Below, piece by piece: positions 1-64,000 of a stretch of DNA of 64,000 nucleotides. The notes below the pieces were generated by a model that saw only the letters and a list, made by a program, of their open reading frames with translations, ran no database searches and was not told the origin of the DNA. The position numbers were made by a program, and so were the translations under genes. Source of the stretch: Rhodothermaceae bacterium (lineage in GTDB: Bacteria; Bacteroidota; Rhodothermia; Rhodothermales; Bin80); the NCBI GenBank assembly GCA_009841335.1, contig VXLY01000092.1, positions 1-64,000 on the forward strand, given 5' to 3'. Within the stretch, counting starts at the first letter, position 1. Every line of letters begins with the position of its first letter.

Positions 1-160
1 CTCCCTGAGGATTCTTGATTACCGCATCCCGGCGCTCCCAATCGACTGAATCTAGTGCATTTTCACCCTGTGCAGAGAAAACACGTTTGATGGAAAGGCC
101 ATCCTTTGTAGACTCGGTAGGTGGTGTCGAGGAAATTTGATTGTCGGTCGTCGTCTTCAT
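1..160 (-). CDS. nrdJ: Adenosylcobalamin-dependent (class II) ribonucleotide reductase, N-terminal fragment
   Basis: Only the first 53 codons lie in the window; the gene runs off the left edge. The start is the ATG read from 160 on the minus strand. After a low-complexity Thr/Ser-rich head comes a segment with the motifs IKRVFSAQGE and VDWERRDAVIKN. This matches the usual opening of vitamin B12-dependent ribonucleoside-diphosphate reductases, where an RVF.. block is followed by the W-E-x-R-D-A-V-I motif. The enzyme would reduce ribonucleotides to deoxyribonucleotides with an adenosylcobalamin radical. No Shine-Dalgarno sequence is evident before the ATG. The catalytic part is not visible, so the call rests on this N-terminal signature alone. 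Confidence 0.75.
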   Translation of the reverse strand, partial: MKTTTDNQISSTPPTESTKDGLSIKRVFSAQGENALDSVDWERRDAVIKNPQG

Positions 161-569
161 GGTGAGTCGGGGTACCAGTTCGGTTAAAGGCTCGGTGAGT
201 CGTATCGGATGTCAATTTTAAATTGGGCTACACGCGCCAATTTATTAAAAAGATACTAATTAAATGTCATTAAAGCTATAATATGAGTGGCATATGTAAA
301 ATCTTTCTGATACGGCAATTTCCGGTCTCGTCCAGCTATTAATACACGATTTTGGTACAATATGACCATGCTTGAACGAGATTCAAGACGAATAAAGATG
401 CAAATGCCATTATTGCAATGTTCATTCACAGGATCACACACTTATCCACGCGAAATCCCCATAATGTTTGTGGAAAGCCCGAACCTCGCTCTGAGTGTTC
501 TAGTTAAAACTCGGGAGCGGTACCGGCGGGAGAAACCTAGATCTACGTGAGAATATCTTATTGTAACAA
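161..569. other. Intergenic region between divergent genes
   Basis: About 400 bases separate nrdJ (leftward) from the small gene at 570 (rightward), so both promoters should lie here. The stretch is AT-rich between about 215 and 360. It contains a short inverted repeat: AAATTGG near 219-225, matched by CCAATTT near 237-243. I searched by eye for a cobalamin riboswitch core on the nrdJ side and did not find one. Short open frames on both strands show no family resemblance and are left out. Confidence 0.5.
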
Positions 570-971
570 ATGCGTGATTTTTATGAGCGGAGTGCATACC
601 CAAAACCCTTGGACTTTGAGGTTATGCGTCCCGAATACGAAGAACATGATGATGGCACGGTCACGGCAACAATAACCGTAACGCCCTTTGAAGTGCAAGG
701 CTCCAGTGTCACGGAACCCGGGGCGCGCCGGGCGGCCATCCATGAAGCACACAAAACCTACAAGACCTACCACCCCGGTTACGAAATTCCAAGCCCCTTT
801 CCCGATGAGTTTGAAGATCGGGAAGAGTTTCAGTGGAAGCGCTTGAGTTCTATGGCTCGGGCCACACTCGGTGACTATGCGTTCACGGACCCCGACGGAG
901 AGGAAGATTTTGCCACGATTGAGCAAATGCTGAGTTGGGATGTGCGCCCAGCCCCGTTAGACGACGAGTAG
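570..971 (+). CDS. Small acidic protein of unknown function
   Basis: A 133-residue protein that I do not recognise. It is strongly acidic, rich in Glu and Asp, with many Pro and aromatic residues (for example KPLDFEVMRPEYEEHDDG near the start and FPDEFEDREEF in the middle). It has no signal peptide, membrane segment or cysteines, so it is probably cytosolic. Its 3' end overlaps the 3' end of the convergent tRNA nucleotidyltransferase gene by 15 bases. The opposite strand is also open over much of it, but the antisense translation has no protein-like features. A balanced composition and lack of interruption favour a real gene. Function unknown. Confidence 0.6.
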   Translation: MRDFYERSAYPKPLDFEVMRPEYEEHDDGTVTATITVTPFEVQGSSVTEPGARRAAIHEAHKTYKTYHPGYEIPSPFPDEFEDREEFQWKRLSSMARATLGDYAFTDPDGEEDFATIEQMLSWDVRPAPLDDE

Positions 972-2546
972 ACGTGATTTTAGCGCCATCAGATGGGCTA
1001 ATGCAGCCTGATGGTCTTCGGGGATATCCCCGCCCATGATCTCCTGCTTCAGCGCGTATGCGACGCGTCGCTCGTCCCCGCGCATTGGTAAAACCACCTC
1101 CTCGTAAAGTTTGGCCCGACGAAGCGCGTCGTCCTTGATCTCCGTCATCAGAGCAAACGCGGCAGCGTGTTCATTTGGAATCTTTCCGTCCAGAATAGCT
1201 TCGCGGACTGCATCCTTGATAATTCCAACAGCGACCCCGGCTTTGATACCTACAACTTCCATGATCTCCTGCCCGTCCAGCGGCGGCTGAAAATTCCGTA
1301 AATGATCTTTAGCTTCGACTTCTGCAAATTTTTTCTCCACCGAATCAAATGCCTGCAAGTAACGCTGCACACGATTCGGGTTGCGTGAAGTAATGTCTGC
1401 ACGAACCAGCGTCATCAGGTCTTCAATATCATCCCCGGCATCAAACAGCAACCTTCGGATCGCAGAATCCGTCACTTCGTCATCCACAAGTGCTACAGGT
1501 CGATGATGAAGCGCTACTAATTTTCTGACATAGGTCATGCGCTCGTCCAACGGTAAACGCAGCTTCTTGAACAGCTTGGCGACCATCCGGGCACCGCGAT
1601 CCTCATGACCGTGAAAGGTCCAGCCCGTGCCGGACACGAACCGTTTGGTTCGTGGCTTGGCAATGTCATGAAAGAGTGCAGCCCAACGCAACCAGTATTT
1701 GTCCGGGGAAGCCGTCGCAACCACATTGTCCACTACCTGTAGCGTGTGAAAGAAATTATCTTTGTGACGCTGCCCCGCCACGGTGTCCACGCCACGCAAT
1801 GCACTGAGTTCAGGAATAATCTCGCGCAGAAGGCCCACCTCCTCCAGAATACGCAGTCCGATTGAAGGCTTCGGGCTTTCCACAATCTTGTGTAACTCAT
1901 CCGTTATCCTTTCCTGACTCACAATACCGATACGTTGGGCTTCCTGCCGCATAGCCTTGCGAGTATTAATGCTGACACGGAAATTCAATTGAGCTGCAAA
2001 CCGGGCTGCCCTGATCATACGTAAGGGATCATCTGCAAAGGTGGCCCCAGCCGGTCGAGGTGTGCGAATACGGCCTGCGTCTATATCTACAAGGCCACCG
2101 AAGGTATCTATTAACTCACCAAATGGCAGTTCCCCTGTAAGGCTGATCGCCAACGTGTTAATGGTAAAATCTCTACGGAGCAAATCATCCTGCAGTGTAC
2201 CATCTTCTACAATTGGTTTACGAGAATCTGCTCTATAACTCTCACGCCGAGCAGCCACAAACTCCAGTACGGTGTCTCCTGATCGAACAGCAGCTGTTCC
2301 AAATTTCGGGTAAACATGGGCCATGGAACCATTTAGCCGCCTACTCACCGATTGAGCAAGCCGAATACCTTCACCGTGACCTAAGACCACAAAGTCCAAA
2401 TCCACTGTTGGGCGTCCAAGAATTGCATCCCGGACGAATCCACCAACCGCATAAACGCTAAGCTTCAGGTCCTGAGCTTCTCGCTCCACAACTCTCAGCA
2501 ACTCATACTGAGACCGCGTACGCAACAATTCATCCAGATTGTTCAT
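957..2546 (-). CDS. CCA tRNA nucleotidyltransferase / poly(A) polymerase family with HD domain
   Basis: A class II nucleotidyltransferase of 529 residues that adds or repairs the 3' CCA of tRNA, or acts as poly(A) polymerase. The N-terminal Pol-beta-like domain shows the glycine-rich motif GGFVRDAILGR and the metal-binding D-x-D in VDLDFVVLG. It is followed by the RRDFTINTLA motif and the RNA-binding head (FADDPLRMIRAARF). The middle carries an HD phosphohydrolase domain with the motif FHDIAKPRT, as in the Bacteroidota/Cyanobacteria-type enzymes. The chosen start is the ATG at 2546 (MNNLDELL); the frame is open 14 codons further up, but that extension looks unlike the family. CCA-adding versus poly(A) activity cannot be separated from sequence alone. 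Confidence 0.92.
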   Translation of the reverse strand: MNNLDELLRTRSQYELLRVVEREAQDLKLSVYAVGGFVRDAILGRPTVDLDFVVLGHGEGIRLAQSVSRRLNGSMAHVYPKFGTAAVRSGDTVLEFVAARRESYRADSRKPIVEDGTLQDDLLRRDFTINTLAISLTGELPFGELIDTFGGLVDIDAGRIRTPRPAGATFADDPLRMIRAARFAAQLNFRVSINTRKAMRQEAQRIGIVSQERITDELHKIVESPKPSIGLRILEEVGLLREIIPELSALRGVDTVAGQRHKDNFFHTLQVVDNVVATASPDKYWLRWAALFHDIAKPRTKRFVSGTGWTFHGHEDRGARMVAKLFKKLRLPLDERMTYVRKLVALHHRPVALVDDEVTDSAIRRLLFDAGDDIEDLMTLVRADITSRNPNRVQRYLQAFDSVEKKFAEVEAKDHLRNFQPPLDGQEIMEVVGIKAGVAVGIIKDAVREAILDGKIPNEHAAAFALMTEIKDDALRRAKLYEEVVLPMRGDERRVAYALKQEIMGGDIPEDHQAALAHLMALKSRLLVV

Positions 2547-2701
2547 GGTAACGCTGACTCTAACGCTCTGAGTCCAAAACGTCTCCACAGATTTATATTG
2601 CCTAAATCAGGAAAACCATTGAAGTGTGAAATGACAAGTAGCCGAATGGAATCTCTCGGTTCTCACTGAACCTCAGCCTAAGTTCGCCATAAAATTTGGC
2701 G

Positions 2702-3035
2702 AACCTAGGTCGAGACCGCTGGCTCAGTCCGCCTGAATGTGTGAAGTGGGTAGACCAGCCAGCATCTGGATATCCAAGGTGCCTGGTGCCACGCGACAAA
2801 GAGACCGAATCCAAGCACAAGAAAACGAACTCTGCCCAATCTCTACAACACTCGACCACAGTGGCTTGTTGACGCGCATGCCCGACTCGACAACTTCTTG
2901 GCTGCCGCCTGCAGCTGGCCCGCTGACATTACGGATGACACAACCCTACGCGAACCGCTCATTCGGAACCGTCGTTTATTCTCAAACGAAAAACCATGTC
3001 TCAGCGCGCGTAAACGAAGACCTTTCCGTTTGTAA
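2702..3035 (+). pseudogene. Decayed C-terminus of an MmeI-like (type IIL) DNA methyltransferase
   Basis: The stretch is coding-like in two frames. In the first (2702-2824) it reads a helix like NLRDRWLNPPEW followed by SGYPRCLVPRD. After one extra base in the A run at 2822-2825 the second frame continues with KRTLPNLYNTRPQWL, then AHARLDNFLAAACSWPADIT, and stops at TAA 3033-3035. This order (RDRWL-PPE, GYP-x-x-LVPRD, KKRTLTNLYNxRPxWL, LDxAVxxAYGWPxDL) is the conserved C-terminal end of large class I SAM-dependent DNA methyltransferases of MmeI/type IIL systems. A TAA stop lies at 2690-2692 in the first frame, and no N-terminal catalytic part is present. It therefore looks like a truncated, frameshifted relic. 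The rest of 2547-2701 holds nothing I can name. Confidence 0.7.
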
Positions 3036-3049
3036 CAGACAACGTGATT

Positions 3050-4294
3050 ATGACAATGACCAAAGCAGAACTACTTGAGTTAGTCGCGAACGGTGAGAGT
3101 TCGAATGTGGAATTCAAGCGAGATAATGTGCGTCCGGCATCCTTAGCTAAAGAAATGTCGGCCATGCTGAACTTTGAAGGAGGCCTCATTTTATTGGGAG
3201 TCGAAAATAACGGGAGAATTTCTGGGATGTCTAAGGACCGTCATACTGCAGAGGAGTTGGTCATGAACATTTCACGACAAAATATTCAACCTCCCGTCAT
3301 ACCCGGATTTTGGTCTGTCAGAATAGACGACAATCTTTCAGTCGGAGTCATCAAACTCAATCCAGATAGCCCATCCAAGCCTTACAAGGCGAAAAAAAGC
3401 AACTCTTGGATCACCTATATCCGCGCCGGCAGCACCTCCCGGGAAGCAACGCGTGAAGAAGAAGGCCGACTATACCAATCCGCTAGATTGGTTAACTATG
3501 AAACGAAGCTGGTCCCAGACATGGGCTTGGATGACTTAGATATGGACCGAATTGAGAATTACTTTCGTGTGATCCTTGAACGGCCAATTTCGCGCGATAC
3601 AGAAATGCAAGAATGGCAAAAGATTTTACTTAATTCTGACTTGCTCGCAAAAATAGGTGACAAGACTTGCGCAACCGTTGCGGGGTTACTGCTTTTTGGC
3701 AAAAACCCAAACCGCCGATTACCTCAAGCAGGAGTGATGGCCGTAGCATTTCCTGGTTCTGAGAAAGATTACAACACCATAGACGAAGAGCGAATTTGTG
3801 GACCATTGGTGTCATTATTCTCTAAAAACCGCTCTATAACTGATAGCGGAGTAATTGACCGATCCGTAGACTTTGTAAAACGAAACATGGCCAGCATTGC
3901 TTGGCTTGAAGGTGGACGAAGGCATCTCAAAAAGGCATTCCCGGTTGATGCAGTCCGCGAAGCAATCGTAAATGCCGTGACTCACCGCGACTACGGACGC
4001 GAAGGCACCGATGTTGAACTGTCAATGTATGAGGACCGACTAGAGATTATCTCTCCGGGCCCCCTTCCAAACGGAGTGACCGTGGAAAAAATGAAAGAGG
4101 GCATTGTCAGGGTAACCCGCAATGGGCTCATCAAAGAGGTCCTCCGAAGCTATCGTTATGTGGATCATTACGGAATGGGAGTTCGGAATAGAATTTTTCA
4201 ATCGATGCTGACACACAACGGTACGGTTCCAGATCTCATTGAAGAAGAAGACCGATTTAGGGTATGTCTATGGGCTCCATCCCTACAACCATGA
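3050..4294 (+). CDS. AlbA_2/Schlafen-type DNA-binding plus GHKL-like ATP-binding protein
   Basis: A protein of about 414 residues. The N-terminus (roughly 1-130) is an AlbA_2 (Schlafen-type) domain: ESSNVEFKRD, then SAMLNFEGGLILLGVENNG, then ITYIRAGSTSREA. The C-terminal half carries the HATPase_c_4-like region of this family with FPVDAVREAIVNAVTHRDY, then a D-RLEIISPG block, and ends with a YGMGVRNR motif. Such proteins are annotated as RecG-like or transcriptional regulators and occur in defence and accessory islands. The usual C-terminal winged helix is short or missing, since it ends about 50 residues after the GMG motif. The start is ATG 3050 or 3056; a GTG at 3044 is also in frame. It sits directly after a methyltransferase relic, which suggests a decayed island. 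Confidence 0.8.
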   Translation: MTMTKAELLELVANGESSNVEFKRDNVRPASLAKEMSAMLNFEGGLILLGVENNGRISGMSKDRHTAEELVMNISRQNIQPPVIPGFWSVRIDDNLSVGVIKLNPDSPSKPYKAKKSNSWITYIRAGSTSREATREEEGRLYQSARLVNYETKLVPDMGLDDLDMDRIENYFRVILERPISRDTEMQEWQKILLNSDLLAKIGDKTCATVAGLLLFGKNPNRRLPQAGVMAVAFPGSEKDYNTIDEERICGPLVSLFSKNRSITDSGVIDRSVDFVKRNMASIAWLEGGRRHLKKAFPVDAVREAIVNAVTHRDYGREGTDVELSMYEDRLEIISPGPLPNGVTVEKMKEGIVRVTRNGLIKEVLRSYRYVDHYGMGVRNRIFQSMLTHNGTVPDLIEEEDRFRVCLWAPSLQP

Positions 4295-4374
4295 GAGGCG
4301 ATTAAGGTCATGGGGACTAAAATAAAAACCCGAACTGCCGGCCAGCCAAGAAACCGTTGTACCTAGGTGGCGTC

Positions 4375-4464
4375 CTTTTGTGAATTCATTTGTAGATCCA
4401 AGACTCCTCCCACCGACTTCCCCCTCTCTGCTCCGCCTCAATGAATTCAACTTTTCACAAAAGA
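4375..4464. repeat. Interrupted inverted repeat between convergent genes
   Basis: The left arm CTTTTGTGAATTCAT (4375-4389) can pair with two blocks on the right: ATGAA at 4441-4445 and TTCACAAAAG at 4455-4464. The outer 10 bp pairing is perfect. It lies in the 282-base gap between the AlbA-type gene and the convergent GH5 gene, so a transcript from either side could fold here. There is no clear T tract, so a terminator role is only a guess. Nothing else is seen in the gap. Confidence 0.4.
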
Positions 4465-4576
4465 ACTTTAGGAAAGCTGCGACTGTAAACGTATTGTCTG
4501 CGGCTTTGAAATGTTTTGACGTTAGACGATGGGAATCCCCGCCAAGACTCCGGCCCGGCCTGGATCTGGCACTGAC

Positions 4577-7219
4577 CTATTTAGTGGCCACGAGTGGCCG
4601 TGTAATGGTCTTAGACAACCCCGGCCCATCAAGCATTAACCGCAAAACGTAAACTCCTGGAGCCAACGCCAGACCCGGCATTGATATCTCGTGACTCCCC
4701 GCGCTGTAGGCCGCTTCATCCGCCTGATACACCTGACGTCCTAGCACGTCATAGAGCACGGCCACCGCCGTTACCGGTTCCGGTGTAGAAAACGATATAT
4801 GCACAACCTCTGTAAACGGATTTGGGTATGTAGCAAGCAACTCGGGTTCGGCTGGTATCTCATCAGCTTCCCGCTGAGTGGTAGACACGAGGCGGAAGGT
4901 CATTCGGTTCAGATTGACCTCTCGATCTGCAAAACTTACCCGAAGGATACGCTGAGTGCCGGCCGTTAGCTCAGGCGTGCGTGTCTGTTTCGTAACCCAC
5001 TGCTGCCAACCACCCGTATTGCCTATTTCCACCTCTCCGATACGATCTCCATCAAGAGAAAAGATGATGTCAGGACCAGTCCGATCCCCCCCGCTCTGGC
5101 TGGCGCCACGAACATCAATTTCGTAGACTCCATCATGCAAAATATCCACAGTGAACTCCAGCCATTCAAAACGCTCAGTGAACCCCACGTTGTAAGCAAA
5201 TCCATTTGGATCCGTAGATGGCTCAATATCTACACCATCATTGCGGTAGTTGCGCCCACTGTTGCCTCCTCCAGGGTTTCCCGTAACCGCCCAGTGATCA
5301 GAATCTTGGTACGACACTCCCAGATTCCCAAGATCGTAGTCCGCAGCATTGATGATACCCGGAACCTCATGCTCTTTGAATGGCTTTTGTACCGTTCCAT
5401 AATCAGGATCAAAAAGCGCAGCCAATAAGCCGCGATTAACGCGAGCGGAATCCAAATCCAGATATTTGGCCATCTCCATGAGCCCTCTGTAGGCAGCTTC
5501 ACCAGAAGGCTCTGGGCCGTCACCGCGCCAGTATCTAATTACGGCCTCATAGCCGGGGGCAAACGGTGCACTGAGCGGGCTCGTCGTAGTTTCGATTTTT
5601 TTATGCGTCCACCAATTAATCCCAATACGATGCTCCTCTGTTAGCTTCGTGAGTGCAAAGAACCAGGAATTCGAGTTTTCACCCGTCTCGCCCAGATAGA
5701 GGGGGACCTGATCCTCTTCCCTCATACTCAGAATGTAGTTGATGGCGCCCTGATCGGGTCCCTTCCAGTAATGATGAAATGTGTAGACTATATTCTCTTT
5801 TTGCGTCGGAATACTGCGCAGATGTTCGTCAAATGACGTCGCCCACCAATTGCCTTCCAGGAAAAACAGGTGATTGGGAGAGATCGGTTGGACTGCGTTG
5901 ATGATCCGGGCATACAGATCGGCCAAGCTTGAAGCGATTTCGTCGGGAACCGTTGGCTCGTTAATCAGATCGTACCCGATGATCAGGGGATCGTCATTGT
6001 AGCGTCTGGCAATTTCACGCCAGATTTTGATTGTCTGCGGCCAATACTTGTCTGGTTCAGTCCAAAGCCGCGCCTCACCATCACTGTCCGAAATCCCTCC
6101 TTCATTCTGGGCACCTGGCGCCGCGTGCATGTCAAGAATCACATATACTTCATGCCTTCGACACCACTCCAGAAACGTATCCAGTAGCTCAAAACCGTCC
6201 TCCTGCCATGCATCAAGATCAGGATCGTAAAACAATCGGTAATGAAAGGGCAGTCGTACATGATCGAACCCCCACTCCCTGATTTTGGCAATATCCTTCT
6301 CTTGCACGTACTTCTCCCTGAACAGCCGAAAGAATTCGTCCGTGCTCCGTTCACCAATGAGATCAATCATTTGGTTCCGTATTCCGGTGGGACCATCCGT
6401 TGGCTGGCTCCTTGTCGATATGTGGAGCATGTAGCCTTCCGGCAGTAGCCAGCCGCCAAGCCCCATACCCTTGATTACCACAGGCTGTCCGTTCACATCC
6501 AGAATCTCCGTTCTGTCAACGCTGAAATAACCGGCCGAAGGAAGATCTATCTTTTTCAGTTCAAAGCGGAATGTGCCTACCGGTGTAACAACCCCATTCA
6601 CGAGGAAGGGCGCTTCTTCTATTCGTCTGATCTGCTCTCTCGGGCTGGTAGGTCGATTCGGTGATGTGTAGTCGGATCCACTGTCAGTTCCCGCATCGTA
6701 AACGAACAGATCTATTTCCAGCGTATCAATCCAGTTCATATCCTCATCCAGCATATTCAGACCGGACACGCCAACAAACCAGTCGGGACTTGGAGCAAGC
6801 ATTGATGTAACCGTCACAGAGCTCCAGGGCGGACGGATCTCGAAAGTTGTTTTTCGAACACCTGGGGAATTGACCCCGGACGCGTCTATGATGTAGTCCG
6901 CATTTGATGCGCCTTTCGCCTGGTTGATTTCGCTGCGGAGCGCACCCTTGGCCCCAAGCTCAGCCATCTGTTTGATGCCCTCTGTCGCAACTTCCCCAGT
7001 ACGCCAGAAGTGCACCGCATCATTGTGAGTCGTTCCAATTAACCCGGAAAAATGAGGATTGGGAGGAAAACCACTAGGATGTGTCGAGGCACTCCAGGTC
7101 GGAGTAAACGTGAGTTCATAGGTAGCCGTACCCTGTGCCATCACTACGGATGCGGCCAGAAGCGTGCAGGCAAAAAAGCAGGCCGAATACCTTTGAACTA
7201 CGAGTAAGAATCTGACCAT
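4577..7219 (-). CDS. Secreted Spondin_N - GH5 glycoside hydrolase - CBM6-like - T9SS sorting protein
   Basis: An 880-residue secreted protein. The chosen start (ATG at 7219) gives a signal peptide ending near VVMAQ. Residues about 31-220 form a Spondin_N domain: TYELTFTPTWSASTHP, HFSGLIGTTHN, APSPDWFVGVSGLNMLD and DAGTDSGSDYTSPN. Residues about 235-600 are a GH5 (cellulase-type) barrel with KGMGLGGWLLPEG, VRLPFHYRLF and VILDMHAAPGAQN. Its acid/base Glu is in YDLINEPTVP (about 422) and its nucleophile Glu in LYLGETGE (about 510). About 620-775 is a CBM6-like beta-sandwich (EVPGIINAADYD to RILRVSF). The last 80 residues are a type A T9SS tail beginning ATYPNPFTE and containing YDVLGRQVY. It probably acts on a beta-glucan-type polysaccharide at the surface or outside the cell. 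The Spondin_N/GH5 pairing is unusual. Confidence 0.9.
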   Translation of the reverse strand: MVRFLLVVQRYSACFFACTLLAASVVMAQGTATYELTFTPTWSASTHPSGFPPNPHFSGLIGTTHNDAVHFWRTGEVATEGIKQMAELGAKGALRSEINQAKGASNADYIIDASGVNSPGVRKTTFEIRPPWSSVTVTSMLAPSPDWFVGVSGLNMLDEDMNWIDTLEIDLFVYDAGTDSGSDYTSPNRPTSPREQIRRIEEAPFLVNGVVTPVGTFRFELKKIDLPSAGYFSVDRTEILDVNGQPVVIKGMGLGGWLLPEGYMLHISTRSQPTDGPTGIRNQMIDLIGERSTDEFFRLFREKYVQEKDIAKIREWGFDHVRLPFHYRLFYDPDLDAWQEDGFELLDTFLEWCRRHEVYVILDMHAAPGAQNEGGISDSDGEARLWTEPDKYWPQTIKIWREIARRYNDDPLIIGYDLINEPTVPDEIASSLADLYARIINAVQPISPNHLFFLEGNWWATSFDEHLRSIPTQKENIVYTFHHYWKGPDQGAINYILSMREEDQVPLYLGETGENSNSWFFALTKLTEEHRIGINWWTHKKIETTTSPLSAPFAPGYEAVIRYWRGDGPEPSGEAAYRGLMEMAKYLDLDSARVNRGLLAALFDPDYGTVQKPFKEHEVPGIINAADYDLGNLGVSYQDSDHWAVTGNPGGGNSGRNYRNDGVDIEPSTDPNGFAYNVGFTERFEWLEFTVDILHDGVYEIDVRGASQSGGDRTGPDIIFSLDGDRIGEVEIGNTGGWQQWVTKQTRTPELTAGTQRILRVSFADREVNLNRMTFRLVSTTQREADEIPAEPELLATYPNPFTEVVHISFSTPEPVTAVAVLYDVLGRQVYQADEAAYSAGSHEISMPGLALAPGVYVLRLMLDGPGLSKTITRPLVATK

Positions 7220-7428
7220 CGCACACAAGGTGTCTGTGGTTTGTTCTGCCCCCCGGTTAAATTTACGGGCCATACCCGTCAGTGGATACACAATCTGAAA
7301 GCAATAGTTCAAATGATCTGACGGGCAAAAAGCGTGCCCAACAATACGGGCACCTTGCAATTACATCTGAAAGTTAGCAATTGGCTACAACAGAAACGTC
7401 CCCGCTGACGGACACCATCTATTGTGGC

Positions 7429-7788
7429 TCAGGACCGATCAATCCAGTCAGGTATAGGAGTAACCGTTTCCTCTGGATCTGGGCCCGGATCGGACCACCC
7501 CATCTCGCCAACGGTCATTAACGGCCTAAGTGTCATATCATGCTCCACAAGAATTTGGCAAGCGAGCCTCACCTCCCCAAGCAAGTCGCGGTCTGCCAAC
7601 TTTTCCTTCTCCGCTCTAGAAATGATCCCTGGCTCCCCCTCAGTAATCTCTACTCGACAAGTTGTACAGCGCGCATATCCACCACAACGGTGTCCAATAT
7701 CAACTCCATGGGCTTCCAACGCATTAACCAACCGCTGTCCTTCTTCAATTTCATAAATTCCATACCCGGAGACCGTTATCTTTGGCAT
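7429..7788 (-). CDS. 2Fe-2S ferredoxin-like protein
   Basis: A 119-residue protein starting MPKITVSGYG at 7788; the in-frame extension to 7845 is not family-like. The plant/adrenodoxin-type 2Fe-2S cluster motif is present: C-G-G-Y-A-R-C-T-T-C, then a fourth Cys in VRLACQ. This is the spacing of C-x5-C-x2-C plus a distal C. The N-terminal half has the ferredoxin beta-grasp pattern with a GQRLVNALEAHGVDIG segment before the cluster. It is a soluble one-electron carrier; the partner cannot be inferred from neighbours. It is divergent from the beta-lactamase-fold lipoprotein, with about 70 bases between the starts. Confidence 0.9.
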   Translation of the reverse strand: MPKITVSGYGIYEIEEGQRLVNALEAHGVDIGHRCGGYARCTTCRVEITEGEPGIISRAEKEKLADRDLLGEVRLACQILVEHDMTLRPLMTVGEMGWSDPGPDPEETVTPIPDWIDRS

Positions 7789-7857
7789 CAACTCTAAAAG
7801 TTTTGTGAACGAACCCGGCCCAAATATACCACTATCTCGGCGCATATCGAATTAACC

Positions 7858-9120
7858 ATGAGGATGCATCGAAATATTTATTTTCTTGCTATCGGGGTTT
7901 TGACCCTAAGTGCCTGCCAGTCGGCCAGAGAAACCGTCCAAGATGGTCCGCGAGGCTGGGGCTATGTCAGCCCAAGACGAGTCCCCCCTGCTGTAGAACG
8001 CCCACGTACGACTGTCGATTCCCCCATCATAGCTAACCCGACTGCACTTGAGCGTATTGATTCGCTGATTGTGGATTTCATTGATGCGCAAGCCTTTCCC
8101 GGTGCAGTAGTGTCCGTGGGGCAAGGGGCACATGTGGTCAAAATGACTGAGTATGGCACATATACGTACGCCGGTCAACGCCGCATGGAACTGGAATCAC
8201 TCTTTGATCTTGCGTCGCTGACCAAGGTTGTTGCTACAACAACAGCGGCCATGATCCTCTATGAGCAGGGGCGGCTGGATATAGAGGCACCTGTATTTCA
8301 TTACTTGGAGGCATATAACACGGCTGAGAGGCGTCCCATTACCGTTCGCCATCTTTTGACGCATTCGAGCGGGCTGCCTGCATGGCGTCCATTCTATCTA
8401 GATGGTATTGTGAGTCGCGAAGAAGTACTGGATTCCATACTCACGACTGCACTTCTTTCAGAACCGGGAGAAGAGTACGTCTACAGCGACTTTGGAATGA
8501 TTTCACTTGCATTGGCCATTGAATCAATCACAAAAGAACCATTTGATCAATGGTGTAGCCGGCATATTTTCGAACCGCTCGGTATGAAATCCACAGGGTT
8601 TCGAATTACGGGCATACCGGATCCGACCGTCGTACCTACCGAACTGGATGACTATTTTCGTAATCGCTTGATACAGGGGGAGGTTCACGACGAAACCGCC
8701 TGGACGCTTGGAGGAGTCGCCGGTCATGCCGGACTTTTTTCTACAGTGTTGGATCTCTCACGGTTTGCCCAGATGATGGCACAAAGAGGAATTATTGCTG
8801 GAAAAGAGTTTCTACAAGCTCAAACAATTGATCTCTTCACAAGCGTAGTTGATACTTCTTTCAGTACACGTGCGCTGGGATGGGACACGCGAAACCTGGA
8901 TGATGCTCCGTCTTCAGCCGGCCAGTACTTTGGTTCACGAAGTTATGGTCACACTGGTTTTACCGGAACTTCCCTGTGGATTGATCCTGATTCAGGCGTT
9001 TGGGTGATTCTGCTCACCAATCGTGTTTATCCGACAAGGGATGAATACGAACGGTTCAGAGGCATTCGAGGATCCGTTGCCGATGCGGTCTACGAGGCAT
9101 TTTTCTGGCCGGTGCCCTAA
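7858..9120 (+). CDS. Beta-lactamase-fold serine hydrolase, lipoprotein
   Basis: A 420-residue protein of the class C beta-lactamase/esterase family (COG1680-type). The N-terminus is a lipoprotein signal with lipobox LSAC (Cys about residue 20), so it is probably anchored in an envelope membrane. The catalytic SxxK motif is in ASLTKVVATT. The second motif is a YSD version of YxN (EEYVYSDFGM). The third, HTG-type, motif is SYGHTGFTGT near residue 363. VRHLLTHSSGLP is the family's typical helix. Substrates of such enzymes range from D-amino peptides to esters and cannot be told here. The start is the ATG at 7858; a second ATG at 7864 is also usable. Confidence 0.9.
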   Translation: MRMHRNIYFLAIGVLTLSACQSARETVQDGPRGWGYVSPRRVPPAVERPRTTVDSPIIANPTALERIDSLIVDFIDAQAFPGAVVSVGQGAHVVKMTEYGTYTYAGQRRMELESLFDLASLTKVVATTTAAMILYEQGRLDIEAPVFHYLEAYNTAERRPITVRHLLTHSSGLPAWRPFYLDGIVSREEVLDSILTTALLSEPGEEYVYSDFGMISLALAIESITKEPFDQWCSRHIFEPLGMKSTGFRITGIPDPTVVPTELDDYFRNRLIQGEVHDETAWTLGGVAGHAGLFSTVLDLSRFAQMMAQRGIIAGKEFLQAQTIDLFTSVVDTSFSTRALGWDTRNLDDAPSSAGQYFGSRSYGHTGFTGTSLWIDPDSGVWVILLTNRVYPTRDEYERFRGIRGSVADAVYEAFFWPVP

Positions 9121-9184
9121 TAGGATCGGAACAATCATCGTGTTTGAGCTTTTCCGGCGTTTGTTACAATCCATTTTAATCTGT

Positions 9185-9472
9185 ATGCCAACTTACGACT
9201 ATAGGCGGGCTGATGGAACCGTCTTCGAGATCTTCCAGCCAATCACCGCAGACCGGCTAACGCACTGCCCGGAAACCGGTCAGCCGGTGCAACGACTCAT
9301 TAGTGGAGGAACCGGGTTTATTCTCAAAGGCAGTGGTTTTTATCAGACAGATTATGCTGCTGAGCCTGCTGCGAAGGAATCTCCTAAGAGTGAAAAGAAG
9401 GAGCCCCAGACTACGACAAACGGAACGCCGGATACCAAAGAAGTATCGGTCGCAGAAAAGAATAAAGATTGA
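9185..9472 (+). CDS. FmdB-family putative regulatory protein with degenerate zinc ribbon
   Basis: A 95-residue protein starting MPTYDYRR at 9185, the typical opening of FmdB/CxxC_CXXC_SSSS family proteins. The hallmark SGGTGFILKGSGFYQTDY follows, then a charged Lys/Glu/Thr-rich tail. The usual zinc ribbon needs two CxxC pairs. Here the first pair is gone (YRRADG) and only one Cys remains in HCPETG, so metal binding is doubtful. The function of the family is poorly known. It follows the serine hydrolase gene with 64 bases between and could share its transcript. Confidence 0.85.
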   Translation: MPTYDYRRADGTVFEIFQPITADRLTHCPETGQPVQRLISGGTGFILKGSGFYQTDYAAEPAAKESPKSEKKEPQTTTNGTPDTKEVSVAEKNKD

Positions 9473-9773
9473 CCCCCAATAATATCGTAGTTGATTCACC
9501 CCGTTGCATCAGTTGCCGCCTACACCCACAGCGGCAGTATACGTAAACCTCCAGCCCAGCCACGACTGCCCCTCCCGTACGGACAAGGCATTACGGCGTG
9601 TTTGGTAAGGAGGGAGACGGTCCCGAAGAGCTTTGCTAAGATATGCTCAAGATTGCTGTGGAAAATCGGTTCATTTTCATATGCCTCAGTTCTGTCCTTC
9701 TGCATGACAAGCTGGAACAGTCCAGTAAGGCATATGTAGCAGGAGGGCCGCTCCACGGGCGCATCATTCCTAA
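9473..9773. other. Intergenic region with inverted repeats, no gene recognised
   Basis: About 300 bases between the FmdB-like gene and the VWA gene. An 8 bp perfect inverted repeat pairs CATATGCC (9678-9685) with GGCATATG (9729-9736). Short open frames exist on both strands but resemble no protein family. I looked for conserved small RNA cores (SRP RNA, 6S, tmRNA) and saw none that I could support. The promoter of the downstream gene is presumably here. Confidence 0.4.
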
Positions 9774-11813
9774 ATGGCTTTTATAAACCCGCTCATTTTA
9801 TTCGGATTACTAGCGGCAGCCATACCCCTACTCGTATATCTCTTTAATTTTCGGCGGCCGCAACGGTTGGATTACAGTTCGCTTGCTCTCCTGCACGCAC
9901 TGCAGCGTACAACCCTGCAGAGGATCCGTATCCGCAACTGGCTGCTGCTACTTCTTAGAACATTGGCATTGTGCGTCCTGGTTATGGCATTTGCCCGTCC
10001 AACCCTGACTGACTCCGCTGGAAGCCGATTTTTCGGGCGCTCCAGCATGTCTGCGGTGCTTGCTCTGGACGCATCGCTTTCAATGATGCAGCGTGATTCT
10101 GACGGAACCCGGTTGGAGCAGGCTAAGTCTGCTGCGCAAGCTATCATTGAATCGGCGGAACCGGGAGACGAGCTGTTCATCTTGAGCGAAAAAGCACAGC
10201 ACCTGGAAACACCGGATGTTCTCCTGAACCGGGCCCCAACCCCGGCCACGCAGACTGCGTCGTCAATTATTCGCAGCGCTGGCACACTGCTTGCTCAGGA
10301 GGCCTCCCACCTCAATAAGATTGTCTACTATCTGGGAGATCTGCAAGAGTCGACACTGCTTGATTCGGTACAAATCCCCCTGGACCAGGGGGTTCGTGTA
10401 ATGCTCGTTCCTGTGGGCACAATCGAAACGCGGCCCAATGTAGGTGTTGCCGACGTGCAAGTAACCAGTCGGATTGTGGACCCAGGTACTCCAACCACAA
10501 TAGAAGCTACGGTTGTCAACCATGGCACTTCCTCTATTGAAGACTATGCTGTAAGCCTGTACTTTGGGGATGAACGTGTCGCACAAACCAGCATTGCCCT
10601 CGCGCCGGAAGTGCCTGTTCGGGTGACACTCCGCGGTGCACCAACAATGCGTGGATGGCTTGCAGGTTACGTGACGACGGAAGACGATGGATTTGAAGAG
10701 GATAATCAAAGATATTTTACGCTTAACGTGCCCGCACGTAGAGATATTCTCTTGGTGCACGGCACTGAAGCTCTGACAGATCATGTAGAGTTGGCTCTTT
10801 CCCTTCGAAGCGAGTCGGAAGCTTTGAGTACGACCAAAATTCCGCAGCGCGCACTCGCCGCCACCTTGCTCAGTAATTATTCAACAATTTTTCTGATCAG
10901 CCCGGATGAACTCAGCACAGGTGAAGTGGCAAAGCTTAAGCAATACATTGAGAATGGGGGCGGGTTGTTGATTTTTCCCGCTGCAGAACCGACATCAACC
11001 AACGCACTCCTGGAGACCGTTGGCGCCGGCCGAGTAAGCATCCAGGAGTCGGAAACCTCCATAGATGATGCAGATTTTGAGCATCCATTATTTGAAGGAG
11101 TGTTTACAGCTTCGGAGCGCGCACAAAGACTCGAGGCAGTGACGGTCCATCGATCCGCACGCTATGTACCCGGTACCGCGGGGGCTGAACAGACTTTAAT
11201 TACACTCCTGGATGGCGCGCCCCTCTTGCAGGAAATCCAGTATGGCAGTGGTCGAGTATTTTTTATGGCGGTGGCGCCGGATTTGGTCTGGAGTGATTTG
11301 CCTGTTCGCGGTTTATTTATTCCGCTGATGTATCGGGCAGCGCATTATCTTTCAGCTGGTGGATCGGTGCAAGGCGAACAGCTATTGACCGGCCACCAGA
11401 CGTCTGTAAGGATTCCCGCTGTACAGGGCAATATTACGGTTATTACCCCAGATGGAACAGAACTCATGCCACCTCAACGTCAGGTGTTTGGTGCTAGTCT
11501 TTTGGACCTTGAAATAGATTCACCAGGTGTGGCTGAAGTATTGACCGCGGATGTTTCCGTGCGACTCTTAAGCGTTGGACTGGATCCCTTGGAATCACGT
11601 CTTGTGTATTTGGAACCGGAAGTGGCCAGTGAGGCACTCGCAGAAGCTTTGGATGCGCCGGTGGAGGTATTGAATGCGGCGTCCCGAGAGGGAGTTTCGA
11701 CTGCGGTGAACCGTGCGAGGACCGGCTTGGAGCTTTGGCGGCATTTTCTTGTACTTGGACTCATCCTTTTAGCAGCCGAGATGATGCTTGCTTCACGCTG
11801 GCGAAATCGTTAG
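9774..11813 (+). CDS. BatA-type membrane protein with VWA domain
   Basis: A 679-residue protein. The N-terminus is the BatA/TIGR02226-type segment: FINPLILFGLLAAAIPLLVY, then LFNFRRPQRLDYSSL, then a second hydrophobic helix around residues 57-75 ending FARPTL. A von Willebrand A domain follows, with the MIDAS start LDASLSMMQRDSDG near residue 100. The middle has DUF4159/GATase-like folds with YIENGGGLLIFPA (about residue 390). A C-terminal membrane helix (about 660-672) is followed by a short basic tail. Family members sit in the inner membrane and are common in Bacteroidota; their exact task is unclear. It lies 3 bases upstream of hflX, so the two are likely co-transcribed. Confidence 0.88.
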   Translation: MAFINPLILFGLLAAAIPLLVYLFNFRRPQRLDYSSLALLHALQRTTLQRIRIRNWLLLLLRTLALCVLVMAFARPTLTDSAGSRFFGRSSMSAVLALDASLSMMQRDSDGTRLEQAKSAAQAIIESAEPGDELFILSEKAQHLETPDVLLNRAPTPATQTASSIIRSAGTLLAQEASHLNKIVYYLGDLQESTLLDSVQIPLDQGVRVMLVPVGTIETRPNVGVADVQVTSRIVDPGTPTTIEATVVNHGTSSIEDYAVSLYFGDERVAQTSIALAPEVPVRVTLRGAPTMRGWLAGYVTTEDDGFEEDNQRYFTLNVPARRDILLVHGTEALTDHVELALSLRSESEALSTTKIPQRALAATLLSNYSTIFLISPDELSTGEVAKLKQYIENGGGLLIFPAAEPTSTNALLETVGAGRVSIQESETSIDDADFEHPLFEGVFTASERAQRLEAVTVHRSARYVPGTAGAEQTLITLLDGAPLLQEIQYGSGRVFFMAVAPDLVWSDLPVRGLFIPLMYRAAHYLSAGGSVQGEQLLTGHQTSVRIPAVQGNITVITPDGTELMPPQRQVFGASLLDLEIDSPGVAEVLTADVSVRLLSVGLDPLESRLVYLEPEVASEALAEALDAPVEVLNAASREGVSTAVNRARTGLELWRHFLVLGLILLAAEMMLASRWRNR

Positions 11814-11816
11814 CGT

Positions 11817-13169
11817 ATGGGACGCAAATTGCATATCACTGGCGAGCCACAAGAGGAGACCGCGCTGCTTGTGGGTGTTGCGAAAAGGCGGGATGGCGCG
11901 CAGGATTCATTGGACGAGCTAGCCCAACTGGCAGAAACTGCCGGAGCAACCGTACTCGGGCGTGTAATTCAGGTCCTGCAGAAACCGAACCCGGCAACCT
12001 ACCTCAGATCTGGAAAGGTCAGCGAGATTGCCGAGATTGTGCAGGAAAAGAAAATCAACACAGTTCTGTTTGATGATGATCTAAGCCCCAATCAGGTTCG
12101 TAATCTGGAGAAGGCTCTCGGTTGCAAACTCATCGATCGATCCCAACTGATTCTGGATATTTTCGCAAACCGGGCGAAGACGGCCGTCGCGAAAACCCAA
12201 GTTGAATTAGCCCAACTTGACTACCTGCGCACACGGCTGACAAGGCAATGGACGCACCTGTCACGGCAGCAGGGCGGTATTGGTACGCGTGGCCCTGGGG
12301 AAACGCAGATTGAGACGGACCGCAGACTGATTGGTCGGCGAATAGCTACGCTTCGAGACCGCCTGGAACGAATAGACCAACAGCGCATGACACAAAGGCG
12401 GCGCAGGGAAAAACACCATCGGGTCGCACTTGTGGGTTACACGAATGCGGGCAAGTCCACACTAATGAATGCAATGTCCCGGAGCGGGGTGCTTGCGGAG
12501 GACAGGCTCTTTGCAACGCTGGATGCAACCACACGCAAATGTGTGCTCTCGAGCACTACCACTGTGCTACTCTCCGACACGGTCGGCTTCATCCGGAAAC
12601 TGCCGCATAAGTTGATTGAAAGCTTTAAGAGTACCCTTGATGAAGTGCGACAAAGTGATATTCTGATTCATATTGTCAGTGCTGCACATCCCCGTTTTGA
12701 AGATCAGATGATGGTTGTGCGCCAGACGCTCAAGGAAATAGGCGCATTGGAAATCCCCACGCTGCTGGTCTTTAACAAAATAGACGCCCTTGAAGCGCCA
12801 GAGTTGGCACTGGCGGCACTGAAACGCGATTATCCTGAGGCCGTAGCCATCGCTGCCTTGCGCGGAATTGGCCTGAACACATTAACCGCCCGGCTTGAGA
12901 TGATGTTGAGGGGAACCCAGATTGAGGGAGAGGCTCTCATTCCTGTTACTGATGGCCGCACACTGGCAGGCGTTCAACGCTTGGGTAAAGTGATTGGCGA
13001 AGAGCTGGTTCAGGCTACCAACAACGGGCAACCTGCACAGGAGGCGCTGCATGTACATTACCGCATTGCAAGTGACCGGTCCGATGAACTTGCGCACCTG
13101 CTAGCACCACACAAAGGGTTACGCCGGGTATCCTCAGACAAGGCATCCCCAAGCCGGCATCAATCGTGA
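11817..13169 (+). CDS. hflX: Ribosome-associated GTPase HflX
   Basis: A 450-residue GTPase that binds the large ribosomal subunit and helps split or rescue stalled ribosomes. The N-terminal HflX domain contains GKVSEIAEIV and the conserved block RTRLTRQWTHLSRQ, then GIGTRGPGETQIETDRR. The G domain begins near residue 200 with the P-loop GYTNAGKST. G2 is in FATLDATTRK, G3 is DTVGFIRKLP, and G4 is FNKIDAL. The length is normal. The start ATG is 3 bases after the upstream stop. The next gene, gyrB, starts 362 bases downstream. Confidence 0.96.
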   Translation: MGRKLHITGEPQEETALLVGVAKRRDGAQDSLDELAQLAETAGATVLGRVIQVLQKPNPATYLRSGKVSEIAEIVQEKKINTVLFDDDLSPNQVRNLEKALGCKLIDRSQLILDIFANRAKTAVAKTQVELAQLDYLRTRLTRQWTHLSRQQGGIGTRGPGETQIETDRRLIGRRIATLRDRLERIDQQRMTQRRRREKHHRVALVGYTNAGKSTLMNAMSRSGVLAEDRLFATLDATTRKCVLSSTTTVLLSDTVGFIRKLPHKLIESFKSTLDEVRQSDILIHIVSAAHPRFEDQMMVVRQTLKEIGALEIPTLLVFNKIDALEAPELALAALKRDYPEAVAIAALRGIGLNTLTARLEMMLRGTQIEGEALIPVTDGRTLAGVQRLGKVIGEELVQATNNGQPAQEALHVHYRIASDRSDELAHLLAPHKGLRRVSSDKASPSRHQS

Positions 13170-15454
<2,285 letters not shown>

Positions 15455-15460
15455 AAGCTG

Positions 15461-16435
15461 ATGCTTCCGGTCGTTGGCATTATTGTCCCAGTCTTTGAGG
15501 AAGCTGGAACGATCAGCGCGCTCGCTGACGAGATACGTGAGGTTTGTGACGAAGCCGAATTAACCTTCCAGGTCTGGTTTGTGGATGACGGCTCTTCGGA
15601 TAACTCCTGGACTGAGATCGAACGCCAATGTGCAGCTGACAAGCGTTTTAACGGTATTCGATTCCGTCGTAACTACGGGAAGAGCGCAGCTCTGGCAGCG
15701 GGGTTTGAGCACGCAAACGCCAGCATCGTGATTACCATGGATGGGGATTTACAGGATGACCCCCACGAGATACCGCAGCTTGTGCATGCCATAAACCAGG
15801 GGCTGGATCTAGTGAGCGGCTGGAAAAAGTCACGGAATGACCCCCTGAGCAAAACGCTGCCCAGTCGCTTCTTTAACTTGGTCACCCGCATCGTGTCCGG
15901 TATTCCGCTGCACGATTTCAATTGTGGACTCAAGGCGTACAGGCTTGAGGTGGTAAAGTCGATCAAGGTCTACGGCGAGATGCATCGATACATACCCCTT
16001 CTAGCCAAGTGGGAAGGGTTTTACCGCATTGGGGAGCTTCAGGTGAGGCACCGGCCACGCCAACATGGGCGTTCAAAGTTCGGACTCGAACGATACATCC
16101 GAGGGTGCCTGGACCTGGTGACGGTTAGTTTTCTGACCCGTTTCGGTGCGCGCCCCATGCATTTCTTTGGTTCAATGGGGCTGCTGGCGTTTCTGGGTGG
16201 TTTTATAATCAGTTTATGGATCACCATCGACAAACTTGTTTACGACAACCCCGTGGGAGACCGACCCGCACTCCTTCTGGGCGCACTGCTCATTATTGTC
16301 GGCGTACAGGCTATGTGTACGGGTTTCCTCGGCGACCTCATACTTCGCGGCCGCATGGAGGAGCGGCAACCTTATGTAATCGCCGAGCTACGACAAAAGG
16401 TGGCGGAATCTCCAGACGAGACTGAACAACTGTAG
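15461..16435 (+). CDS. Family 2 glycosyltransferase, polyprenyl-phosphate sugar transferase type
   Basis: A 324-residue protein of the DPM1/GtrB class. These enzymes move a sugar from a nucleotide donor to polyprenyl phosphate at the inner face of the inner membrane. The GT-A fold starts at the N-terminus with VGIIVPVFEEAGTI. The second aspartate cluster is WFVDDGSSDNSW, and the metal-binding region is VITMDGDLQDDPHE. DFNCGLKAYR and RHRPRQHGRSKFG are further family motifs. Two transmembrane helices follow (about 228-250 and 265-288), with a basic C-terminal tail. It directly follows gyrB and may be read with it. The sugar is unknown. Confidence 0.92.
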   Translation: MLPVVGIIVPVFEEAGTISALADEIREVCDEAELTFQVWFVDDGSSDNSWTEIERQCAADKRFNGIRFRRNYGKSAALAAGFEHANASIVITMDGDLQDDPHEIPQLVHAINQGLDLVSGWKKSRNDPLSKTLPSRFFNLVTRIVSGIPLHDFNCGLKAYRLEVVKSIKVYGEMHRYIPLLAKWEGFYRIGELQVRHRPRQHGRSKFGLERYIRGCLDLVTVSFLTRFGARPMHFFGSMGLLAFLGGFIISLWITIDKLVYDNPVGDRPALLLGALLIIVGVQAMCTGFLGDLILRGRMEERQPYVIAELRQKVAESPDETEQL

Positions 16436-16438
16436 CCT

Positions 16439-16462
16439 AGCCTGCTGGGTATGGAGCAGGCT
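16439..16462 (+). terminator. Hairpin just after the glycosyltransferase stop
   Basis: AGCCTGCT (16439-16446) and AGCAGGCT (16455-16462) form a perfect 8 bp stem with an 8-base loop, starting 4 bases after the stop codon. There is no T tract behind it, so it would be an incomplete intrinsic terminator or simply an mRNA-end structure. Confidence 0.4.
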
Positions 16463-16777
16463 GACAGACGTTGACAGCTGCCTCACGTGTTGACCCAAGA
16501 TCCTGATCTTGAACCTTTTCGACTTTTGACGCATCATTGACTTCGCCATCTCCATTTGCCCCAGGGGATGGCAACCTAAAATCTAATGACTCACAGACGG
16601 TCTCCTCATGCCGGAGCCGAGATGGCAGCAAATGGCCTCAAGTATTTCCGAGTTTTGCCCCCGCCCGCCAAGTCGCATAGGTAAAACGCCTACGCGCCAC
16701 CGGCACCCCGATTGCCTTGTGCTAAATTGCCCCCGTAACGTACGGCTACTGATACGGGATGACGTGCGTTACTTGGC
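16463..16777. other. Intergenic region, no gene supported
   Basis: Between the rightward glycosyltransferase and the leftward duplicated membrane protein. A 64-codon frame on the minus strand (ending 16437, TTG start) has no recognisable similarity. CCATTTGC at 16552 and GCAAATGG near 16628 form a loose inverted repeat. Nothing else stands out. Confidence 0.35.
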
Positions 16778-17659
16778 CTAACCGCTTACGCCCTCCTCCG
16801 GCCTTACTCGCTTGAAGAATGACCATTTGTAGGGTTTATGCTCTTTTGGCATTGCTACACTTACTCCTGCTGTAAAAAGGCCAAAAAACCTCATATAATC
16901 TCCCCAGGCTCTGTATATATCAGAGCTAGACTCAGAGCTAGACCAGACCAATCCAACTATAAAAAGGCCAAATCCAACCGATATCCCCACGGCCCATGCC
17001 ACGCTAAAGCGCTCGGGCTTCTTCTCCAGAAATAGATACAGGGATACCGCCAAGATTATCGTAACCAGTGCGCCCCAGAGCAAGTTCGATGCACTGTACG
17101 CATCATCAAGGGACCGCCAGTACCCAGAAAAACTTAATAAAGGAAACACCACAGACGGAACCAGGCTTCGAAGTTTCTCATTCATCTTTTCCCGAAAATT
17201 CAACGGCTGAGAGTTTTCCTCTTCAAACTTCGCCAAACACCGATCACCCGCACTTACATCAACGCCCTGCTCCGGCCTTACTCGCTTGAAGAATGACCAT
17301 TTGTAGGGTTTATGCTCTTTTGGCATTGCTACACTTACTCCTGCTGTAAAAAGGCCAAAAAACCTCATATAATCTCCCCAGGCTCTGTATATATCAGAGC
17401 TAGACTCAGAGCTAGACCAGACCAATCCAACTATAAAAAGGCCAAATCCAACCGATATCCCTACGACCCATGCTCTGCTAAAGCGCTCGGGCTTGTTCTC
17501 CAGAAATAGATAAAGGGATACCGTTAAAACTATCGTTACCAGTGCGCCCCAGAGCAAGTTCGATGCACTGTACGCATCATCTAGGGACCGCCAGTACCCT
17601 GAAAAACTTAATAAAGGAATCACCAAAGAAGGAATCAGGTTTCGAAGTTTCTCATTCAT
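16778..17659 (-). CDS. Membrane protein made of two tandem copies of a 158-residue unit
   Basis: A 293-residue protein I cannot assign to a family. It consists of two copies of one module with a period of exactly 158 residues: copies start MNEKLRNLIPS (residue 1) and MNEKLRSLVPS (residue 159). Each copy has three to four predicted membrane helices: NLIPSLVIPLLSF, LLWGALVTIVLTVSLYLFLE, GISVGFGLFIVGLVW and RFFGLFTAGVSVAMP. A conserved soluble tail, EHKPYKWSFFKRVRPE, follows. A charged linker of about 26 residues (VDVSAGDRCLAKFEEEN) joins them. The start codon overlaps the stop of the upstream gene by 8 bases, so translation is probably coupled. The second halves of the two copies are identical at DNA level. 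The family is unknown; an immunity or transport role would be speculation. Confidence 0.75.
   Translation of the reverse strand: MNEKLRNLIPSLVIPLLSFSGYWRSLDDAYSASNLLWGALVTIVLTVSLYLFLENKPERFSRAWVVGISVGFGLFIVGLVWSSSESSSDIYRAWGDYMRFFGLFTAGVSVAMPKEHKPYKWSFFKRVRPEQGVDVSAGDRCLAKFEEENSQPLNFREKMNEKLRSLVPSVVFPLLSFSGYWRSLDDAYSASNLLWGALVTIILAVSLYLFLEKKPERFSVAWAVGISVGFGLFIVGLVWSSSESSSDIYRAWGDYMRFFGLFTAGVSVAMPKEHKPYKWSFFKRVRPEEGVSG
16788..17185. repeat. Tandem duplication, copy next to the 3' end of the gene
   Basis: One of two direct copies offset by 474 bases. By eye, 16796-16987 (192 bases) is identical to 17270-17461. The remaining part, which encodes the N-terminal half of the module, carries scattered differences such as GGATACCGCC versus GGATACCGTT. 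The offset is a multiple of three, so the reading frame was kept. Confidence 0.95.
17262..17659. repeat. Tandem duplication, copy next to the 5' end of the gene
   Basis: Partner of the copy at 16788-17185. It includes the start codon of the gene. Between the copies lie about 76 bases that encode the charged linker. The mixture of an identical block and a diverged block suggests recent duplication or later gene conversion of only the C-terminal half. Confidence 0.95.
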
Positions 17660-18044
17660 TTATTCGCACCAATTCAGGGTCCGACGGTTTTTCCAATTCA
17701 CACCATTCCAGGTACCGTTCACACGCACTATTAGCTCTGTTCATCCTCCTAAAGTACTGCCGTAGATGCGTCTCCAGACAGCCCCCTGAATTCCCAGGCC
17801 GAGCAAAACGTCCATTTAGTTTGACATCCTTAATATAGATAGCCCCAATGCCTTCCGCAATACACTCTGCCGTCTCTATCCCCAAGTCTTCATTAGCCGA
17901 TTCGTCGGCATTATTAAAACCCATCTGGCAAATGTCTTCGCATGAATCATGCGTCTTTCCCACCAATATTGGATTTTTATTGAACACTGATTTTAAGTTC
18001 GCTAGAGTATAGCCATTATTCTGCTGACTCCAGAAATCGTGCAT
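17652..18044 (-). CDS. Unknown protein coupled to the duplicated membrane protein
   Basis: A 130-residue protein I do not recognise. It has seven cysteines, several in pairs of close spacing (SCEDICQ), an EGIGAIYIKDVKLNGRF strand-rich segment, and an acidic/polar C-terminus. There is no signal peptide. Its stop overlaps the ATG of the duplicated membrane protein by 8 bases, which argues that it is a real gene expressed as a pair. The chosen ATG is at 18044, but the same frame continues coding-like upstream (GSGGKGFPESNQFWLID before the Met) to a TGA near 18105-18107 with no ATG, GTG or TTG start. The gene may therefore have lost its 5' part by frameshift. An adjacent frame from about 18250 to 18112 (FHFLDNPFGSFHFGFG) also looks coding-like. 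Confidence 0.5.
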   Translation of the reverse strand: MHDFWSQQNNGYTLANLKSVFNKNPILVGKTHDSCEDICQMGFNNADESANEDLGIETAECIAEGIGAIYIKDVKLNGRFARPGNSGGCLETHLRQYFRRMNRANSACERYLEWCELEKPSDPELVRINE

Positions 18045-18107
18045 ATCGATTAACCAAAACTGGTTGCTCTCGGGAAAGCCTTTTCCGCCGGAACCTATGA
18101 TTCAGCT

Positions 18108-18397
18108 TATAGGGCAAAACCTTCGCGACAGATGTCAAAACACCATCTCGGAGACTTTGCACGCACTTCGCCCGCGAACAATCCAAAGCCAAAGTGAAAC
18201 GACCCGAAAGGATTATCCAGGAAGTGAAAACCACGGAGTGAAGGGTTAGGATAATTCAACAACTCCAAATCCGCATCCTCCTCTTCTGCGGAGAATCAGA
18301 TCTCTACTAACAACATTCGTGGTAGAACGAAATTATCAACTTGGATTCGGGTTAATCCAACAATCCTATCCTATGCTCCGAAAAGCTGATTTTGGGC
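18108..18397. other. Stretch without a supported gene, possible decayed 5' end
   Basis: On the minus strand, 18112-18250 has a protein-like translation (LRGFHFLDNPFGSF then FGLFAGEVRAKSP) in a frame different from the downstream unknown gene, ending in TAA. This may be the broken beginning of that gene. The remaining bases to 18397 show nothing recognisable and are AT-rich around 18300-18360. Confidence 0.35.
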
Positions 18398-18992
18398 TCA
18401 TAAACGTGGCGGCGGGGTTCCCACTTCAACCCATAGCTGGATCTCTACCAAACCAGTTATTCTGATAATTACTGCTTCTTCCGATACTTTGAATCGGTCT
18501 ACCGTATCCTCGGGAACTGACGCGTTCTGCTCCGCCACTAACACTTGTACTTGTGGCGTTGCCGGAGCGCCAGATTGAGTTGCCAGATATACTTCAGTAC
18601 GCCTTCGTTCATCTGACTCCGTCCAGACATGATTCATCGCATGTGCCGAATGTCTCTAATTGTGTAACTCCGACACGGACATCCCAGTCTTTGGCGATGC
18701 CTGTCGCCGTGAAGGACCTGCCCGCTTCCATTGCTGCATTCTGCACACTCTCCTTGGCGGATTCGATCATTTGGGGCAATTCAGGATTCGTGGAAAACGC
18801 ACACTTGGAAGACGCTATGTAAATTAAAGCCAACTCTGCGCCGGCGACTGCTTTGTAGGTCGGCTCATAGTTATGTGGGCCCTCCTGCTGGACAGAGATT
18901 CCTTGAAGTCTGATATACCCGGAGAGTGCCAGTGTAAAGAGTAAGATGAACATCACGGCACAATCAATAACGGCCAGTTGATGCCTCTTCAA
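18398..18992 (-). pseudogene. Propeller-partner protein with one membrane anchor, frameshifted
   Basis: Two overlapping minus-strand frames together read like one protein of just under 200 residues. The first (18609-18992, 127 residues) has an N-terminal membrane helix (CAVMFILLFTLALSGYI). It then has ALIYIASSKCAFSTNPEL, which resembles a thioredoxin-fold strand-turn with one Cys, and then a helix and GIAKDWDVRVGV. It ends abnormally after FGTCDE. The second frame (18398-18637) resumes with NHVWTESDERRR, TPQVQVLVAEQN and ITGLVEIQLWVEVG. The two overlap by 29 bases, so a single-base indel near 18625-18640 is likely. The first frame starts 11 bases after the propeller lipoprotein gene, so the two form an operon. 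Alternatives are two small genes or programmed frameshifting; I favour a recent frameshift or sequencing error. Confidence 0.55.
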
Positions 18993-19003
18993 ATAATCAA
19001 TTT

Positions 19004-20179
19004 TTACACACCTGGACGGATTTCTGGCGGTAACTCGTAGACCAAGACCTGAGGGTAAGGCCAGTTGACCGCCGCATAGAGTCGTCCAGCAACGACTGCA
19101 TACACTGGCGGCAGCTCATTTCCCACGTAACCGCCCGCTCCTGTCTCCAGATGCACCACATATGTGAGTATCTGCGCGTATTCTTTTCGCTCTTGGATAC
19201 TCTCCGGCGTTCGGCGAAGGACCTGAACCAAAACATAGTCAGTTCCATCTATGACCGTCAAATGATGCATCACATCCGATACGCCCTCGTTACCGCTGTA
19301 TGTGAGCATATGCGTACTCGCATCCTCCGTTATGCGCATCGGGTTGAAATCCGACAGACTTGAAGTCCATTTTATTTCCCCCTGCGACGAATATCCGCGC
19401 ATTAAGGGTACGTACCGGAATGTGAACACAACATCGTCCGTACGTTGACTGCAGGTCAAGCTACCCCTAGACAAGTCTTCACGTGCCATGGCCCCACCAA
19501 ACTGATACCCGCTACCAAAGGAATCCAAATATGCCCCGGTAGTATCCAAGGCATGCACGATGCCACCACGCTCTGATCCTGTCGCGTGAATATACATACG
19601 TGAAGCACTCAAACATAGATCAAGTGGGCTGTCCTGTAATGCCAATGTTGTACCCACATTGGCATTCTCACGAGAAAATGCCGTGATTCGTCGGATGCGA
19701 TCTGCAACCAGCAGGCGGTTTGTTCCATCAATCTCCAAAGCCGATGGGGCACGAAATTCGCCTGGTCCTTCACCAGGCGCCCCGTGATGTCGCACAAATT
19801 CGCCGCTTGAATCAAAAACGCGAACCACATAATTTCGGTCATCCAAGACATAAAAATTGCCCTCTGTGTCAGCGGCAAGATCCTCAATCTGTCCGAACAT
19901 CTCATGAACTTCTCCCTCGAGCACGCCGACGACGAGAACCTCTGCAGAACGTGAAAGCCTGTCAATCAACGGCTTCGCCCCTTGGTCAACCGGCCCAGCC
20001 TCGGAAATTACATGCGCTACTTGATCAGCATCAGGGATACTCTCGGCCGTGGGATGCCGGATAACTCCTCGGTCAACAACATCCTCACTTTCGTACGAGT
20101 CCATACAACCGCTGAATACTGCAGCTACAGCTACTAAGATTGCAGTGCTAGAGAATATTGACAGGATAAGACTCTTCAT
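19004..20179 (-). CDS. 6-bladed beta-propeller lipoprotein
   Basis: A 391-residue exported lipoprotein: hydrophobic leader and lipobox FSGC with Cys about residue 25. The body is a 6-bladed NHL-like propeller. The blade signatures are FGQIEDLAADTEGNFYVLDD followed by RNYVVRVFDSSGEFVRHHG, then GEGPGEFRAPSALEIDG and NRLLVADRIRRITAFS. Such proteins are numerous in Rhodothermota and are usually of unknown role, perhaps in binding or sensing. The downstream partner gene starts 11 bases after the stop. The start ATG at 20179 is supported by the signal peptide. Confidence 0.85.
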   Translation of the reverse strand: MKSLILSIFSSTAILVAVAAVFSGCMDSYESEDVVDRGVIRHPTAESIPDADQVAHVISEAGPVDQGAKPLIDRLSRSAEVLVVGVLEGEVHEMFGQIEDLAADTEGNFYVLDDRNYVVRVFDSSGEFVRHHGAPGEGPGEFRAPSALEIDGTNRLLVADRIRRITAFSRENANVGTTLALQDSPLDLCLSASRMYIHATGSERGGIVHALDTTGAYLDSFGSGYQFGGAMAREDLSRGSLTCSQRTDDVVFTFRYVPLMRGYSSQGEIKWTSSLSDFNPMRITEDASTHMLTYSGNEGVSDVMHHLTVIDGTDYVLVQVLRRTPESIQERKEYAQILTYVVHLETGAGGYVGNELPPVYAVVAGRLYAAVNWPYPQVLVYELPPEIRPGV

Positions 20180-20998
20180 GGTGATGGTGTTTTGTTATTG
20201 GAGGACAACCAAAGCAATGCACGCCCCCAAGTCCCTTGCAAAATTCAATAATCCAAAACCGGGGCTCCCCCTCCACTTATGCAAATAAAAAGTGGCATAC
20301 ATTGAATCGTTTCATTTTTTTGTGGATCTACCCCTGCGCGACGACTCGTTCTTCCCTGGGGCCAATTGATTTGGTCGTTTGTACGGGTTGACGGCCACAC
20401 TGAACTCGCCTGGTGAAAACTGTGAAGCCAGCGGACTATCACACCGCTAAAGACAGATCCTCTATCAAGATAGTAACGCTTCAAATTATTATTCCGTCAA
20501 TTATGTTTGTTATATGTTATTTAATGGGAAATACTTGTAATATTGCTGCTAATTCATGCTGGGTTGCATTTTTGGGCCAGAGCATTGAAAAGCCACAATC
20601 ACTGTATCGGCTGGCGCTCGGCTTTTTCATTGGACCTCATTTGTAAATTGCTCAAGCGACCATGCCGGCAAGTTGCGTTCCAGTGCTCATACGAGACGGT
20701 AACAGTCGTATAAATATCTCAAAACAATTTTAGCGAACTCCGTGATTGCTTTAATTGCAGTTTTCGCATAGCCCCAGTACATCTTCGCGGGTCTGCTCCT
20801 AACGAACGTACCGGAGAACCCCCAGTACATGTGACCGTTTTCACTGATGGCGCACAGATTGGCACAACAATCGCTCGGGACATCAAACTTGAGCTTGGAT
20901 GTCCTCAACAAATTTTGGCCAATCAAGCCTCTGGTTACTGCAACAGTCCTTTTCTCCTCTTCTATGGTATGGTGTATGGGACACAATGATTATATCTA
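20180..20998. other. 819-base region with no supported gene
   Basis: It lies between the divergent propeller lipoprotein and methyltransferase genes, so promoters are expected at both ends. The centre (about 20470-20570) is very AT-rich. A 99-codon minus-strand frame (20687-20986) contains a short internal repeat, MYWGFSG and MYWGYAK, and a GLIGQNLLRTSKLKFDVP stretch vaguely like a retropepsin-type aspartyl protease end. The evidence is too weak to call a gene. The region probably holds decayed sequence. Confidence 0.4.
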
Positions 20999-21808
20999 AT
21001 GGAGTATGACCCGATCAAGGATAGACTTGGCAGTCTAATTGATTCGTATCCTAGATGTCTCCCGGTCCTTTTTGGAATTCTGGATCTATTATTTCTCCGA
21101 ACATGGTATGTCCATCGTGTACTGCGAAAGTTGAAACTTGGCCCCGGCACAAAACTTCTAGATGCCGGCACAGGTTTCGGACAGTACGCCTGGCATATGC
21201 TGCGGAAGTATTCGGGGGTTTCAGTTACCGGGATAGATATTAAAACAGACTACCTCGAACGCGCAGACCGCTGTTTTAGTGCATTCGGTCTGTCTGATCG
21301 GGTTGAACTGCTTGTTGATGACGTGACGAATCCTCGAGTTGAGGGAGCTTTTGACTGCATCTTGGCAGTAGACATTCTTGAGCATATTGAGGCCGATGAG
21401 GTTGCTTTAGGCCACTTTTCACGGCGATTGGTTCCGGGAGGGCGTCTCATTATCAGTACTCCCAGCGACCTGGGCGGATCGGATGTCAAAGCCGATGGAC
21501 AATCCAGTTTCATCGGTGAGCATGTACGAGACGGCTACAATCTCGGCGAATTGACTCAAAAACTTGAACATGCCGGGCTGAAATTAGAGGAATCACACTA
21601 CAGCTACGGACCGATAGGATCGGCAGCCTGGCGTATGCTGATCAAGATACCCCTGTTGCTATTGGGCAGATCTATGCTATTGATGCCGTTGGTTGCGCTC
21701 TATTACATCCCTGTCTTGCCATTGGGACTGCTCATGAACTCAATGGATCTGTATCGAGACAATGACGCAGGAACGGGCCTGATTGTGGTTGCGCGGCGAG
21801 AAACTTGA
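20999..21808 (+). CDS. Class I SAM-dependent methyltransferase
   Basis: A 269-residue methyltransferase. The SAM-binding motif I is LLDAGTGFGQYAWHML. The acidic residue after strand 2 is in VTGIDIKTDYLERA. Motif II/post-I is VDDVTNPRVEGAFDCILAVD, followed by the ILEHIEADEVALGHFSR helix and PGGRLIISTPS. The C-terminal 50 residues contain a hydrophobic stretch (LLLGRSMLLMPLVALYYIPV), which suggests membrane association, as in methyltransferases acting on lipid or quinone substrates. The substrate is unknown. The gene stands alone between an empty region and pyrG. Confidence 0.85.
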   Translation: MEYDPIKDRLGSLIDSYPRCLPVLFGILDLLFLRTWYVHRVLRKLKLGPGTKLLDAGTGFGQYAWHMLRKYSGVSVTGIDIKTDYLERADRCFSAFGLSDRVELLVDDVTNPRVEGAFDCILAVDILEHIEADEVALGHFSRRLVPGGRLIISTPSDLGGSDVKADGQSSFIGEHVRDGYNLGELTQKLEHAGLKLEESHYSYGPIGSAAWRMLIKIPLLLLGRSMLLMPLVALYYIPVLPLGLLMNSMDLYRDNDAGTGLIVVARRET

Positions 21809-21872
21809 TAAGATTCAGGCAAAAGCCTTAGTTTAGGTGGGCCCCCGTGCCACGATTCAGGCTTAGAATTAA

Positions 21873-23519
<1,647 letters not shown>

Positions 23520-23583
23520 CATCCACAATACCCGTCCCGATAATTGCTTTCTGACCAGAATCCCGTCTGGTACAACCGCCAGC

Positions 23584-23622
23584 ACCCCCACTTGACAGGG
23601 TCGTGCATCGTGTGGGGGTTTC
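23584..23622 (+). terminator. Possible intrinsic terminator after pyrG
   Basis: ACCCCCAC (23584-23591) pairs perfectly with GTGGGGGT (23612-23619) across a 20-base loop, about 65 bases after the pyrG stop, and is followed by TTTC. The stem is GC-rich but the T tract is short, so it may be inefficient. Confidence 0.5.
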
Positions 23623-23673
23623 AGGACCTATAGTAAGGAAACCTTTTGCAAAGTAAAAAGAAAAGGGCTATAT

Positions 23674-23698
23674 TGGGGAAAAAGTGGGCAAAAGTGGG
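23674..23698 (+). promoter_or_regulatory. Putative MraZ operator (three TGGG repeats)
   Basis: TGGG occurs at 23674-23677, 23685-23688 and 23695-23698, that is, with periods of 11 and 10 bases, and the last two share AAAGTGGG. MraZ proteins are known to bind three TGGGN direct repeats spaced about one helical turn apart upstream of their own operon. The repeats end 55 bases before the mraZ ATG. The match to this known arrangement is good; binding itself is inferred. Confidence 0.75.
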
Positions 23699-23700
23699 AA

Positions 23701-23725
23701 ATATGATATTTTTTTTGTATCATAT
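23701..23725. promoter_or_regulatory. Palindrome with T-rich loop in the dcw leader
   Basis: ATATGATA (23701-23708) and TATCATAT (23718-23725) are perfect inverted repeats separated by eight T and one G. The element sits between the MraZ repeats and the mraZ start codon. It could overlap the promoter or be an operator for a second factor; no role can be shown from sequence. Confidence 0.5.
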
Positions 23726-23753
23726 CTCCCTAGTTATACTCCGGTAGCACCGA

Positions 23754-24197
23754 ATGTCAGGGTTCAAGGGGCAAGCTACATATTCAATAGATGCGAAGGG
23801 GCGCGTAGCGGTTCCCGCAAAGATGCGCGCCTGCATGAGCACGGATGCACGAGAGACGTTTGTGGTCACGCGTGGATTTGAGGAATGCATTTATGCATAT
23901 CCGCTTGACAGGTGGAGAGATATTGAGCGTGAGATTGAGGGGCTGAATCCATACAATCGGCAGGACAGGGCTTTTACCCGTCGATTCCTGAGATGGGCAG
24001 AGGAAGTGGTTTTGGATAAGAAGGGTCGTATCGCGCTTCACAGACCACTGATTGAGTACGCAGGGATAAACCAGAATGCATTGATTTTGGGGAGCCAGAG
24101 ACATATTGAATTCTGGGATCCGCAAAAATTTGACGAATACTTGGCAGCGGAGGAAGCAGATTACGAGACGCTTGCTACGCAAGTGATGGGAGGGTAG
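23754..24197 (+). CDS. mraZ: Transcriptional regulator MraZ
   Basis: A 147-residue protein with two AbrB-like SpoVT/MraZ domains. The first starts FKGQATYSIDAKGRVAVPAK, and the second contains VVLDKKGRIALHRPLIEYAG. The DXXXR motif, characteristic of each half, is seen as DAKGR and DKKGR. It forms oligomeric rings that bind TGGG repeats and control the dcw operon; such repeats lie 55 bases upstream. It is the first gene of the cluster, and its stop codon abuts the rsmH start with no gap. Confidence 0.96.
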   Translation: MSGFKGQATYSIDAKGRVAVPAKMRACMSTDARETFVVTRGFEECIYAYPLDRWRDIEREIEGLNPYNRQDRAFTRRFLRWAEEVVLDKKGRIALHRPLIEYAGINQNALILGSQRHIEFWDPQKFDEYLAAEEADYETLATQVMGG

Positions 24198-25151
24198 ATG
24201 TTGACGGCAAAAGGGCCGTACGCGACCGCCTATCACGCGCCTGTTCTTTATCATACTGTACTGGAATATCTGATAACGGATACGAGTGGCGTGTATGTTG
24301 ACGCGACCGCTGGAGGAGGAGGACACGTAGAGGCCATCTTATCTGTACTCTCGCCCAATGGATGCGTGATCGCAATTGATCGAGATGCCGATGCGGTGAA
24401 TGCCGTGAAAAGGCGACTGCCCGAAGCCCTTGGCTCAAAGCAGTTGATGGTGTATCAAAGCGCTTTCAGTGATCTGGAGAACCTTGTACAGGGGCATGCG
24501 CCTATTTCGGGGCTGTTGCTTGACCTAGGAGTCTCTTCATACCAGTTGGATCACGGCCCACGAGGCTTCAGCCATCGCCAGACAGCTCCTCTAGACATGC
24601 GAATGGATGTGGAGTCGCAAACAGCCGCAGCCGATATCGTTAATGGATTTACGGAGGATGCATTACGCAAGATTCTCCACCGCTGGGGAGAGGACCCTCA
24701 TGCACGGCGAATAGCCCGACGGATTGTGGCCTGTCGACCAATAGAGACCACAACCGATTTGGCCATGGCTGTGCGCAGCGCAGTCCCCATGCGTTGGGAA
24801 TCACGAGCAGTAGCCCGCACCTTCCAAGCGCTCCGTATCGCAGTGAACGATGAAATGGATGAATTGGCACACGTTCTTGAAGCCAGCGCTCGGGTCGTGG
24901 GCGAAGGCGGACGCCTGGTCGTGATCAGCTATCACTCACTGGAGGATCGTATGGTGAAACGCATTCTGAGGGATGGTGTCTTGACGGGTGAAGCCGAACG
25001 GGATATTTACGGAGTGAAGCTCGTGCCCTGGCAACCGCTTACCCGCCGACCCGTGGTCCCGGACGCTGCAGAAGTTGCGGCTAATCGCCGCTCCCGGAGT
25101 GCAAAACTGCGCGCCGGTGTCCGTTGCGCATTTCCAGTCAGCAACAGATAA
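24198..25151 (+). CDS. rsmH: 16S rRNA (cytosine(1402)-N(4))-methyltransferase
   Basis: A 317-residue SAM-dependent enzyme that N4-methylates C1402 in the decoding centre of 16S rRNA. The SAM motif is VDATAGGGGHVEAIL, and the conserved RsmH segment is LLLDLGVSSYQLDHGPRGFS with PLDMRMD. Late motifs include TFQALRIAVNDE and ISYHSLEDRMVKR. It follows mraZ directly, the standard position in the dcw cluster. Length is normal. Confidence 0.97.
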   Translation: MLTAKGPYATAYHAPVLYHTVLEYLITDTSGVYVDATAGGGGHVEAILSVLSPNGCVIAIDRDADAVNAVKRRLPEALGSKQLMVYQSAFSDLENLVQGHAPISGLLLDLGVSSYQLDHGPRGFSHRQTAPLDMRMDVESQTAAADIVNGFTEDALRKILHRWGEDPHARRIARRIVACRPIETTTDLAMAVRSAVPMRWESRAVARTFQALRIAVNDEMDELAHVLEASARVVGEGGRLVVISYHSLEDRMVKRILRDGVLTGEAERDIYGVKLVPWQPLTRRPVVPDAAEVAANRRSRSAKLRAGVRCAFPVSNR

Positions 25152-25160
25152 AGTGCTGTT

Positions 25161-25604
25161 ATGGCAAATAACCGCAATTTTAGTGATCTAGGCCCCCGCG
25201 ACCGAACCCTGCGCACTCGGCGCTCAGTGGAGAGAGCTATGCACACGGTCCGCGGCTGGCAGGAGTTGACGGTCATTGACGAAGTTTCTCCAAAACCGAG
25301 AGTTCTAGCGCGTATATCAACCCTGCGCTTCGGCCTGATGGTCTTTGCGATTGCAGCCGCCTTCACGGTCTATATCGGGCACGTTTACCAATCGCAGGAT
25401 CTGCTGGATGAAATAAATATCCAGAGCCGGGAAAATGTCCGGCTCCACCTGCAGCACAACCAGGCCCTTGCGGAATACCACGCCGCTACAGGTCCTTCCG
25501 TCATTTATCGGCGTGCGCAGGCACTCGGGCTTCAGGATAGACCTGAGTTTGAGTATGTGGGAGCTGCTCCCGCAGACACCCTGGCTGACCCCTCTCAACC
25601 ATGA
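25161..25604 (+). CDS. ftsL: FtsL-like division protein
   Basis: A 147-residue bitopic protein. The cytoplasmic N-terminal part is about 52 residues, with a single transmembrane helix near residues 53-75 (LRFGLMVFAIAAAFTVYIGH). A periplasmic coiled-coil-like segment follows (QDLLDEINIQSRENVRLHLQ). Sequence similarity in this family is low; the call rests on topology, size and position between rsmH and ftsI. In the divisome FtsL works with FtsB and FtsQ to activate FtsWI. It overlaps ftsI by 4 bases. Confidence 0.85.
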   Translation: MANNRNFSDLGPRDRTLRTRRSVERAMHTVRGWQELTVIDEVSPKPRVLARISTLRFGLMVFAIAAAFTVYIGHVYQSQDLLDEINIQSRENVRLHLQHNQALAEYHAATGPSVIYRRAQALGLQDRPEFEYVGAAPADTLADPSQP

Positions 25605-27640
25605 ACGTAAGAGATCAGATACTCAGCCGGATGTACGTAGTACTGACAGCTCTGGCAGTACTACCGTTCATTATTCTTGGGCGGTTGGTCTGGCTGCAAG
25701 TCGACCAAGGCGATGATCTGCGCGAAGCGGGACTGCGTCAGGCGCAGTCCCAAGAGTTGTTGCTCCCCAAACGAGGAGACATTGTAGACACCGCGGGACG
25801 TGCACTGGCCGTTAATTCACCAAAATATGATCTTGCACTGGACCCCACCGTACCTGGGTTTGAAGCACAGAAAGATGACTTCCTGCATCGCCTGGCGACT
25901 TTGACCGGAACGTCAAGCACGCAATTGCACCGGCGGATTGATCGTCGAAAAAGTGAGCAGTTTGTAAGATTGGTCAACCTGACCCCGGAGCAACGCACAG
26001 AAATAGATTCGTGGAATGTCCCCGGCGTATTGCTGGAAGAGCGATTCCAGCGTCGATATGTCTATGGTCAAACCGCAGCCCATGTACTGGGGCATGTTGA
26101 TGTTGACGGGATAGGCAGAGCGGGACTGGAACTTGAGTACGATCAATACCTGCAAGGAGAACCGGGGAGGCGCACGCTCCTTCGTGATCGTCGGGGATAC
26201 CGCCGGATTGATGCAGCCGGCATCGTTATCCCACCCAAAGACGGAGAAACGCTGGTGCTCACGATTGATCTCATCCGGCAGACCATCATGGAAGAAGAGC
26301 TGGCTGCCGGTGTGGCGGAGGCTCGTGCCAAGCGCGGAAGCGCGATCGCGGTTGATCCTCGTAGCGGAGCGATTCTAGCCATAGCCAATGTCCCCACATT
26401 TGACCCGAATGTTCCACTGAACGCTCCGGTGTCTTCCTGGCGCAACAGTGCCATAACTGACCGTCTGGAGCCCGGGTCATCCTTCAAACTGATCGGCGCC
26501 TCCGCAGCCCTGGAGACAGGGGTTACCTCGATGGATCGTCTTGTAGATACCGGCGACGGTGAACTTGTACTTGACGGACGCACGCTGCACGATACGCACC
26601 CCCACGGAGAAATCTCCTTTAGTGAGGTGATCTCAAAGAGCAGCAATATCGGGATGGCGCTTACATCAGAGCTAATGTCGGCTGAGCATCTATACCGGTA
26701 TGCGCGCAATTACGGGTTTGGACAAAAAACCTGGATAGATCTTCCGGGAGAGGTTGCAGGCTTACTCAAACGGGTCAACCGGTGGAGCAGGACTACGAAG
26801 GCGTCCCTCACTATTGGCTACGAAGTAGACGTGACGCCATTGCAGATGGTGATGGCATACTCTGCACTGGCCAACGGCGGTCTACTGCGCCAGCCATATG
26901 TTGTTTCTGAGCGGCGCGACGTTACCGGACGCGTGCTTTGGCGTGCAGCAGATGATCCGGCAAGGACTGACTCCATTCGGCGTGTACTTGAGCCGGAAAC
27001 AGTGCAGACATTGTTGCCGGCCTTGATAAATGTAGTTAACATAGGAACCGCAACACAAGCACAGACAGAAGAATTCACTATTGCCGGAAAGACGGGGACC
27101 GCACGTAAAGTGGTCCGCGGACGTTACGGCAGCGGTTACCGGGCAACATTCGTCGGATTTTATCCGGCAGAGGATCCGCAGGTAACAATGATTGTGGTTC
27201 TGGATGAGCCCCGGACGAGTATTTATGGCGGACAGGTGGCTGCACCCATTTTCAAGCGAATTTCCGAGCGCTGGATAGCAACATTTGATCCTCCAACCCC
27301 TTCGACTCCCGCGCCCGTTCCTCCACGTCCGCTAGACAAATTGGTCCAGCAGGCATTGGCGCAGCGGGGGCCCTCAAAGCGCTCGCCCGCCTATACACGT
27401 TTGGCATCTGAACGCGCAACGGCTGTAAGAACCGAGAGCAATGCACGGATGCCTTCAGCTTCACTGATCCGCACATCAGAGGTAATGCCCGATGTAATTG
27501 GCCTGGATGCGCGAACCGCATGGTTCCGCTTGGCTGCGGACGGGTTTCGCGTGCAATTAAGCGGACAGGGACACGTAGTAGCGCAATCTCCTGAACCGGG
27601 AGCTCGGGTTGACACAAAGGTAGTACTCCAGCTGCAATAG
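25601..27640 (+). CDS. ftsI: Peptidoglycan D,D-transpeptidase FtsI (PBP3) with PASTA domain
   Basis: A 679-residue septal transpeptidase. A single N-terminal membrane anchor (LTALAVLPFIILGRLVWLQV) is followed by the PBP dimerisation domain (KRGDIVDTAGRALAV). The transpeptidase domain has SxxK in PGSSFKLIG (about residue 292), SxN in SKSSNIG and KTG in AGKTGTAR. The C-terminal 55 residues form one PASTA domain (MPDVIGLDARTAWFRLAADG), as in many Bacteroidota FtsI proteins. A Pro-rich linker joins them. It is coupled to ftsL (4-base overlap) and followed by murE after one base. Confidence 0.96.
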   Translation: MNVRDQILSRMYVVLTALAVLPFIILGRLVWLQVDQGDDLREAGLRQAQSQELLLPKRGDIVDTAGRALAVNSPKYDLALDPTVPGFEAQKDDFLHRLATLTGTSSTQLHRRIDRRKSEQFVRLVNLTPEQRTEIDSWNVPGVLLEERFQRRYVYGQTAAHVLGHVDVDGIGRAGLELEYDQYLQGEPGRRTLLRDRRGYRRIDAAGIVIPPKDGETLVLTIDLIRQTIMEEELAAGVAEARAKRGSAIAVDPRSGAILAIANVPTFDPNVPLNAPVSSWRNSAITDRLEPGSSFKLIGASAALETGVTSMDRLVDTGDGELVLDGRTLHDTHPHGEISFSEVISKSSNIGMALTSELMSAEHLYRYARNYGFGQKTWIDLPGEVAGLLKRVNRWSRTTKASLTIGYEVDVTPLQMVMAYSALANGGLLRQPYVVSERRDVTGRVLWRAADDPARTDSIRRVLEPETVQTLLPALINVVNIGTATQAQTEEFTIAGKTGTARKVVRGRYGSGYRATFVGFYPAEDPQVTMIVVLDEPRTSIYGGQVAAPIFKRISERWIATFDPPTPSTPAPVPPRPLDKLVQQALAQRGPSKRSPAYTRLASERATAVRTESNARMPSASLIRTSEVMPDVIGLDARTAWFRLAADGFRVQLSGQGHVVAQSPEPGARVDTKVVLQLQ

Positions 27641-27641
27641 G

Positions 27642-29114
27642 ATGAACTGGTCTGATCTACATATCCGATTGACCAGAGCGGGGCTTTCTGCCGACGCTAC
27701 CACGAATGTGTCGGAAACAGCTGTCACCGGGGTCACGCAGGATAGTCGCAAGGTGCGGCCGGGATATGTCTTTGTTGCTGTTCGGGGACACCAGGCTGAC
27801 GGACATACTTACATCCGGCACGCACTGGATGCGGGTGCACGGATCATTGTTTGTGAAGAGGCCCCGAAGGAAGTCTCCAACTCTGTGCAGGTGCGGGATA
27901 CACGAAAAGCTGCTGCTGTGATTGCGGCTGCGTTTTATGGGGACCCAGCCCGTTCTCTGCAACTGACGGGGGTAACCGGTACAAACGGAAAAACAACTAC
28001 AAGCACGCTTATACGGCATGTACTGGAGCATACCGGTACGCCCACCGGCCTGGTTGGGACCGTAACCTGTCTGACCGGACAGACCACATTTACATCTACA
28101 CTCACGACGCCTGACGCTACCGAGCTTCAGCCGATGCTGGCGCAAATGGTGGACTCCGGCTGCAAAGCGTGTGTGATCGAGGTGTCATCGCATGCCCTGG
28201 ACCAGTGTCGCACCGCCACACTGGATTTCTCGGTTGGCGTGTTCACCAATCTGATGCACGACCATCTCGATTACCATGGAACTATGGAGCGGTATTTGGC
28301 TGCGAAGAAGCGTCTGTTTGACGGTTTGGACTCCAGTGCTGTTGCGATCTACAATCAGGACGATGCCGCGGGCGAACGTATGATTGAGAATACAAAGGCT
28401 GCCCGGTGCTCATACGGCCAGGACCCGAATTCAGATATTCAATTCAGTGTCGTGCAGGATAATCCGAGCGGACTCAGGCTGCGCCTAGACGGCCAAACTA
28501 GTTCATTTCGTTTGGCAGGTCACTTTAATGCTTACAATCTGGCAGCTGCGTACGGGGCAGCCCGGGCCACCGGGCTACCCGGAGCAGATGTCATTGAAGC
28601 TCTGGCAGAAGCACCCCCGGTTGACGGTCGGTTTGAGCAATATCTGTGTGATGACGATACACGCGTTATCATTGATTTCGCACACACCCCCGATGCCCTG
28701 GAACAATCACTACGGGCAGCCCGGCATATGCGTGAAAAACCTGCCCGTTTGTGGTGTTTATTCGGGTGCGGGGGCAATCGGGATCAGGTCAAGCGCCCTC
28801 TCATGGGTGCCGTTGCTGAACGGCTGGCGGACCAGGTTGTCGTCACCAACGATAATCCCAGGGATGAATCTCCCAAGGCAATAGCTGAGGCAATCCTCTC
28901 CGGCATGCTACACCCGGATAAGGTACAGGTGATCCCCTCCAGACCCGAAGCAATACGCTGTGTCGCGCAAGAATGCGATGCCGGGGATATTGTGCTCGTC
29001 GCCGGCAAAGGTCATGAGTCAGTCCAAACCGAAAAGGGCGTCCAGACCAGGATGAGAGATCAGAACCTGGTCCAGGAGGCATTCGCCCCGCGTAATCCAC
29101 AACCAGCCTTCTGA
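27642..29114 (+). CDS. murE: UDP-MurNAc-tripeptide synthetase MurE
   Basis: A 490-residue cytoplasmic Mur ligase adding the third stem residue to UDP-MurNAc-L-Ala-D-Glu. Features are the N-terminal VTQDSRKVRPG-type uridine-binding region, the ATP loop GVTGTNGKTTTST and the LMHDHLDYHGTMERYLAAK segment. The specificity motif is DNPR (in VTNDNPRDESP), which in characterised enzymes binds meso-diaminopimelate. The cell wall is therefore likely of the meso-DAP type. It starts 1 base after the ftsI stop. Confidence 0.96.
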   Translation: MNWSDLHIRLTRAGLSADATTNVSETAVTGVTQDSRKVRPGYVFVAVRGHQADGHTYIRHALDAGARIIVCEEAPKEVSNSVQVRDTRKAAAVIAAAFYGDPARSLQLTGVTGTNGKTTTSTLIRHVLEHTGTPTGLVGTVTCLTGQTTFTSTLTTPDATELQPMLAQMVDSGCKACVIEVSSHALDQCRTATLDFSVGVFTNLMHDHLDYHGTMERYLAAKKRLFDGLDSSAVAIYNQDDAAGERMIENTKAARCSYGQDPNSDIQFSVVQDNPSGLRLRLDGQTSSFRLAGHFNAYNLAAAYGAARATGLPGADVIEALAEAPPVDGRFEQYLCDDDTRVIIDFAHTPDALEQSLRAARHMREKPARLWCLFGCGGNRDQVKRPLMGAVAERLADQVVVTNDNPRDESPKAIAEAILSGMLHPDKVQVIPSRPEAIRCVAQECDAGDIVLVAGKGHESVQTEKGVQTRMRDQNLVQEAFAPRNPQPAF

Positions 29115-29118
29115 AGCA

Positions 29119-30279
29119 ATGCTTTACTTCATACTGCAGTGGCTGGAATCGGCATTTAGTCCACCGGGATTTCAAGTGGTTGAGTTCATCACTGTGCGGG
29201 CAACGCTGGCGGCGATTACCGCCTTTCTAATCGCTATGGTGATCGGGCCGCGCGTGATAGACTGGCTCAAACGCAAACAGCTTGGTGAAGAAGTGCGCAC
29301 GGTGCTGAACCCCAGTCTGGTAGATCACTCGCATAAGAACGGAACCCCGACGATGGGAGGGATCATCATTATTAGTGCAATCGTGATTTCTACCCTGTTG
29401 TGGGGGGATCTGCGTGAGATCTACGTCTGGCTTATCGTGATTGCCATCCTCTGGATGGGCGTGTTCGGGTTCGCAGATGATTACGTAAAAACGGTTCGCA
29501 AGAATAAAAATGGTCTGGCTCCACGCATGAAAATAATCGGGCAGGCGGGGCTTGGGCTGCTTATTGGAAATGTGTTGTACTTCCATCCAAAATTTGCAGA
29601 GACACGCGCAGTGACCGATCTGCCGTTCTTCCAGGATTGGCATTTAGACTATAACGTGTTGGGAAATCTGTTTATGGACGGGGCCGACCTGGGTTGGGTT
29701 CTGTTCATTCCAATGAGCGTCTTCGTGGTCACCGCGACCTCAAATGCCGTCAATCTGACGGACGGTCTGGATGGTCTTGCTGCCGGGGTCAGCGCAATCG
29801 TAGCACTGGGGCTGGTGGTGTTGTGTTACGTAGCCGGACATGCGGGTTTTTCCTCATACCTGGGGGTAACACACTTGACTGGCGCAGGTGAGTTGACCGT
29901 ATTCGTGTCTGCCATGGTCACCGCATGTCTGGGATTTTTGTGGTTTAACAGTTACCCGGCAACGGTCTTTATGGGAGATACCGGGGCACTGGCCCTGGGA
30001 GCGGCAATTGCGGTGTTGTCCCTTATGGTCAAGAAGGAGTTGTTGTTGCCACTTTTGTGTGCAGTCTTCTTCATGGAGACAGTATCGGTCATTATGCAGA
30101 CCACCTATTTCCGCTATACCCGTCGAAAGACTGGAACGGGCAAGCGGATATTTCTTATAGCGCCTCTTCACCATCACTATGAGGGACAAGGGATGCATGA
30201 GGCCAAGATTGTCACCCGTTTCTGGCTAGTAACTGTGATCACGGTATTGGCTACTGTGCTTTCTCTCCGAATCCGATAA
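29119..30279 (+). CDS. mraY: Phospho-N-acetylmuramoyl-pentapeptide transferase MraY
   Basis: A 386-residue integral membrane enzyme with about ten helices that links phospho-MurNAc-pentapeptide to undecaprenyl phosphate to make lipid I. Signature motifs are GTPTMGGIIII, FADDYVKTVRKN, NAVNLTDGLDGLAAG, FMGDTGALALG and the C-terminal APLHHHYEGQG. The acidic catalytic residues (DD of FADDY and D of NLTDGLD) are present. Note that murF is not between murE and mraY. Its stop overlaps the murD start by one base (TAATG). Confidence 0.97.
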   Translation: MLYFILQWLESAFSPPGFQVVEFITVRATLAAITAFLIAMVIGPRVIDWLKRKQLGEEVRTVLNPSLVDHSHKNGTPTMGGIIIISAIVISTLLWGDLREIYVWLIVIAILWMGVFGFADDYVKTVRKNKNGLAPRMKIIGQAGLGLLIGNVLYFHPKFAETRAVTDLPFFQDWHLDYNVLGNLFMDGADLGWVLFIPMSVFVVTATSNAVNLTDGLDGLAAGVSAIVALGLVVLCYVAGHAGFSSYLGVTHLTGAGELTVFVSAMVTACLGFLWFNSYPATVFMGDTGALALGAAIAVLSLMVKKELLLPLLCAVFFMETVSVIMQTTYFRYTRRKTGTGKRIFLIAPLHHHYEGQGMHEAKIVTRFWLVTVITVLATVLSLRIR

Positions 30280-31631
30280 TGCAAGAGCAAACAGTCAAGG
30301 GTAAACGAGTAACTGTTTTGGGAGCAGCCCGGAGCGGATTGGCCGTGACCAAATTTCTGGTCCGCGCTGGCGCCCGTGTGATGCTCTCAGACAGCGGCCC
30401 GATAGATCCTGCAATCGTGACCTGGTGCGAAAAGCACGGCGTCATCGTGGAAGCCAACGGACATACCAAGGCTACATTATCAGCAGACTTTTTGGTTGTG
30501 AGTCCCGGTGTGCCAAGTACAGCGCCACCGGTTCAGGAAGCATTGACCTTGGGGCTGCCGGTATATTCTGAACTGGAAATTGCATCCCGGTACGCCAAAG
30601 GACAGATAATCGCCGTCACCGGAACCAATGGGAAAACAACCACAACCTCGCTCATTGGTCACATGATGAAGACGGCTGATCGGCACGTGGTTGTTGCTGG
30701 CAATATTGGCAGCCCCCTCTCAGATCATCTGAAAGAGATGCGTCGAGATACCGTCGTTGTATTAGAGGTATCCAGTTTCCAACTGGACCACGCTGAAACG
30801 TTTTGCCCAAAAGTGAGCGTGGTATTGAACATTACACCCGATCACCTGGATCGATATGGTGGCAGCTTCGAGCGCTACGCCGAAAGTAAACTGCGCATCT
30901 ACGAAAATCAGTCGACCGGCGATGTGGTGGTTTACAATTATGATGATACGCTCGTGCGTGAGCGTGTAGAGCATTTTGTGACAGTTTCTGACGTGCGGGG
31001 ACTGCCCTTTAGCAGACAGGTTCATCTATCAAACGGGGCCAGTGCTGTTGAGGGATTGATCAGGCTGCAGGAAAGAACACTTCTGCGGACGGACGAACTG
31101 GGTATACCGGGACCCCACAACGTTGGCAATTCGCTGGCTGCGGCTCTCGCAGGTCAGGCTGCCGGACTTTCAGACGAGGTGCTGCGGGAAAGTCTGCGAG
31201 GATTTACCGGTGTAGATCACCGGTTGGAGATTGTACGCCGAGTTGAGGGGGTCACCTATGTGAATGATTCCAAAGCGACCAACGTGAACGCGTTATGGTA
31301 TGCGCTGCACAGCTTTAATGCACCGATCATATTGCTGGTCGGGGGTCGGGATAAGGGCAACAATTATGAGATACTCAAGCCCCTCATCTCCAGCAAAGTA
31401 CCGATCCTGATTGCATTTGGCGAAAGTGCACCCACGGTCATGAAGGAGCTTGGGCCGTGCAGCAATAATGCGATGGCGGTAAACACGCTGGACGAGGCGA
31501 CACAGGCAGCACGCGATTGTGCCCAGGCTGGTGACGTTGTGCTCCTGAGCCCGGCATGTTCCTCCTTTGATCTTTTCAGCAACTATGAGGAACGGGGCAT
31601 GAGATTCAAAAGCATTGTCGAGGGTTTCTAG
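30279..31631 (+). CDS. murD: UDP-MurNAc-L-Ala:D-Glu ligase MurD
   Basis: A 450-residue cytoplasmic Mur ligase that adds D-glutamate. The N-terminal Rossmann-like domain starts VTVLGAARSGLAVTKFL. The ATP loop is IAVTGTNGKTTTTS, with VLEVSSFQLDH and NITPDHLDRYG. The C-terminal domain has YVNDSKATNVNA and ILLVGGRDKGN. All expected motifs are present and the length is normal. It starts at the last base of the mraY stop and ends 3 bases before ftsW. Confidence 0.96.
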   Translation: MQEQTVKGKRVTVLGAARSGLAVTKFLVRAGARVMLSDSGPIDPAIVTWCEKHGVIVEANGHTKATLSADFLVVSPGVPSTAPPVQEALTLGLPVYSELEIASRYAKGQIIAVTGTNGKTTTTSLIGHMMKTADRHVVVAGNIGSPLSDHLKEMRRDTVVVLEVSSFQLDHAETFCPKVSVVLNITPDHLDRYGGSFERYAESKLRIYENQSTGDVVVYNYDDTLVRERVEHFVTVSDVRGLPFSRQVHLSNGASAVEGLIRLQERTLLRTDELGIPGPHNVGNSLAAALAGQAAGLSDEVLRESLRGFTGVDHRLEIVRRVEGVTYVNDSKATNVNALWYALHSFNAPIILLVGGRDKGNNYEILKPLISSKVPILIAFGESAPTVMKELGPCSNNAMAVNTLDEATQAARDCAQAGDVVLLSPACSSFDLFSNYEERGMRFKSIVEGF

Positions 31632-31634
31632 CAC

Positions 31635-32789
31635 ATGAACGGCCTCCTCAAAATATTTCCCCGACATTTGCGGAATCTGCATCCACTTGACAAGTATGTC
31701 CTGTGGATCGCGCTCGTGCTGTCCGCAGTTGGGATCATGGCTGTGTACAGTGCTATCGCTTTCCTGGCTGAGGTCAAAGCGGGCGGAGATACAGAACTGT
31801 TTCTTGTGCGTCATTCGTTGCGGGTAGGACTCGCACTGATAGCGTTAACTGTATTCAGTATGGTTGATTACCATCATCTGGCACGCTGGTCCAGGTTCTT
31901 CTTGATCGGCTCACTGCTATTACTGGTGTTCGTACGGATATTCGGAGTAACCTATGGAGGTGCCACTCGTGCATTCCATGTTGGCATGCTAAGTGTGCAG
32001 CCGTCAGACTTGGCCAAGATCTCGCTCATCCTATATATAGCCGTACTTCTGGTACGCAAACAGACCTACATTCAGAGCTTCTCGCGAACATTTCTGCCGC
32101 TGTCATTGTGGATATTTGCTACGGTTGGTTTGATTGGTCTTGAGGATGTGTCAACCGCATTCCTCGTGTTGGTTTCGGTGATGCTCATGGCGTTTGTGGG
32201 GCGTTTCAGTCTGCCCTACATTGGCAGTATGGGGGCTTTTGCCGTAATCTTTGCAGCTCTGATGTTGCTTGGCTCGCCAAATCGGGCGCAGCGGCTGGAG
32301 TCATATTTCGGTGTGAAGATATTCCCGCACTCGGAAGAGGTCGAGACGTTCAGCGTACAGGCCGAAGGGTACCAGGCCCGACAGGCACACATTGCGCTGG
32401 CCATGGGAGGACTGACCGGTCGCGGACCCGGCAAGAGCGTGCAACGTGATTTCCTCCCGGCCCCGTACAACGACTTTATTTTCGCCATTATTACCGAGGA
32501 ATACGGACTGCTGGGGGGAGTTGCGCTCCTTGCATTGTTCGTGGTTCTGCTTTTTCGAGGGTTTTTACGCATTGCCCGGCACGCAACGGACCCACTTGGG
32601 CTCTTTATTGCTGTTGGGTGTACGGTAATGCTTACGCTGTATGGTTTTGTACATGCGGGGGTTGCAGTGGGGCTTTTACCGGTTACAGGCCTTCCCCTCC
32701 CATTGGTTTCCTATGGCGGTACCTCCATGATTTCGGCAGGAACTCTTCTGGGGATTCTGTTGAACATTTCGCGACAGATAGAGCGATGA
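31635..32789 (+). CDS. ftsW: SEDS-family septal peptidoglycan polymerase FtsW
   Basis: A 384-residue polytopic membrane protein with about ten helices; the glycosyltransferase partner of FtsI in septal wall synthesis. SEDS motifs include the YGGATRAF segment with QPSDLAKIS, the DFIFAIITEEYGLLGG loop, and the C-terminal GLPLPLVSYGGTSM. Placement between murD and murG is standard. The murG start codon lies within its stop (ATGA). Confidence 0.96.
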   Translation: MNGLLKIFPRHLRNLHPLDKYVLWIALVLSAVGIMAVYSAIAFLAEVKAGGDTELFLVRHSLRVGLALIALTVFSMVDYHHLARWSRFFLIGSLLLLVFVRIFGVTYGGATRAFHVGMLSVQPSDLAKISLILYIAVLLVRKQTYIQSFSRTFLPLSLWIFATVGLIGLEDVSTAFLVLVSVMLMAFVGRFSLPYIGSMGAFAVIFAALMLLGSPNRAQRLESYFGVKIFPHSEEVETFSVQAEGYQARQAHIALAMGGLTGRGPGKSVQRDFLPAPYNDFIFAIITEEYGLLGGVALLALFVVLLFRGFLRIARHATDPLGLFIAVGCTVMLTLYGFVHAGVAVGLLPVTGLPLPLVSYGGTSMISAGTLLGILLNISRQIER

Positions 32790-33889
32790 AAAGAACTCCA
32801 CGCGTGTTATTTGCTGGCGGCGGCACAGGTGGTCATGTTTATCCCGCGATAGCTATCGCGCAGGCAATACGTTCGCTGGTGCCGACGAGTGCAATTGCTT
32901 TTGCGGGTACGCGTGACCATCTGGAATGGCGCGCTGTGCCGGAGGCGGGGTTTGAAATCCATCCAATCACGATCAGCGGATTTCATCGCAAACAACCACT
33001 GCGCAATGTTAGCTTGCCGCTGAAGCTGGCTACAGGGCTATGGCAGAGCTACCAGCTAGTGAATCATTTTGATGCCGATGTCGCTGTTGGAACAGGCGGA
33101 TATGTATCAGGGCCAGTATTGTGGGCTGCCGGTATGCGTGGACGGCCAATTGTTGCCCAGGAGCAGAATGCGTATGCAGGGGTAACCAATCGAATTCTCG
33201 GGCGCAGGGCAGCCCAGGTTCACATCGCTTTCAAAGAGGCGGAGAGTTGGTTCCCGGAAGGCCGCTGTAGATTCAGCGGGAATCCCGTGCGACGCGAGTT
33301 AACTGCCACCACACGCGAAGCTAGCCGGAAGGCGCTCAAGTTGCCCAGGAATGCAAAAGTTTTGTTCGTATTCGGAGGTTCGCTGGGCAGTCAGTCCATC
33401 AATGAGGCAATGGCCCAGGTTGCGGACAGAATACTATCGGATCCGGATGTTCACATCATCTGGCAAACTGGAGCGCTTTACTACAACCGGATGCGCAAAA
33501 AAGAGCGTGCACGGCTCAGGGTCCTGCAGTATGTGGATCGAATGGATCTGGCGTATGCAGCCTGTGATTTGGTTTTGGCACGGGCAGGCGCGCTTACATG
33601 CAGCGAGCTATTGTGCACCTCTACGCCTGCCATCCTCGTGCCGTCAGCACATGTCGCAGAGGATCACCAGACGAAGAATGCTCGCAGCATGGAGCGCACG
33701 GGGGCGGCAATATATATGCCGGAAGAGGAGCTATTGAATGCACTGGTCACACGGGTTCCCGAACTGCTGGCTAACCCCGAACAAAGATCAAGAATGGCAG
33801 CTGAAGCACAAAAAGCCGCTAAACCGGAAGCTGCCATGACCATCGCAAAAGATATTCTGGCACTCGTTGGATGGGAGGAAGAGAAATGA
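32786..33889 (+). CDS. murG: Undecaprenyldiphospho-muramoylpentapeptide GlcNAc transferase MurG
   Basis: A 367-residue GT28 enzyme that adds GlcNAc to lipid I to give lipid II on the inner face of the inner membrane. It has the N-terminal glycine-rich motif FAGGGTGGHVYPAIAIA, GTGGYVSGPVLWAA, the second domain start VLFVFGGSLGSQSINEA, and ARAGALTCSEL. The chosen ATG (32786) overlaps the ftsW stop by 4 bases and gives the family start; the open frame upstream lies inside ftsW and is not used. Confidence 0.97.
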   Translation: MKRTPRVLFAGGGTGGHVYPAIAIAQAIRSLVPTSAIAFAGTRDHLEWRAVPEAGFEIHPITISGFHRKQPLRNVSLPLKLATGLWQSYQLVNHFDADVAVGTGGYVSGPVLWAAGMRGRPIVAQEQNAYAGVTNRILGRRAAQVHIAFKEAESWFPEGRCRFSGNPVRRELTATTREASRKALKLPRNAKVLFVFGGSLGSQSINEAMAQVADRILSDPDVHIIWQTGALYYNRMRKKERARLRVLQYVDRMDLAYAACDLVLARAGALTCSELLCTSTPAILVPSAHVAEDHQTKNARSMERTGAAIYMPEEELLNALVTRVPELLANPEQRSRMAAEAQKAAKPEAAMTIAKDILALVGWEEEK

Positions 33890-35295
33890 ATTCTAAGCGA
33901 CGACAACCTATGCTTGGGCGTATCCGTCATGTACACATGGTGGGCATCGGAGGGATCGGCATGAGCTCGATTGCTGCAGTACTATTGTCCCGGGGATACC
34001 GGGTCACAGGCTCAGATTTATGTCTTAGCGAACTGACGGACAAGCTCGTTGCTGACGGAGCGACTGTGTATGAAGGACACGACCGTAAACACGTAGCAGG
34101 GGCAGGTGTGGTCGTCTATTCGTCTGCTGTGGATGTAAAGGAGAACCCAGAAACCCAAGCAGCGGCCGCAGCCCGCATTCCGTTGATCTCCAGATCAGAA
34201 ATGCTCGGAGAGCTCATGCGCATGAAGTATGGAGTAGGAATCGCAGGCACACACGGAAAGACCACCACAACCAGCATGGTGGGCCGGGTTGTGACAGAAG
34301 GCGGATTTGATCCCACCATTATAGTTGGGGGTAAGGTAGCTGAGATAAATACCAACGCGGTCAGTGGTGAAGGTGACATTATCGTGATTGAAGCAGATGA
34401 ATATGATCGTGCCTTTTTGCGGTTAACCCCTGCGCTTGCGGTCATTACTACGATTGAGTCTGAACACCTGGACACGTACGGAAACCTCGGCGAAGTTTAC
34501 GAGGCGTTTACGGCGTTTGCGACCAGTGTGCCCTTTTTCGGGGCCGCGATTGTTTGTCTTGACGACCCTGGCGTACAGGCTGTCATTGGCGACATTGATC
34601 GCAGGGTGATGACTTACGGTACCGCGCGGCAAGCCATGGTTCGGGCCGAAGGGATTGTGCAGCAAGGCATGACCATGCAGTTTGACGTCGTGGTGTTTGG
34701 CACTCGACAGGGATCCATTACCCTTCGGGCCCTCGGACTGCATAATGTGCGCAATGCTTTGGCTGCGATTGCCGTAGGGGTAGAGCTGGAGATTGATTTC
34801 GACCGTGTCAAAGCAGGCCTGGAACGCTTCGCCGGTGTGCACAGGCGTTTTCAGTTACTGGGGAAGGCGCACGGTATCCTGGTAATTGACGACTACGCTC
34901 ACCATCCGACCGAGATTGCTGCTACGCTGAATGCCGCAAATGAAGGTTATCCGGATCGGCGGATTGTGGCAGTTTTTCAGCCGCACCTGTACTCGCGAAC
35001 AAAAGATTTCAAGGAGGAGTTCGCGCGTGCATTCTTCAACGCGGACGTGATGATCGTAACAGAGGTTTATCCCGCTCGCGAAAAACCAATCCCCGGAGTG
35101 ACTGGCAAATTGATTGCAGATTTGGCCACTGCCCGCGGGCATCTTGATGCCCGGTGGGCGAAGAAGAAAAACTTGCTGCCTGTTTTGCACGACTTGGCTA
35201 AGCCGGGCGATGTCGTGCTGTTCATGGGAGCAGGAGACATTTGGCGCGTTGCCAGACAATACACTGAAGAGCTGTGCAAGGACGCAGCCGCATAA
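33886..35295 (+). CDS. murC: UDP-N-acetylmuramate:L-alanine ligase MurC
   Basis: A cytoplasmic Mur ligase of about 469 residues that adds L-Ala to UDP-MurNAc. The N-terminal domain has VHMVGIGGIGMSSIA. The ATP loop is IAGTHGKTTTTSM, followed by VIEADEYDRAFL. The late motif DDYAHHPTEIAATL and QPHLYSRTKDF complete the family pattern. The ATG at 33886 overlaps the murG stop (ATGA), so it is preferred over the ATG at 33871. The next gene, ftsQ, begins at once after the stop. Confidence 0.97.
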   Translation: MNSKRRQPMLGRIRHVHMVGIGGIGMSSIAAVLLSRGYRVTGSDLCLSELTDKLVADGATVYEGHDRKHVAGAGVVVYSSAVDVKENPETQAAAAARIPLISRSEMLGELMRMKYGVGIAGTHGKTTTTSMVGRVVTEGGFDPTIIVGGKVAEINTNAVSGEGDIIVIEADEYDRAFLRLTPALAVITTIESEHLDTYGNLGEVYEAFTAFATSVPFFGAAIVCLDDPGVQAVIGDIDRRVMTYGTARQAMVRAEGIVQQGMTMQFDVVVFGTRQGSITLRALGLHNVRNALAAIAVGVELEIDFDRVKAGLERFAGVHRRFQLLGKAHGILVIDDYAHHPTEIAATLNAANEGYPDRRIVAVFQPHLYSRTKDFKEEFARAFFNADVMIVTEVYPAREKPIPGVTGKLIADLATARGHLDARWAKKKNLLPVLHDLAKPGDVVLFMGAGDIWRVARQYTEELCKDAAA

Positions 35296-36018
35296 ATGAT
35301 GCAAGGAAAGCGTAGACAAATTTGGATCGTACTCCTAGTGGTCATTCCGATCGGCCTAGGTGGGGTATTGGGCTGGAAGTACCTGTGGGAACGCCCCTGC
35401 GTCCGCCTTGAAATTGCGGGCATCCAGTACACCGATTCCACTTTGGTGCACAGTTTGGTGGACAGCACACTTACCCCGCAAATGATTGTTGATCGGTTAC
35501 AGAGGCATCCGTGGATTTACAGTGCACGTGCTGTGTGTTATCCGACGGGCGCAACACATGTGCAGATCTATGAGCGTGTACCCCGTCTCCTCGTGCTGAC
35601 CGAGAATGGTGACCCAGCTTATTATCTGGACGAATATGGCTACATGATGCCTCCCGCCACACACATGGTATTTGATGTGCCACTTTTGCGAGGGGTACCC
35701 GAGCCTTATCACGCGGTGCAGCCAGTGAAGAATGTGGAAGTGCGAAACCTGTTGACACTGTTGCCACGGATTGGTTCAGAGATGGATTTCCTTGTATCCG
35801 AATTCGAAATAGCAGAGAACGGCCTGATTCTGATCGCGCGAGCGATGGGAGGCGGTCATACAGCCGTGGTACGTCTCGGATCGGAAGATTGGGAAAAGCG
35901 TCTGGATCGCCTGTATGACTTCTGGAACAAGGAGGTAGCTGGACGTGAAAATCGCGTTTTTGATGTCATCGATTTGCGGTTCAACGGACAGATCATAACG
36001 GAAGAAAAATCGGCGTAG
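35296..36018 (+). CDS. ftsQ: FtsQ-like cell division protein
   Basis: A 240-residue bitopic protein: a short basic N-terminus, one membrane helix (IVLLVVIPIGLGGVLGWKYL), then a periplasmic part. The region after the helix resembles a POTRA domain (RLEIAGIQYTDSTLVHSLV, then RLQRHPWIYSARAVCYP). A beta domain follows (YYLDEYGYMMPP). Identity in this family is weak; position before ftsA and topology support the call. It scaffolds FtsL/FtsB in the divisome. Two ATG codons in a row occur at 35296 and 35299. Confidence 0.88.
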   Translation: MMQGKRRQIWIVLLVVIPIGLGGVLGWKYLWERPCVRLEIAGIQYTDSTLVHSLVDSTLTPQMIVDRLQRHPWIYSARAVCYPTGATHVQIYERVPRLLVLTENGDPAYYLDEYGYMMPPATHMVFDVPLLRGVPEPYHAVQPVKNVEVRNLLTLLPRIGSEMDFLVSEFEIAENGLILIARAMGGGHTAVVRLGSEDWEKRLDRLYDFWNKEVAGRENRVFDVIDLRFNGQIITEEKSA

Positions 36019-36039
36019 CTATCTATAAAACTGCAAGCC

Positions 36040-37314
36040 ATGGATGATCGAATTGTAGTCGGAATGGACATAGGCACCACAAAGGTATGTGCCGTTGTGG
36101 CCGAGTCTGACGAAATGGGAAAGATCAATGTACTTGGTATTGGTACAACTGAATCAGAAGGCCTGAACAGGGGGGTGGTCGTAAATATTGACAAAACTGT
36201 TGCATCCATCCAGAAAGCTGTTAGAGCGGCAGAACGGGCAGCAGACGTAGAGGTCCAAAGCGTAATCGCAGGCATCGCGGGGGATCATATCCAGAGCTTC
36301 CAGAGCCGGGGAGTCATAACGATAGCCAGTCGTGAGCGCGAGATTTCAGCGAAGGATGTAAAGCGGCTGATCGAGGATACAACGCATGTAGCCATGCCAC
36401 CCGACAGGGAAATCCTCCACATCATACCTCAAGAATTTATCGTTGATGACCAGGATGGTGTGCTAGATCCGGTGGGTATGAACGGTGTGCGTCTTCAAGC
36501 AAATGTGCACATCATTACGGGTTTGGTCTCCGCTGCCAAGAATATATACAGATGTATCGAAAAAGCGGGGTATCAAGTTGAGGATGTAGTGCTTGAACCC
36601 TTGGCCAGCTCTTTCAGCGTCCTGCATCACGATGAAAAGGAGGTGGGGGTGGTCCTGATTGATATTGGGGGAGGTACCACAGATGTTGCGGTTTTTGAAG
36701 ATCATACGATCCGGCATACGGCGGTAATTGCTGTTGCGGGCAACCATGTGACTGAAGATATACGAAAAGGACTGGGGGTTATGCGTAACCAGGCGGAGCA
36801 ACTGAAGCGCCAGTTCGGCTGCGCACTGATTGATCTTACAGAGGACGGGGAGCGGATCCGCATGCCTGGATTAGGGGGACGGCAGGAAAAAGAGATCAGC
36901 ACCAGCGCCCTGGCCCAGATCATTCAACCCAGACTAGAAGAAATTCTGGAGATCACTGCAATCGAGATACGACGCAGTGGCTACGGGAAATATCTCTCCG
37001 CGGGTGCCGTGCTGACTGGTGGAGGGTCAATGATTCGAGGAACCAGAGAGTTGGCAAATGAGATACTGGGACTCGAAACGCGCGTTGGTTCTCCAAAAAA
37101 GCGTGGAGGCGGACTCTGGGAAGAGGTCTCAGACCCGAAGTATGCCACTGGCGTGGGGCTTGTACTGTACGGCCTTGATCCGAAAATGATGAAAACCGTA
37201 ACCCAGGACGACGGGGCAAAACGCCTCTCTGGCGCTGCATCCTACAGTGGAAAGGGCAGCTCCTCCTGGGGACGGATCGTCGAACGCATGAAAGGTTGGT
37301 TCGATGAATTATAG
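36040..37314 (+). CDS. ftsA: Cell division protein FtsA
   Basis: A 424-residue actin-like ATPase that tethers FtsZ to the membrane. Phosphate-1 motif: VGMDIGTTKVCAVVAE. The SHS2/1C subdomain follows. Phosphate-2 region: VVLIDIGGGTTDVAVF. Adenosine motif: AVLTGGGSMIRG. The C-terminal end (WGRIVERMKGWFDEL) is an amphipathic helix of the kind that inserts into the inner membrane. It lies 21 bases after ftsQ and about 50 before ftsZ. Confidence 0.96.
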   Translation: MDDRIVVGMDIGTTKVCAVVAESDEMGKINVLGIGTTESEGLNRGVVVNIDKTVASIQKAVRAAERAADVEVQSVIAGIAGDHIQSFQSRGVITIASREREISAKDVKRLIEDTTHVAMPPDREILHIIPQEFIVDDQDGVLDPVGMNGVRLQANVHIITGLVSAAKNIYRCIEKAGYQVEDVVLEPLASSFSVLHHDEKEVGVVLIDIGGGTTDVAVFEDHTIRHTAVIAVAGNHVTEDIRKGLGVMRNQAEQLKRQFGCALIDLTEDGERIRMPGLGGRQEKEISTSALAQIIQPRLEEILEITAIEIRRSGYGKYLSAGAVLTGGGSMIRGTRELANEILGLETRVGSPKKRGGGLWEEVSDPKYATGVGLVLYGLDPKMMKTVTQDDGAKRLSGAASYSGKGSSSWGRIVERMKGWFDEL

Positions 37315-37364
37315 GGCAATCAATCTGCACGAGCAGAATCAAACAAAAACCTGAGGGTAACTCC

Positions 37365-38591
37365 ATGGAAACTCAACAAAAAAACCGGTTTACTTTTGAC
37401 GCCGAATATAGCGGCATAGCAAAGATTTGCGTTGTTGGTGTGGGAGGAGGCGGAGGTAACGCTATTAACAGTATGGTCAACGACGGATTGGAGTCTGTTG
37501 AATTCATGGCTGTGAATACGGATGCTCAGGACCTGAACAACAGCCTTGCAACGCACAAGGTGCAGGCAGGTCGAAAACTAACCAAGGGGCTGGGAGCAGG
37601 AGCGCGGCCAGAGCTAGGACTTCAGGCCATGCTTGAATGTCAAGAGGAACTCGAGGCGGCGCTGCACGGGTTTGACATGGTTTTTGTTACCGCTGGTATG
37701 GGAGGAGGAACGGGGACAGGGGGAGTCGGGGTTGTGGCCGACGTTGCAAGGCGAATGGGTGCATTGGTTGTGGCTATCGTCACCAAGCCGTTTGAGTTCG
37801 AGAACCGTAAACGTATGAAGTCTGCCATACAGGGCATTGAGCAGCTGAGACCATGTGTTGATACACTCATCGTCATCCCCAACGAGAGGCTGTTGGATAT
37901 TTCGGATGATGATACTGACCTTGCCGAGGCATTCAAGCGCGCAGACGACGTACTGTCCAACGCTACCCGGAGTATAAGCGATTTGATTACAAAGACCGGC
38001 CTGATCAACCTGGACTTTGCAGATGTGCGCACAACAATAGAGGATAGCGGAACATCAATCATGGGAGTGGCCACAGGTGATTTGGAGGCGGGCGCAGCCA
38101 CTGTTGCCCTTGAAGCAATTTCCAGTCCACTCATGGACGGTATGTCCATTGCGGGAGCACGGAACGTCCTGGTCAACATTACCGCTGACTCAGTGCCGAT
38201 CAAGGAGGTGAATTCCGCTATGGCAGTCATCGGGGAGGAAGCTGGAGCGGAAGCCGAAATAATCACGGGTGTTGTGGTGGACAGCGAGATGAAGAATTCT
38301 GTACGAATTACCGTGATTGCGACAGGTCTTGGGCACGCCGATAAAGTCAAGGAGGAGCAGCGAAGCAGACCCCTTCTAGACGAAAAGGTTTTCGGATACA
38401 AAGGAGAACAGAACCTCAAAACATTGGATACGCCAGCGTGGGAACGTCGTGGACTTACTGAGCCCCGCAAGAGAAATTCAGGGGAAGAGTCGAAGGTTTT
38501 GTACTTGGACGATGATAATGCGTCGACCAAATCCGAAGACCGGAAATCCTCGGAAGATACCCCGGCTTTCCTACGTAAAATGATGGACTAG
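37365..38591 (+). CDS. ftsZ: Cell division protein FtsZ
   Basis: A 408-residue tubulin-like GTPase that forms the cytokinetic ring. It has the N-terminal ICVVGVGGGGGNAIN motif, the tubulin signature GMGGGTGTGGVGV, IPNERLLDI, and the T7-loop region INLDFADVRT. A variable acidic linker (about residues 330-395) ends in the conserved C-terminal peptide TPAFLRKMMD, which binds FtsA. It is the last gene of the dcw run. The start gives MetGluThrGln before the globular domain. Confidence 0.98.
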   Translation: METQQKNRFTFDAEYSGIAKICVVGVGGGGGNAINSMVNDGLESVEFMAVNTDAQDLNNSLATHKVQAGRKLTKGLGAGARPELGLQAMLECQEELEAALHGFDMVFVTAGMGGGTGTGGVGVVADVARRMGALVVAIVTKPFEFENRKRMKSAIQGIEQLRPCVDTLIVIPNERLLDISDDDTDLAEAFKRADDVLSNATRSISDLITKTGLINLDFADVRTTIEDSGTSIMGVATGDLEAGAATVALEAISSPLMDGMSIAGARNVLVNITADSVPIKEVNSAMAVIGEEAGAEAEIITGVVVDSEMKNSVRITVIATGLGHADKVKEEQRSRPLLDEKVFGYKGEQNLKTLDTPAWERRGLTEPRKRNSGEESKVLYLDDDNASTKSEDRKSSEDTPAFLRKMMD

Positions 38592-38666
38592 AGAACAACC
38601 TGACTCCGCTTATGGTACAACCGCTTTGTATATTGCTGTTTACAGATTCAAACACGCTAAAAATCA

Positions 38667-38930
38667 ATGCCCCAGCACGCTTCAGCAATCAAGCGGGTTC
38701 GCCAGAATGCTGCGCGCCGACTTCGCAATCGCGAACATCGAAGCCGTATGCGAACAATGGTTAAGAAGATTATGCAAACAGATGATGCTTCTACTGCACA
38801 GTCTCTCTACCCTGAAACCCAGGCGTACTTAGACCGATTGGCTACGAAAGGTATCATTCACCGTAATAAATCTGCCCGCTACAAGGTTCAAATCCTGCGG
38901 CACATGGATAAGATCAACCAGTCGTTCTAG
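38667..38930 (+). CDS. rpsT: 30S ribosomal protein S20
   Basis: An 87-residue basic, all-helical protein that binds 16S rRNA. The start MPQHASAIKRVRQNAARRLRN matches the usual S20 opening (Lys/Arg-rich with SAxKRxRQ). The C-terminus has GIIHRNKSARYKVQIL, equivalent to the K-G-xIHxNxAARxKSRL signature. It lies 75 bases after ftsZ. A small hairpin overlaps its stop codon. Confidence 0.93.
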   Translation: MPQHASAIKRVRQNAARRLRNREHRSRMRTMVKKIMQTDDASTAQSLYPETQAYLDRLATKGIIHRNKSARYKVQILRHMDKINQSF

Positions 38931-38939
38931 CCAGAACGA
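38922..38939 (+). terminator. Small hairpin at the rpsT stop codon
   Basis: TCGTTCT (38922-38928) pairs perfectly with AGAACGA (38933-38939), loop AGCC, covering the TAG stop. There is no T tract, so it is probably an mRNA-end structure rather than a true terminator. Confidence 0.3.
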
Positions 38940-38971
38940 ACAGGCATACAACAACTATAGAATATGACCTC

Positions 38972-40525
38972 ATGGCAAACTTAATACGATTTTCGACAAC
39001 GATGCTCAGGCTTGTGTCACTTGCCCTGATTCTCGTGATCGTGCCTGGCACATTCGCGCAGGAGTTTGCAAAAAAACTCCGCCCGGAGGGCACAATGTTC
39101 GTAAAACCCCGCGTAGGATTCTCTGGATATTTTGGAGATAACGAAAAGTCGCCGTTTAACTTCAATGGCGACGCTTTCGATGCGGGCACTCCCTGGAATT
39201 TTGGACTTGAGTTAGGTTATCAGTTGAGCGTCCCATTTGGAATCAGCCTGGCCTACGTCGCGGGAGATTATCCTGTGATCACACAGTTTCCGGCACGTGT
39301 AAAGGATATTTCGGGTGTGGAAAATGATAGTTCACTCCGGAGTTCTATTCAGGCGATTGGGCGTTACACATTCGCAGAAGCAACGACGCGCAATGCTCTC
39401 TATCTCAACTTCGGGCTATCGTACTCTTTCGGGACTGTAACGCAGGAGGTAGCGCCATACACGACCGAGGAGAGTGGAAGTGGTTTTGGACCACTTGTTG
39501 GTATGGGTGTGGACTTTGCCATTAACCCACGTAGTTCATTTTTCGCGGAGCTCAATGCTGGTATTCATTTCGGAGATGAGGGCCTTGATGGCACGGCGGA
39601 ACACGGTTTCGGCGGAACTGACATCTTGACTGGGCTGGGAGCGGGGCTCAAGGTAAACTTCACAAAAGCGATTACTCCACCTGAGATTGGTGCACTGAGC
39701 TGTCCTGCAGGAATGGTGGTCACTGATACACAAGTTAATTTTTCCGTCGCCACCAATGCCGAGGTCGCCACGCAGCCAATTGAATTACGCTGGGACTTTG
39801 GTGATGGTGCAACTGCCATGGGTGATTCGGGCTCTCACACCTACACGGAAGCGGGAACTTACGAGGTAATGTTCACCGCAACCAATGAGGGAGGAACAGT
39901 AACAGGGGGCTGCACGGTTACCGTAATTGCCCCGCCTGAGATTCTAACACTGACATCTAACAAGGAGACGGTGAGCGTATGCGATGAGGATCCGAGTGTT
40001 ACATTTACTGCAAACGCAGCTGGGTCCGATCCACTAAGCTATACTTGGGACTTCGGTGATGGTCAAAGTAGTTCGGCAGCTAGCCCATCGCATACTTATG
40101 ACCAGCCAGGCTCATATACCGTAACCCTTACATTGACCAACGAGGCGGGCAGCGACAGTCGTACTACTGTCGTGAATGTGAACGAGGAGAACTGTTTCGA
40201 CTGTGATATTTCGGAAATGAATACAGTCTTCTTTGATCGTAATTCGTCCGTACTCACGGATGCCGGCCGCAATCAATTGTTAGAGAATCTGGAAATCCTT
40301 CAGAATTGCGATTTCAATGTTCGCATTGAAGGCTATTCTTCGCGCGATGAGCGGAATTCCCAAGGATTGAGCGAGGACCGTGCCCTGTCGGTCAAGCAAT
40401 ACTACATTGACAACGGCATAGACGAAGCCCGTCTAACCGATGTCGGTATGGGGGCCGGTGGTCAGACCACGAAGAAGGAGTCCGCGAGCCTGTTCCGACG
40501 GGTAGATACGATCCCGCTGAACTAA
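38972..40525 (+). CDS. Outer-membrane protein with beta-barrel, two PKD domains and OmpA domain
   Basis: A 517-residue envelope protein. A signal peptide ends near GTFAQ. Residues about 40-235 look like a porin-type beta-barrel of alternating strands (LYLNFGLSYSFG, SSFFAELNAGIHFG). Two PKD domains follow at about 245-320 and 325-405 (RWDFGDGATAMG then SHTYTEAGTYEV; TWDFGDGQSSS then SHTYDQPGSYTV). The C-terminal OmpA-like domain (about 410-517) has NTVFFDRNSSVLTDAGR and IEGYSSRDERNSQ, which in the family binds peptidoglycan. It probably bridges outer membrane and wall. A strong terminator follows, so it likely ends a transcript. Confidence 0.9.
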   Translation: MANLIRFSTTMLRLVSLALILVIVPGTFAQEFAKKLRPEGTMFVKPRVGFSGYFGDNEKSPFNFNGDAFDAGTPWNFGLELGYQLSVPFGISLAYVAGDYPVITQFPARVKDISGVENDSSLRSSIQAIGRYTFAEATTRNALYLNFGLSYSFGTVTQEVAPYTTEESGSGFGPLVGMGVDFAINPRSSFFAELNAGIHFGDEGLDGTAEHGFGGTDILTGLGAGLKVNFTKAITPPEIGALSCPAGMVVTDTQVNFSVATNAEVATQPIELRWDFGDGATAMGDSGSHTYTEAGTYEVMFTATNEGGTVTGGCTVTVIAPPEILTLTSNKETVSVCDEDPSVTFTANAAGSDPLSYTWDFGDGQSSSAASPSHTYDQPGSYTVTLTLTNEAGSDSRTTVVNVNEENCFDCDISEMNTVFFDRNSSVLTDAGRNQLLENLEILQNCDFNVRIEGYSSRDERNSQGLSEDRALSVKQYYIDNGIDEARLTDVGMGAGGQTTKKESASLFRRVDTIPLN

Positions 40526-40548
40526 CGCCTGTATTCTGGCGAAATGCG

Positions 40549-40587
40549 AAGCGCCCCGGCACATTGTGCCGGGGCGCTTTTATTTTT
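40549..40587 (+). terminator. Strong intrinsic terminator
   Basis: AAGCGCCCCGGCAC (40549-40562) and GTGCCGGGGCGCTT (40566-40579) form a perfect 14 bp GC-rich stem with a 3-base loop, followed by TTTATTTTT. It lies 24 bases after the OmpA-type gene and before queG. Confidence 0.95.
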
Positions 40588-40743
40588 GGTTCTGCCAGAA
40601 ATGTTGTGACCGAGGTTCTAAGCCACCACAGCCGGGGCTTTACCCCTCAGATTGGTACTCCGGGCTTGTGTAAACCATGGCCCTCATGCCGACTCGACTC
40701 GGCAAAAATAAGTATTTTCTGGCAGGCATCAGTTACATTCCAC

Positions 40744-41727
40744 ATGCCCGGGTTTGACGAAAATCAGCAGTTCGCACTTGCACAGCGTCTAAAAAAAGAA
40801 GCAGCCCGGTTGGGGTTTGATGCGTGTGGAATAGCGGAAGCCAAACGACTGGATGAAGAAGCAGATCGATTAGAATCCTGGCTTGCAAAGGGACTGCACG
40901 CGTCCATGACTTACATGGGACGGAATTTCGAGAAACGTGTAGATCCTAGAAAACTTGTCCCCGGTGCCAAACGCGTAATCAGTGTACTTTGTAGTTACTG
41001 GCATGAAGCTGAGCATGCGGAAAAAGCTGGAAAGATCAGTCGTTATGCGTGGGGAGATGATTATCACCAAGTGATGAAAGGACGACTCTATGAATTGTAT
41101 GCATGGCTGGAGATTGAGGTAAAATCGTTGTCTGGCCGGGCATTCGTTGACTCGGCCCCGGTAATGGATAAGGTATGGGCGCAGCGTGCTGGGCTGGGAT
41201 GGATTGCCAAACATACCAATCTGATCAATCCACAACTAGGCTCCTGGTTTTTTGTCGGCTCTTTGATTGTTGATGTACCATTAGCTTGTGACGATCCCTT
41301 CATCCATGATCACTGCGGATCATGCACCCGGTGCATTGATGCGTGTCCCACAGACGCCATCTATCAGCCCTATGCGGTGGATTCAAACCGCTGTATTTCT
41401 TACTGGACGATAGAAAACAGGGGGGATTCCTTTCCGGAGGACATTGTATTAGGACAGGAGGACTGGATTTTCGGTTGTGATATATGCCAGGATGTATGTC
41501 CCTGGAACAAGTTCAGTCACTCAACCAGGGAGCCCCAATTTCTGCCCCGCGAGGGTATCCGAGATACTCCACTTGAAGAATGGGAGGAGCTGGATCTGGA
41601 GGCTTTTCGAAAACGGTTCAAGGGAAGCGCAGTCAAGCGGGCGAAGTATGAAGGCTTCATGCGTAATGTACGCGCAGCAAAGCGATCCCGATCACTCCGT
41701 GACAGGCCTCCGGTGGTTTCGTCGTAG
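40744..41727 (+). CDS. queG: Epoxyqueuosine reductase
   Basis: A 327-residue cobalamin- and Fe-S-dependent enzyme that makes the last step of queuosine formation in tRNA. It has AARLGFDACGIAEA near the N-terminus, FVDSAPVMDKVWAQRAGLGW in the middle, and two 4Fe-4S motifs: CGSCTRCIDACPTDAI and CDICQDVCPWN. The ATG at 40744 is chosen because the upstream open frame runs through the terminator. The cobalamin need fits the B12-dependent ribonucleotide reductase at the window's left end. The C-terminal HEAT-like extension seen in some homologs is short or absent. Confidence 0.95.
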   Translation: MPGFDENQQFALAQRLKKEAARLGFDACGIAEAKRLDEEADRLESWLAKGLHASMTYMGRNFEKRVDPRKLVPGAKRVISVLCSYWHEAEHAEKAGKISRYAWGDDYHQVMKGRLYELYAWLEIEVKSLSGRAFVDSAPVMDKVWAQRAGLGWIAKHTNLINPQLGSWFFVGSLIVDVPLACDDPFIHDHCGSCTRCIDACPTDAIYQPYAVDSNRCISYWTIENRGDSFPEDIVLGQEDWIFGCDICQDVCPWNKFSHSTREPQFLPREGIRDTPLEEWEELDLEAFRKRFKGSAVKRAKYEGFMRNVRAAKRSRSLRDRPPVVSS

Positions 41728-41810
41728 TCCTGAAGCGCCCAGCTTGAAAATCGAATTATACATGGACATGGTTGACCTGGGGTTCAACCCGTCCAATATG
41801 CCTCCACTGG

Positions 41811-43319
41811 TTAGTCTGGACGCATGAGCGGAAACAGGATTACGTCACGGATGCTGCGCTGGTTGGTCATGAGCATGGCGAGACGATCAATCCCCACCCC
41901 CAACCCGGCATTTGGCGGCATACCATATTCAAGAGCACGCAAATAGTCGTGATCCATCTGCATCGCCTCGAAATCTCCTCCCTTGCGAAGACGTACTTGC
42001 TCCTCAAACCGTGCACGCTGATCATCTGGATCGTTCAGCTCACTGAAAGCATTGCATAACTCCTTGCCCCCAGCGAACATCTCAAAACGCTCAACCAGCC
42101 CTTCTTTGCCGCGATGTCGCTTGGCTAGCGGACTTAGCTCAAGCGGATAGTCTGTGATGAATGTGGGCTGGATCAAATGAGGTTCGACCGAGGAACCGAA
42201 AATCTCATCCAACAGCTTGCCAGTGCCCATAGGGGTTGAGGTCTCTATGTTCAGAGATTGCGCCACCTGGATGAGAACATCCTGATCCTGCCCGTAAAGA
42301 TCATGACCCGTGCGTTGCTCTATCGCTTCAAAAAAGGAAATCCGGGGCCATGGTCGCTTAAACGAAATCACTTCTTCACCAAACTGCACGCGGGGTTGGC
42401 CATGAAGTATACACGCGACAGACTCCAGCATCTCCTCCACTAGGTCCTGCATCCACACATAATCCTTGAAGGCCACGTAGAGCTCCAGCATTGTGAACTC
42501 AGGGTTGTGGAAACGACTCAGGCCCTCATTCCGAAAATCTTTGGCAATCTCATATACACCGTCAAAACCACCGGCGATGCATCTTTTCAGATACAGCTCA
42601 TCGGCAATGCGCATGTAGAGGGGCATATCAAGCGCATTGTGGTGCGTCTTGAACGGCCGTGCAGACGCCCCGCCATAGACCGGCTGAAGAACCGGAGTCT
42701 CCACTTCAATGAATCCCTTGCCGTCCAAAAAATTCCGGAGGGCTGTTACCATACGGGCACGCTGCACAAAAACTTCACGCACATGTGGGTTAATGACCAG
42801 GTCCACATAGCGCTGCCGGTAACGAAATTCCTTCTCAGTGACCTCATTGAAGACAAGGCCCTCCTGTTCCTTGATAATTGGAAGGGGGCGTAACGCTTTG
42901 GCAAGGAGCTCCAGCTTCGAAACATGAATTGTGATCTCGCCCATTCGCGTACGAAAGACCTTTCCCTCAATGCCGACGATATCACCAATATCGATATGGC
43001 GCTTGAATACTTTGTTATAGAATCCTTCTGGCAGGTCATCCCTGCGAACGTATGCCTGCATACGTCCCGTTGCATCCTGGAAATCGAAAAAGGATGCTTT
43101 TCCCATGATCCGCCGACTCATCAGCCGGCCTGCCATGGAAACCGATTCCTGGGGAGCCTCTTCGTCAAATTCTTCCAGTACGGGAACCACATGATCGGTT
43201 ACGGGCCATGCGTATGGGTAGGGATTGACCCCCAGATCCTCCAACGCCTCTTTGGACTTTCGGCGTATCTGCTCCTGATCTGTAAGTTGGCGCCCGGAAG
43301 ACGAGGAGCTACTTTGCAT
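41811..43319 (-). CDS. lysS: Lysyl-tRNA synthetase, class II
   Basis: A 502-residue enzyme charging tRNA-Lys. The N-terminal OB-fold anticodon-binding domain has AGRLMSRRIMGKASFFDFQD. The catalytic core has RYVDLVINP (motif 1 region), motif 2 as FRNEGLSRFHNPEFTMLE and motif 3 as GLGVGIDRLAML. The first ten residues are Ser-rich. The upstream cyclophilin gene overlaps its start by 11 bases, so lysS is the last gene of a three-gene leftward operon. It is convergent with queG (83 bases between). Confidence 0.97.
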   Translation of the reverse strand: MQSSSSSSGRQLTDQEQIRRKSKEALEDLGVNPYPYAWPVTDHVVPVLEEFDEEAPQESVSMAGRLMSRRIMGKASFFDFQDATGRMQAYVRRDDLPEGFYNKVFKRHIDIGDIVGIEGKVFRTRMGEITIHVSKLELLAKALRPLPIIKEQEGLVFNEVTEKEFRYRQRYVDLVINPHVREVFVQRARMVTALRNFLDGKGFIEVETPVLQPVYGGASARPFKTHHNALDMPLYMRIADELYLKRCIAGGFDGVYEIAKDFRNEGLSRFHNPEFTMLELYVAFKDYVWMQDLVEEMLESVACILHGQPRVQFGEEVISFKRPWPRISFFEAIEQRTGHDLYGQDQDVLIQVAQSLNIETSTPMGTGKLLDEIFGSSVEPHLIQPTFITDYPLELSPLAKRHRGKEGLVERFEMFAGGKELCNAFSELNDPDDQRARFEEQVRLRKGGDFEAMQMDHDYLRALEYGMPPNAGLGVGIDRLAMLMTNQRSIRDVILFPLMRPD

Positions 43320-44052
43320 AGTCTGTTAGTGGACGGACCTCCATGGTAATGTCTAACATAGGTCTGTCACCGTTAGGGCTTCCGCGCTGACCGGCTCTGG
43401 AGGGAGTCAACACTCGCGTGATCCGATCCAGTACATCATAGCCCTCAACCAGCTCGCCAAAAACAGTGTACATCCCGTCCAGCATTGGCGCACCGCCCTC
43501 GGTTGTATAGGTGGCTCTTGCCTCACTTGAGTATTCAAATGTCGAGTCGGGAATCATTTGCTGCAGCCGATTCTGTACCTGATCCAGGAACTCTCCCGGA
43601 TAAATGCTCCCATGCACGATATAAAACTGACTACCGTTGGACTCCCGGTCGGGATTCATATTGTCGCCTGCCCGTGCTGTTGCGAGCGCACCGCGTTTAT
43701 GGTAGCGTCCGGGGACTATTTCGGCGGGAACGGTGTAACCAGGATCTCCCATCCCGTCATTGTTCGGATTATCGTCCTTTGAGTTCGGGTCTCCACCCTG
43801 AATCATGAATCCACCGATCACACGATGAAACGTAGTACCGTCAAAAAAACCTTCGCCCGCGAGTCTTTTGAAGTTATCTCTGTGGACCGGTGTATCATCG
43901 TAGAGTTCAATGATCATCGCTCCCATGGGCGTGGATATCTCGAAAAAATTTGTTGCCGACAGGCCGGAGTTGGCCTTCCTTGCGCATCCACTGGTAGTCA
44001 TTACGGTTATCAGTAACAGGGTAAAGCAGAAAAATAGTTCAAGGGGTCTCAT
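43309..44052 (-). CDS. Cyclophilin-type peptidyl-prolyl isomerase, lipoprotein
   Basis: A 247-residue protein folding helper. It has a lipoprotein signal with lipobox TSGC (Cys about residue 23), so it acts in the envelope. Cyclophilin motifs are HRDNFKRLAGEGFFDGTTFHR, VIGGFMIQGGDP, and GALATARAGDNMNPDRESNG with SQFYIVHG. Catalytic Arg (FHR) and the Q-G-G-D segment are present; the SQF replaces the SQFFI motif as usual. It overlaps lysS by 11 bases downstream and the unknown gene by 4 bases upstream. Confidence 0.94.
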   Translation of the reverse strand: MRPLELFFCFTLLLITVMTTSGCARKANSGLSATNFFEISTPMGAMIIELYDDTPVHRDNFKRLAGEGFFDGTTFHRVIGGFMIQGGDPNSKDDNPNNDGMGDPGYTVPAEIVPGRYHKRGALATARAGDNMNPDRESNGSQFYIVHGSIYPGEFLDQVQNRLQQMIPDSTFEYSSEARATYTTEGGAPMLDGMYTVFGELVEGYDVLDRITRVLTPSRAGQRGSPNGDRPMLDITMEVRPLTDYAK

Positions 44053-44450
44053 GGGTTCAAGTAACGGTCAAAATAGCTGAGAATACCTGCACGCAGCAGT
44101 AACTCTTGTTGAGAAGAACTCAGGTTGTCGGGGAAGTCTTCATGGGGTTCCCATATCCAGTAGCCATCTGTTTCCTGGCCGATTCGCTCAAAGCACCCAA
44201 GACTTTCCAGTACGCTGTATGTGCCCTCATTGATAATACGCTGTTTGGAAGCTTTATCCAAGTCTGGTGCAAACTCCTGGCGCAATTCCTGTAAGCCGAC
44301 CAGGAAAAGAACGCCTTCAAGGTCATCTCCACAGCCAAGCGCCTTGTCAAGCCAAGCTTTTAGGGCGGGCCATTTCCGGTCCACGGCCTCCCGATCTGGT
44401 TCGAAAATATTTACCACAGGCACATACAATCCAGATGCCCCCGCCAACAA
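44049..44450 (-). CDS. Conserved-looking protein of unknown function
   Basis: A 133-residue (or longer) cytosolic protein that I do not recognise. It is mixed alpha/beta with GVLFLVGLQELRQEFAPDLD and a C-terminal helix SSSQQELLLRAGILSYFD. The start is uncertain. The first usable codon is a TTG at 44450, but the frame stays open to 44531 and reads coding-like before it (ILHTFGHENRNKDRLP). A non-standard start or a longer N-terminus is therefore possible. Its stop overlaps the cyclophilin start by 4 bases (ATGA), so it heads an operon with the cyclophilin and lysS. Confidence 0.7.
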   Translation of the reverse strand: MLAGASGLYVPVVNIFEPDREAVDRKWPALKAWLDKALGCGDDLEGVLFLVGLQELRQEFAPDLDKASKQRIINEGTYSVLESLGCFERIGQETDGYWIWEPHEDFPDNLSSSQQELLLRAGILSYFDRYLNP

Positions 44451-44539
44451 CGGGAGACGATCCTTGTTCCTGTTTTCGTGCCCGAATGTGTGCAGAATGT
44501 GCAGTATATTTGGTATTCTGGGAAAAACTGACTAAATCA

Positions 44540-46837
44540 ATGAAACAACTTCTTCTTCTAGCTGCCGGCCTGCTGATCACCACCGGCGCACAAGCCCAAT
44601 CTTTCGGCGGGGCACTGGCGATGACCGACCGACATGTATTTGTCGGGGAAACCGGGAATATGGCGTTTCCTGGAGAGGTGTATATCTACACCCTAGACAA
44701 CCTTGACGGGGCACCAACCATATTGTCCGTAAATGAAAAGCTGGAGCGGTTTGGCCGCACTATTGTAGCTGACGGAGAGACTTTATTGATCGGAGCCATT
44801 GACGCAGATGAAGCTCGCGGAGCCGTCTACGTATTCAAATATGATGACACGTGGCAACAAGTTGCTCGCCTTACTGCATCAGACGCATCGCCTGGAGACC
44901 AATTTGGGACTTCCATCGCGGTGGATGGGGATGTGGTTTTAATCGGTGCACAAGGGCGATCAGAGTCGACCGGGGCAGTTTATGTTTTCGCAAAAAACGC
45001 TGATGGTACATTTTCGGAATCCGGTGTGCTGCCAGTTGAGGGCATCAATCCAGAAGATGGCTTTGGATATGCCGTGGCAATTGAGGATAATATCGCGGTC
45101 GTTGGCTCACCTTCTCAAATGGAGGGCATGGGGGCGGCACACGTATTTATGCACGGATCAGAAGGTTGGTTACAGATCAGCAAATTAGCGCCTGATTTTC
45201 TGACCGAAAGAAGCCGAATGGGCAGTGCTGTAATGGTACATAAGGGGCGGGTGTACGTATCTGCCCCCATGCAGAGCCTGGTCCTCGAGTATGAATGGGA
45301 TCCTGAGTCCAGTCAACTGCGCATGCGCGGTCAACTTACCCCTTTTGATGCACAACGGGGATCGCAGTTCGGAGCTTCCCTGGCAGCCAGTGACAGTGAA
45401 ATCTGGATTGGTGACGGTCGTAGTGGACGAGGTAGAGGCGTTGTGTATCGGTTTATGTCCGGTGAAGAGGGCTGGACAGGAGCAATGAAGCTGATGCCTG
45501 ACGAAGAGATTGGTCGCGCAGCGTTTGGCAGCAGTTTGGCACTAAGTGGAGATCACGCTGTCGTGGGCGCTGTTCGCATGGACTCCAGAGCAGGAGGGGC
45601 TATACTTGTGAATCGGAGCGAAGGTGAATGGTCGGCAGTGGCTACGCTCATCAATGAAGTAAAAGGTTACGACGCGATCACCGGAGAAGAAGTGCGCTGT
45701 GCAGAAGGCAAAGCGTCTAGATGGTCGTGCCAGGACGTTGATCTGACCTCGTTCTTGCCACTGCCTCAGATGGGAGGGAAACGGGGCTCCAGACTGAACG
45801 ATATCTGGGGATGGACCGATCCTCAAACCGGTCAGGAATATGCACTGGTGGGGCGGAATGACGGTACCTCTTTTGTGGACGTAACCAATCCTGAATTGCC
45901 ACGATATGTGGGAGATCTGCCAATGACAGCAGGCTCCGTCCCAAATGTGTGGAGAGACATCAAAGTATATGCCGACCACGCCTATGTAGTCGCTGATGGT
46001 GCCGGACAACATGGTGTGCAGGTTCTTGACCTCAACCAGTTGCGCAAGGTTGAGGGTGAGCCGGTGACATTCACAGAGACGGCACACTACGCGGGAATTG
46101 CAAGTGCACACAACATTGTAATTAACGAAGCAACGGGATTTGGCTTCGTGGTTGGTGCCAGCGGAGGAGGAGAAACCTGTGGCGGCGGGTTGCACATGAT
46201 TGATTTGCGTGATACCCCCAATGTGTCCTTTGCCGGTTGCTTTGCCGACCCGAATACCGGCAGGCGCAATACGGGCTACTCCCATGATGCACAGTGTGTG
46301 ACGTATGCTGGTCCAGACTTAACCTATAACGGTCGAGAGATTTGCCTTGGATCCAATGAAACGGCCCTAAGCATCGCGGATGTGACGGACAAGGAGAACC
46401 CGATAGCTATTTCTGCAGCTTCCTATCCTAATGTGGCCTACACACATCAAGGATGGCTAACCGAGGATCACAGATACTTCTTTATGAATGATGAGGGGGA
46501 TGAACCAAGAGGACTGGTAGAAGGCACGCGGACGCTTGTCTGGGATGTATCCGACTTGGATGACCCGGTTCTTGTAACTGAATACATTGCAAGTACACCA
46601 GATACGGATCACAACCTTTACATCAAAGACAACCTGATGTATCAGTCCAACTATGGTGCAGGTCTGCGTATTCTTGATATCACAAATCCAGAATCTCCAA
46701 CGGAAATTGGGTTTTTTGAGCCAGGTCCTGGGTCCTCATCTTGGAGTAACTATCCTTATTTCAAGAGTGGTACACTGATCGTTACGAGCGGCAACGAGGG
46801 TCTATTCATTCTCAAAAAGCGGAGCGTGGATATTTAG
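44540..46837 (+). CDS. FG-GAP repeat / choice-of-anchor B family exported protein
   Basis: A 765-residue exported protein. The ATG at 44540 gives a clear signal peptide (LLLLAAGLLITTGAQAQ); the upstream frame to 44267 is not used. Residues about 20-370 hold FG-GAP-like repeats, seen as DGDVVLIGAQG and GAVYVFKYDD units with GDQFGTSIAVDG, about seven copies, likely a propeller. The C-terminal half is a choice-of-anchor B domain: LNDIWGWTDPQTGQEYALVG, FVDVTNPELPRYVGDLP, HNLYIKDNLMYQSNYGAGLR and ILDITNPESPTEIGFF. Family members usually end in an anchor or sorting tail, but none is seen here: it stops at LFILKKRSVDI. It starts close to, and divergent from, the lysS operon. Its role is unknown; extracellular or periplasmic binding is likely. 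Confidence 0.85.
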   Translation: MKQLLLLAAGLLITTGAQAQSFGGALAMTDRHVFVGETGNMAFPGEVYIYTLDNLDGAPTILSVNEKLERFGRTIVADGETLLIGAIDADEARGAVYVFKYDDTWQQVARLTASDASPGDQFGTSIAVDGDVVLIGAQGRSESTGAVYVFAKNADGTFSESGVLPVEGINPEDGFGYAVAIEDNIAVVGSPSQMEGMGAAHVFMHGSEGWLQISKLAPDFLTERSRMGSAVMVHKGRVYVSAPMQSLVLEYEWDPESSQLRMRGQLTPFDAQRGSQFGASLAASDSEIWIGDGRSGRGRGVVYRFMSGEEGWTGAMKLMPDEEIGRAAFGSSLALSGDHAVVGAVRMDSRAGGAILVNRSEGEWSAVATLINEVKGYDAITGEEVRCAEGKASRWSCQDVDLTSFLPLPQMGGKRGSRLNDIWGWTDPQTGQEYALVGRNDGTSFVDVTNPELPRYVGDLPMTAGSVPNVWRDIKVYADHAYVVADGAGQHGVQVLDLNQLRKVEGEPVTFTETAHYAGIASAHNIVINEATGFGFVVGASGGGETCGGGLHMIDLRDTPNVSFAGCFADPNTGRRNTGYSHDAQCVTYAGPDLTYNGREICLGSNETALSIADVTDKENPIAISAASYPNVAYTHQGWLTEDHRYFFMNDEGDEPRGLVEGTRTLVWDVSDLDDPVLVTEYIASTPDTDHNLYIKDNLMYQSNYGAGLRILDITNPESPTEIGFFEPGPGSSSWSNYPYFKSGTLIVTSGNEGLFILKKRSVDI

Positions 46838-47178
46838 GGACTTAGCCCAACTTTGTCAAACCAGATGGCAAAGCTAGGTTTTATGTTTAGGAGCCATGTA
46901 TTTCAGGCGAGCTCCGAACAGCAACACTGCACGGGGGAGTTGTGCGTCTGCTCACGTGAAATACCCCAAATTCGTTACGCCTGCACTCCTCGGAACGATT
47001 GGGAAGCAGGCTCCAGACGGAGTCACCGTGTCTGCGACCGATGGAAGCTATACGGGATAAGACAGATACGTGCAAGCACCGGAAACCCAGCGGCGTAATC
47101 TTGCTGGCTTGTCCGCTTGAGAACCAAAGCTTCACGTGAAGCGTCCGCTTCATTCATCCGGTAATCGGAACAGATAGT
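46838..47178. other. Intergenic region with a perfect palindrome
   Basis: No gene is supported. GCTTCACGTGAAGC (47129-47142) is a perfect 14-base palindrome. Minus-strand translation across it reads NEADASREALVLKRTSQQDY, somewhat protein-like, and may be a decayed continuation of the repeat-associated small frame at 47179-47341. Nothing else is recognised. Confidence 0.35.
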
Positions 47179-47341
47179 CAAGATCGGATAAGATATGCCT
47201 GATCGCTGAGACCAGGGTTGAAGCACTTTCAAGTGATTTATGAATTGTCAATTGCTCCTCACGAAATCACCACCATCGGGTCTGATAAGTAATACCAACC
47301 GGCGCAACGAACCGGAACGCAATGCGAAGCTGCTCAGTCAT
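47179..47341. repeat. Degenerate direct repeat, copy A
   Basis: It matches 48646-48810 over its whole length with scattered differences: both begin CAAGATCGG, contain GCTGAGACCA and GCACTTTCAA, share AAATCACCACCATCG, and end GTCATT. On the minus strand both encode the same opening, MTEQLR-x-x-F-x-F-V, and in another frame ESASTLVSAI. In copy A the ATG overlaps the stop of the propeller lipoprotein gene by 8 bases. Each copy seems to be a relic of a small gene. Confidence 0.8.
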
Positions 47342-48446
47342 TGACCTCCTTTGGAGGTATGAACCGGTATCTTATTAACGCCCTATTGCCTACTTCTCCA
47401 TTCTCCATCGGTACATGCTCGCCCAAAAAGTACAGATAGCCATTCCTGGCTGTTTCGGGGGCCTTGTAAGGTATCGTGCTCACCGCCCTGAACTGGTTGC
47501 TGTTACCCACAATGCTTAGGCCAGGAACCTTTCTGCCCGTTACGTTCTCCAGGCGATAGGCTTCGTCAATGTTCGAGAACTCCCCCATGCGAATGTCCTC
47601 ATCCAGGGCATACAGCCCGCCCAGAAGAGGAAAGGATTCCATTACTTCCCGCCGCTCGCGGAAGCGGAAGCCTAGTCCGGCTGGTATATCCTGATCTCGT
47701 CTGACGAAGAATTCAGGCCATGCCCTGGCCATCCCGGAGTTACCATATACAGCTCTGGCATCCATGTCCTCGTGGTACTTGTACAATGGGCTGCTACCAA
47801 CGCAAGCAATGTCTCTTCCCGACATACCACTGTAGCTTGAATTGAGGCGGTAAAATTCCGGGTTTTCCAAAATGATCTGCCGACTTGATTCCAGATCCAT
47901 CGAGTGGACATCCATGATTGATGTTGATAGGCTCTGTGGCCCCCGGAATGTATAAATGGAATCGCCTAGTGTGCACAAAGACCGGATCGTGGCATTCCTC
48001 TGTTTGGCAGCCAGGCACTCCCCCGATCGGTCGAAAACCACGATAGCACCTTCCCTTGTCGTCAATATGATGCGGTCATCGTTGGCAAAACGCGAAGCCA
48101 ACAGACTATGCCCAGAGTCGCTTGGGTAGCATGTATCCATCCTGTAGCTCGCCTGAAACCGCCCCGTAGGGGAAAACAAGTGAGCCAATTCCGATAGGAA
48201 TTCCGTGACTAGGATGCTACCGACAGTATCAACATCAATGAACCCGATGGGTCCCAGAAGCACGGAAGGATCCAGCACCAGCGAATCCTCCAACGCAAAT
48301 AGGTCCTCAAAGGGCACCAGTTCTGACGCATAAACCACCTCCTCGGAGGAGTCATTGGAACGGGGTGTACATCCTGTAAGCAACCCCGCGAGCACAAGAC
48401 TCGTAGCGATGCCAAGCTCCAGAAGCGGCGTTAAGATCGTTCTCAT
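47334..48446 (-). CDS. 6-bladed beta-propeller-like lipoprotein
   Basis: A 370-residue exported lipoprotein with lipobox LLTGC (Cys about residue 26). The body fits the propeller lipoproteins of this lineage: LLGPIGFIDVDTVGSILVTE, LAHLFSPTGRFQASYRMDT, and RIILTTREGAIVVFDRSGE. It is a paralog in style of the one at 19004-20179, though divergent in sequence. A degenerate direct repeat lies immediately at its 3' end and another about 200 bases before its 5' end. Function is unknown; it is probably attached to an envelope membrane. Confidence 0.8.
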   Translation of the reverse strand: MRTILTPLLELGIATSLVLAGLLTGCTPRSNDSSEEVVYASELVPFEDLFALEDSLVLDPSVLLGPIGFIDVDTVGSILVTEFLSELAHLFSPTGRFQASYRMDTCYPSDSGHSLLASRFANDDRIILTTREGAIVVFDRSGECLAAKQRNATIRSLCTLGDSIYTFRGPQSLSTSIMDVHSMDLESSRQIILENPEFYRLNSSYSGMSGRDIACVGSSPLYKYHEDMDARAVYGNSGMARAWPEFFVRRDQDIPAGLGFRFRERREVMESFPLLGGLYALDEDIRMGEFSNIDEAYRLENVTGRKVPGLSIVGNSNQFRAVSTIPYKAPETARNGYLYFLGEHVPMENGEVGNRALIRYRFIPPKEVND

Positions 48447-48645
48447 TAAATCTCAAAGATGGGTTTCAGGATATATTTGGAAAGCACTGGGGCCTTCTGC
48501 GTCCGATTCGGATACTGCAGACGGAATTAGTGCACCAACTTCTAAAACCCAACTATTGATTCCGCTGTGTTCCGGTGCACTTGGCTTCCTATGTGACGAA
48601 TAGATTTTAAGACAAGGGAATATGCTGAGTTTCCGTTAAGGTGGC

Positions 48646-48810
48646 CAAGATCGGTCGAGATATGTCCGATTGCTGAGACCAATGTTGAGGCACTTTCAAC
48701 CGATTCATTGCACAGCCAATGGCTCCCAACAAAATCACCACCATCGTGTCTGAAGCGATGATACTACGCGGCACAACGAACCAGAAGGAGCTGCGAAGTT
48801 GCTCGGTCAT
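48646..48810. repeat. Degenerate direct repeat, copy B
   Basis: Partner of 47179-47341 in the same orientation. The minus-strand frame MTEQLRSSFWFVVPRS is open from 48810 to 48607 here, whereas copy A is interrupted by a stop after about 23 codons. This placement on both sides of one gene suggests tandem duplication of a propeller-plus-small-gene unit followed by decay of one copy. Confidence 0.8.
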
Positions 48811-49100
48811 TGAGCGGCTCTGGATACCCCGCTTTGGCCTGGAGTCCAAGGATACCACCAATCAATTCTGGTGATAGCGAATCAGCATTGTTTGCAACAA
48901 TTAGCGAAGGGGGTTTCTTTTGCATCTTATCTGGATGTTCTGGCTGTGATCCAGACGTTGCCAAAGAGACGGGTGATGGCTATCATGTCTCGAGGACAGC
49001 CATCGATGCCGCCGTGAATCGATACATCACTGTGCATGAAGATCAGGGAGGTTTCTAGTATCTTCGAGAGGAATGGCCATTGTCAGGCATCTTCTGAAGG

Positions 49101-49147
49101 AACAGGGGCCCTTGGACGGGACGGTCATCCGAGAGGGCTCCCCTGTT
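49101..49147. promoter_or_regulatory. GC-rich hairpin before the YWTD gene
   Basis: AACAGGGGCCCT (49101-49112) can pair with AGGGCTCCCCTGTT (49134-49147) with a two-base bulge and a 21-base loop. It ends 43 bases before the chosen ATG. It may be a leader structure, or a terminator for minus-strand transcripts; neither is proven. Confidence 0.4.
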
Positions 49148-49190
49148 TGCAGACATGCCTGGCCGCGGCGCATACAACTTGCACTATGCC

Positions 49191-50474
49191 ATGAATCGTT
49201 ATTATCCGGCAATTCTGCTCCTTGCTCTGACGCTTGCGGCCCTAGGTGAGGCCCACTTCGCCCACGCTCAGGATCGATACATCTACTGGATTGGAGCAAT
49301 CCAGGCGGAGGAAACCCGGGGCAATACGATTTTTCGCTACGCTCTAGACGCCGGCGCGCTAGATACCCTTGTGCAAGCCAAGGATCTGGGGCCGGAGGAG
49401 AAGCGATATCTTTTCTATGTGACCGTTGACACTCTCCACCGACACATCTATTGGACAGATTCGGGTGGGACATTTCCAAATGGGGACCATTATCTCAGTT
49501 CCATTATGCGTGCGTCTCTGGATGGTGACAACCCGGAGTTATTCTTGGGAGCGGCCGCATTCGGTACTTTTGCGATACCTACGGATATCGAGCTTGACCT
49601 AGTAGAAGGAGCGGTGTACTGGGGTGAAGCTTCCAACTGTTTCGATTCCGCCCTGAATCGCACAGAATTAGACAACCCTAGTCAACAGGTCAGCCTTCCA
49701 GTAAACGGCGATTATTCAGTGTCAGGTATTGCGCTCGATACACGCAATCGGATGATCTACTGGACGAACTACGACTGGGAGAATCAAATACCGGACGGGA
49801 TTCTGCGTGCGCCTCTTACCGATACGGTATCTGATGAATATGTTGTAACGGGCAGGGTTTACGATATCGCACTGGCCCACACACTGTCGAAAATATATTG
49901 GATTGTCTGTGAACGCTCCCGTTGCATTATCCGACGCGCCAATCTGGATGGCACCGAAGTCGAGGAGGTGATTGTAAGCGAGTTCTCAGGGGGCAATCCG
50001 GACATAAGCAACAACGATAGCGCGCTAGCAATAGACAACAGGGGACAGAAGATCTATTGGACGCAGCCCCGCGAAGGCACAATCCGGAGCGCTAATCTTG
50101 ATGGCACCGAGGTGGAACTGATCTTGTCCGGGCTTGTCGTACCTGGCAGCATTGCCCTTTCTTTCGGGGGAGTTAGCACAGCCTTAGAGCCGGTAAAGGA
50201 GATTCCTGATCCCGTAGAGCTGCATGGTTTCTACCCCAACCCCGTGGAAGACAGCGCCACCTTTGAATTTGCCCTGACCGCGCCGACCTACGTGACGCTG
50301 GAGATCTATGATCAGCTAGGTCGCAGGGTCGAGGTGCTCGCCTCCCGCATGTATCCGCATGGTCGTTCTAGCGTAGCCTGGTATCCGACAGGTCACGCTA
50401 ATGGAGTGTACTTTTTAAGACTGATATCATCCGATAACGGGCCGAAGGTCATTCCGCTCGTATTGCGACGCTAG
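49191..50474 (+). CDS. Secreted YWTD-type beta-propeller with T9SS sorting tail
   Basis: A 427-residue exported protein. The ATG at 49191 starts a signal peptide (ILLLALTLAALGEAHFAHAQ). The propeller carries repeated YWTD-like motifs of the LDL-receptor class: DRYIYWIGAIQ, HRHIYWTDSGG, GAVYWGEAS, RMIYWTNYDW, KIYWIVCERSR and QKIYWTQPREG, several followed by an R-A-N-L-D-G-T-E pattern. The last 85 residues are a T9SS type A tail: HGFYPNPVEDSATFEF, LEIYDQLGRRVEVLA, ANGVYFLRL. It is expected on the cell surface or released. Its ligand is unknown. Confidence 0.9.
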   Translation: MNRYYPAILLLALTLAALGEAHFAHAQDRYIYWIGAIQAEETRGNTIFRYALDAGALDTLVQAKDLGPEEKRYLFYVTVDTLHRHIYWTDSGGTFPNGDHYLSSIMRASLDGDNPELFLGAAAFGTFAIPTDIELDLVEGAVYWGEASNCFDSALNRTELDNPSQQVSLPVNGDYSVSGIALDTRNRMIYWTNYDWENQIPDGILRAPLTDTVSDEYVVTGRVYDIALAHTLSKIYWIVCERSRCIIRRANLDGTEVEEVIVSEFSGGNPDISNNDSALAIDNRGQKIYWTQPREGTIRSANLDGTEVELILSGLVVPGSIALSFGGVSTALEPVKEIPDPVELHGFYPNPVEDSATFEFALTAPTYVTLEIYDQLGRRVEVLASRMYPHGRSSVAWYPTGHANGVYFLRLISSDNGPKVIPLVLRR

Positions 50475-50794
50475 GACAAGTAGGCGCATTGAACAGAAAC
50501 CTAATGACTTGACTGCGCTCTCCTTCTATCGTTCTCGATGGGGTCGCATAAGTAGTGCGTGTCAGCTCAAGAGTTTGATTCAGGGAATACGCATTATCGT
50601 CGCAAAATCCAGAAAGATCTTTGTGGCAGAAACCCGATAGATGGATGAACCGCTACGCCACACCATGGAATATGCCGTTCCTACGAGAATGTTATCGTGC
50701 CTGAACGCATCTGCATCATGAATCCGAAAATATGACAGACTGGTTTCGTCCCGAACACCTGCGATCACAGATGTCACATTTTTGACAATGGCTG
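50475..50794. other. Intergenic region between convergent genes
   Basis: 320 bases between the YWTD gene and the end of the dipeptide-epimerase gene. A 65-codon minus-strand frame (50580-50777, GTG start) begins 17 bases after the epimerase stop. It has a mildly protein-like composition (SLSYFRIHDADAFRHDN), but no family is recognised and I do not call it. No clear terminator was found. Confidence 0.4.
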
Positions 50795-51859
50795 TCAGTC
50801 GGCAAGATTCGTACCGAAACCTGGGGTTTCCAGGAGGTGCATATATCCATCAGACAAAATAAATCCACCCGTCGCAGTATCCCGGGAGAGATCAAAGCTC
50901 CCATCAAGATCCAGGTAGCGCGTCTGGGGACAAGCATAAGCGGTGTGCAGTGCGGCAGCAATACTGATTACGCTCTCATCCATGCAACCCCACATCAGGT
51001 CAATACCTGCCAACTCTGCTATATCTGAAATACCCAGCGCACCAGTAACACCCCCACATTTCATGAGTTTGATATTCCAAATACCAAACGGCGTATCAGC
51101 CGCCAACCTAAGAGCATCCTCGGGTCCATGCAGACTCTCGTCAGCTGCCATCAGTTTTTGGGCTTCTCTTGATAACCCGAGCAGATGCCCTTCTTTTCCC
51201 CTGCCAAGAGGCTGTTCAATAAGTTCAAGATTCAATGCATGCGATTCATGCGCAAGCTGCCGGGCCTGTTCAATGGTATAGCCCTGATTGGCATCAACAC
51301 GAATTCGTATATCCGCCGAACAGAGCTCCCGCAGTACTCGCAGGCGCTCAATATCCTCTTCATAATTCAATCCGAGTTTGACTTTGAGACATCTGAATCC
51401 GCGCCCAAGATATTCACGCGCTTCGCTTAGGGTCTCTTCCAATGGCAGGATTCCAATCGTAATGGAGGTGGGTAGGGCTTTCACGCACTGTCCGAGCATA
51501 GCAGCCACGGGAATCCCCACAGTCCGTGCCAATAGATCGTATAGTGCCATATCCATGGCTGCCATGGCAGAGGGATACTGAACACACTCCATTCGCAATC
51601 GGCGGATCAGAGCTCTGAGCGGTCGGGGGTCACTCCCTTTCAGAATGTCGCGTGCACAGGCGTCCAGGGCACCAAGACACGCTTCCGCATTTTCAGCGGT
51701 CACAGCAGTGGGAGCAGCGCAACCAAGACCGAAAAAACCCAGATTATTTTCCAGTCGGACAAAATGTAGGTCGACCGTACTGACCACTCGTGTTGCAATC
51801 ACGTATGGCCGTGTCAAGGGCAATTGATCAGTCCAAGTTTCTACACCGGTAATAATCAT
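50795..51859 (-). CDS. Dipeptide epimerase / N-acetyl-D-glutamate racemase-like enolase-superfamily enzyme
   Basis: A 354-residue member of the mandelate racemase/muconate lactonising group. It has the capping domain at the N-terminus, then the barrel with the catalytic Lys pair in CLKVKLGL. Metal ligands are in RVDANQGYT, LELIEQPL and MAADESL, followed by NIKLMKCGG and GCMDES. L-Ala-D/L-Glu epimerases and DgcA (N-acetyl-D-Glu racemase) both have this pattern. The gene starts inside the stop of a DUF1611 gene (ATGA), the arrangement of the DgcN-DgcA D-glutamate pathway, so a DgcA-like role is favoured. The frame is open up to 51940, but that region lies in the upstream gene. A murein-dipeptide recycling role is the main alternative. 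Confidence 0.85.
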   Translation of the reverse strand: MIITGVETWTDQLPLTRPYVIATRVVSTVDLHFVRLENNLGFFGLGCAAPTAVTAENAEACLGALDACARDILKGSDPRPLRALIRRLRMECVQYPSAMAAMDMALYDLLARTVGIPVAAMLGQCVKALPTSITIGILPLEETLSEAREYLGRGFRCLKVKLGLNYEEDIERLRVLRELCSADIRIRVDANQGYTIEQARQLAHESHALNLELIEQPLGRGKEGHLLGLSREAQKLMAADESLHGPEDALRLAADTPFGIWNIKLMKCGGVTGALGISDIAELAGIDLMWGCMDESVISIAAALHTAYACPQTRYLDLDGSFDLSRDTATGGFILSDGYMHLLETPGFGTNLAD

Positions 51860-52905
51860 GAGAACAGTTTTTCCTGGACCGTTTCCGCCAGGCGCCCCAC
51901 CCCATCCTCCAGTGGTCGTACCACAGGCAGACTGTGACATTCCTCAAGATCCGCCGCAATCTGTGAGGATTCTGTTTCATCAAGTCCACGGGTGAAAAGA
52001 GAGATTGCCCACACCTGAGAACCCAAAAGGCGAATCAGTTCAATCTCTTCACGCAAGGAAGGCAGGGGGCAATCAAGGTGCTCGAAATCTTCAAAATGAC
52101 TTCGCGCAGGTGCGTGCTGCAAGATTACCCCGGCTGCTCGCGCCGAACAAATAAATTCAGCACCGGCCGGACCAGCGGGATTACGCAGCCCCGACTGCCC
52201 CTCCAGGAGAATAACATCTGGACTCAATTCCCTGGCACATGCCAGGATTGCGCCTTCCAGTTCGCCGGACACAAAATCGTTCAGCGTCGAATCAAAAATG
52301 AAGCCATGCCGAAGCCCTTGTAACCAGCCTGTTTGCCCTGTGTAGATCATTTCGGCATCAATGCCCTGCGCTCGGAGCGCTGCACGCAGAAGCATAGCCG
52401 TCGTGCGTTTGCCAATCGCGCAGTCCATACCTAGAACAGCAATGCGTGGAGAGGACACCGAAAGTATCTCACCCGTCCAGAATCTCAATTCAGACGCGCG
52501 TCTGGGCTTTCGCAGATCGATAATGCCAGCTGTGGCCCGTTCAACAATCTCAGGGTCATCAGAAAGCAGATAGTGAAGCCCGTTCACCAAAGTAAGCCCA
52601 GCAGATGCGGCGGTAAGTAGCTCTTGGCGGAGTGCATCCGGTAGCATTCCCCCGGCTGTTGCGACACCAACCACACAATGAGTTGGGCGAGCGGAGGTTA
52701 GCCTCAGGGCCTCTGCAACGGTATTGAAAAAAGGAATACCCCGATGGCGTCCGTCCAGAATTCGACCGGCATCCTGACCCGCATAATCAGGATCGATCAC
52801 TCCCAGAATGGGATACCGGCTGGGACCGCGTAGAAGCCCGTGTGTAGTTTTTGCGAAAACGCTATCAAAAAGGCCGTTTGCAAGTATAAGCGCGCGCTCA
52901 GGCAT
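51856..52905 (-). CDS. DUF1611 family protein, DgcN-like
   Basis: A 349-residue cytosolic protein. The chosen start gives MPERALILANGLFDS. The N-terminal Rossmann-like domain (GVIDPDYAGQDAG) leads into a conserved VVGVATAGGMLP. The second domain starts IAVLGMDCAIGKRTTAMLL, a P-loop-like motif, followed by YTGQTGWLQG and VILLEGQSGLRNPAG. All of this is typical of DUF1611. A characterised member, DgcN, N-acetylates D-glutamate, and its gene partner DgcA is an enolase-superfamily racemase. Here the epimerase gene overlaps the stop by 4 bases. The substrate is inferred from this pairing only. Confidence 0.85.
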   Translation of the reverse strand: MPERALILANGLFDSVFAKTTHGLLRGPSRYPILGVIDPDYAGQDAGRILDGRHRGIPFFNTVAEALRLTSARPTHCVVGVATAGGMLPDALRQELLTAASAGLTLVNGLHYLLSDDPEIVERATAGIIDLRKPRRASELRFWTGEILSVSSPRIAVLGMDCAIGKRTTAMLLRAALRAQGIDAEMIYTGQTGWLQGLRHGFIFDSTLNDFVSGELEGAILACARELSPDVILLEGQSGLRNPAGPAGAEFICSARAAGVILQHAPARSHFEDFEHLDCPLPSLREEIELIRLLGSQVWAISLFTRGLDETESSQIAADLEECHSLPVVRPLEDGVGRLAETVQEKLFS

Positions 52906-53030
52906 AAAACTTGAAGCCAATTGGATTCTGAGGTTACAACTGTTTCGTCTCGTTTTGTCAATCAACGCACTAAAATAAGGTTACTCACGGCGTTCTGCGA
53001 CATTCCAGTAACACGCTACCGAAAACGAAA

Positions 53031-55604
53031 ATGATTCCCAAACCAGTACGTACGCTAACGATCACCCCGTCTCTTCCTCCTTCCCTCGAACGGCTGCGGG
53101 AACTGGCATATAATGTTCGCTGGGCTTGGGATGAAAATACGGTGGATCTTTTTCGGAGGCTAGGCGCGGACCTTTGGCAATCTTCAGGTCACAACCCGGT
53201 TAAAATGCTGACCCAAACTTCAGCGGCCCGGTTAGAAGAACTTGCGGAGGATGAGGGCTTTGTCGCACATCTGAATGAAGTATGCGCATCCTTTGATGCA
53301 TACATGCAGGAAGACTCAACCTGGTACTCCCGCACTCACGAAAATGATAAACTACTAGCAGCCTACTTTTCCGCTGAATTTGGCGTGACCGAGTGCATGT
53401 CACTTTTTGCTGGCGGACTCGGGGTATTGGCAGGCGATCACCTCAAGAGTGCCAGCGATCTTGGAGTCCCCATTGTTGGAGTTGGCCTCATGTATCAACA
53501 GGGATACTTTATTCAATCTCTGGATGAAAACGGCTGGCAACAGGAGTCCTATCGAGAAATTGATTTTACCAGCCTGCCATCGACCCTGGAACGTGATACA
53601 AACGGCATACCATTACAGGTGCACGCTGAAATAGGTGGACGCAGAGTCTATGCACGTATCTGGCGCCTGCAGGTGGGACGCGTGCCTTTGTATCTGTTGG
53701 ATACTAATTTCGACGCCAACGAGCATAGCGAAGATCGAAATCTGACAGATTACCTATATGGAGGTGGCAATGAGCTCCGTATCCGCCAGGAAATTATTCT
53801 GGGTATTGGCGGATATAGAGCCTTGCAGTTGCTGAACCTAAGGCCCCAGGTTTATCATCTTAATGAAGGGCATTCAGCATTTCTGACACTAGAGCACACC
53901 AGGAAGCTGATGGTGGACCATCATCTGCCATTCAAGGAAGCCAGTGTTGCTGCGGCTGCAAACGTGGTCTTCACAACGCACACGCCGGTGGAGGCGGGAC
54001 ATGATCGTTTTCCGCCAGAGCTCATGGATCGCTATCTGGTGTCTTACGCCAAAAATGCATTGGGCCTTGACCGCCGGGAATTTCTGGCCCTCGGCCGTGA
54101 ACATCCAGGCAACGATAACGAATTCTTCGGCATGACCAAGCTTGCACTACGTATGAGTGATGCATGTAATGGTGTGGCCAGACTGCATGGGGAGGTAAGT
54201 CGCGCCATGTGGCATAATCTTTGGCCTGCGCTGCCGGAAAATGAAGTTCCGATCAGTCATGTAACAAATGCGATCCACACGTCTTCGTGGATCTCGGGTG
54301 CAATGAAGCAACACCTTGACTGCTATGTAGGCCCACAATGGCGCGAAATGGCAATCAGCCTTTCTCAGTGGAAACAGGTGGAGCAGATCCCGGACGAAAT
54401 ACTTTGGCAAACCCACGTAATACAACGGGAGCAACTTGTTCAGCAGGCCCGCAAATCTCTTCAGTCTAGGTTGCATCGATTGGGCGCCTCGACAACGAAA
54501 ATTGACCGAGCGGCAAAAATACTTGATCCGAACACACTCACGATAGGGTTTGCCCGCCGGTTCGCCACCTACAAACGCGCAACGCTTCTACTTCAGGACT
54601 TCGATCGGCTTGTACGAATTTTGACGAATGAATCACAGCCGGTTCAGATCATCTTTGCGGGCAAAGCACATCCGCGTGACCATCCAGGTAAAGAATTAAT
54701 TCAGAAGATTGTTGATGCTTCCAACACAGAGCCTCTGCGCAATCACATTGTCTTTCTCGAAGACTATGGTATGGCCCTTGCGCGGTATTTAGTACAGGGC
54801 GTGGATTTGTGGCTGAATACTCCCCGGCGCCCCAGAGAGGCAAGTGGAACCAGCGGGATGAAGGCTGCCGCTAACGGTAGTCTCAATCTCAGCATCTTGG
54901 ACGGATGGTGGGATGAAGGTTTTGATCCATCAATTGGCTGGGCCATAGGTAATGGCGAAGTCATGGATAATCATGTCTATCAGGATGAGCGGGAAGCTGC
55001 CCAATTATATGATCAACTGGAATACGAAATAGTACCGCTGTTCTACGATGGCTCCCCTGAAGGACTGCCCCTAGAATGGATCGCCCGAATGAAGCGCTCG
55101 ATTGCGACATACAACAATTCCTTTAATACGCACCGAATGGTGCAGGAATACACAGAAAGAGTTTACCTGACCGCCGCTGCACGCGCCAAAGCGCTACAAT
55201 CCGAAGATTTGGAAAGAGCGCGTGTATTGTCTAAGTGGCAGCAGAAGATCCAGGGTGCCTGGCAAAGGGTCCAGGTGTGCGTAACTGACGATTCCCCGCA
55301 GGGGAGTCAAAAGGCAGGCATGCCATTCACCATCAGGGCATGCGTAGAGCTGGGAGATTTGTTGCCTGATGATGTAGAGGTTCAACTATACTTGGGACGC
55401 GTCACTGCCAAGGGGGATATCGTGGATGCAACCATTACCCCCATGATTCTGACAGAGGCAGGAGACGGAGCGTCTCATCTATACGAGGCCACGAATGTAA
55501 CCTGCACGAACAGCGGCTCGGCCGGATACACCGTGCGTGTCCTGCCCAAACACCAGGACCAAGTTTCGATGCAGCGCTTAGGATTGGTGGCCTGGGCTCA
55601 GTAA
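53031..55604 (+). CDS. glgP: Alpha-glucan (glycogen/maltodextrin) phosphorylase
   Basis: An 857-residue GT35 enzyme that releases glucose 1-phosphate from alpha-1,4-glucans. The N-terminal DUF3417-type region (LRELAYNVRWAWDENTVDLF) marks the shorter Thermotoga-like class. The core has FSAEFGVTECMSLFAGGLG, VVFTTHTPVEAGHD and IGFARRFATYKRATLL. The PLP-binding Lys sits in SGTSGMKAAANGSLN near residue 612, followed by ILDGWWDEG. The C-terminal 100 residues are extra to the core and beta-rich. It implies storage-glucan use. Its 3' end overlaps the convergent secreted protein gene by 7 bases. Confidence 0.95.
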   Translation: MIPKPVRTLTITPSLPPSLERLRELAYNVRWAWDENTVDLFRRLGADLWQSSGHNPVKMLTQTSAARLEELAEDEGFVAHLNEVCASFDAYMQEDSTWYSRTHENDKLLAAYFSAEFGVTECMSLFAGGLGVLAGDHLKSASDLGVPIVGVGLMYQQGYFIQSLDENGWQQESYREIDFTSLPSTLERDTNGIPLQVHAEIGGRRVYARIWRLQVGRVPLYLLDTNFDANEHSEDRNLTDYLYGGGNELRIRQEIILGIGGYRALQLLNLRPQVYHLNEGHSAFLTLEHTRKLMVDHHLPFKEASVAAAANVVFTTHTPVEAGHDRFPPELMDRYLVSYAKNALGLDRREFLALGREHPGNDNEFFGMTKLALRMSDACNGVARLHGEVSRAMWHNLWPALPENEVPISHVTNAIHTSSWISGAMKQHLDCYVGPQWREMAISLSQWKQVEQIPDEILWQTHVIQREQLVQQARKSLQSRLHRLGASTTKIDRAAKILDPNTLTIGFARRFATYKRATLLLQDFDRLVRILTNESQPVQIIFAGKAHPRDHPGKELIQKIVDASNTEPLRNHIVFLEDYGMALARYLVQGVDLWLNTPRRPREASGTSGMKAAANGSLNLSILDGWWDEGFDPSIGWAIGNGEVMDNHVYQDEREAAQLYDQLEYEIVPLFYDGSPEGLPLEWIARMKRSIATYNNSFNTHRMVQEYTERVYLTAAARAKALQSEDLERARVLSKWQQKIQGAWQRVQVCVTDDSPQGSQKAGMPFTIRACVELGDLLPDDVEVQLYLGRVTAKGDIVDATITPMILTEAGDGASHLYEATNVTCTNSGSAGYTVRVLPKHQDQVSMQRLGLVAWAQ

Positions 55605-56389
55605 GCAGATTCTTCCGACGTCCCTAAAGAAGCCAAAGAAATCCAGCCTGAATCTTCAAAGACCGCATCAGGCAGTTCCGTATAAACACCCAAATTCGAG
55701 AGAATCCGGGCGTTTGGCTCGTCTCCAGGTACGGCACGGGTATTGGCAAGCATTATGCCGCCGTAGTGCTCATATCCGCCCCAGGTTGTGGTGAAGGAAG
55801 GTCCTTCCTGATCGGCATTCCTGTAATAGGACCACTGAGTTACGAGGCCGCTTTCTTTATCGACATAGACATCGTAACGATTTTGTGGGGTTAGACCTAC
55901 ATCCTCAAATCCGAGGGTAAGAATGTGCGCGTCCCTGCCGTCAGCCGTCTGACCATCCCCTTTGTAGCCCAGTGTAACCCCCGAATCCTTGAGCTTATAG
56001 GGCATAAGAAGCCAATAACCGGCATTTATCCAATCTCTGTGGGCACCTTTGAGCAGTTCATCTGCATCCATGACTTCTTCACCATTAGTGAACGCCCGTC
56101 CTTCCATTGTATGGATATTCATAAGTACGACCGTACTATCTCCTTGCCATCGAAACCTTCCTGTCCACTTGTCCCATACATGATCATCACCGAAAACGGT
56201 CCAGCTCAGGTATCGGGCGTTATCCCAAGCGGTGCGCCCGCCCATGCTGATCATGACCTGATCGGCGATCTCAATAGCCCGTGGGTCAGAGGCTTCCATG
56301 TTGAAGTCCTCCATCGCGGGGTTGGGGTCAGCCTGCGCCAAGACCAGGCCAGGTAGAATTAGTGATAGCAGCAACAAATAATGTTTCAC
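55598..56389 (-). CDS. Exported protein of unknown function
   Basis: A 263-residue protein with a clear signal peptide (LLLLSLILPGLVLAQ). The mature part is rich in beta strands and aromatic residues: DQVMISMGGRTAWDNARYLSW, RFRWQGDSTVVLM, DVYVDKESGLVTQWSYYRN. It resembles lipoprotein-carrier-type (LolA-like) half-barrels common in Bacteroidota, where ARYLSW and YVDKESGLV are typical places. No lipobox is present, so it is probably periplasmic. The promoter lies in the 107-base gap with the divergent S9 peptidase. The exact family is uncertain. Confidence 0.75.
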   Translation of the reverse strand: MKHYLLLLSLILPGLVLAQADPNPAMEDFNMEASDPRAIEIADQVMISMGGRTAWDNARYLSWTVFGDDHVWDKWTGRFRWQGDSTVVLMNIHTMEGRAFTNGEEVMDADELLKGAHRDWINAGYWLLMPYKLKDSGVTLGYKGDGQTADGRDAHILTLGFEDVGLTPQNRYDVYVDKESGLVTQWSYYRNADQEGPSFTTTWGGYEHYGGIMLANTRAVPGDEPNARILSNLGVYTELPDAVFEDSGWISLASLGTSEESAY

Positions 56390-56496
56390 GAGACCAATTG
56401 GTTTAAGTTATGGGTGGATCCCGGTTTGCATACTATAGTTTGGGTACAATCCCTATAGTTTGCCGGGGTGGTTAATCATATTAATTCAATGATCCA

Positions 56497-58818
56497 ATGC
56501 GAGTAAAGCTTTCAACTTTGTTTTTGTTTCTGTTTTTCGTGGCACAGGCTGACGCTCAGATTACCATTACTGAGGAGGACTATGCCCGGGCAGAGGCTAC
56601 ACTTGGGACAACAACCCGAGGCATGGTTTACCACACAAGCATACAGCCAAACTGGCTGGAAGATGATCGTTTCTGGTACCTCCAGAGAATGCCGGCAGAC
56701 AACGTATACATGATGGTAGATCCTGCCCAGGGTGAGCACCGTCCATTGTTTGATGAGGCGCGTATGACCGAAGCAATTAACGACCATCTTGGAATATCTG
56801 GCGCAGAAGTAAACTTTTCGCGCGTTTCATATGACGGCGAGGCAGATCGACTCTTATCTCCCCAGGGAAATGGCAATATCGCGTGCAGCGTGATCTCCTA
56901 TACTTGCGAGTCGATTGAGCGAACAGACAGGGAGAATGCCCGGCGAACAGCAGCAATTTCCCCTGATGGTAACTATGAGGCCTTTCGAAAAGAAAACAAC
57001 CTGTGGATCCGAACCGTCGATACTGACGAGGAAAGGCAGCTTACCTTTGACGGCCAAAAGGATTTTGGCTACGCGACCAATAACGCGGGATGGGTCCGTA
57101 ACGAACGCCCGGTCCTGCTCTGGTCACCGGACTCAAAAAAGATCGCGACGTTTCAGCATGACGGTCGAGGTGTCGGCGAAATGTACATGGTCTCTACCGA
57201 GATTGGACGCTCAAATCTAGAGGCGTGGAAATATCCGCTGCCGCAGGACAGTGTGGTGTTCATGATTCACAGGGTCGTCATACATGTGGATGAACCCCGA
57301 ACTGTCCGACTGGATATGGCACCGGATTATCACCGCGGAACCACTACGGATCATATTGCAGATTGGGACGGCACCTTCATGGATGTGCGATGGAGCGATG
57401 ACAGCGAGCAGCTGGCCTTTGTGTCTTCATCAAGAGATCACAAAGACGCCTGGCTGAGAGTGGCTGATCCAGAATCCGGGGCCGTGCGGGAGGTACTTCA
57501 CGAAAGAGTGGAGACCTACTATGAGTCCGGCGTCAATGCGGAAAATTGGCAGGTGTTTTTTGATACAGGTGAAGTACTCTGGTACTCCGAGCGATCAAAC
57601 TGGGGACACTTGTACCTGTACGATCTCAGTACAGGTGAACTCAAGCACCAGATAACAGACGGAGACTGGATTGTACGCCAGGTGCGTCGAACAGACCGAG
57701 ACGCACGCATGTTGTATTTCACAGGATCAGGACGGGACGGTCCTGATCCGTACTTCCAGTATCTGTATCGGGTCAGTATGGACGGCGGTGAGCCGGAATT
57801 GCTGACCCCTGAAGAGGCTAACCACAGCGTATCTTTCTCCCCCGGAGGAAATTATATTCTGGATACGTGGTCTCGTCCGGATGTGCCTCAGAAGCATGCC
57901 GTTCGCAATCTTGACGGCAGCATAGCGGTAAATGTGGGCGAAGCGGATATATCCGAGCTTCTTGAGACCGGTTGGCGACCGCCAGAGCCATTCTCAGTGA
58001 AGGCGCGGGATAATGAGACGGATCTTCATGGCTTACTGTATAAACCGAGCAATTTTGACCCATCCAGGCGTTACCCGGTGCTTAATTACCTTTATCCCGG
58101 GCCTCAGAGCGGCAGTGTCGGGACAAGAAGTTTTACTCCGGCCCGCGGGGATAAGCAAGCACTCGCAGAGCTGGGGTTCATCGTTGTTGAGGTAGACGCG
58201 ATGGGGACGCCAGGCCGCTCAAAATCCTTCCATGATGCCTACTACGGAAATATGGGGGATAATGGCATACCCGATCAAATTACTACGATTCGTCAACTCG
58301 GTGCACAAAATCCATGGATGGATCTGGATCGCGTGGGTATATGGGGTCACTCGGGAGGTGGATTTGCCTCGGCTGGTGCGATACTGCGTTATCCCGATTT
58401 CTATAAGGTGGCGGTCAGCGGCGCTGGGAATCACGACAATCGGAACTATGAAGATGATTGGGGCGAGAAATGGCAGGGGCTCCTGGAAGTGAACCCGGAC
58501 GGAACGACAAATTACGATAACCAGTCCAACATCCTCCTGGCGGATAGCCTGGAGGGTAAGCTTCTGCTCGCACATGGCCTCATGGATGACAATGTTCCGG
58601 CCTCCAACACGCTGCTGCTTGTGGAAGCACTTATAGCTGCAAACAAGGATTTTGATCTTGTCATTTTCCCGAGCGGCTCACATGGGTTTGGCCAGGGAAG
58701 AACCTATTGGATGCGTCGTCGCTGGGACTACTTTGTAGAACATCTGCTTGGAGTTCCGCCTCCGGAGGAATATGAATTTGGGCGTGAACGTGTTCGGGTC
58801 GCACGACCGACGGGATAG
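56497..58818 (+). CDS. S9 family (dipeptidyl peptidase IV type) exported peptidase
   Basis: A 773-residue serine peptidase. The signal peptide ends near AQADAQ. The N-terminal DPPIV propeller (about 60-490) has VLLWSPDSKKIATFQHD and VRWSDDSEQLAFVSSSRDHK. The C-terminal alpha/beta hydrolase has the nucleophile Ser in GIWGHSGGGFASAG (about residue 620), the Asp in AHGLMDDNVP, and the His in GSHGFGQGR. It would trim peptides in the periplasm or outside. A D-aminoacylase-like gene starts 6 bases after the stop, so the two are likely one transcript. Confidence 0.93.
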   Translation: MRVKLSTLFLFLFFVAQADAQITITEEDYARAEATLGTTTRGMVYHTSIQPNWLEDDRFWYLQRMPADNVYMMVDPAQGEHRPLFDEARMTEAINDHLGISGAEVNFSRVSYDGEADRLLSPQGNGNIACSVISYTCESIERTDRENARRTAAISPDGNYEAFRKENNLWIRTVDTDEERQLTFDGQKDFGYATNNAGWVRNERPVLLWSPDSKKIATFQHDGRGVGEMYMVSTEIGRSNLEAWKYPLPQDSVVFMIHRVVIHVDEPRTVRLDMAPDYHRGTTTDHIADWDGTFMDVRWSDDSEQLAFVSSSRDHKDAWLRVADPESGAVREVLHERVETYYESGVNAENWQVFFDTGEVLWYSERSNWGHLYLYDLSTGELKHQITDGDWIVRQVRRTDRDARMLYFTGSGRDGPDPYFQYLYRVSMDGGEPELLTPEEANHSVSFSPGGNYILDTWSRPDVPQKHAVRNLDGSIAVNVGEADISELLETGWRPPEPFSVKARDNETDLHGLLYKPSNFDPSRRYPVLNYLYPGPQSGSVGTRSFTPARGDKQALAELGFIVVEVDAMGTPGRSKSFHDAYYGNMGDNGIPDQITTIRQLGAQNPWMDLDRVGIWGHSGGGFASAGAILRYPDFYKVAVSGAGNHDNRNYEDDWGEKWQGLLEVNPDGTTNYDNQSNILLADSLEGKLLLAHGLMDDNVPASNTLLLVEALIAANKDFDLVIFPSGSHGFGQGRTYWMRRRWDYFVEHLLGVPPPEEYEFGRERVRVARPTG

Positions 58819-58824
58819 CGACTG

Positions 58825-60525
58825 ATGCGATACTTGTCAGTGCTTTTTCTGTTGATTTGTGGATGCACGCGCGAGGCAGACTATGACCTCATCATACGTG
58901 GGGGGACCATTTACGATGGTACAGGAACGGCTCCCTACATTGCGGATGTCGCCCTTATTGCGGATACGATTGCAGCAGTTGGAAACCTGGCGGATACGCG
59001 TGGTGCGGAAGAAATAAATGTGGAAGGCTTGGCCGTGGCTCCCGGATTCATTAACATGTTGAGCTGGGCGACAGAAAGCCTGATCATCGATGGACGCTCG
59101 CTGAGCGATCTCAGCCAAGGCGTTACACTGGAGGTATTTGGGGAGGGTGTATCCAATGGGCCACTGAACGCTCGTATGAAAGAGGAACTGTGGGACTTGT
59201 TTGTCGCACGAGCCGGATCAGAAGAAGAAGCCGCCACACTCCTGGGTGGCAGACAGATTCCATGGACCACGCTGGATGAATATCTATCATTCCTTGAATC
59301 AAAGGGTGTCTCCACCAATGTTGCTTCTCTAATCGGTGCCGCTACGGTGCGTCAGCATGTTATTGGCGAGGGTGATCGAGCACCAACCGCCGAGGAACTC
59401 GTGCGCATGCAGGATCTGGTGCGCGAGGCCATGGCCGATGGCGCACTTGGCGTAGGTTCCTCATTGATCTATGTGCCAGGTGTCTTTGCAAGTACACACG
59501 AACTGACTGCACTCGCGTCAGCTGCTGGGGAATTTAATGGCGTTTATACGTCGCACCTACGAAGTGAAGGTGCTCGCCTTCTGGAATCCGTAGAGGAGTT
59601 GATCCAGATTGCACGCGATGGAAGTGTGCGCGGACATATTTATCACTTGAAGGCGGCTGGACAAAACAATTGGCACAAAATGGAAACCGTGATTGAGCGC
59701 GTGAATGAAGTCCGCTCAGAGGGCCTCGAAATTACCGCTGACGTCTACACATATGTGGCGGGAGCCACCGGGCTTGATGCGGCGATGCCACCTGATGTCC
59801 GGGCAGGTGGCATGTTGGCTTGGCGTGCACGACTCCAGGACCCGATCGTAAGGGCCCGAATGGAAACCGAGATGATGACTCCGTCAGATGATTGGGAAAA
59901 TCTGATGCTGGAGGCAGGACCTGAGAATGTGATGCTAATTGGATTCAGGAATCAGGCCCTGCGTCAGTATATGGGCATGCGACTGACCGAGGTTGCTGAT
60001 TTGCGGGGAACCTCCGTACCAGCAGCGGCAATGGATCTTGTCATAGAGGACACTAGCAGGGTAGGAGCCGTCTATTTTCTTATGGATGAGTCCAATGTAC
60101 ACCTAAAACTACGGCAGTCCTGGGTGGCAATTGATTCGGATGCAGCATCCCTAGCACCAGAAGGTGTCTCGCTGAACAATATGGTTCATCCACGCGCGTA
60201 CGGCTCATTCGCCCGCCTATTGGCAAAATATGTTCGCGAAGAACAGGTCCTCACGATTGAGGAGGCCGTGCGGCGCATGACATCATTGCCTGCATCTGTG
60301 CTATCAATTGACCGAAGGGGATTGATTCAAACAGGTTATTTTGGAGACATTGCCGTCTTTGATCCATTAACGATCCAAGATCATGCTACATTCGAGGAGC
60401 CCCATCAACTTGCCACCGGTATGCATTATGTATTTGTAAATGGCGTCCGAGTACTGAACAATGGTGAGCACACTGGCGCGATGCCTGGTCGTGTGGTACG
60501 GATATCTAGCAGTTCCAGCCAATGA
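58825..60525 (+). CDS. D-aminoacylase-like amidohydrolase lipoprotein lacking the HxH motif
   Basis: A 566-residue protein of the N-acyl-D-amino-acid deacylase class. It has a short leader with lipobox ICGC (Cys about residue 14). Family motifs are [49 protein letters not shown] and HIYHLKAAG. The place where relatives read APGFIDxHxH has [13 protein letters not shown], so both His ligands are missing. The Cys ligand region (usually GNCG) reads GEGV. The later His residues (SHLRSE, YHLKA) remain. Hence only part of the metal site could form, and activity on N-acyl-D-amino acids is uncertain. It lies in an operon between the S9 peptidase and the carboxylase gene, overlapping the latter by 4 bases. 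Confidence 0.85.
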
Positions 60526-62066
60526 CTGATCGTTCTTCGGATCTGGAACGCCGTCGCAGGGAAGCAACCCTGGGGGGTGGACAATCAAGGATCGACCGGC
60601 AGCACGATCGGGGAAAACTAACCGCACGTGAACGGATCACCGTTCTGCTGGACGAGGACTCATTCGTGGAAATGGGCCAATTGGTCAGGCACCAATTCAC
60701 CGACTTTGGACTAGCGGAGAATCGGCCGTATGGAGATGGCGTGGTGACCGGCTATGGTACGGTTCACGGTAGGTTGGTTTATGTGTACGCACAAGATTTT
60801 ACCGTTTTTGGGGGATCGCTAGGTCGTGCACATGCTTCCAAAATTGTCCAGCTACTCGATTTAGCGCTGCAGAATGGGGCCCCCGTGATTGGATTAAGTG
60901 ATTCTGGGGGAGCGCGGATCCAGGAGGGTGTAGTCTCTCTGGGCGGCTATGCGGATATCTTTCTGAAAAACACCCTGCTTTCTGGGGTGGTGCCGCAGAT
61001 TTCCGCAATCATGGGGCCGTGCGCTGGTGGAGCTGTATATAGCCCGGCCATCACTGATCTCACTTTCATGGTTGAGGGCACTAGCTACATGTTCGTCACT
61101 GGCCCTGATGTCGTGCATTCGGTAACACAAGAGGAAGTGACCGCGGAAGACCTCGGAGGCGCAGCAATGCACGCTGAGCGCAGCGGTGTAGTTCACGCGT
61201 CCTATCCCAATGATGTCGTTTGTCTGGATGCCATCAGGACTGTACTGAGTTATTTACCTCAAAATTGCGAAGAACAGCCAGAAATCCGCACCTCTTTCCA
61301 GTCACCTAGAGGCGGGGCGGGGGATCTGGATACGTTGATCCCTGAGAATCCCAACAAGCCGTACGATATGCACGATGTCATACATTTGTTGGTGGACCGT
61401 GAATCATTCTTTCCCATCCACGACCGGTTTGCACGCAATCTAATATGTGGTTTTGCCCGCATAGGTGGACATTCGGTTGGGATTGTCGCCAACCAGCCTG
61501 CCCATCTAGCCGGAGTTCTTGATATTGACGCTTCCGTAAAGGGTGCCCGGTTTGTTCGATTATGTGATGCTTTCAACGTGCCCCTGGTCACACTTGAGGA
61601 TGTTCCTGGCTTTTTGCCCGGGACGGATCAGGAATGGAACGGGATTATTCGACATGGGGCCAAATTACTGTACGCTTTCTGTGAGGCCACCGTCCCCAAA
61701 CTCACCGTAATAACCCGGAAGGCCTATGGGGGTGCGTATGACGTAATGAGTTCCAAACATATTCGCGGGGATATGAACTACGCATGGCCCAGTGCTGAGA
61801 TTGCTGTTATGGGATCCAAGGGAGCCGTCAGAATCCTGCACCGTGCAGCTCTGCAAGGCGCCGAAAATGCAGCTGCGTTGGAGGAGGAGTTTTCCCGTGA
61901 CTACAGGGCGCGTTTCGCCAACCCATACGTTGCTGCAGAGCACGGCTACATCGACGAGGTCATTCATCCTCGGGAAACACGGGATCGTATCATTACGGGT
62001 CTCCAGGTGCTCAGGAACAAGGTGCTGAATAATCCACGCAAAAAGCACGGGAATATCCCCCTCTAA
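60522..62066 (+). CDS. Acyl-CoA carboxylase carboxyltransferase (beta) subunit, propionyl-CoA type
   Basis: A 514-residue crotonase-fold subunit that moves CO2 from carboxybiotin to an acyl-CoA. It starts with the family's [20 protein letters not shown] and [15 protein letters not shown]. Oxyanion/biotin-site loops include [14 protein letters not shown] and [12 protein letters not shown]. Later motifs are [16 protein letters not shown] and [14 protein letters not shown]. The length suits propionyl-CoA or methylcrotonyl-CoA carboxylase beta chains. No biotin carboxylase gene is next to it. It overlaps the D-aminoacylase-like gene by 4 bases (ATGA). Confidence 0.94.
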
Positions 62067-62270
62067 GTACAAATAGCAAACTTTTTCGTCTCCTGACAGG
62101 CCCTTTTTCCAGGATTACGGCCAATACGGAACAGATGTGTTTTTTGTACATTAAGAGGTTATCTTGCTTAATGCCCTGTTAGTTAGGCATCTAAGGGCGA
62201 ATATGTAAGAGGAAACTTTAAGTAAGGCAAGAGAGTTTTTCGTAAAGGTAGTTGACTTTTTGACGACGAT

Positions 62271-64000
62271 ATGATGAAAAAGCTACTTTTTATCCTTCTC
62301 ATTGCTGCAACAGCCTCTGTCGAGACAAGCCAAGCACAGGAGTTAATGCCTCCTGAACCGGCTCCGGTGGAGGAATTGCGTGGATATGACTGGCATTTCT
62401 TGTCCCAGAAGGTTGGGTATCCGTGGTCCCCGCTGACAGATACTCAGATCATGTATCGCGTCAGTCGGGCATACCTGCTCCAGTCACGTATCATTCAGGC
62501 GCAGGCATTGGGAAATACCCGCTCCCTGGAGGACTATATGGCCGAGGCAATGGATGAGCTTGTGGTGTTGTCTGATCAGCCCGGCTTTGTGAGTCAACCC
62601 CAATTCCGGGAGCTTTACAGAACGATCGTCCATGAACACGAGGAATACTATAGTGCAGATCTGGATAAATTCCCCGAGTACAGGTCCATCCTAGCACGCC
62701 GAAGTACCATGTTTGGTACACGGCTCCCGAGGGAAATTACAGAGGATGAAATCACAATATTATCCGATGCACCCCCCGCAGTTGCGCCAGAGTACTCCGC
62801 ACGAATCCAGGTCGTTAACCGTGCAGGCACTACGCAGGAACCGGTTATTCCGCGAGGGTACGACCGATATGCCCTATCCCAGGACTGCGGCAATCCACGG
62901 AGTTCGCTGACTGAAGACCAGATTACGTGTCGCGTCAGTCGTGCATATCGGTTACAATCCCGCACTATTCGGTCGCTGGCAGACGGAGATCTGTATTCTG
63001 CCGAACGCTACATGAATCAGGTTATGAATGAACTTGTGGTACTGTCTAATCAGTCTGATTTCGTGCGTCAACCCCAATTCCGGGAACTCTACAGAACGAT
63101 CGTTCACGAGCACGAGACAGGCCCCGATACAGGTCTGAATGAGCCGCAGGAATTCAGGGAAATCTATGCTCTTCGGGATGCCATGTTTGAAGGGCAGCCC
63201 CGTATGGAAGCCCCCATGGCTGCGGCAGTAGGTCTGCCAAGGGTAAAGCCCGTGGCCACGACCATACCGATGACCCAGAATGAGTTCGTGGAGGAACGCC
63301 TCGCTTGGCTGATGGAGCACCGGAGAGGAATGATCACCCGGAGTTTGGATCGTGCAGACACGTACTTCCCGATGATTGAACAGATTTTTGCAGAGGAAGG
63401 TGTGCCAGACGAGCTCAAGTATCTTGCAGTGGCCGAGAGCGCATTGATTCCAGACAATCGAAGCCCCGCAAGTGCTATCGGAATGTGGCAATTCATGGCC
63501 GCCACGGGGCGTGCTATGGGTTTGCGTATTGATGAATTCGTTGACGAGCGCCGGGACCCCGTCAAGGCTACACGTGCAGCAGCGCGCCATTTGAAGGAAC
63601 TCTATGAGTACTATGGAAGTGATTGGCTGGTGGCGCTTGCAGGATATAACTGCAGTCCCAAATGCGTACTAAGAGCTATACGGCGGGCAGGTGGTACGCG
63701 CACAAACCCGCCGTCATTCTGGCGGATACGGAGACACCTGCCTGGCGAGACGCAGCGCTATATTCCGCAGTATATTGGGTTCACGCTGATTATGTCCAAT
63801 CCCGTAGAATTCGGACTGCCGGCAGTTTCGAATGGACCAGAGTTCACCTATGATGAGGTAAAGGTTAGCGGGATGTTGAAGCTGGAAACGATCGCCCGTA
63901 TGGTAGGCACAACAACTAAGCACATCCAGGACTTGAATCCAGAGCTTCGGCGCGGAATATTGCCTCCCGACCGCACGCCATACACGCTGCGAATTCCGGC
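62271..64000 (+). CDS. MltD-type lytic murein transglycosylase with tandem N-terminal repeat, partial
   Basis: The gene runs off the right edge; 576 codons are visible. The ATG at 62271 (or 62274) gives a signal peptide ending near TSQAQ. Residues about 38-148 and 196-306 are two copies of one helical module with a period of 158 residues; both contain VSRAY, MxELVVLS and the near-identical RQPQFRELYRTIVHEHE. The SLT catalytic domain spans about 350-475, with the general-acid Glu in YLAVAESAL (about 387), then SAIGMWQFMAATGRAM and ALAGYNCSP. A LysM domain begins at about 527 (VSGMLKLETIARMVGTT). The enzyme would cut the glycan strands of peptidoglycan in the envelope. The repeated N-terminal module is not one I recognise. 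Confidence 0.9.
   Translation, partial: MMKKLLFILLIAATASVETSQAQELMPPEPAPVEELRGYDWHFLSQKVGYPWSPLTDTQIMYRVSRAYLLQSRIIQAQALGNTRSLEDYMAEAMDELVVLSDQPGFVSQPQFRELYRTIVHEHEEYYSADLDKFPEYRSILARRSTMFGTRLPREITEDEITILSDAPPAVAPEYSARIQVVNRAGTTQEPVIPRGYDRYALSQDCGNPRSSLTEDQITCRVSRAYRLQSRTIRSLADGDLYSAERYMNQVMNELVVLSNQSDFVRQPQFRELYRTIVHEHETGPDTGLNEPQEFREIYALRDAMFEGQPRMEAPMAAAVGLPRVKPVATTIPMTQNEFVEERLAWLMEHRRGMITRSLDRADTYFPMIEQIFAEEGVPDELKYLAVAESALIPDNRSPASAIGMWQFMAATGRAMGLRIDEFVDERRDPVKATRAAARHLKELYEYYGSDWLVALAGYNCSPKCVLRAIRRAGGTRTNPPSFWRIRRHLPGETQRYIPQYIGFTLIMSNPVEFGLPAVSNGPEFTYDEVKVSGMLKLETIARMVGTTTKHIQDLNPELRRGILPPDRTPYTLRIP
62385..62716 (+). repeat. Coding tandem repeat, first unit
   Basis: First copy of the module in the MltD-type gene, from YDWHFLSQ to ARRSTMFG. 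It is offset by exactly 474 bases from the second. The stretch around 62595-62642 (QPQFRELYRTIVHEHE) is almost identical in DNA to 63069-63116, with changes mainly at third codon positions. Confidence 0.9.
62859..63190 (+). repeat. Coding tandem repeat, second unit
   Basis: Second copy, from YDRYALSQ to ALRDAMFE. Outside the shared QPQFRELYRT block the copies differ at many residues, so the duplication is older than the one in the membrane protein at 16778-17659, or it is kept under selection. Confidence 0.9.

Follow-up and report, generated by a model that had tools for sequence, protein, structure and literature searches.

A fused two-unit membrane protein gene in a Rhodothermales bacterium: probable tandem duplication with a piece of a neighbouring gene and later conversion of one half

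A single open reading frame (ORF) on the minus strand of the 64-kb window (the whole stretch of DNA analysed here) encodes two consecutive copies of a small membrane unit, joined by a remnant of the preceding gene. We are confident that this arrangement goes back to a tandem duplication that carried along the 3′ end of a Cys-rich gene, and that one half of the two copies was later made identical by gene conversion. The more far-reaching explanation, in which the duplicated and converted gene also has an orphan immunity-like role, is the best we can offer for the locus as a whole, and we give it about an even chance. The following features were distinguished:

16778..17659, minus strand: complete ORF of 293 aa, in which two membrane units are fused, with 8 predicted transmembrane (TM) segments (4+4)
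17267..17659, minus strand: unit 1, codons 1-131, TM1-TM4
17186..17266, minus strand: linker of 27 codons (DRCLAKFEEENSQPLNFREK), a remnant of the upstream Cys-rich gene's 3′ end
16778..17185, minus strand: unit 2, 135 codons plus stop, with its own ATG retained at 17183-17185
17270..17461, minus strand: 192-bp identical block in unit 1, TM3-TM4 half
16796..16987, minus strand: 192-bp identical block in unit 2
17652..18044, minus strand: what is left of the Cys-rich partner (130 aa, without the N-terminal lipoprotein part); its end overlaps with the beginning of unit 1
16485..20728, no strand assigned: accessory stretch flanked by genes for a glycosyltransferase and a methyltransferase, missing from genome G008

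Base-by-base comparison confirmed what the sequence-only reading had reported, namely that the repeat units are offset by 474 bp (158 codons) in frame and that 16796-16987 and 17270-17461 are identical over all 192 bp, which correspond to the C-terminal (TM3-TM4) half of each unit. Its description of two 158-codon units fits unit 1, a 131-codon domain followed by the 27-codon linker, but not unit 2 with its 135 codons. The N-terminal halves, described as different, indeed differ at 19 of 198 bases, yet retain 90% identity. Altogether, units 1 and 2 showed 20 differences over 396 aligned bases (~95% overall identity), 19 in the first 198 bases of the coding strand and one in the last 198. In 20,000 trials with 20 differences placed at random, no identity run was as long as 192. 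The two-unit repeat is the only repeat of at least 60 bp in the window, and the DNA of the repeat region occurs once in the genome.

The assignment to membrane proteins also held, as each unit contains four hydrophobic segments (at about residues 7-21, 30-52, 62-82 and 95-112); structure models of low confidence, with a pLDDT of 54 for the single unit and 47 for the fusion, likewise exhibited four helices in each unit. TM1-TM2 form the differing half, TM3-TM4 and the C-terminal tail the identical half. Loops and termini of the unit are basic on one side, with acidic loops on the other. Since the basic loops share their side with the termini, both ends of the fused protein are predicted to be cytoplasmic (N-in/C-in) by the positive-inside rule. 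Two products could be made, the fused protein and, from the internal ATG, unit 2 on its own.

The differences between the units are distributed as expected for gene conversion limited to one half, which had been proposed beforehand. Synonymous changes were found at 0 of 43 sites in the identical half and at about 9 of 48 in the other (Fisher p = 0.003), and all differences taken together were clustered as well (19 vs 1, p = 3e-5). The linker, in turn, has diverged by about 35% from the upstream tail, a value above the 5% by which the units differ (Fisher p about 1e-11) and above the 10% of their unconverted half (p about 3e-6); relative to the synonymous sites of the unconverted half alone, its divergence was marginally higher, with a borderline p of about 0.06. 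The identity of the units therefore probably understates the age of the duplication, and the statistics show that the TM3-TM4 half was homogenised recently, either through gene conversion or through unequal exchange to the same effect. One recent in-frame duplication and no conversion afterwards, the differences in the first half being due to chance or diversifying selection, would agree with the 95% overall identity and the in-frame offset. We considered it improbable, given the strong clustering at all and at synonymous sites, the diverged linker, and a dN/dS of about 0.34 in the N-terminal half, which gives no sign of diversifying selection (the identical half is free of synonymous change). 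The earlier claim of a recent duplication was thus not upheld in its simple form: conversion after an older duplication is the better reading, because the linker has diverged more than the units and none of the 43 synonymous sites has changed.

The origin of the linker was evident from its alignment to the 3′ tail of the window's upstream gene, with a local score of 71 against a maximum of 62 in 500 shuffles, and from its alignment to the tail of the Cys-rich gene in genomes G003 and G004. The linker is 1 nt shorter than the upstream gene's own tail, so that the tail reads into the ATG of unit 2 instead of ending just across it. A tandem duplication thus took in the membrane gene and, along with it, the final ~75 bp of the Cys-rich gene that precedes it. 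No stop separates the first copy from the copied tail, and because this tail is 1 nt short, the second copy's ATG falls in the same frame, which yields the single 293-aa ORF. Conversion later made the TM3-TM4 halves identical, while the TM1-TM2 halves retained older differences. Retention of the tail may have been selected, as it carries the translation start region of the next gene. Alternatively, unequal recombination could have brought in the linker from another paralogous module, and its divergence would then be accounted for as well.

A comparable arrangement was found elsewhere. A contig scan with the whole protein gave no match; a scan with a close alignment returned two named Rhodothermales metagenome-assembled genome (MAG) records (contig C115 of G004 is JAJECE010000057.1, contig C75 of G003 is JAJECV010000107.1). 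Judging by the isolate names (jk18x...) and the MEGAHIT-style contig names, these records would fit a study of Ircinia sponges (PMC9531527), in which Megahit was used (PMC9531527). Both contigs carry two adjacent copies of the same family (53-58% identity) and, as in the window, a relic of the partner's 3′ end lies between them; in G004 this relic of the Cys-rich tail ends with ...CLEHCKPPKAE. In contrast to the window, the copies are separate ORFs (159/160 aa) with a spacer of 142-143 bp and a longer C-terminal tail. The half-pattern is reversed as well, since these paralogues diverge by 16-19% in the C-terminal and 6-9% in the N-terminal half, which may be due to conversion of that other half at an earlier time or to a different constraint. 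By 27 informative sites against 3, the tandem pair is older than the split of the two species. The protein tree placed each pair or quartet in a clade of its own, a pattern compatible with independent duplications or concerted evolution.

These pairs bear on the question whether the repeat is an artefact, in which a short-read assembler merged two alleles or looped through a single repeat. The genome is a draft of 121 contigs, and related MAG contigs are named ‘k141’, a word length shorter than 192 bp. However, flanks and linker both consist of unique sequence, a biological relic like the linker also separates the tandem copies of two other species, and 19 real differences in the first half are not explicable by an assembly loop; an artefact is unlikely on these grounds, and we gave it little weight. 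About as improbable, though mechanically conceivable, is the recombination switch proposed in the sequence-only reading, by which cells would alternate between one-unit and two-unit forms: 192 bp of identity would be ample for homologous recombination, the 474-bp offset is divisible by three and unit 2 terminates as a complete protein, but no alternative alleles were found, every other family member is single-unit and sits at a different locus, and the locus showed no supporting regulatory or inverted-repeat feature.

Single-unit homologues, for which the sequence-only reading had suggested a search, proved numerous. The membrane gene had about 45 matches, some of them broken. All fell in the window's GTDB family within Rhodothermales, of which 11 of 16 genomes carried them, with a patchy spread of 0 to about 10 per genome, and none was found in the other searched genomes of the order. 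Outside the window, every intact relative is an ORF with one unit and no longer than about 180 aa. Contigs C79, C94 and C121 of G002 contain several broken copies with stops and frameshifts, and decay therefore also hits the membrane gene in some species. No relative was found in a scan of viral contigs, so that no link to phages emerged. In Pfam, NCBIfam, PHROGs and the PDB, no family covers the membrane protein. Matches of this protein and of the Cys-rich one in these libraries were weak, mutually inconsistent and typical of hydrophobic segments, and an integrin-alpha match above the cutoff was dismissed as spurious, as it spanned only 9 residues (FFKR motif). The membrane family is undescribed and so far confined to a few related Rhodothermales.

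At many loci, a Cys-rich protein is encoded directly 5′ of the membrane gene or in overlap with it, and its intact versions carry a lipoprotein-like signal (e.g. ...LLIASC...). The window ORF at 17652-18044 matched this partner with E = 2e-4 in G004; its conservation is weak, with 28% over 92 aa in a further comparison. Among 19 loci examined, the partner was open over its full length at four (G3_C129a, G3_C129b, G5_C17 and G4_C102), and G3_C75b became a fifth once its upstream part was included; at the remaining loci it was frameshifted, interrupted, reduced to its tail or absent. The membrane gene was open at nearly all 19 and under purifying selection even beside a broken partner (dN/dS 0.20 for G3C77/G4C46, 0.37-0.56 for others). 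The orthologous partners at L023 and L024 (G003 and G004) are both broken just past the lipoprotein signal, apparently by different changes. Searches of Pfam, NCBIfam, PHROGs and the PDB matched the partner to no toxin family. A likeness of its Cys pattern to that of halocin C8-type bacteriocins was entertained but found no support in any library. Homologues of the membrane gene also occur in G006, G007, G008, G010 and G012, species that lack a detectable partner, which agrees with orphan immunity, but equally with an unrelated role.

The surroundings of the locus vary between genomes. In the closest relative, G008, the neighbouring genes are 93-99% identical and the gap between the glycosyltransferase and methyltransferase genes measures 483 bp, whereas in the window it spans 4.6 kb (16436-20998) and in G007 about 2.5 kb of differing content. 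About 4.2 kb of the window's gap (16485-20728) is missing from G008. This comparison identifies the locus as accessory sequence in a variable site, at which no convincing terminal inverted repeats or tRNA were found. Short stretches, such as 16478-16557, are common to the gaps of G007 and the window. On the minus strand at 18300-18992, the ORF 18609-18992 looks frameshifted and continues in another frame (MNEGVLKYIWQLNLAL...), so that more than one gene is decaying in the accessory stretch. The ORF at 19004-20179 (minus strand) encodes a six-bladed beta-propeller lipoprotein similar to DUF5128, which belongs to a very large family expansion (47 matches in the source genome, 36-38 in G007/G008).

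Because the two genes are adjacent, decay is one-sided, the spread is patchy and multi-copy, and duplication was accompanied by conversion, we tentatively assign an immunity-like role to the membrane protein, at somewhat less than an even chance. It would act at the inner membrane against the Cys-rich lipoprotein, which would be bacteriocin- or effector-like. The loss of the partner beside an intact membrane gene resembles the erosion of toxin-immunity pairs; in the window, as at most loci, the partner would have decayed and the membrane gene been retained as an orphan. The duplicated form would then be a two-headed (‘polyimmunity’-like) protein or simply provide more dosage. A serious rival, which we regard as a real though minority possibility, is that the pair represents lipoprotein and inner-membrane genes of the cell envelope with a non-antagonistic role, the fusion being a covalent pseudo-dimer of a dimerising protein. 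The even number of TM segments per unit, which allows fused copies to share one orientation, and the lipoprotein-like signal of the intact partners suit this idea, as does the fact that no family model in Pfam, NCBIfam or PHROG marks either protein as toxin or immunity. On the other hand, a patchy presence of 0 to about 10 copies per genome and the frequent loss of the partner only would be unusual for housekeeping genes.

The immunity-like reading has parallels in known systems. The paralogues esaG and tipC, immunity genes of the type VII secretion system (T7SS), are likewise small tandem genes behind a partner (Garrett et al. 2022, PMC9484751); they undergo segmental recombination through blocks of high identity, outnumber the toxin genes and have toxin relics nearby (PMC9484751). 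TsaI and TipC are membrane-associated, and tsaI, a membrane immunity gene, shows little recombination (PMC9484751). The likeness is one of arrangement: esaG and tipC are separate Firmicutes genes in up to 15 copies, with tested toxins, whereas the window holds two copies in one Rhodothermales ORF with a putative partner role. Polyimmunity proteins also fuse more than one domain copy in one polypeptide and have a toxin-like partner (Zhang et al. 2012, PMC3482391), and a tandem form is known for SUKH (PMC3482391). Their domains, however, belong to recognised immunity families; the four-TM unit of the window matches no model of such a family, and its immunity function is putative.

Gene conversion between tandem copies is already well known, and the repeat itself is thus unsurprising and mostly the outcome of an ordinary process. 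The relic linker, in turn, preserves a clear record of the route to fusion, i.e., duplication with a piece of the neighbouring gene and then a shift by one base. It is possible, although we think it less likely than not, that the genes form an undescribed antagonism module of Rhodothermales, some of whose hosts are probably sponge-associated. Such a candidate module would consist of a Cys-rich lipoprotein toxin precursor and a four-TM immunity protein with fused two-unit forms, would number as many as about ten per genome, and would leave orphan immunity genes that are duplicated, fused and reshuffled by conversion. If true, the known immunity proteins would gain a membrane-type family, together with its two-unit fusion. 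The main value of the finding lies in the family, a lineage-restricted pair of which one partner erodes repeatedly while the other is kept and duplicated; such one-sided erosion is the footprint expected of a toxin-immunity conflict.
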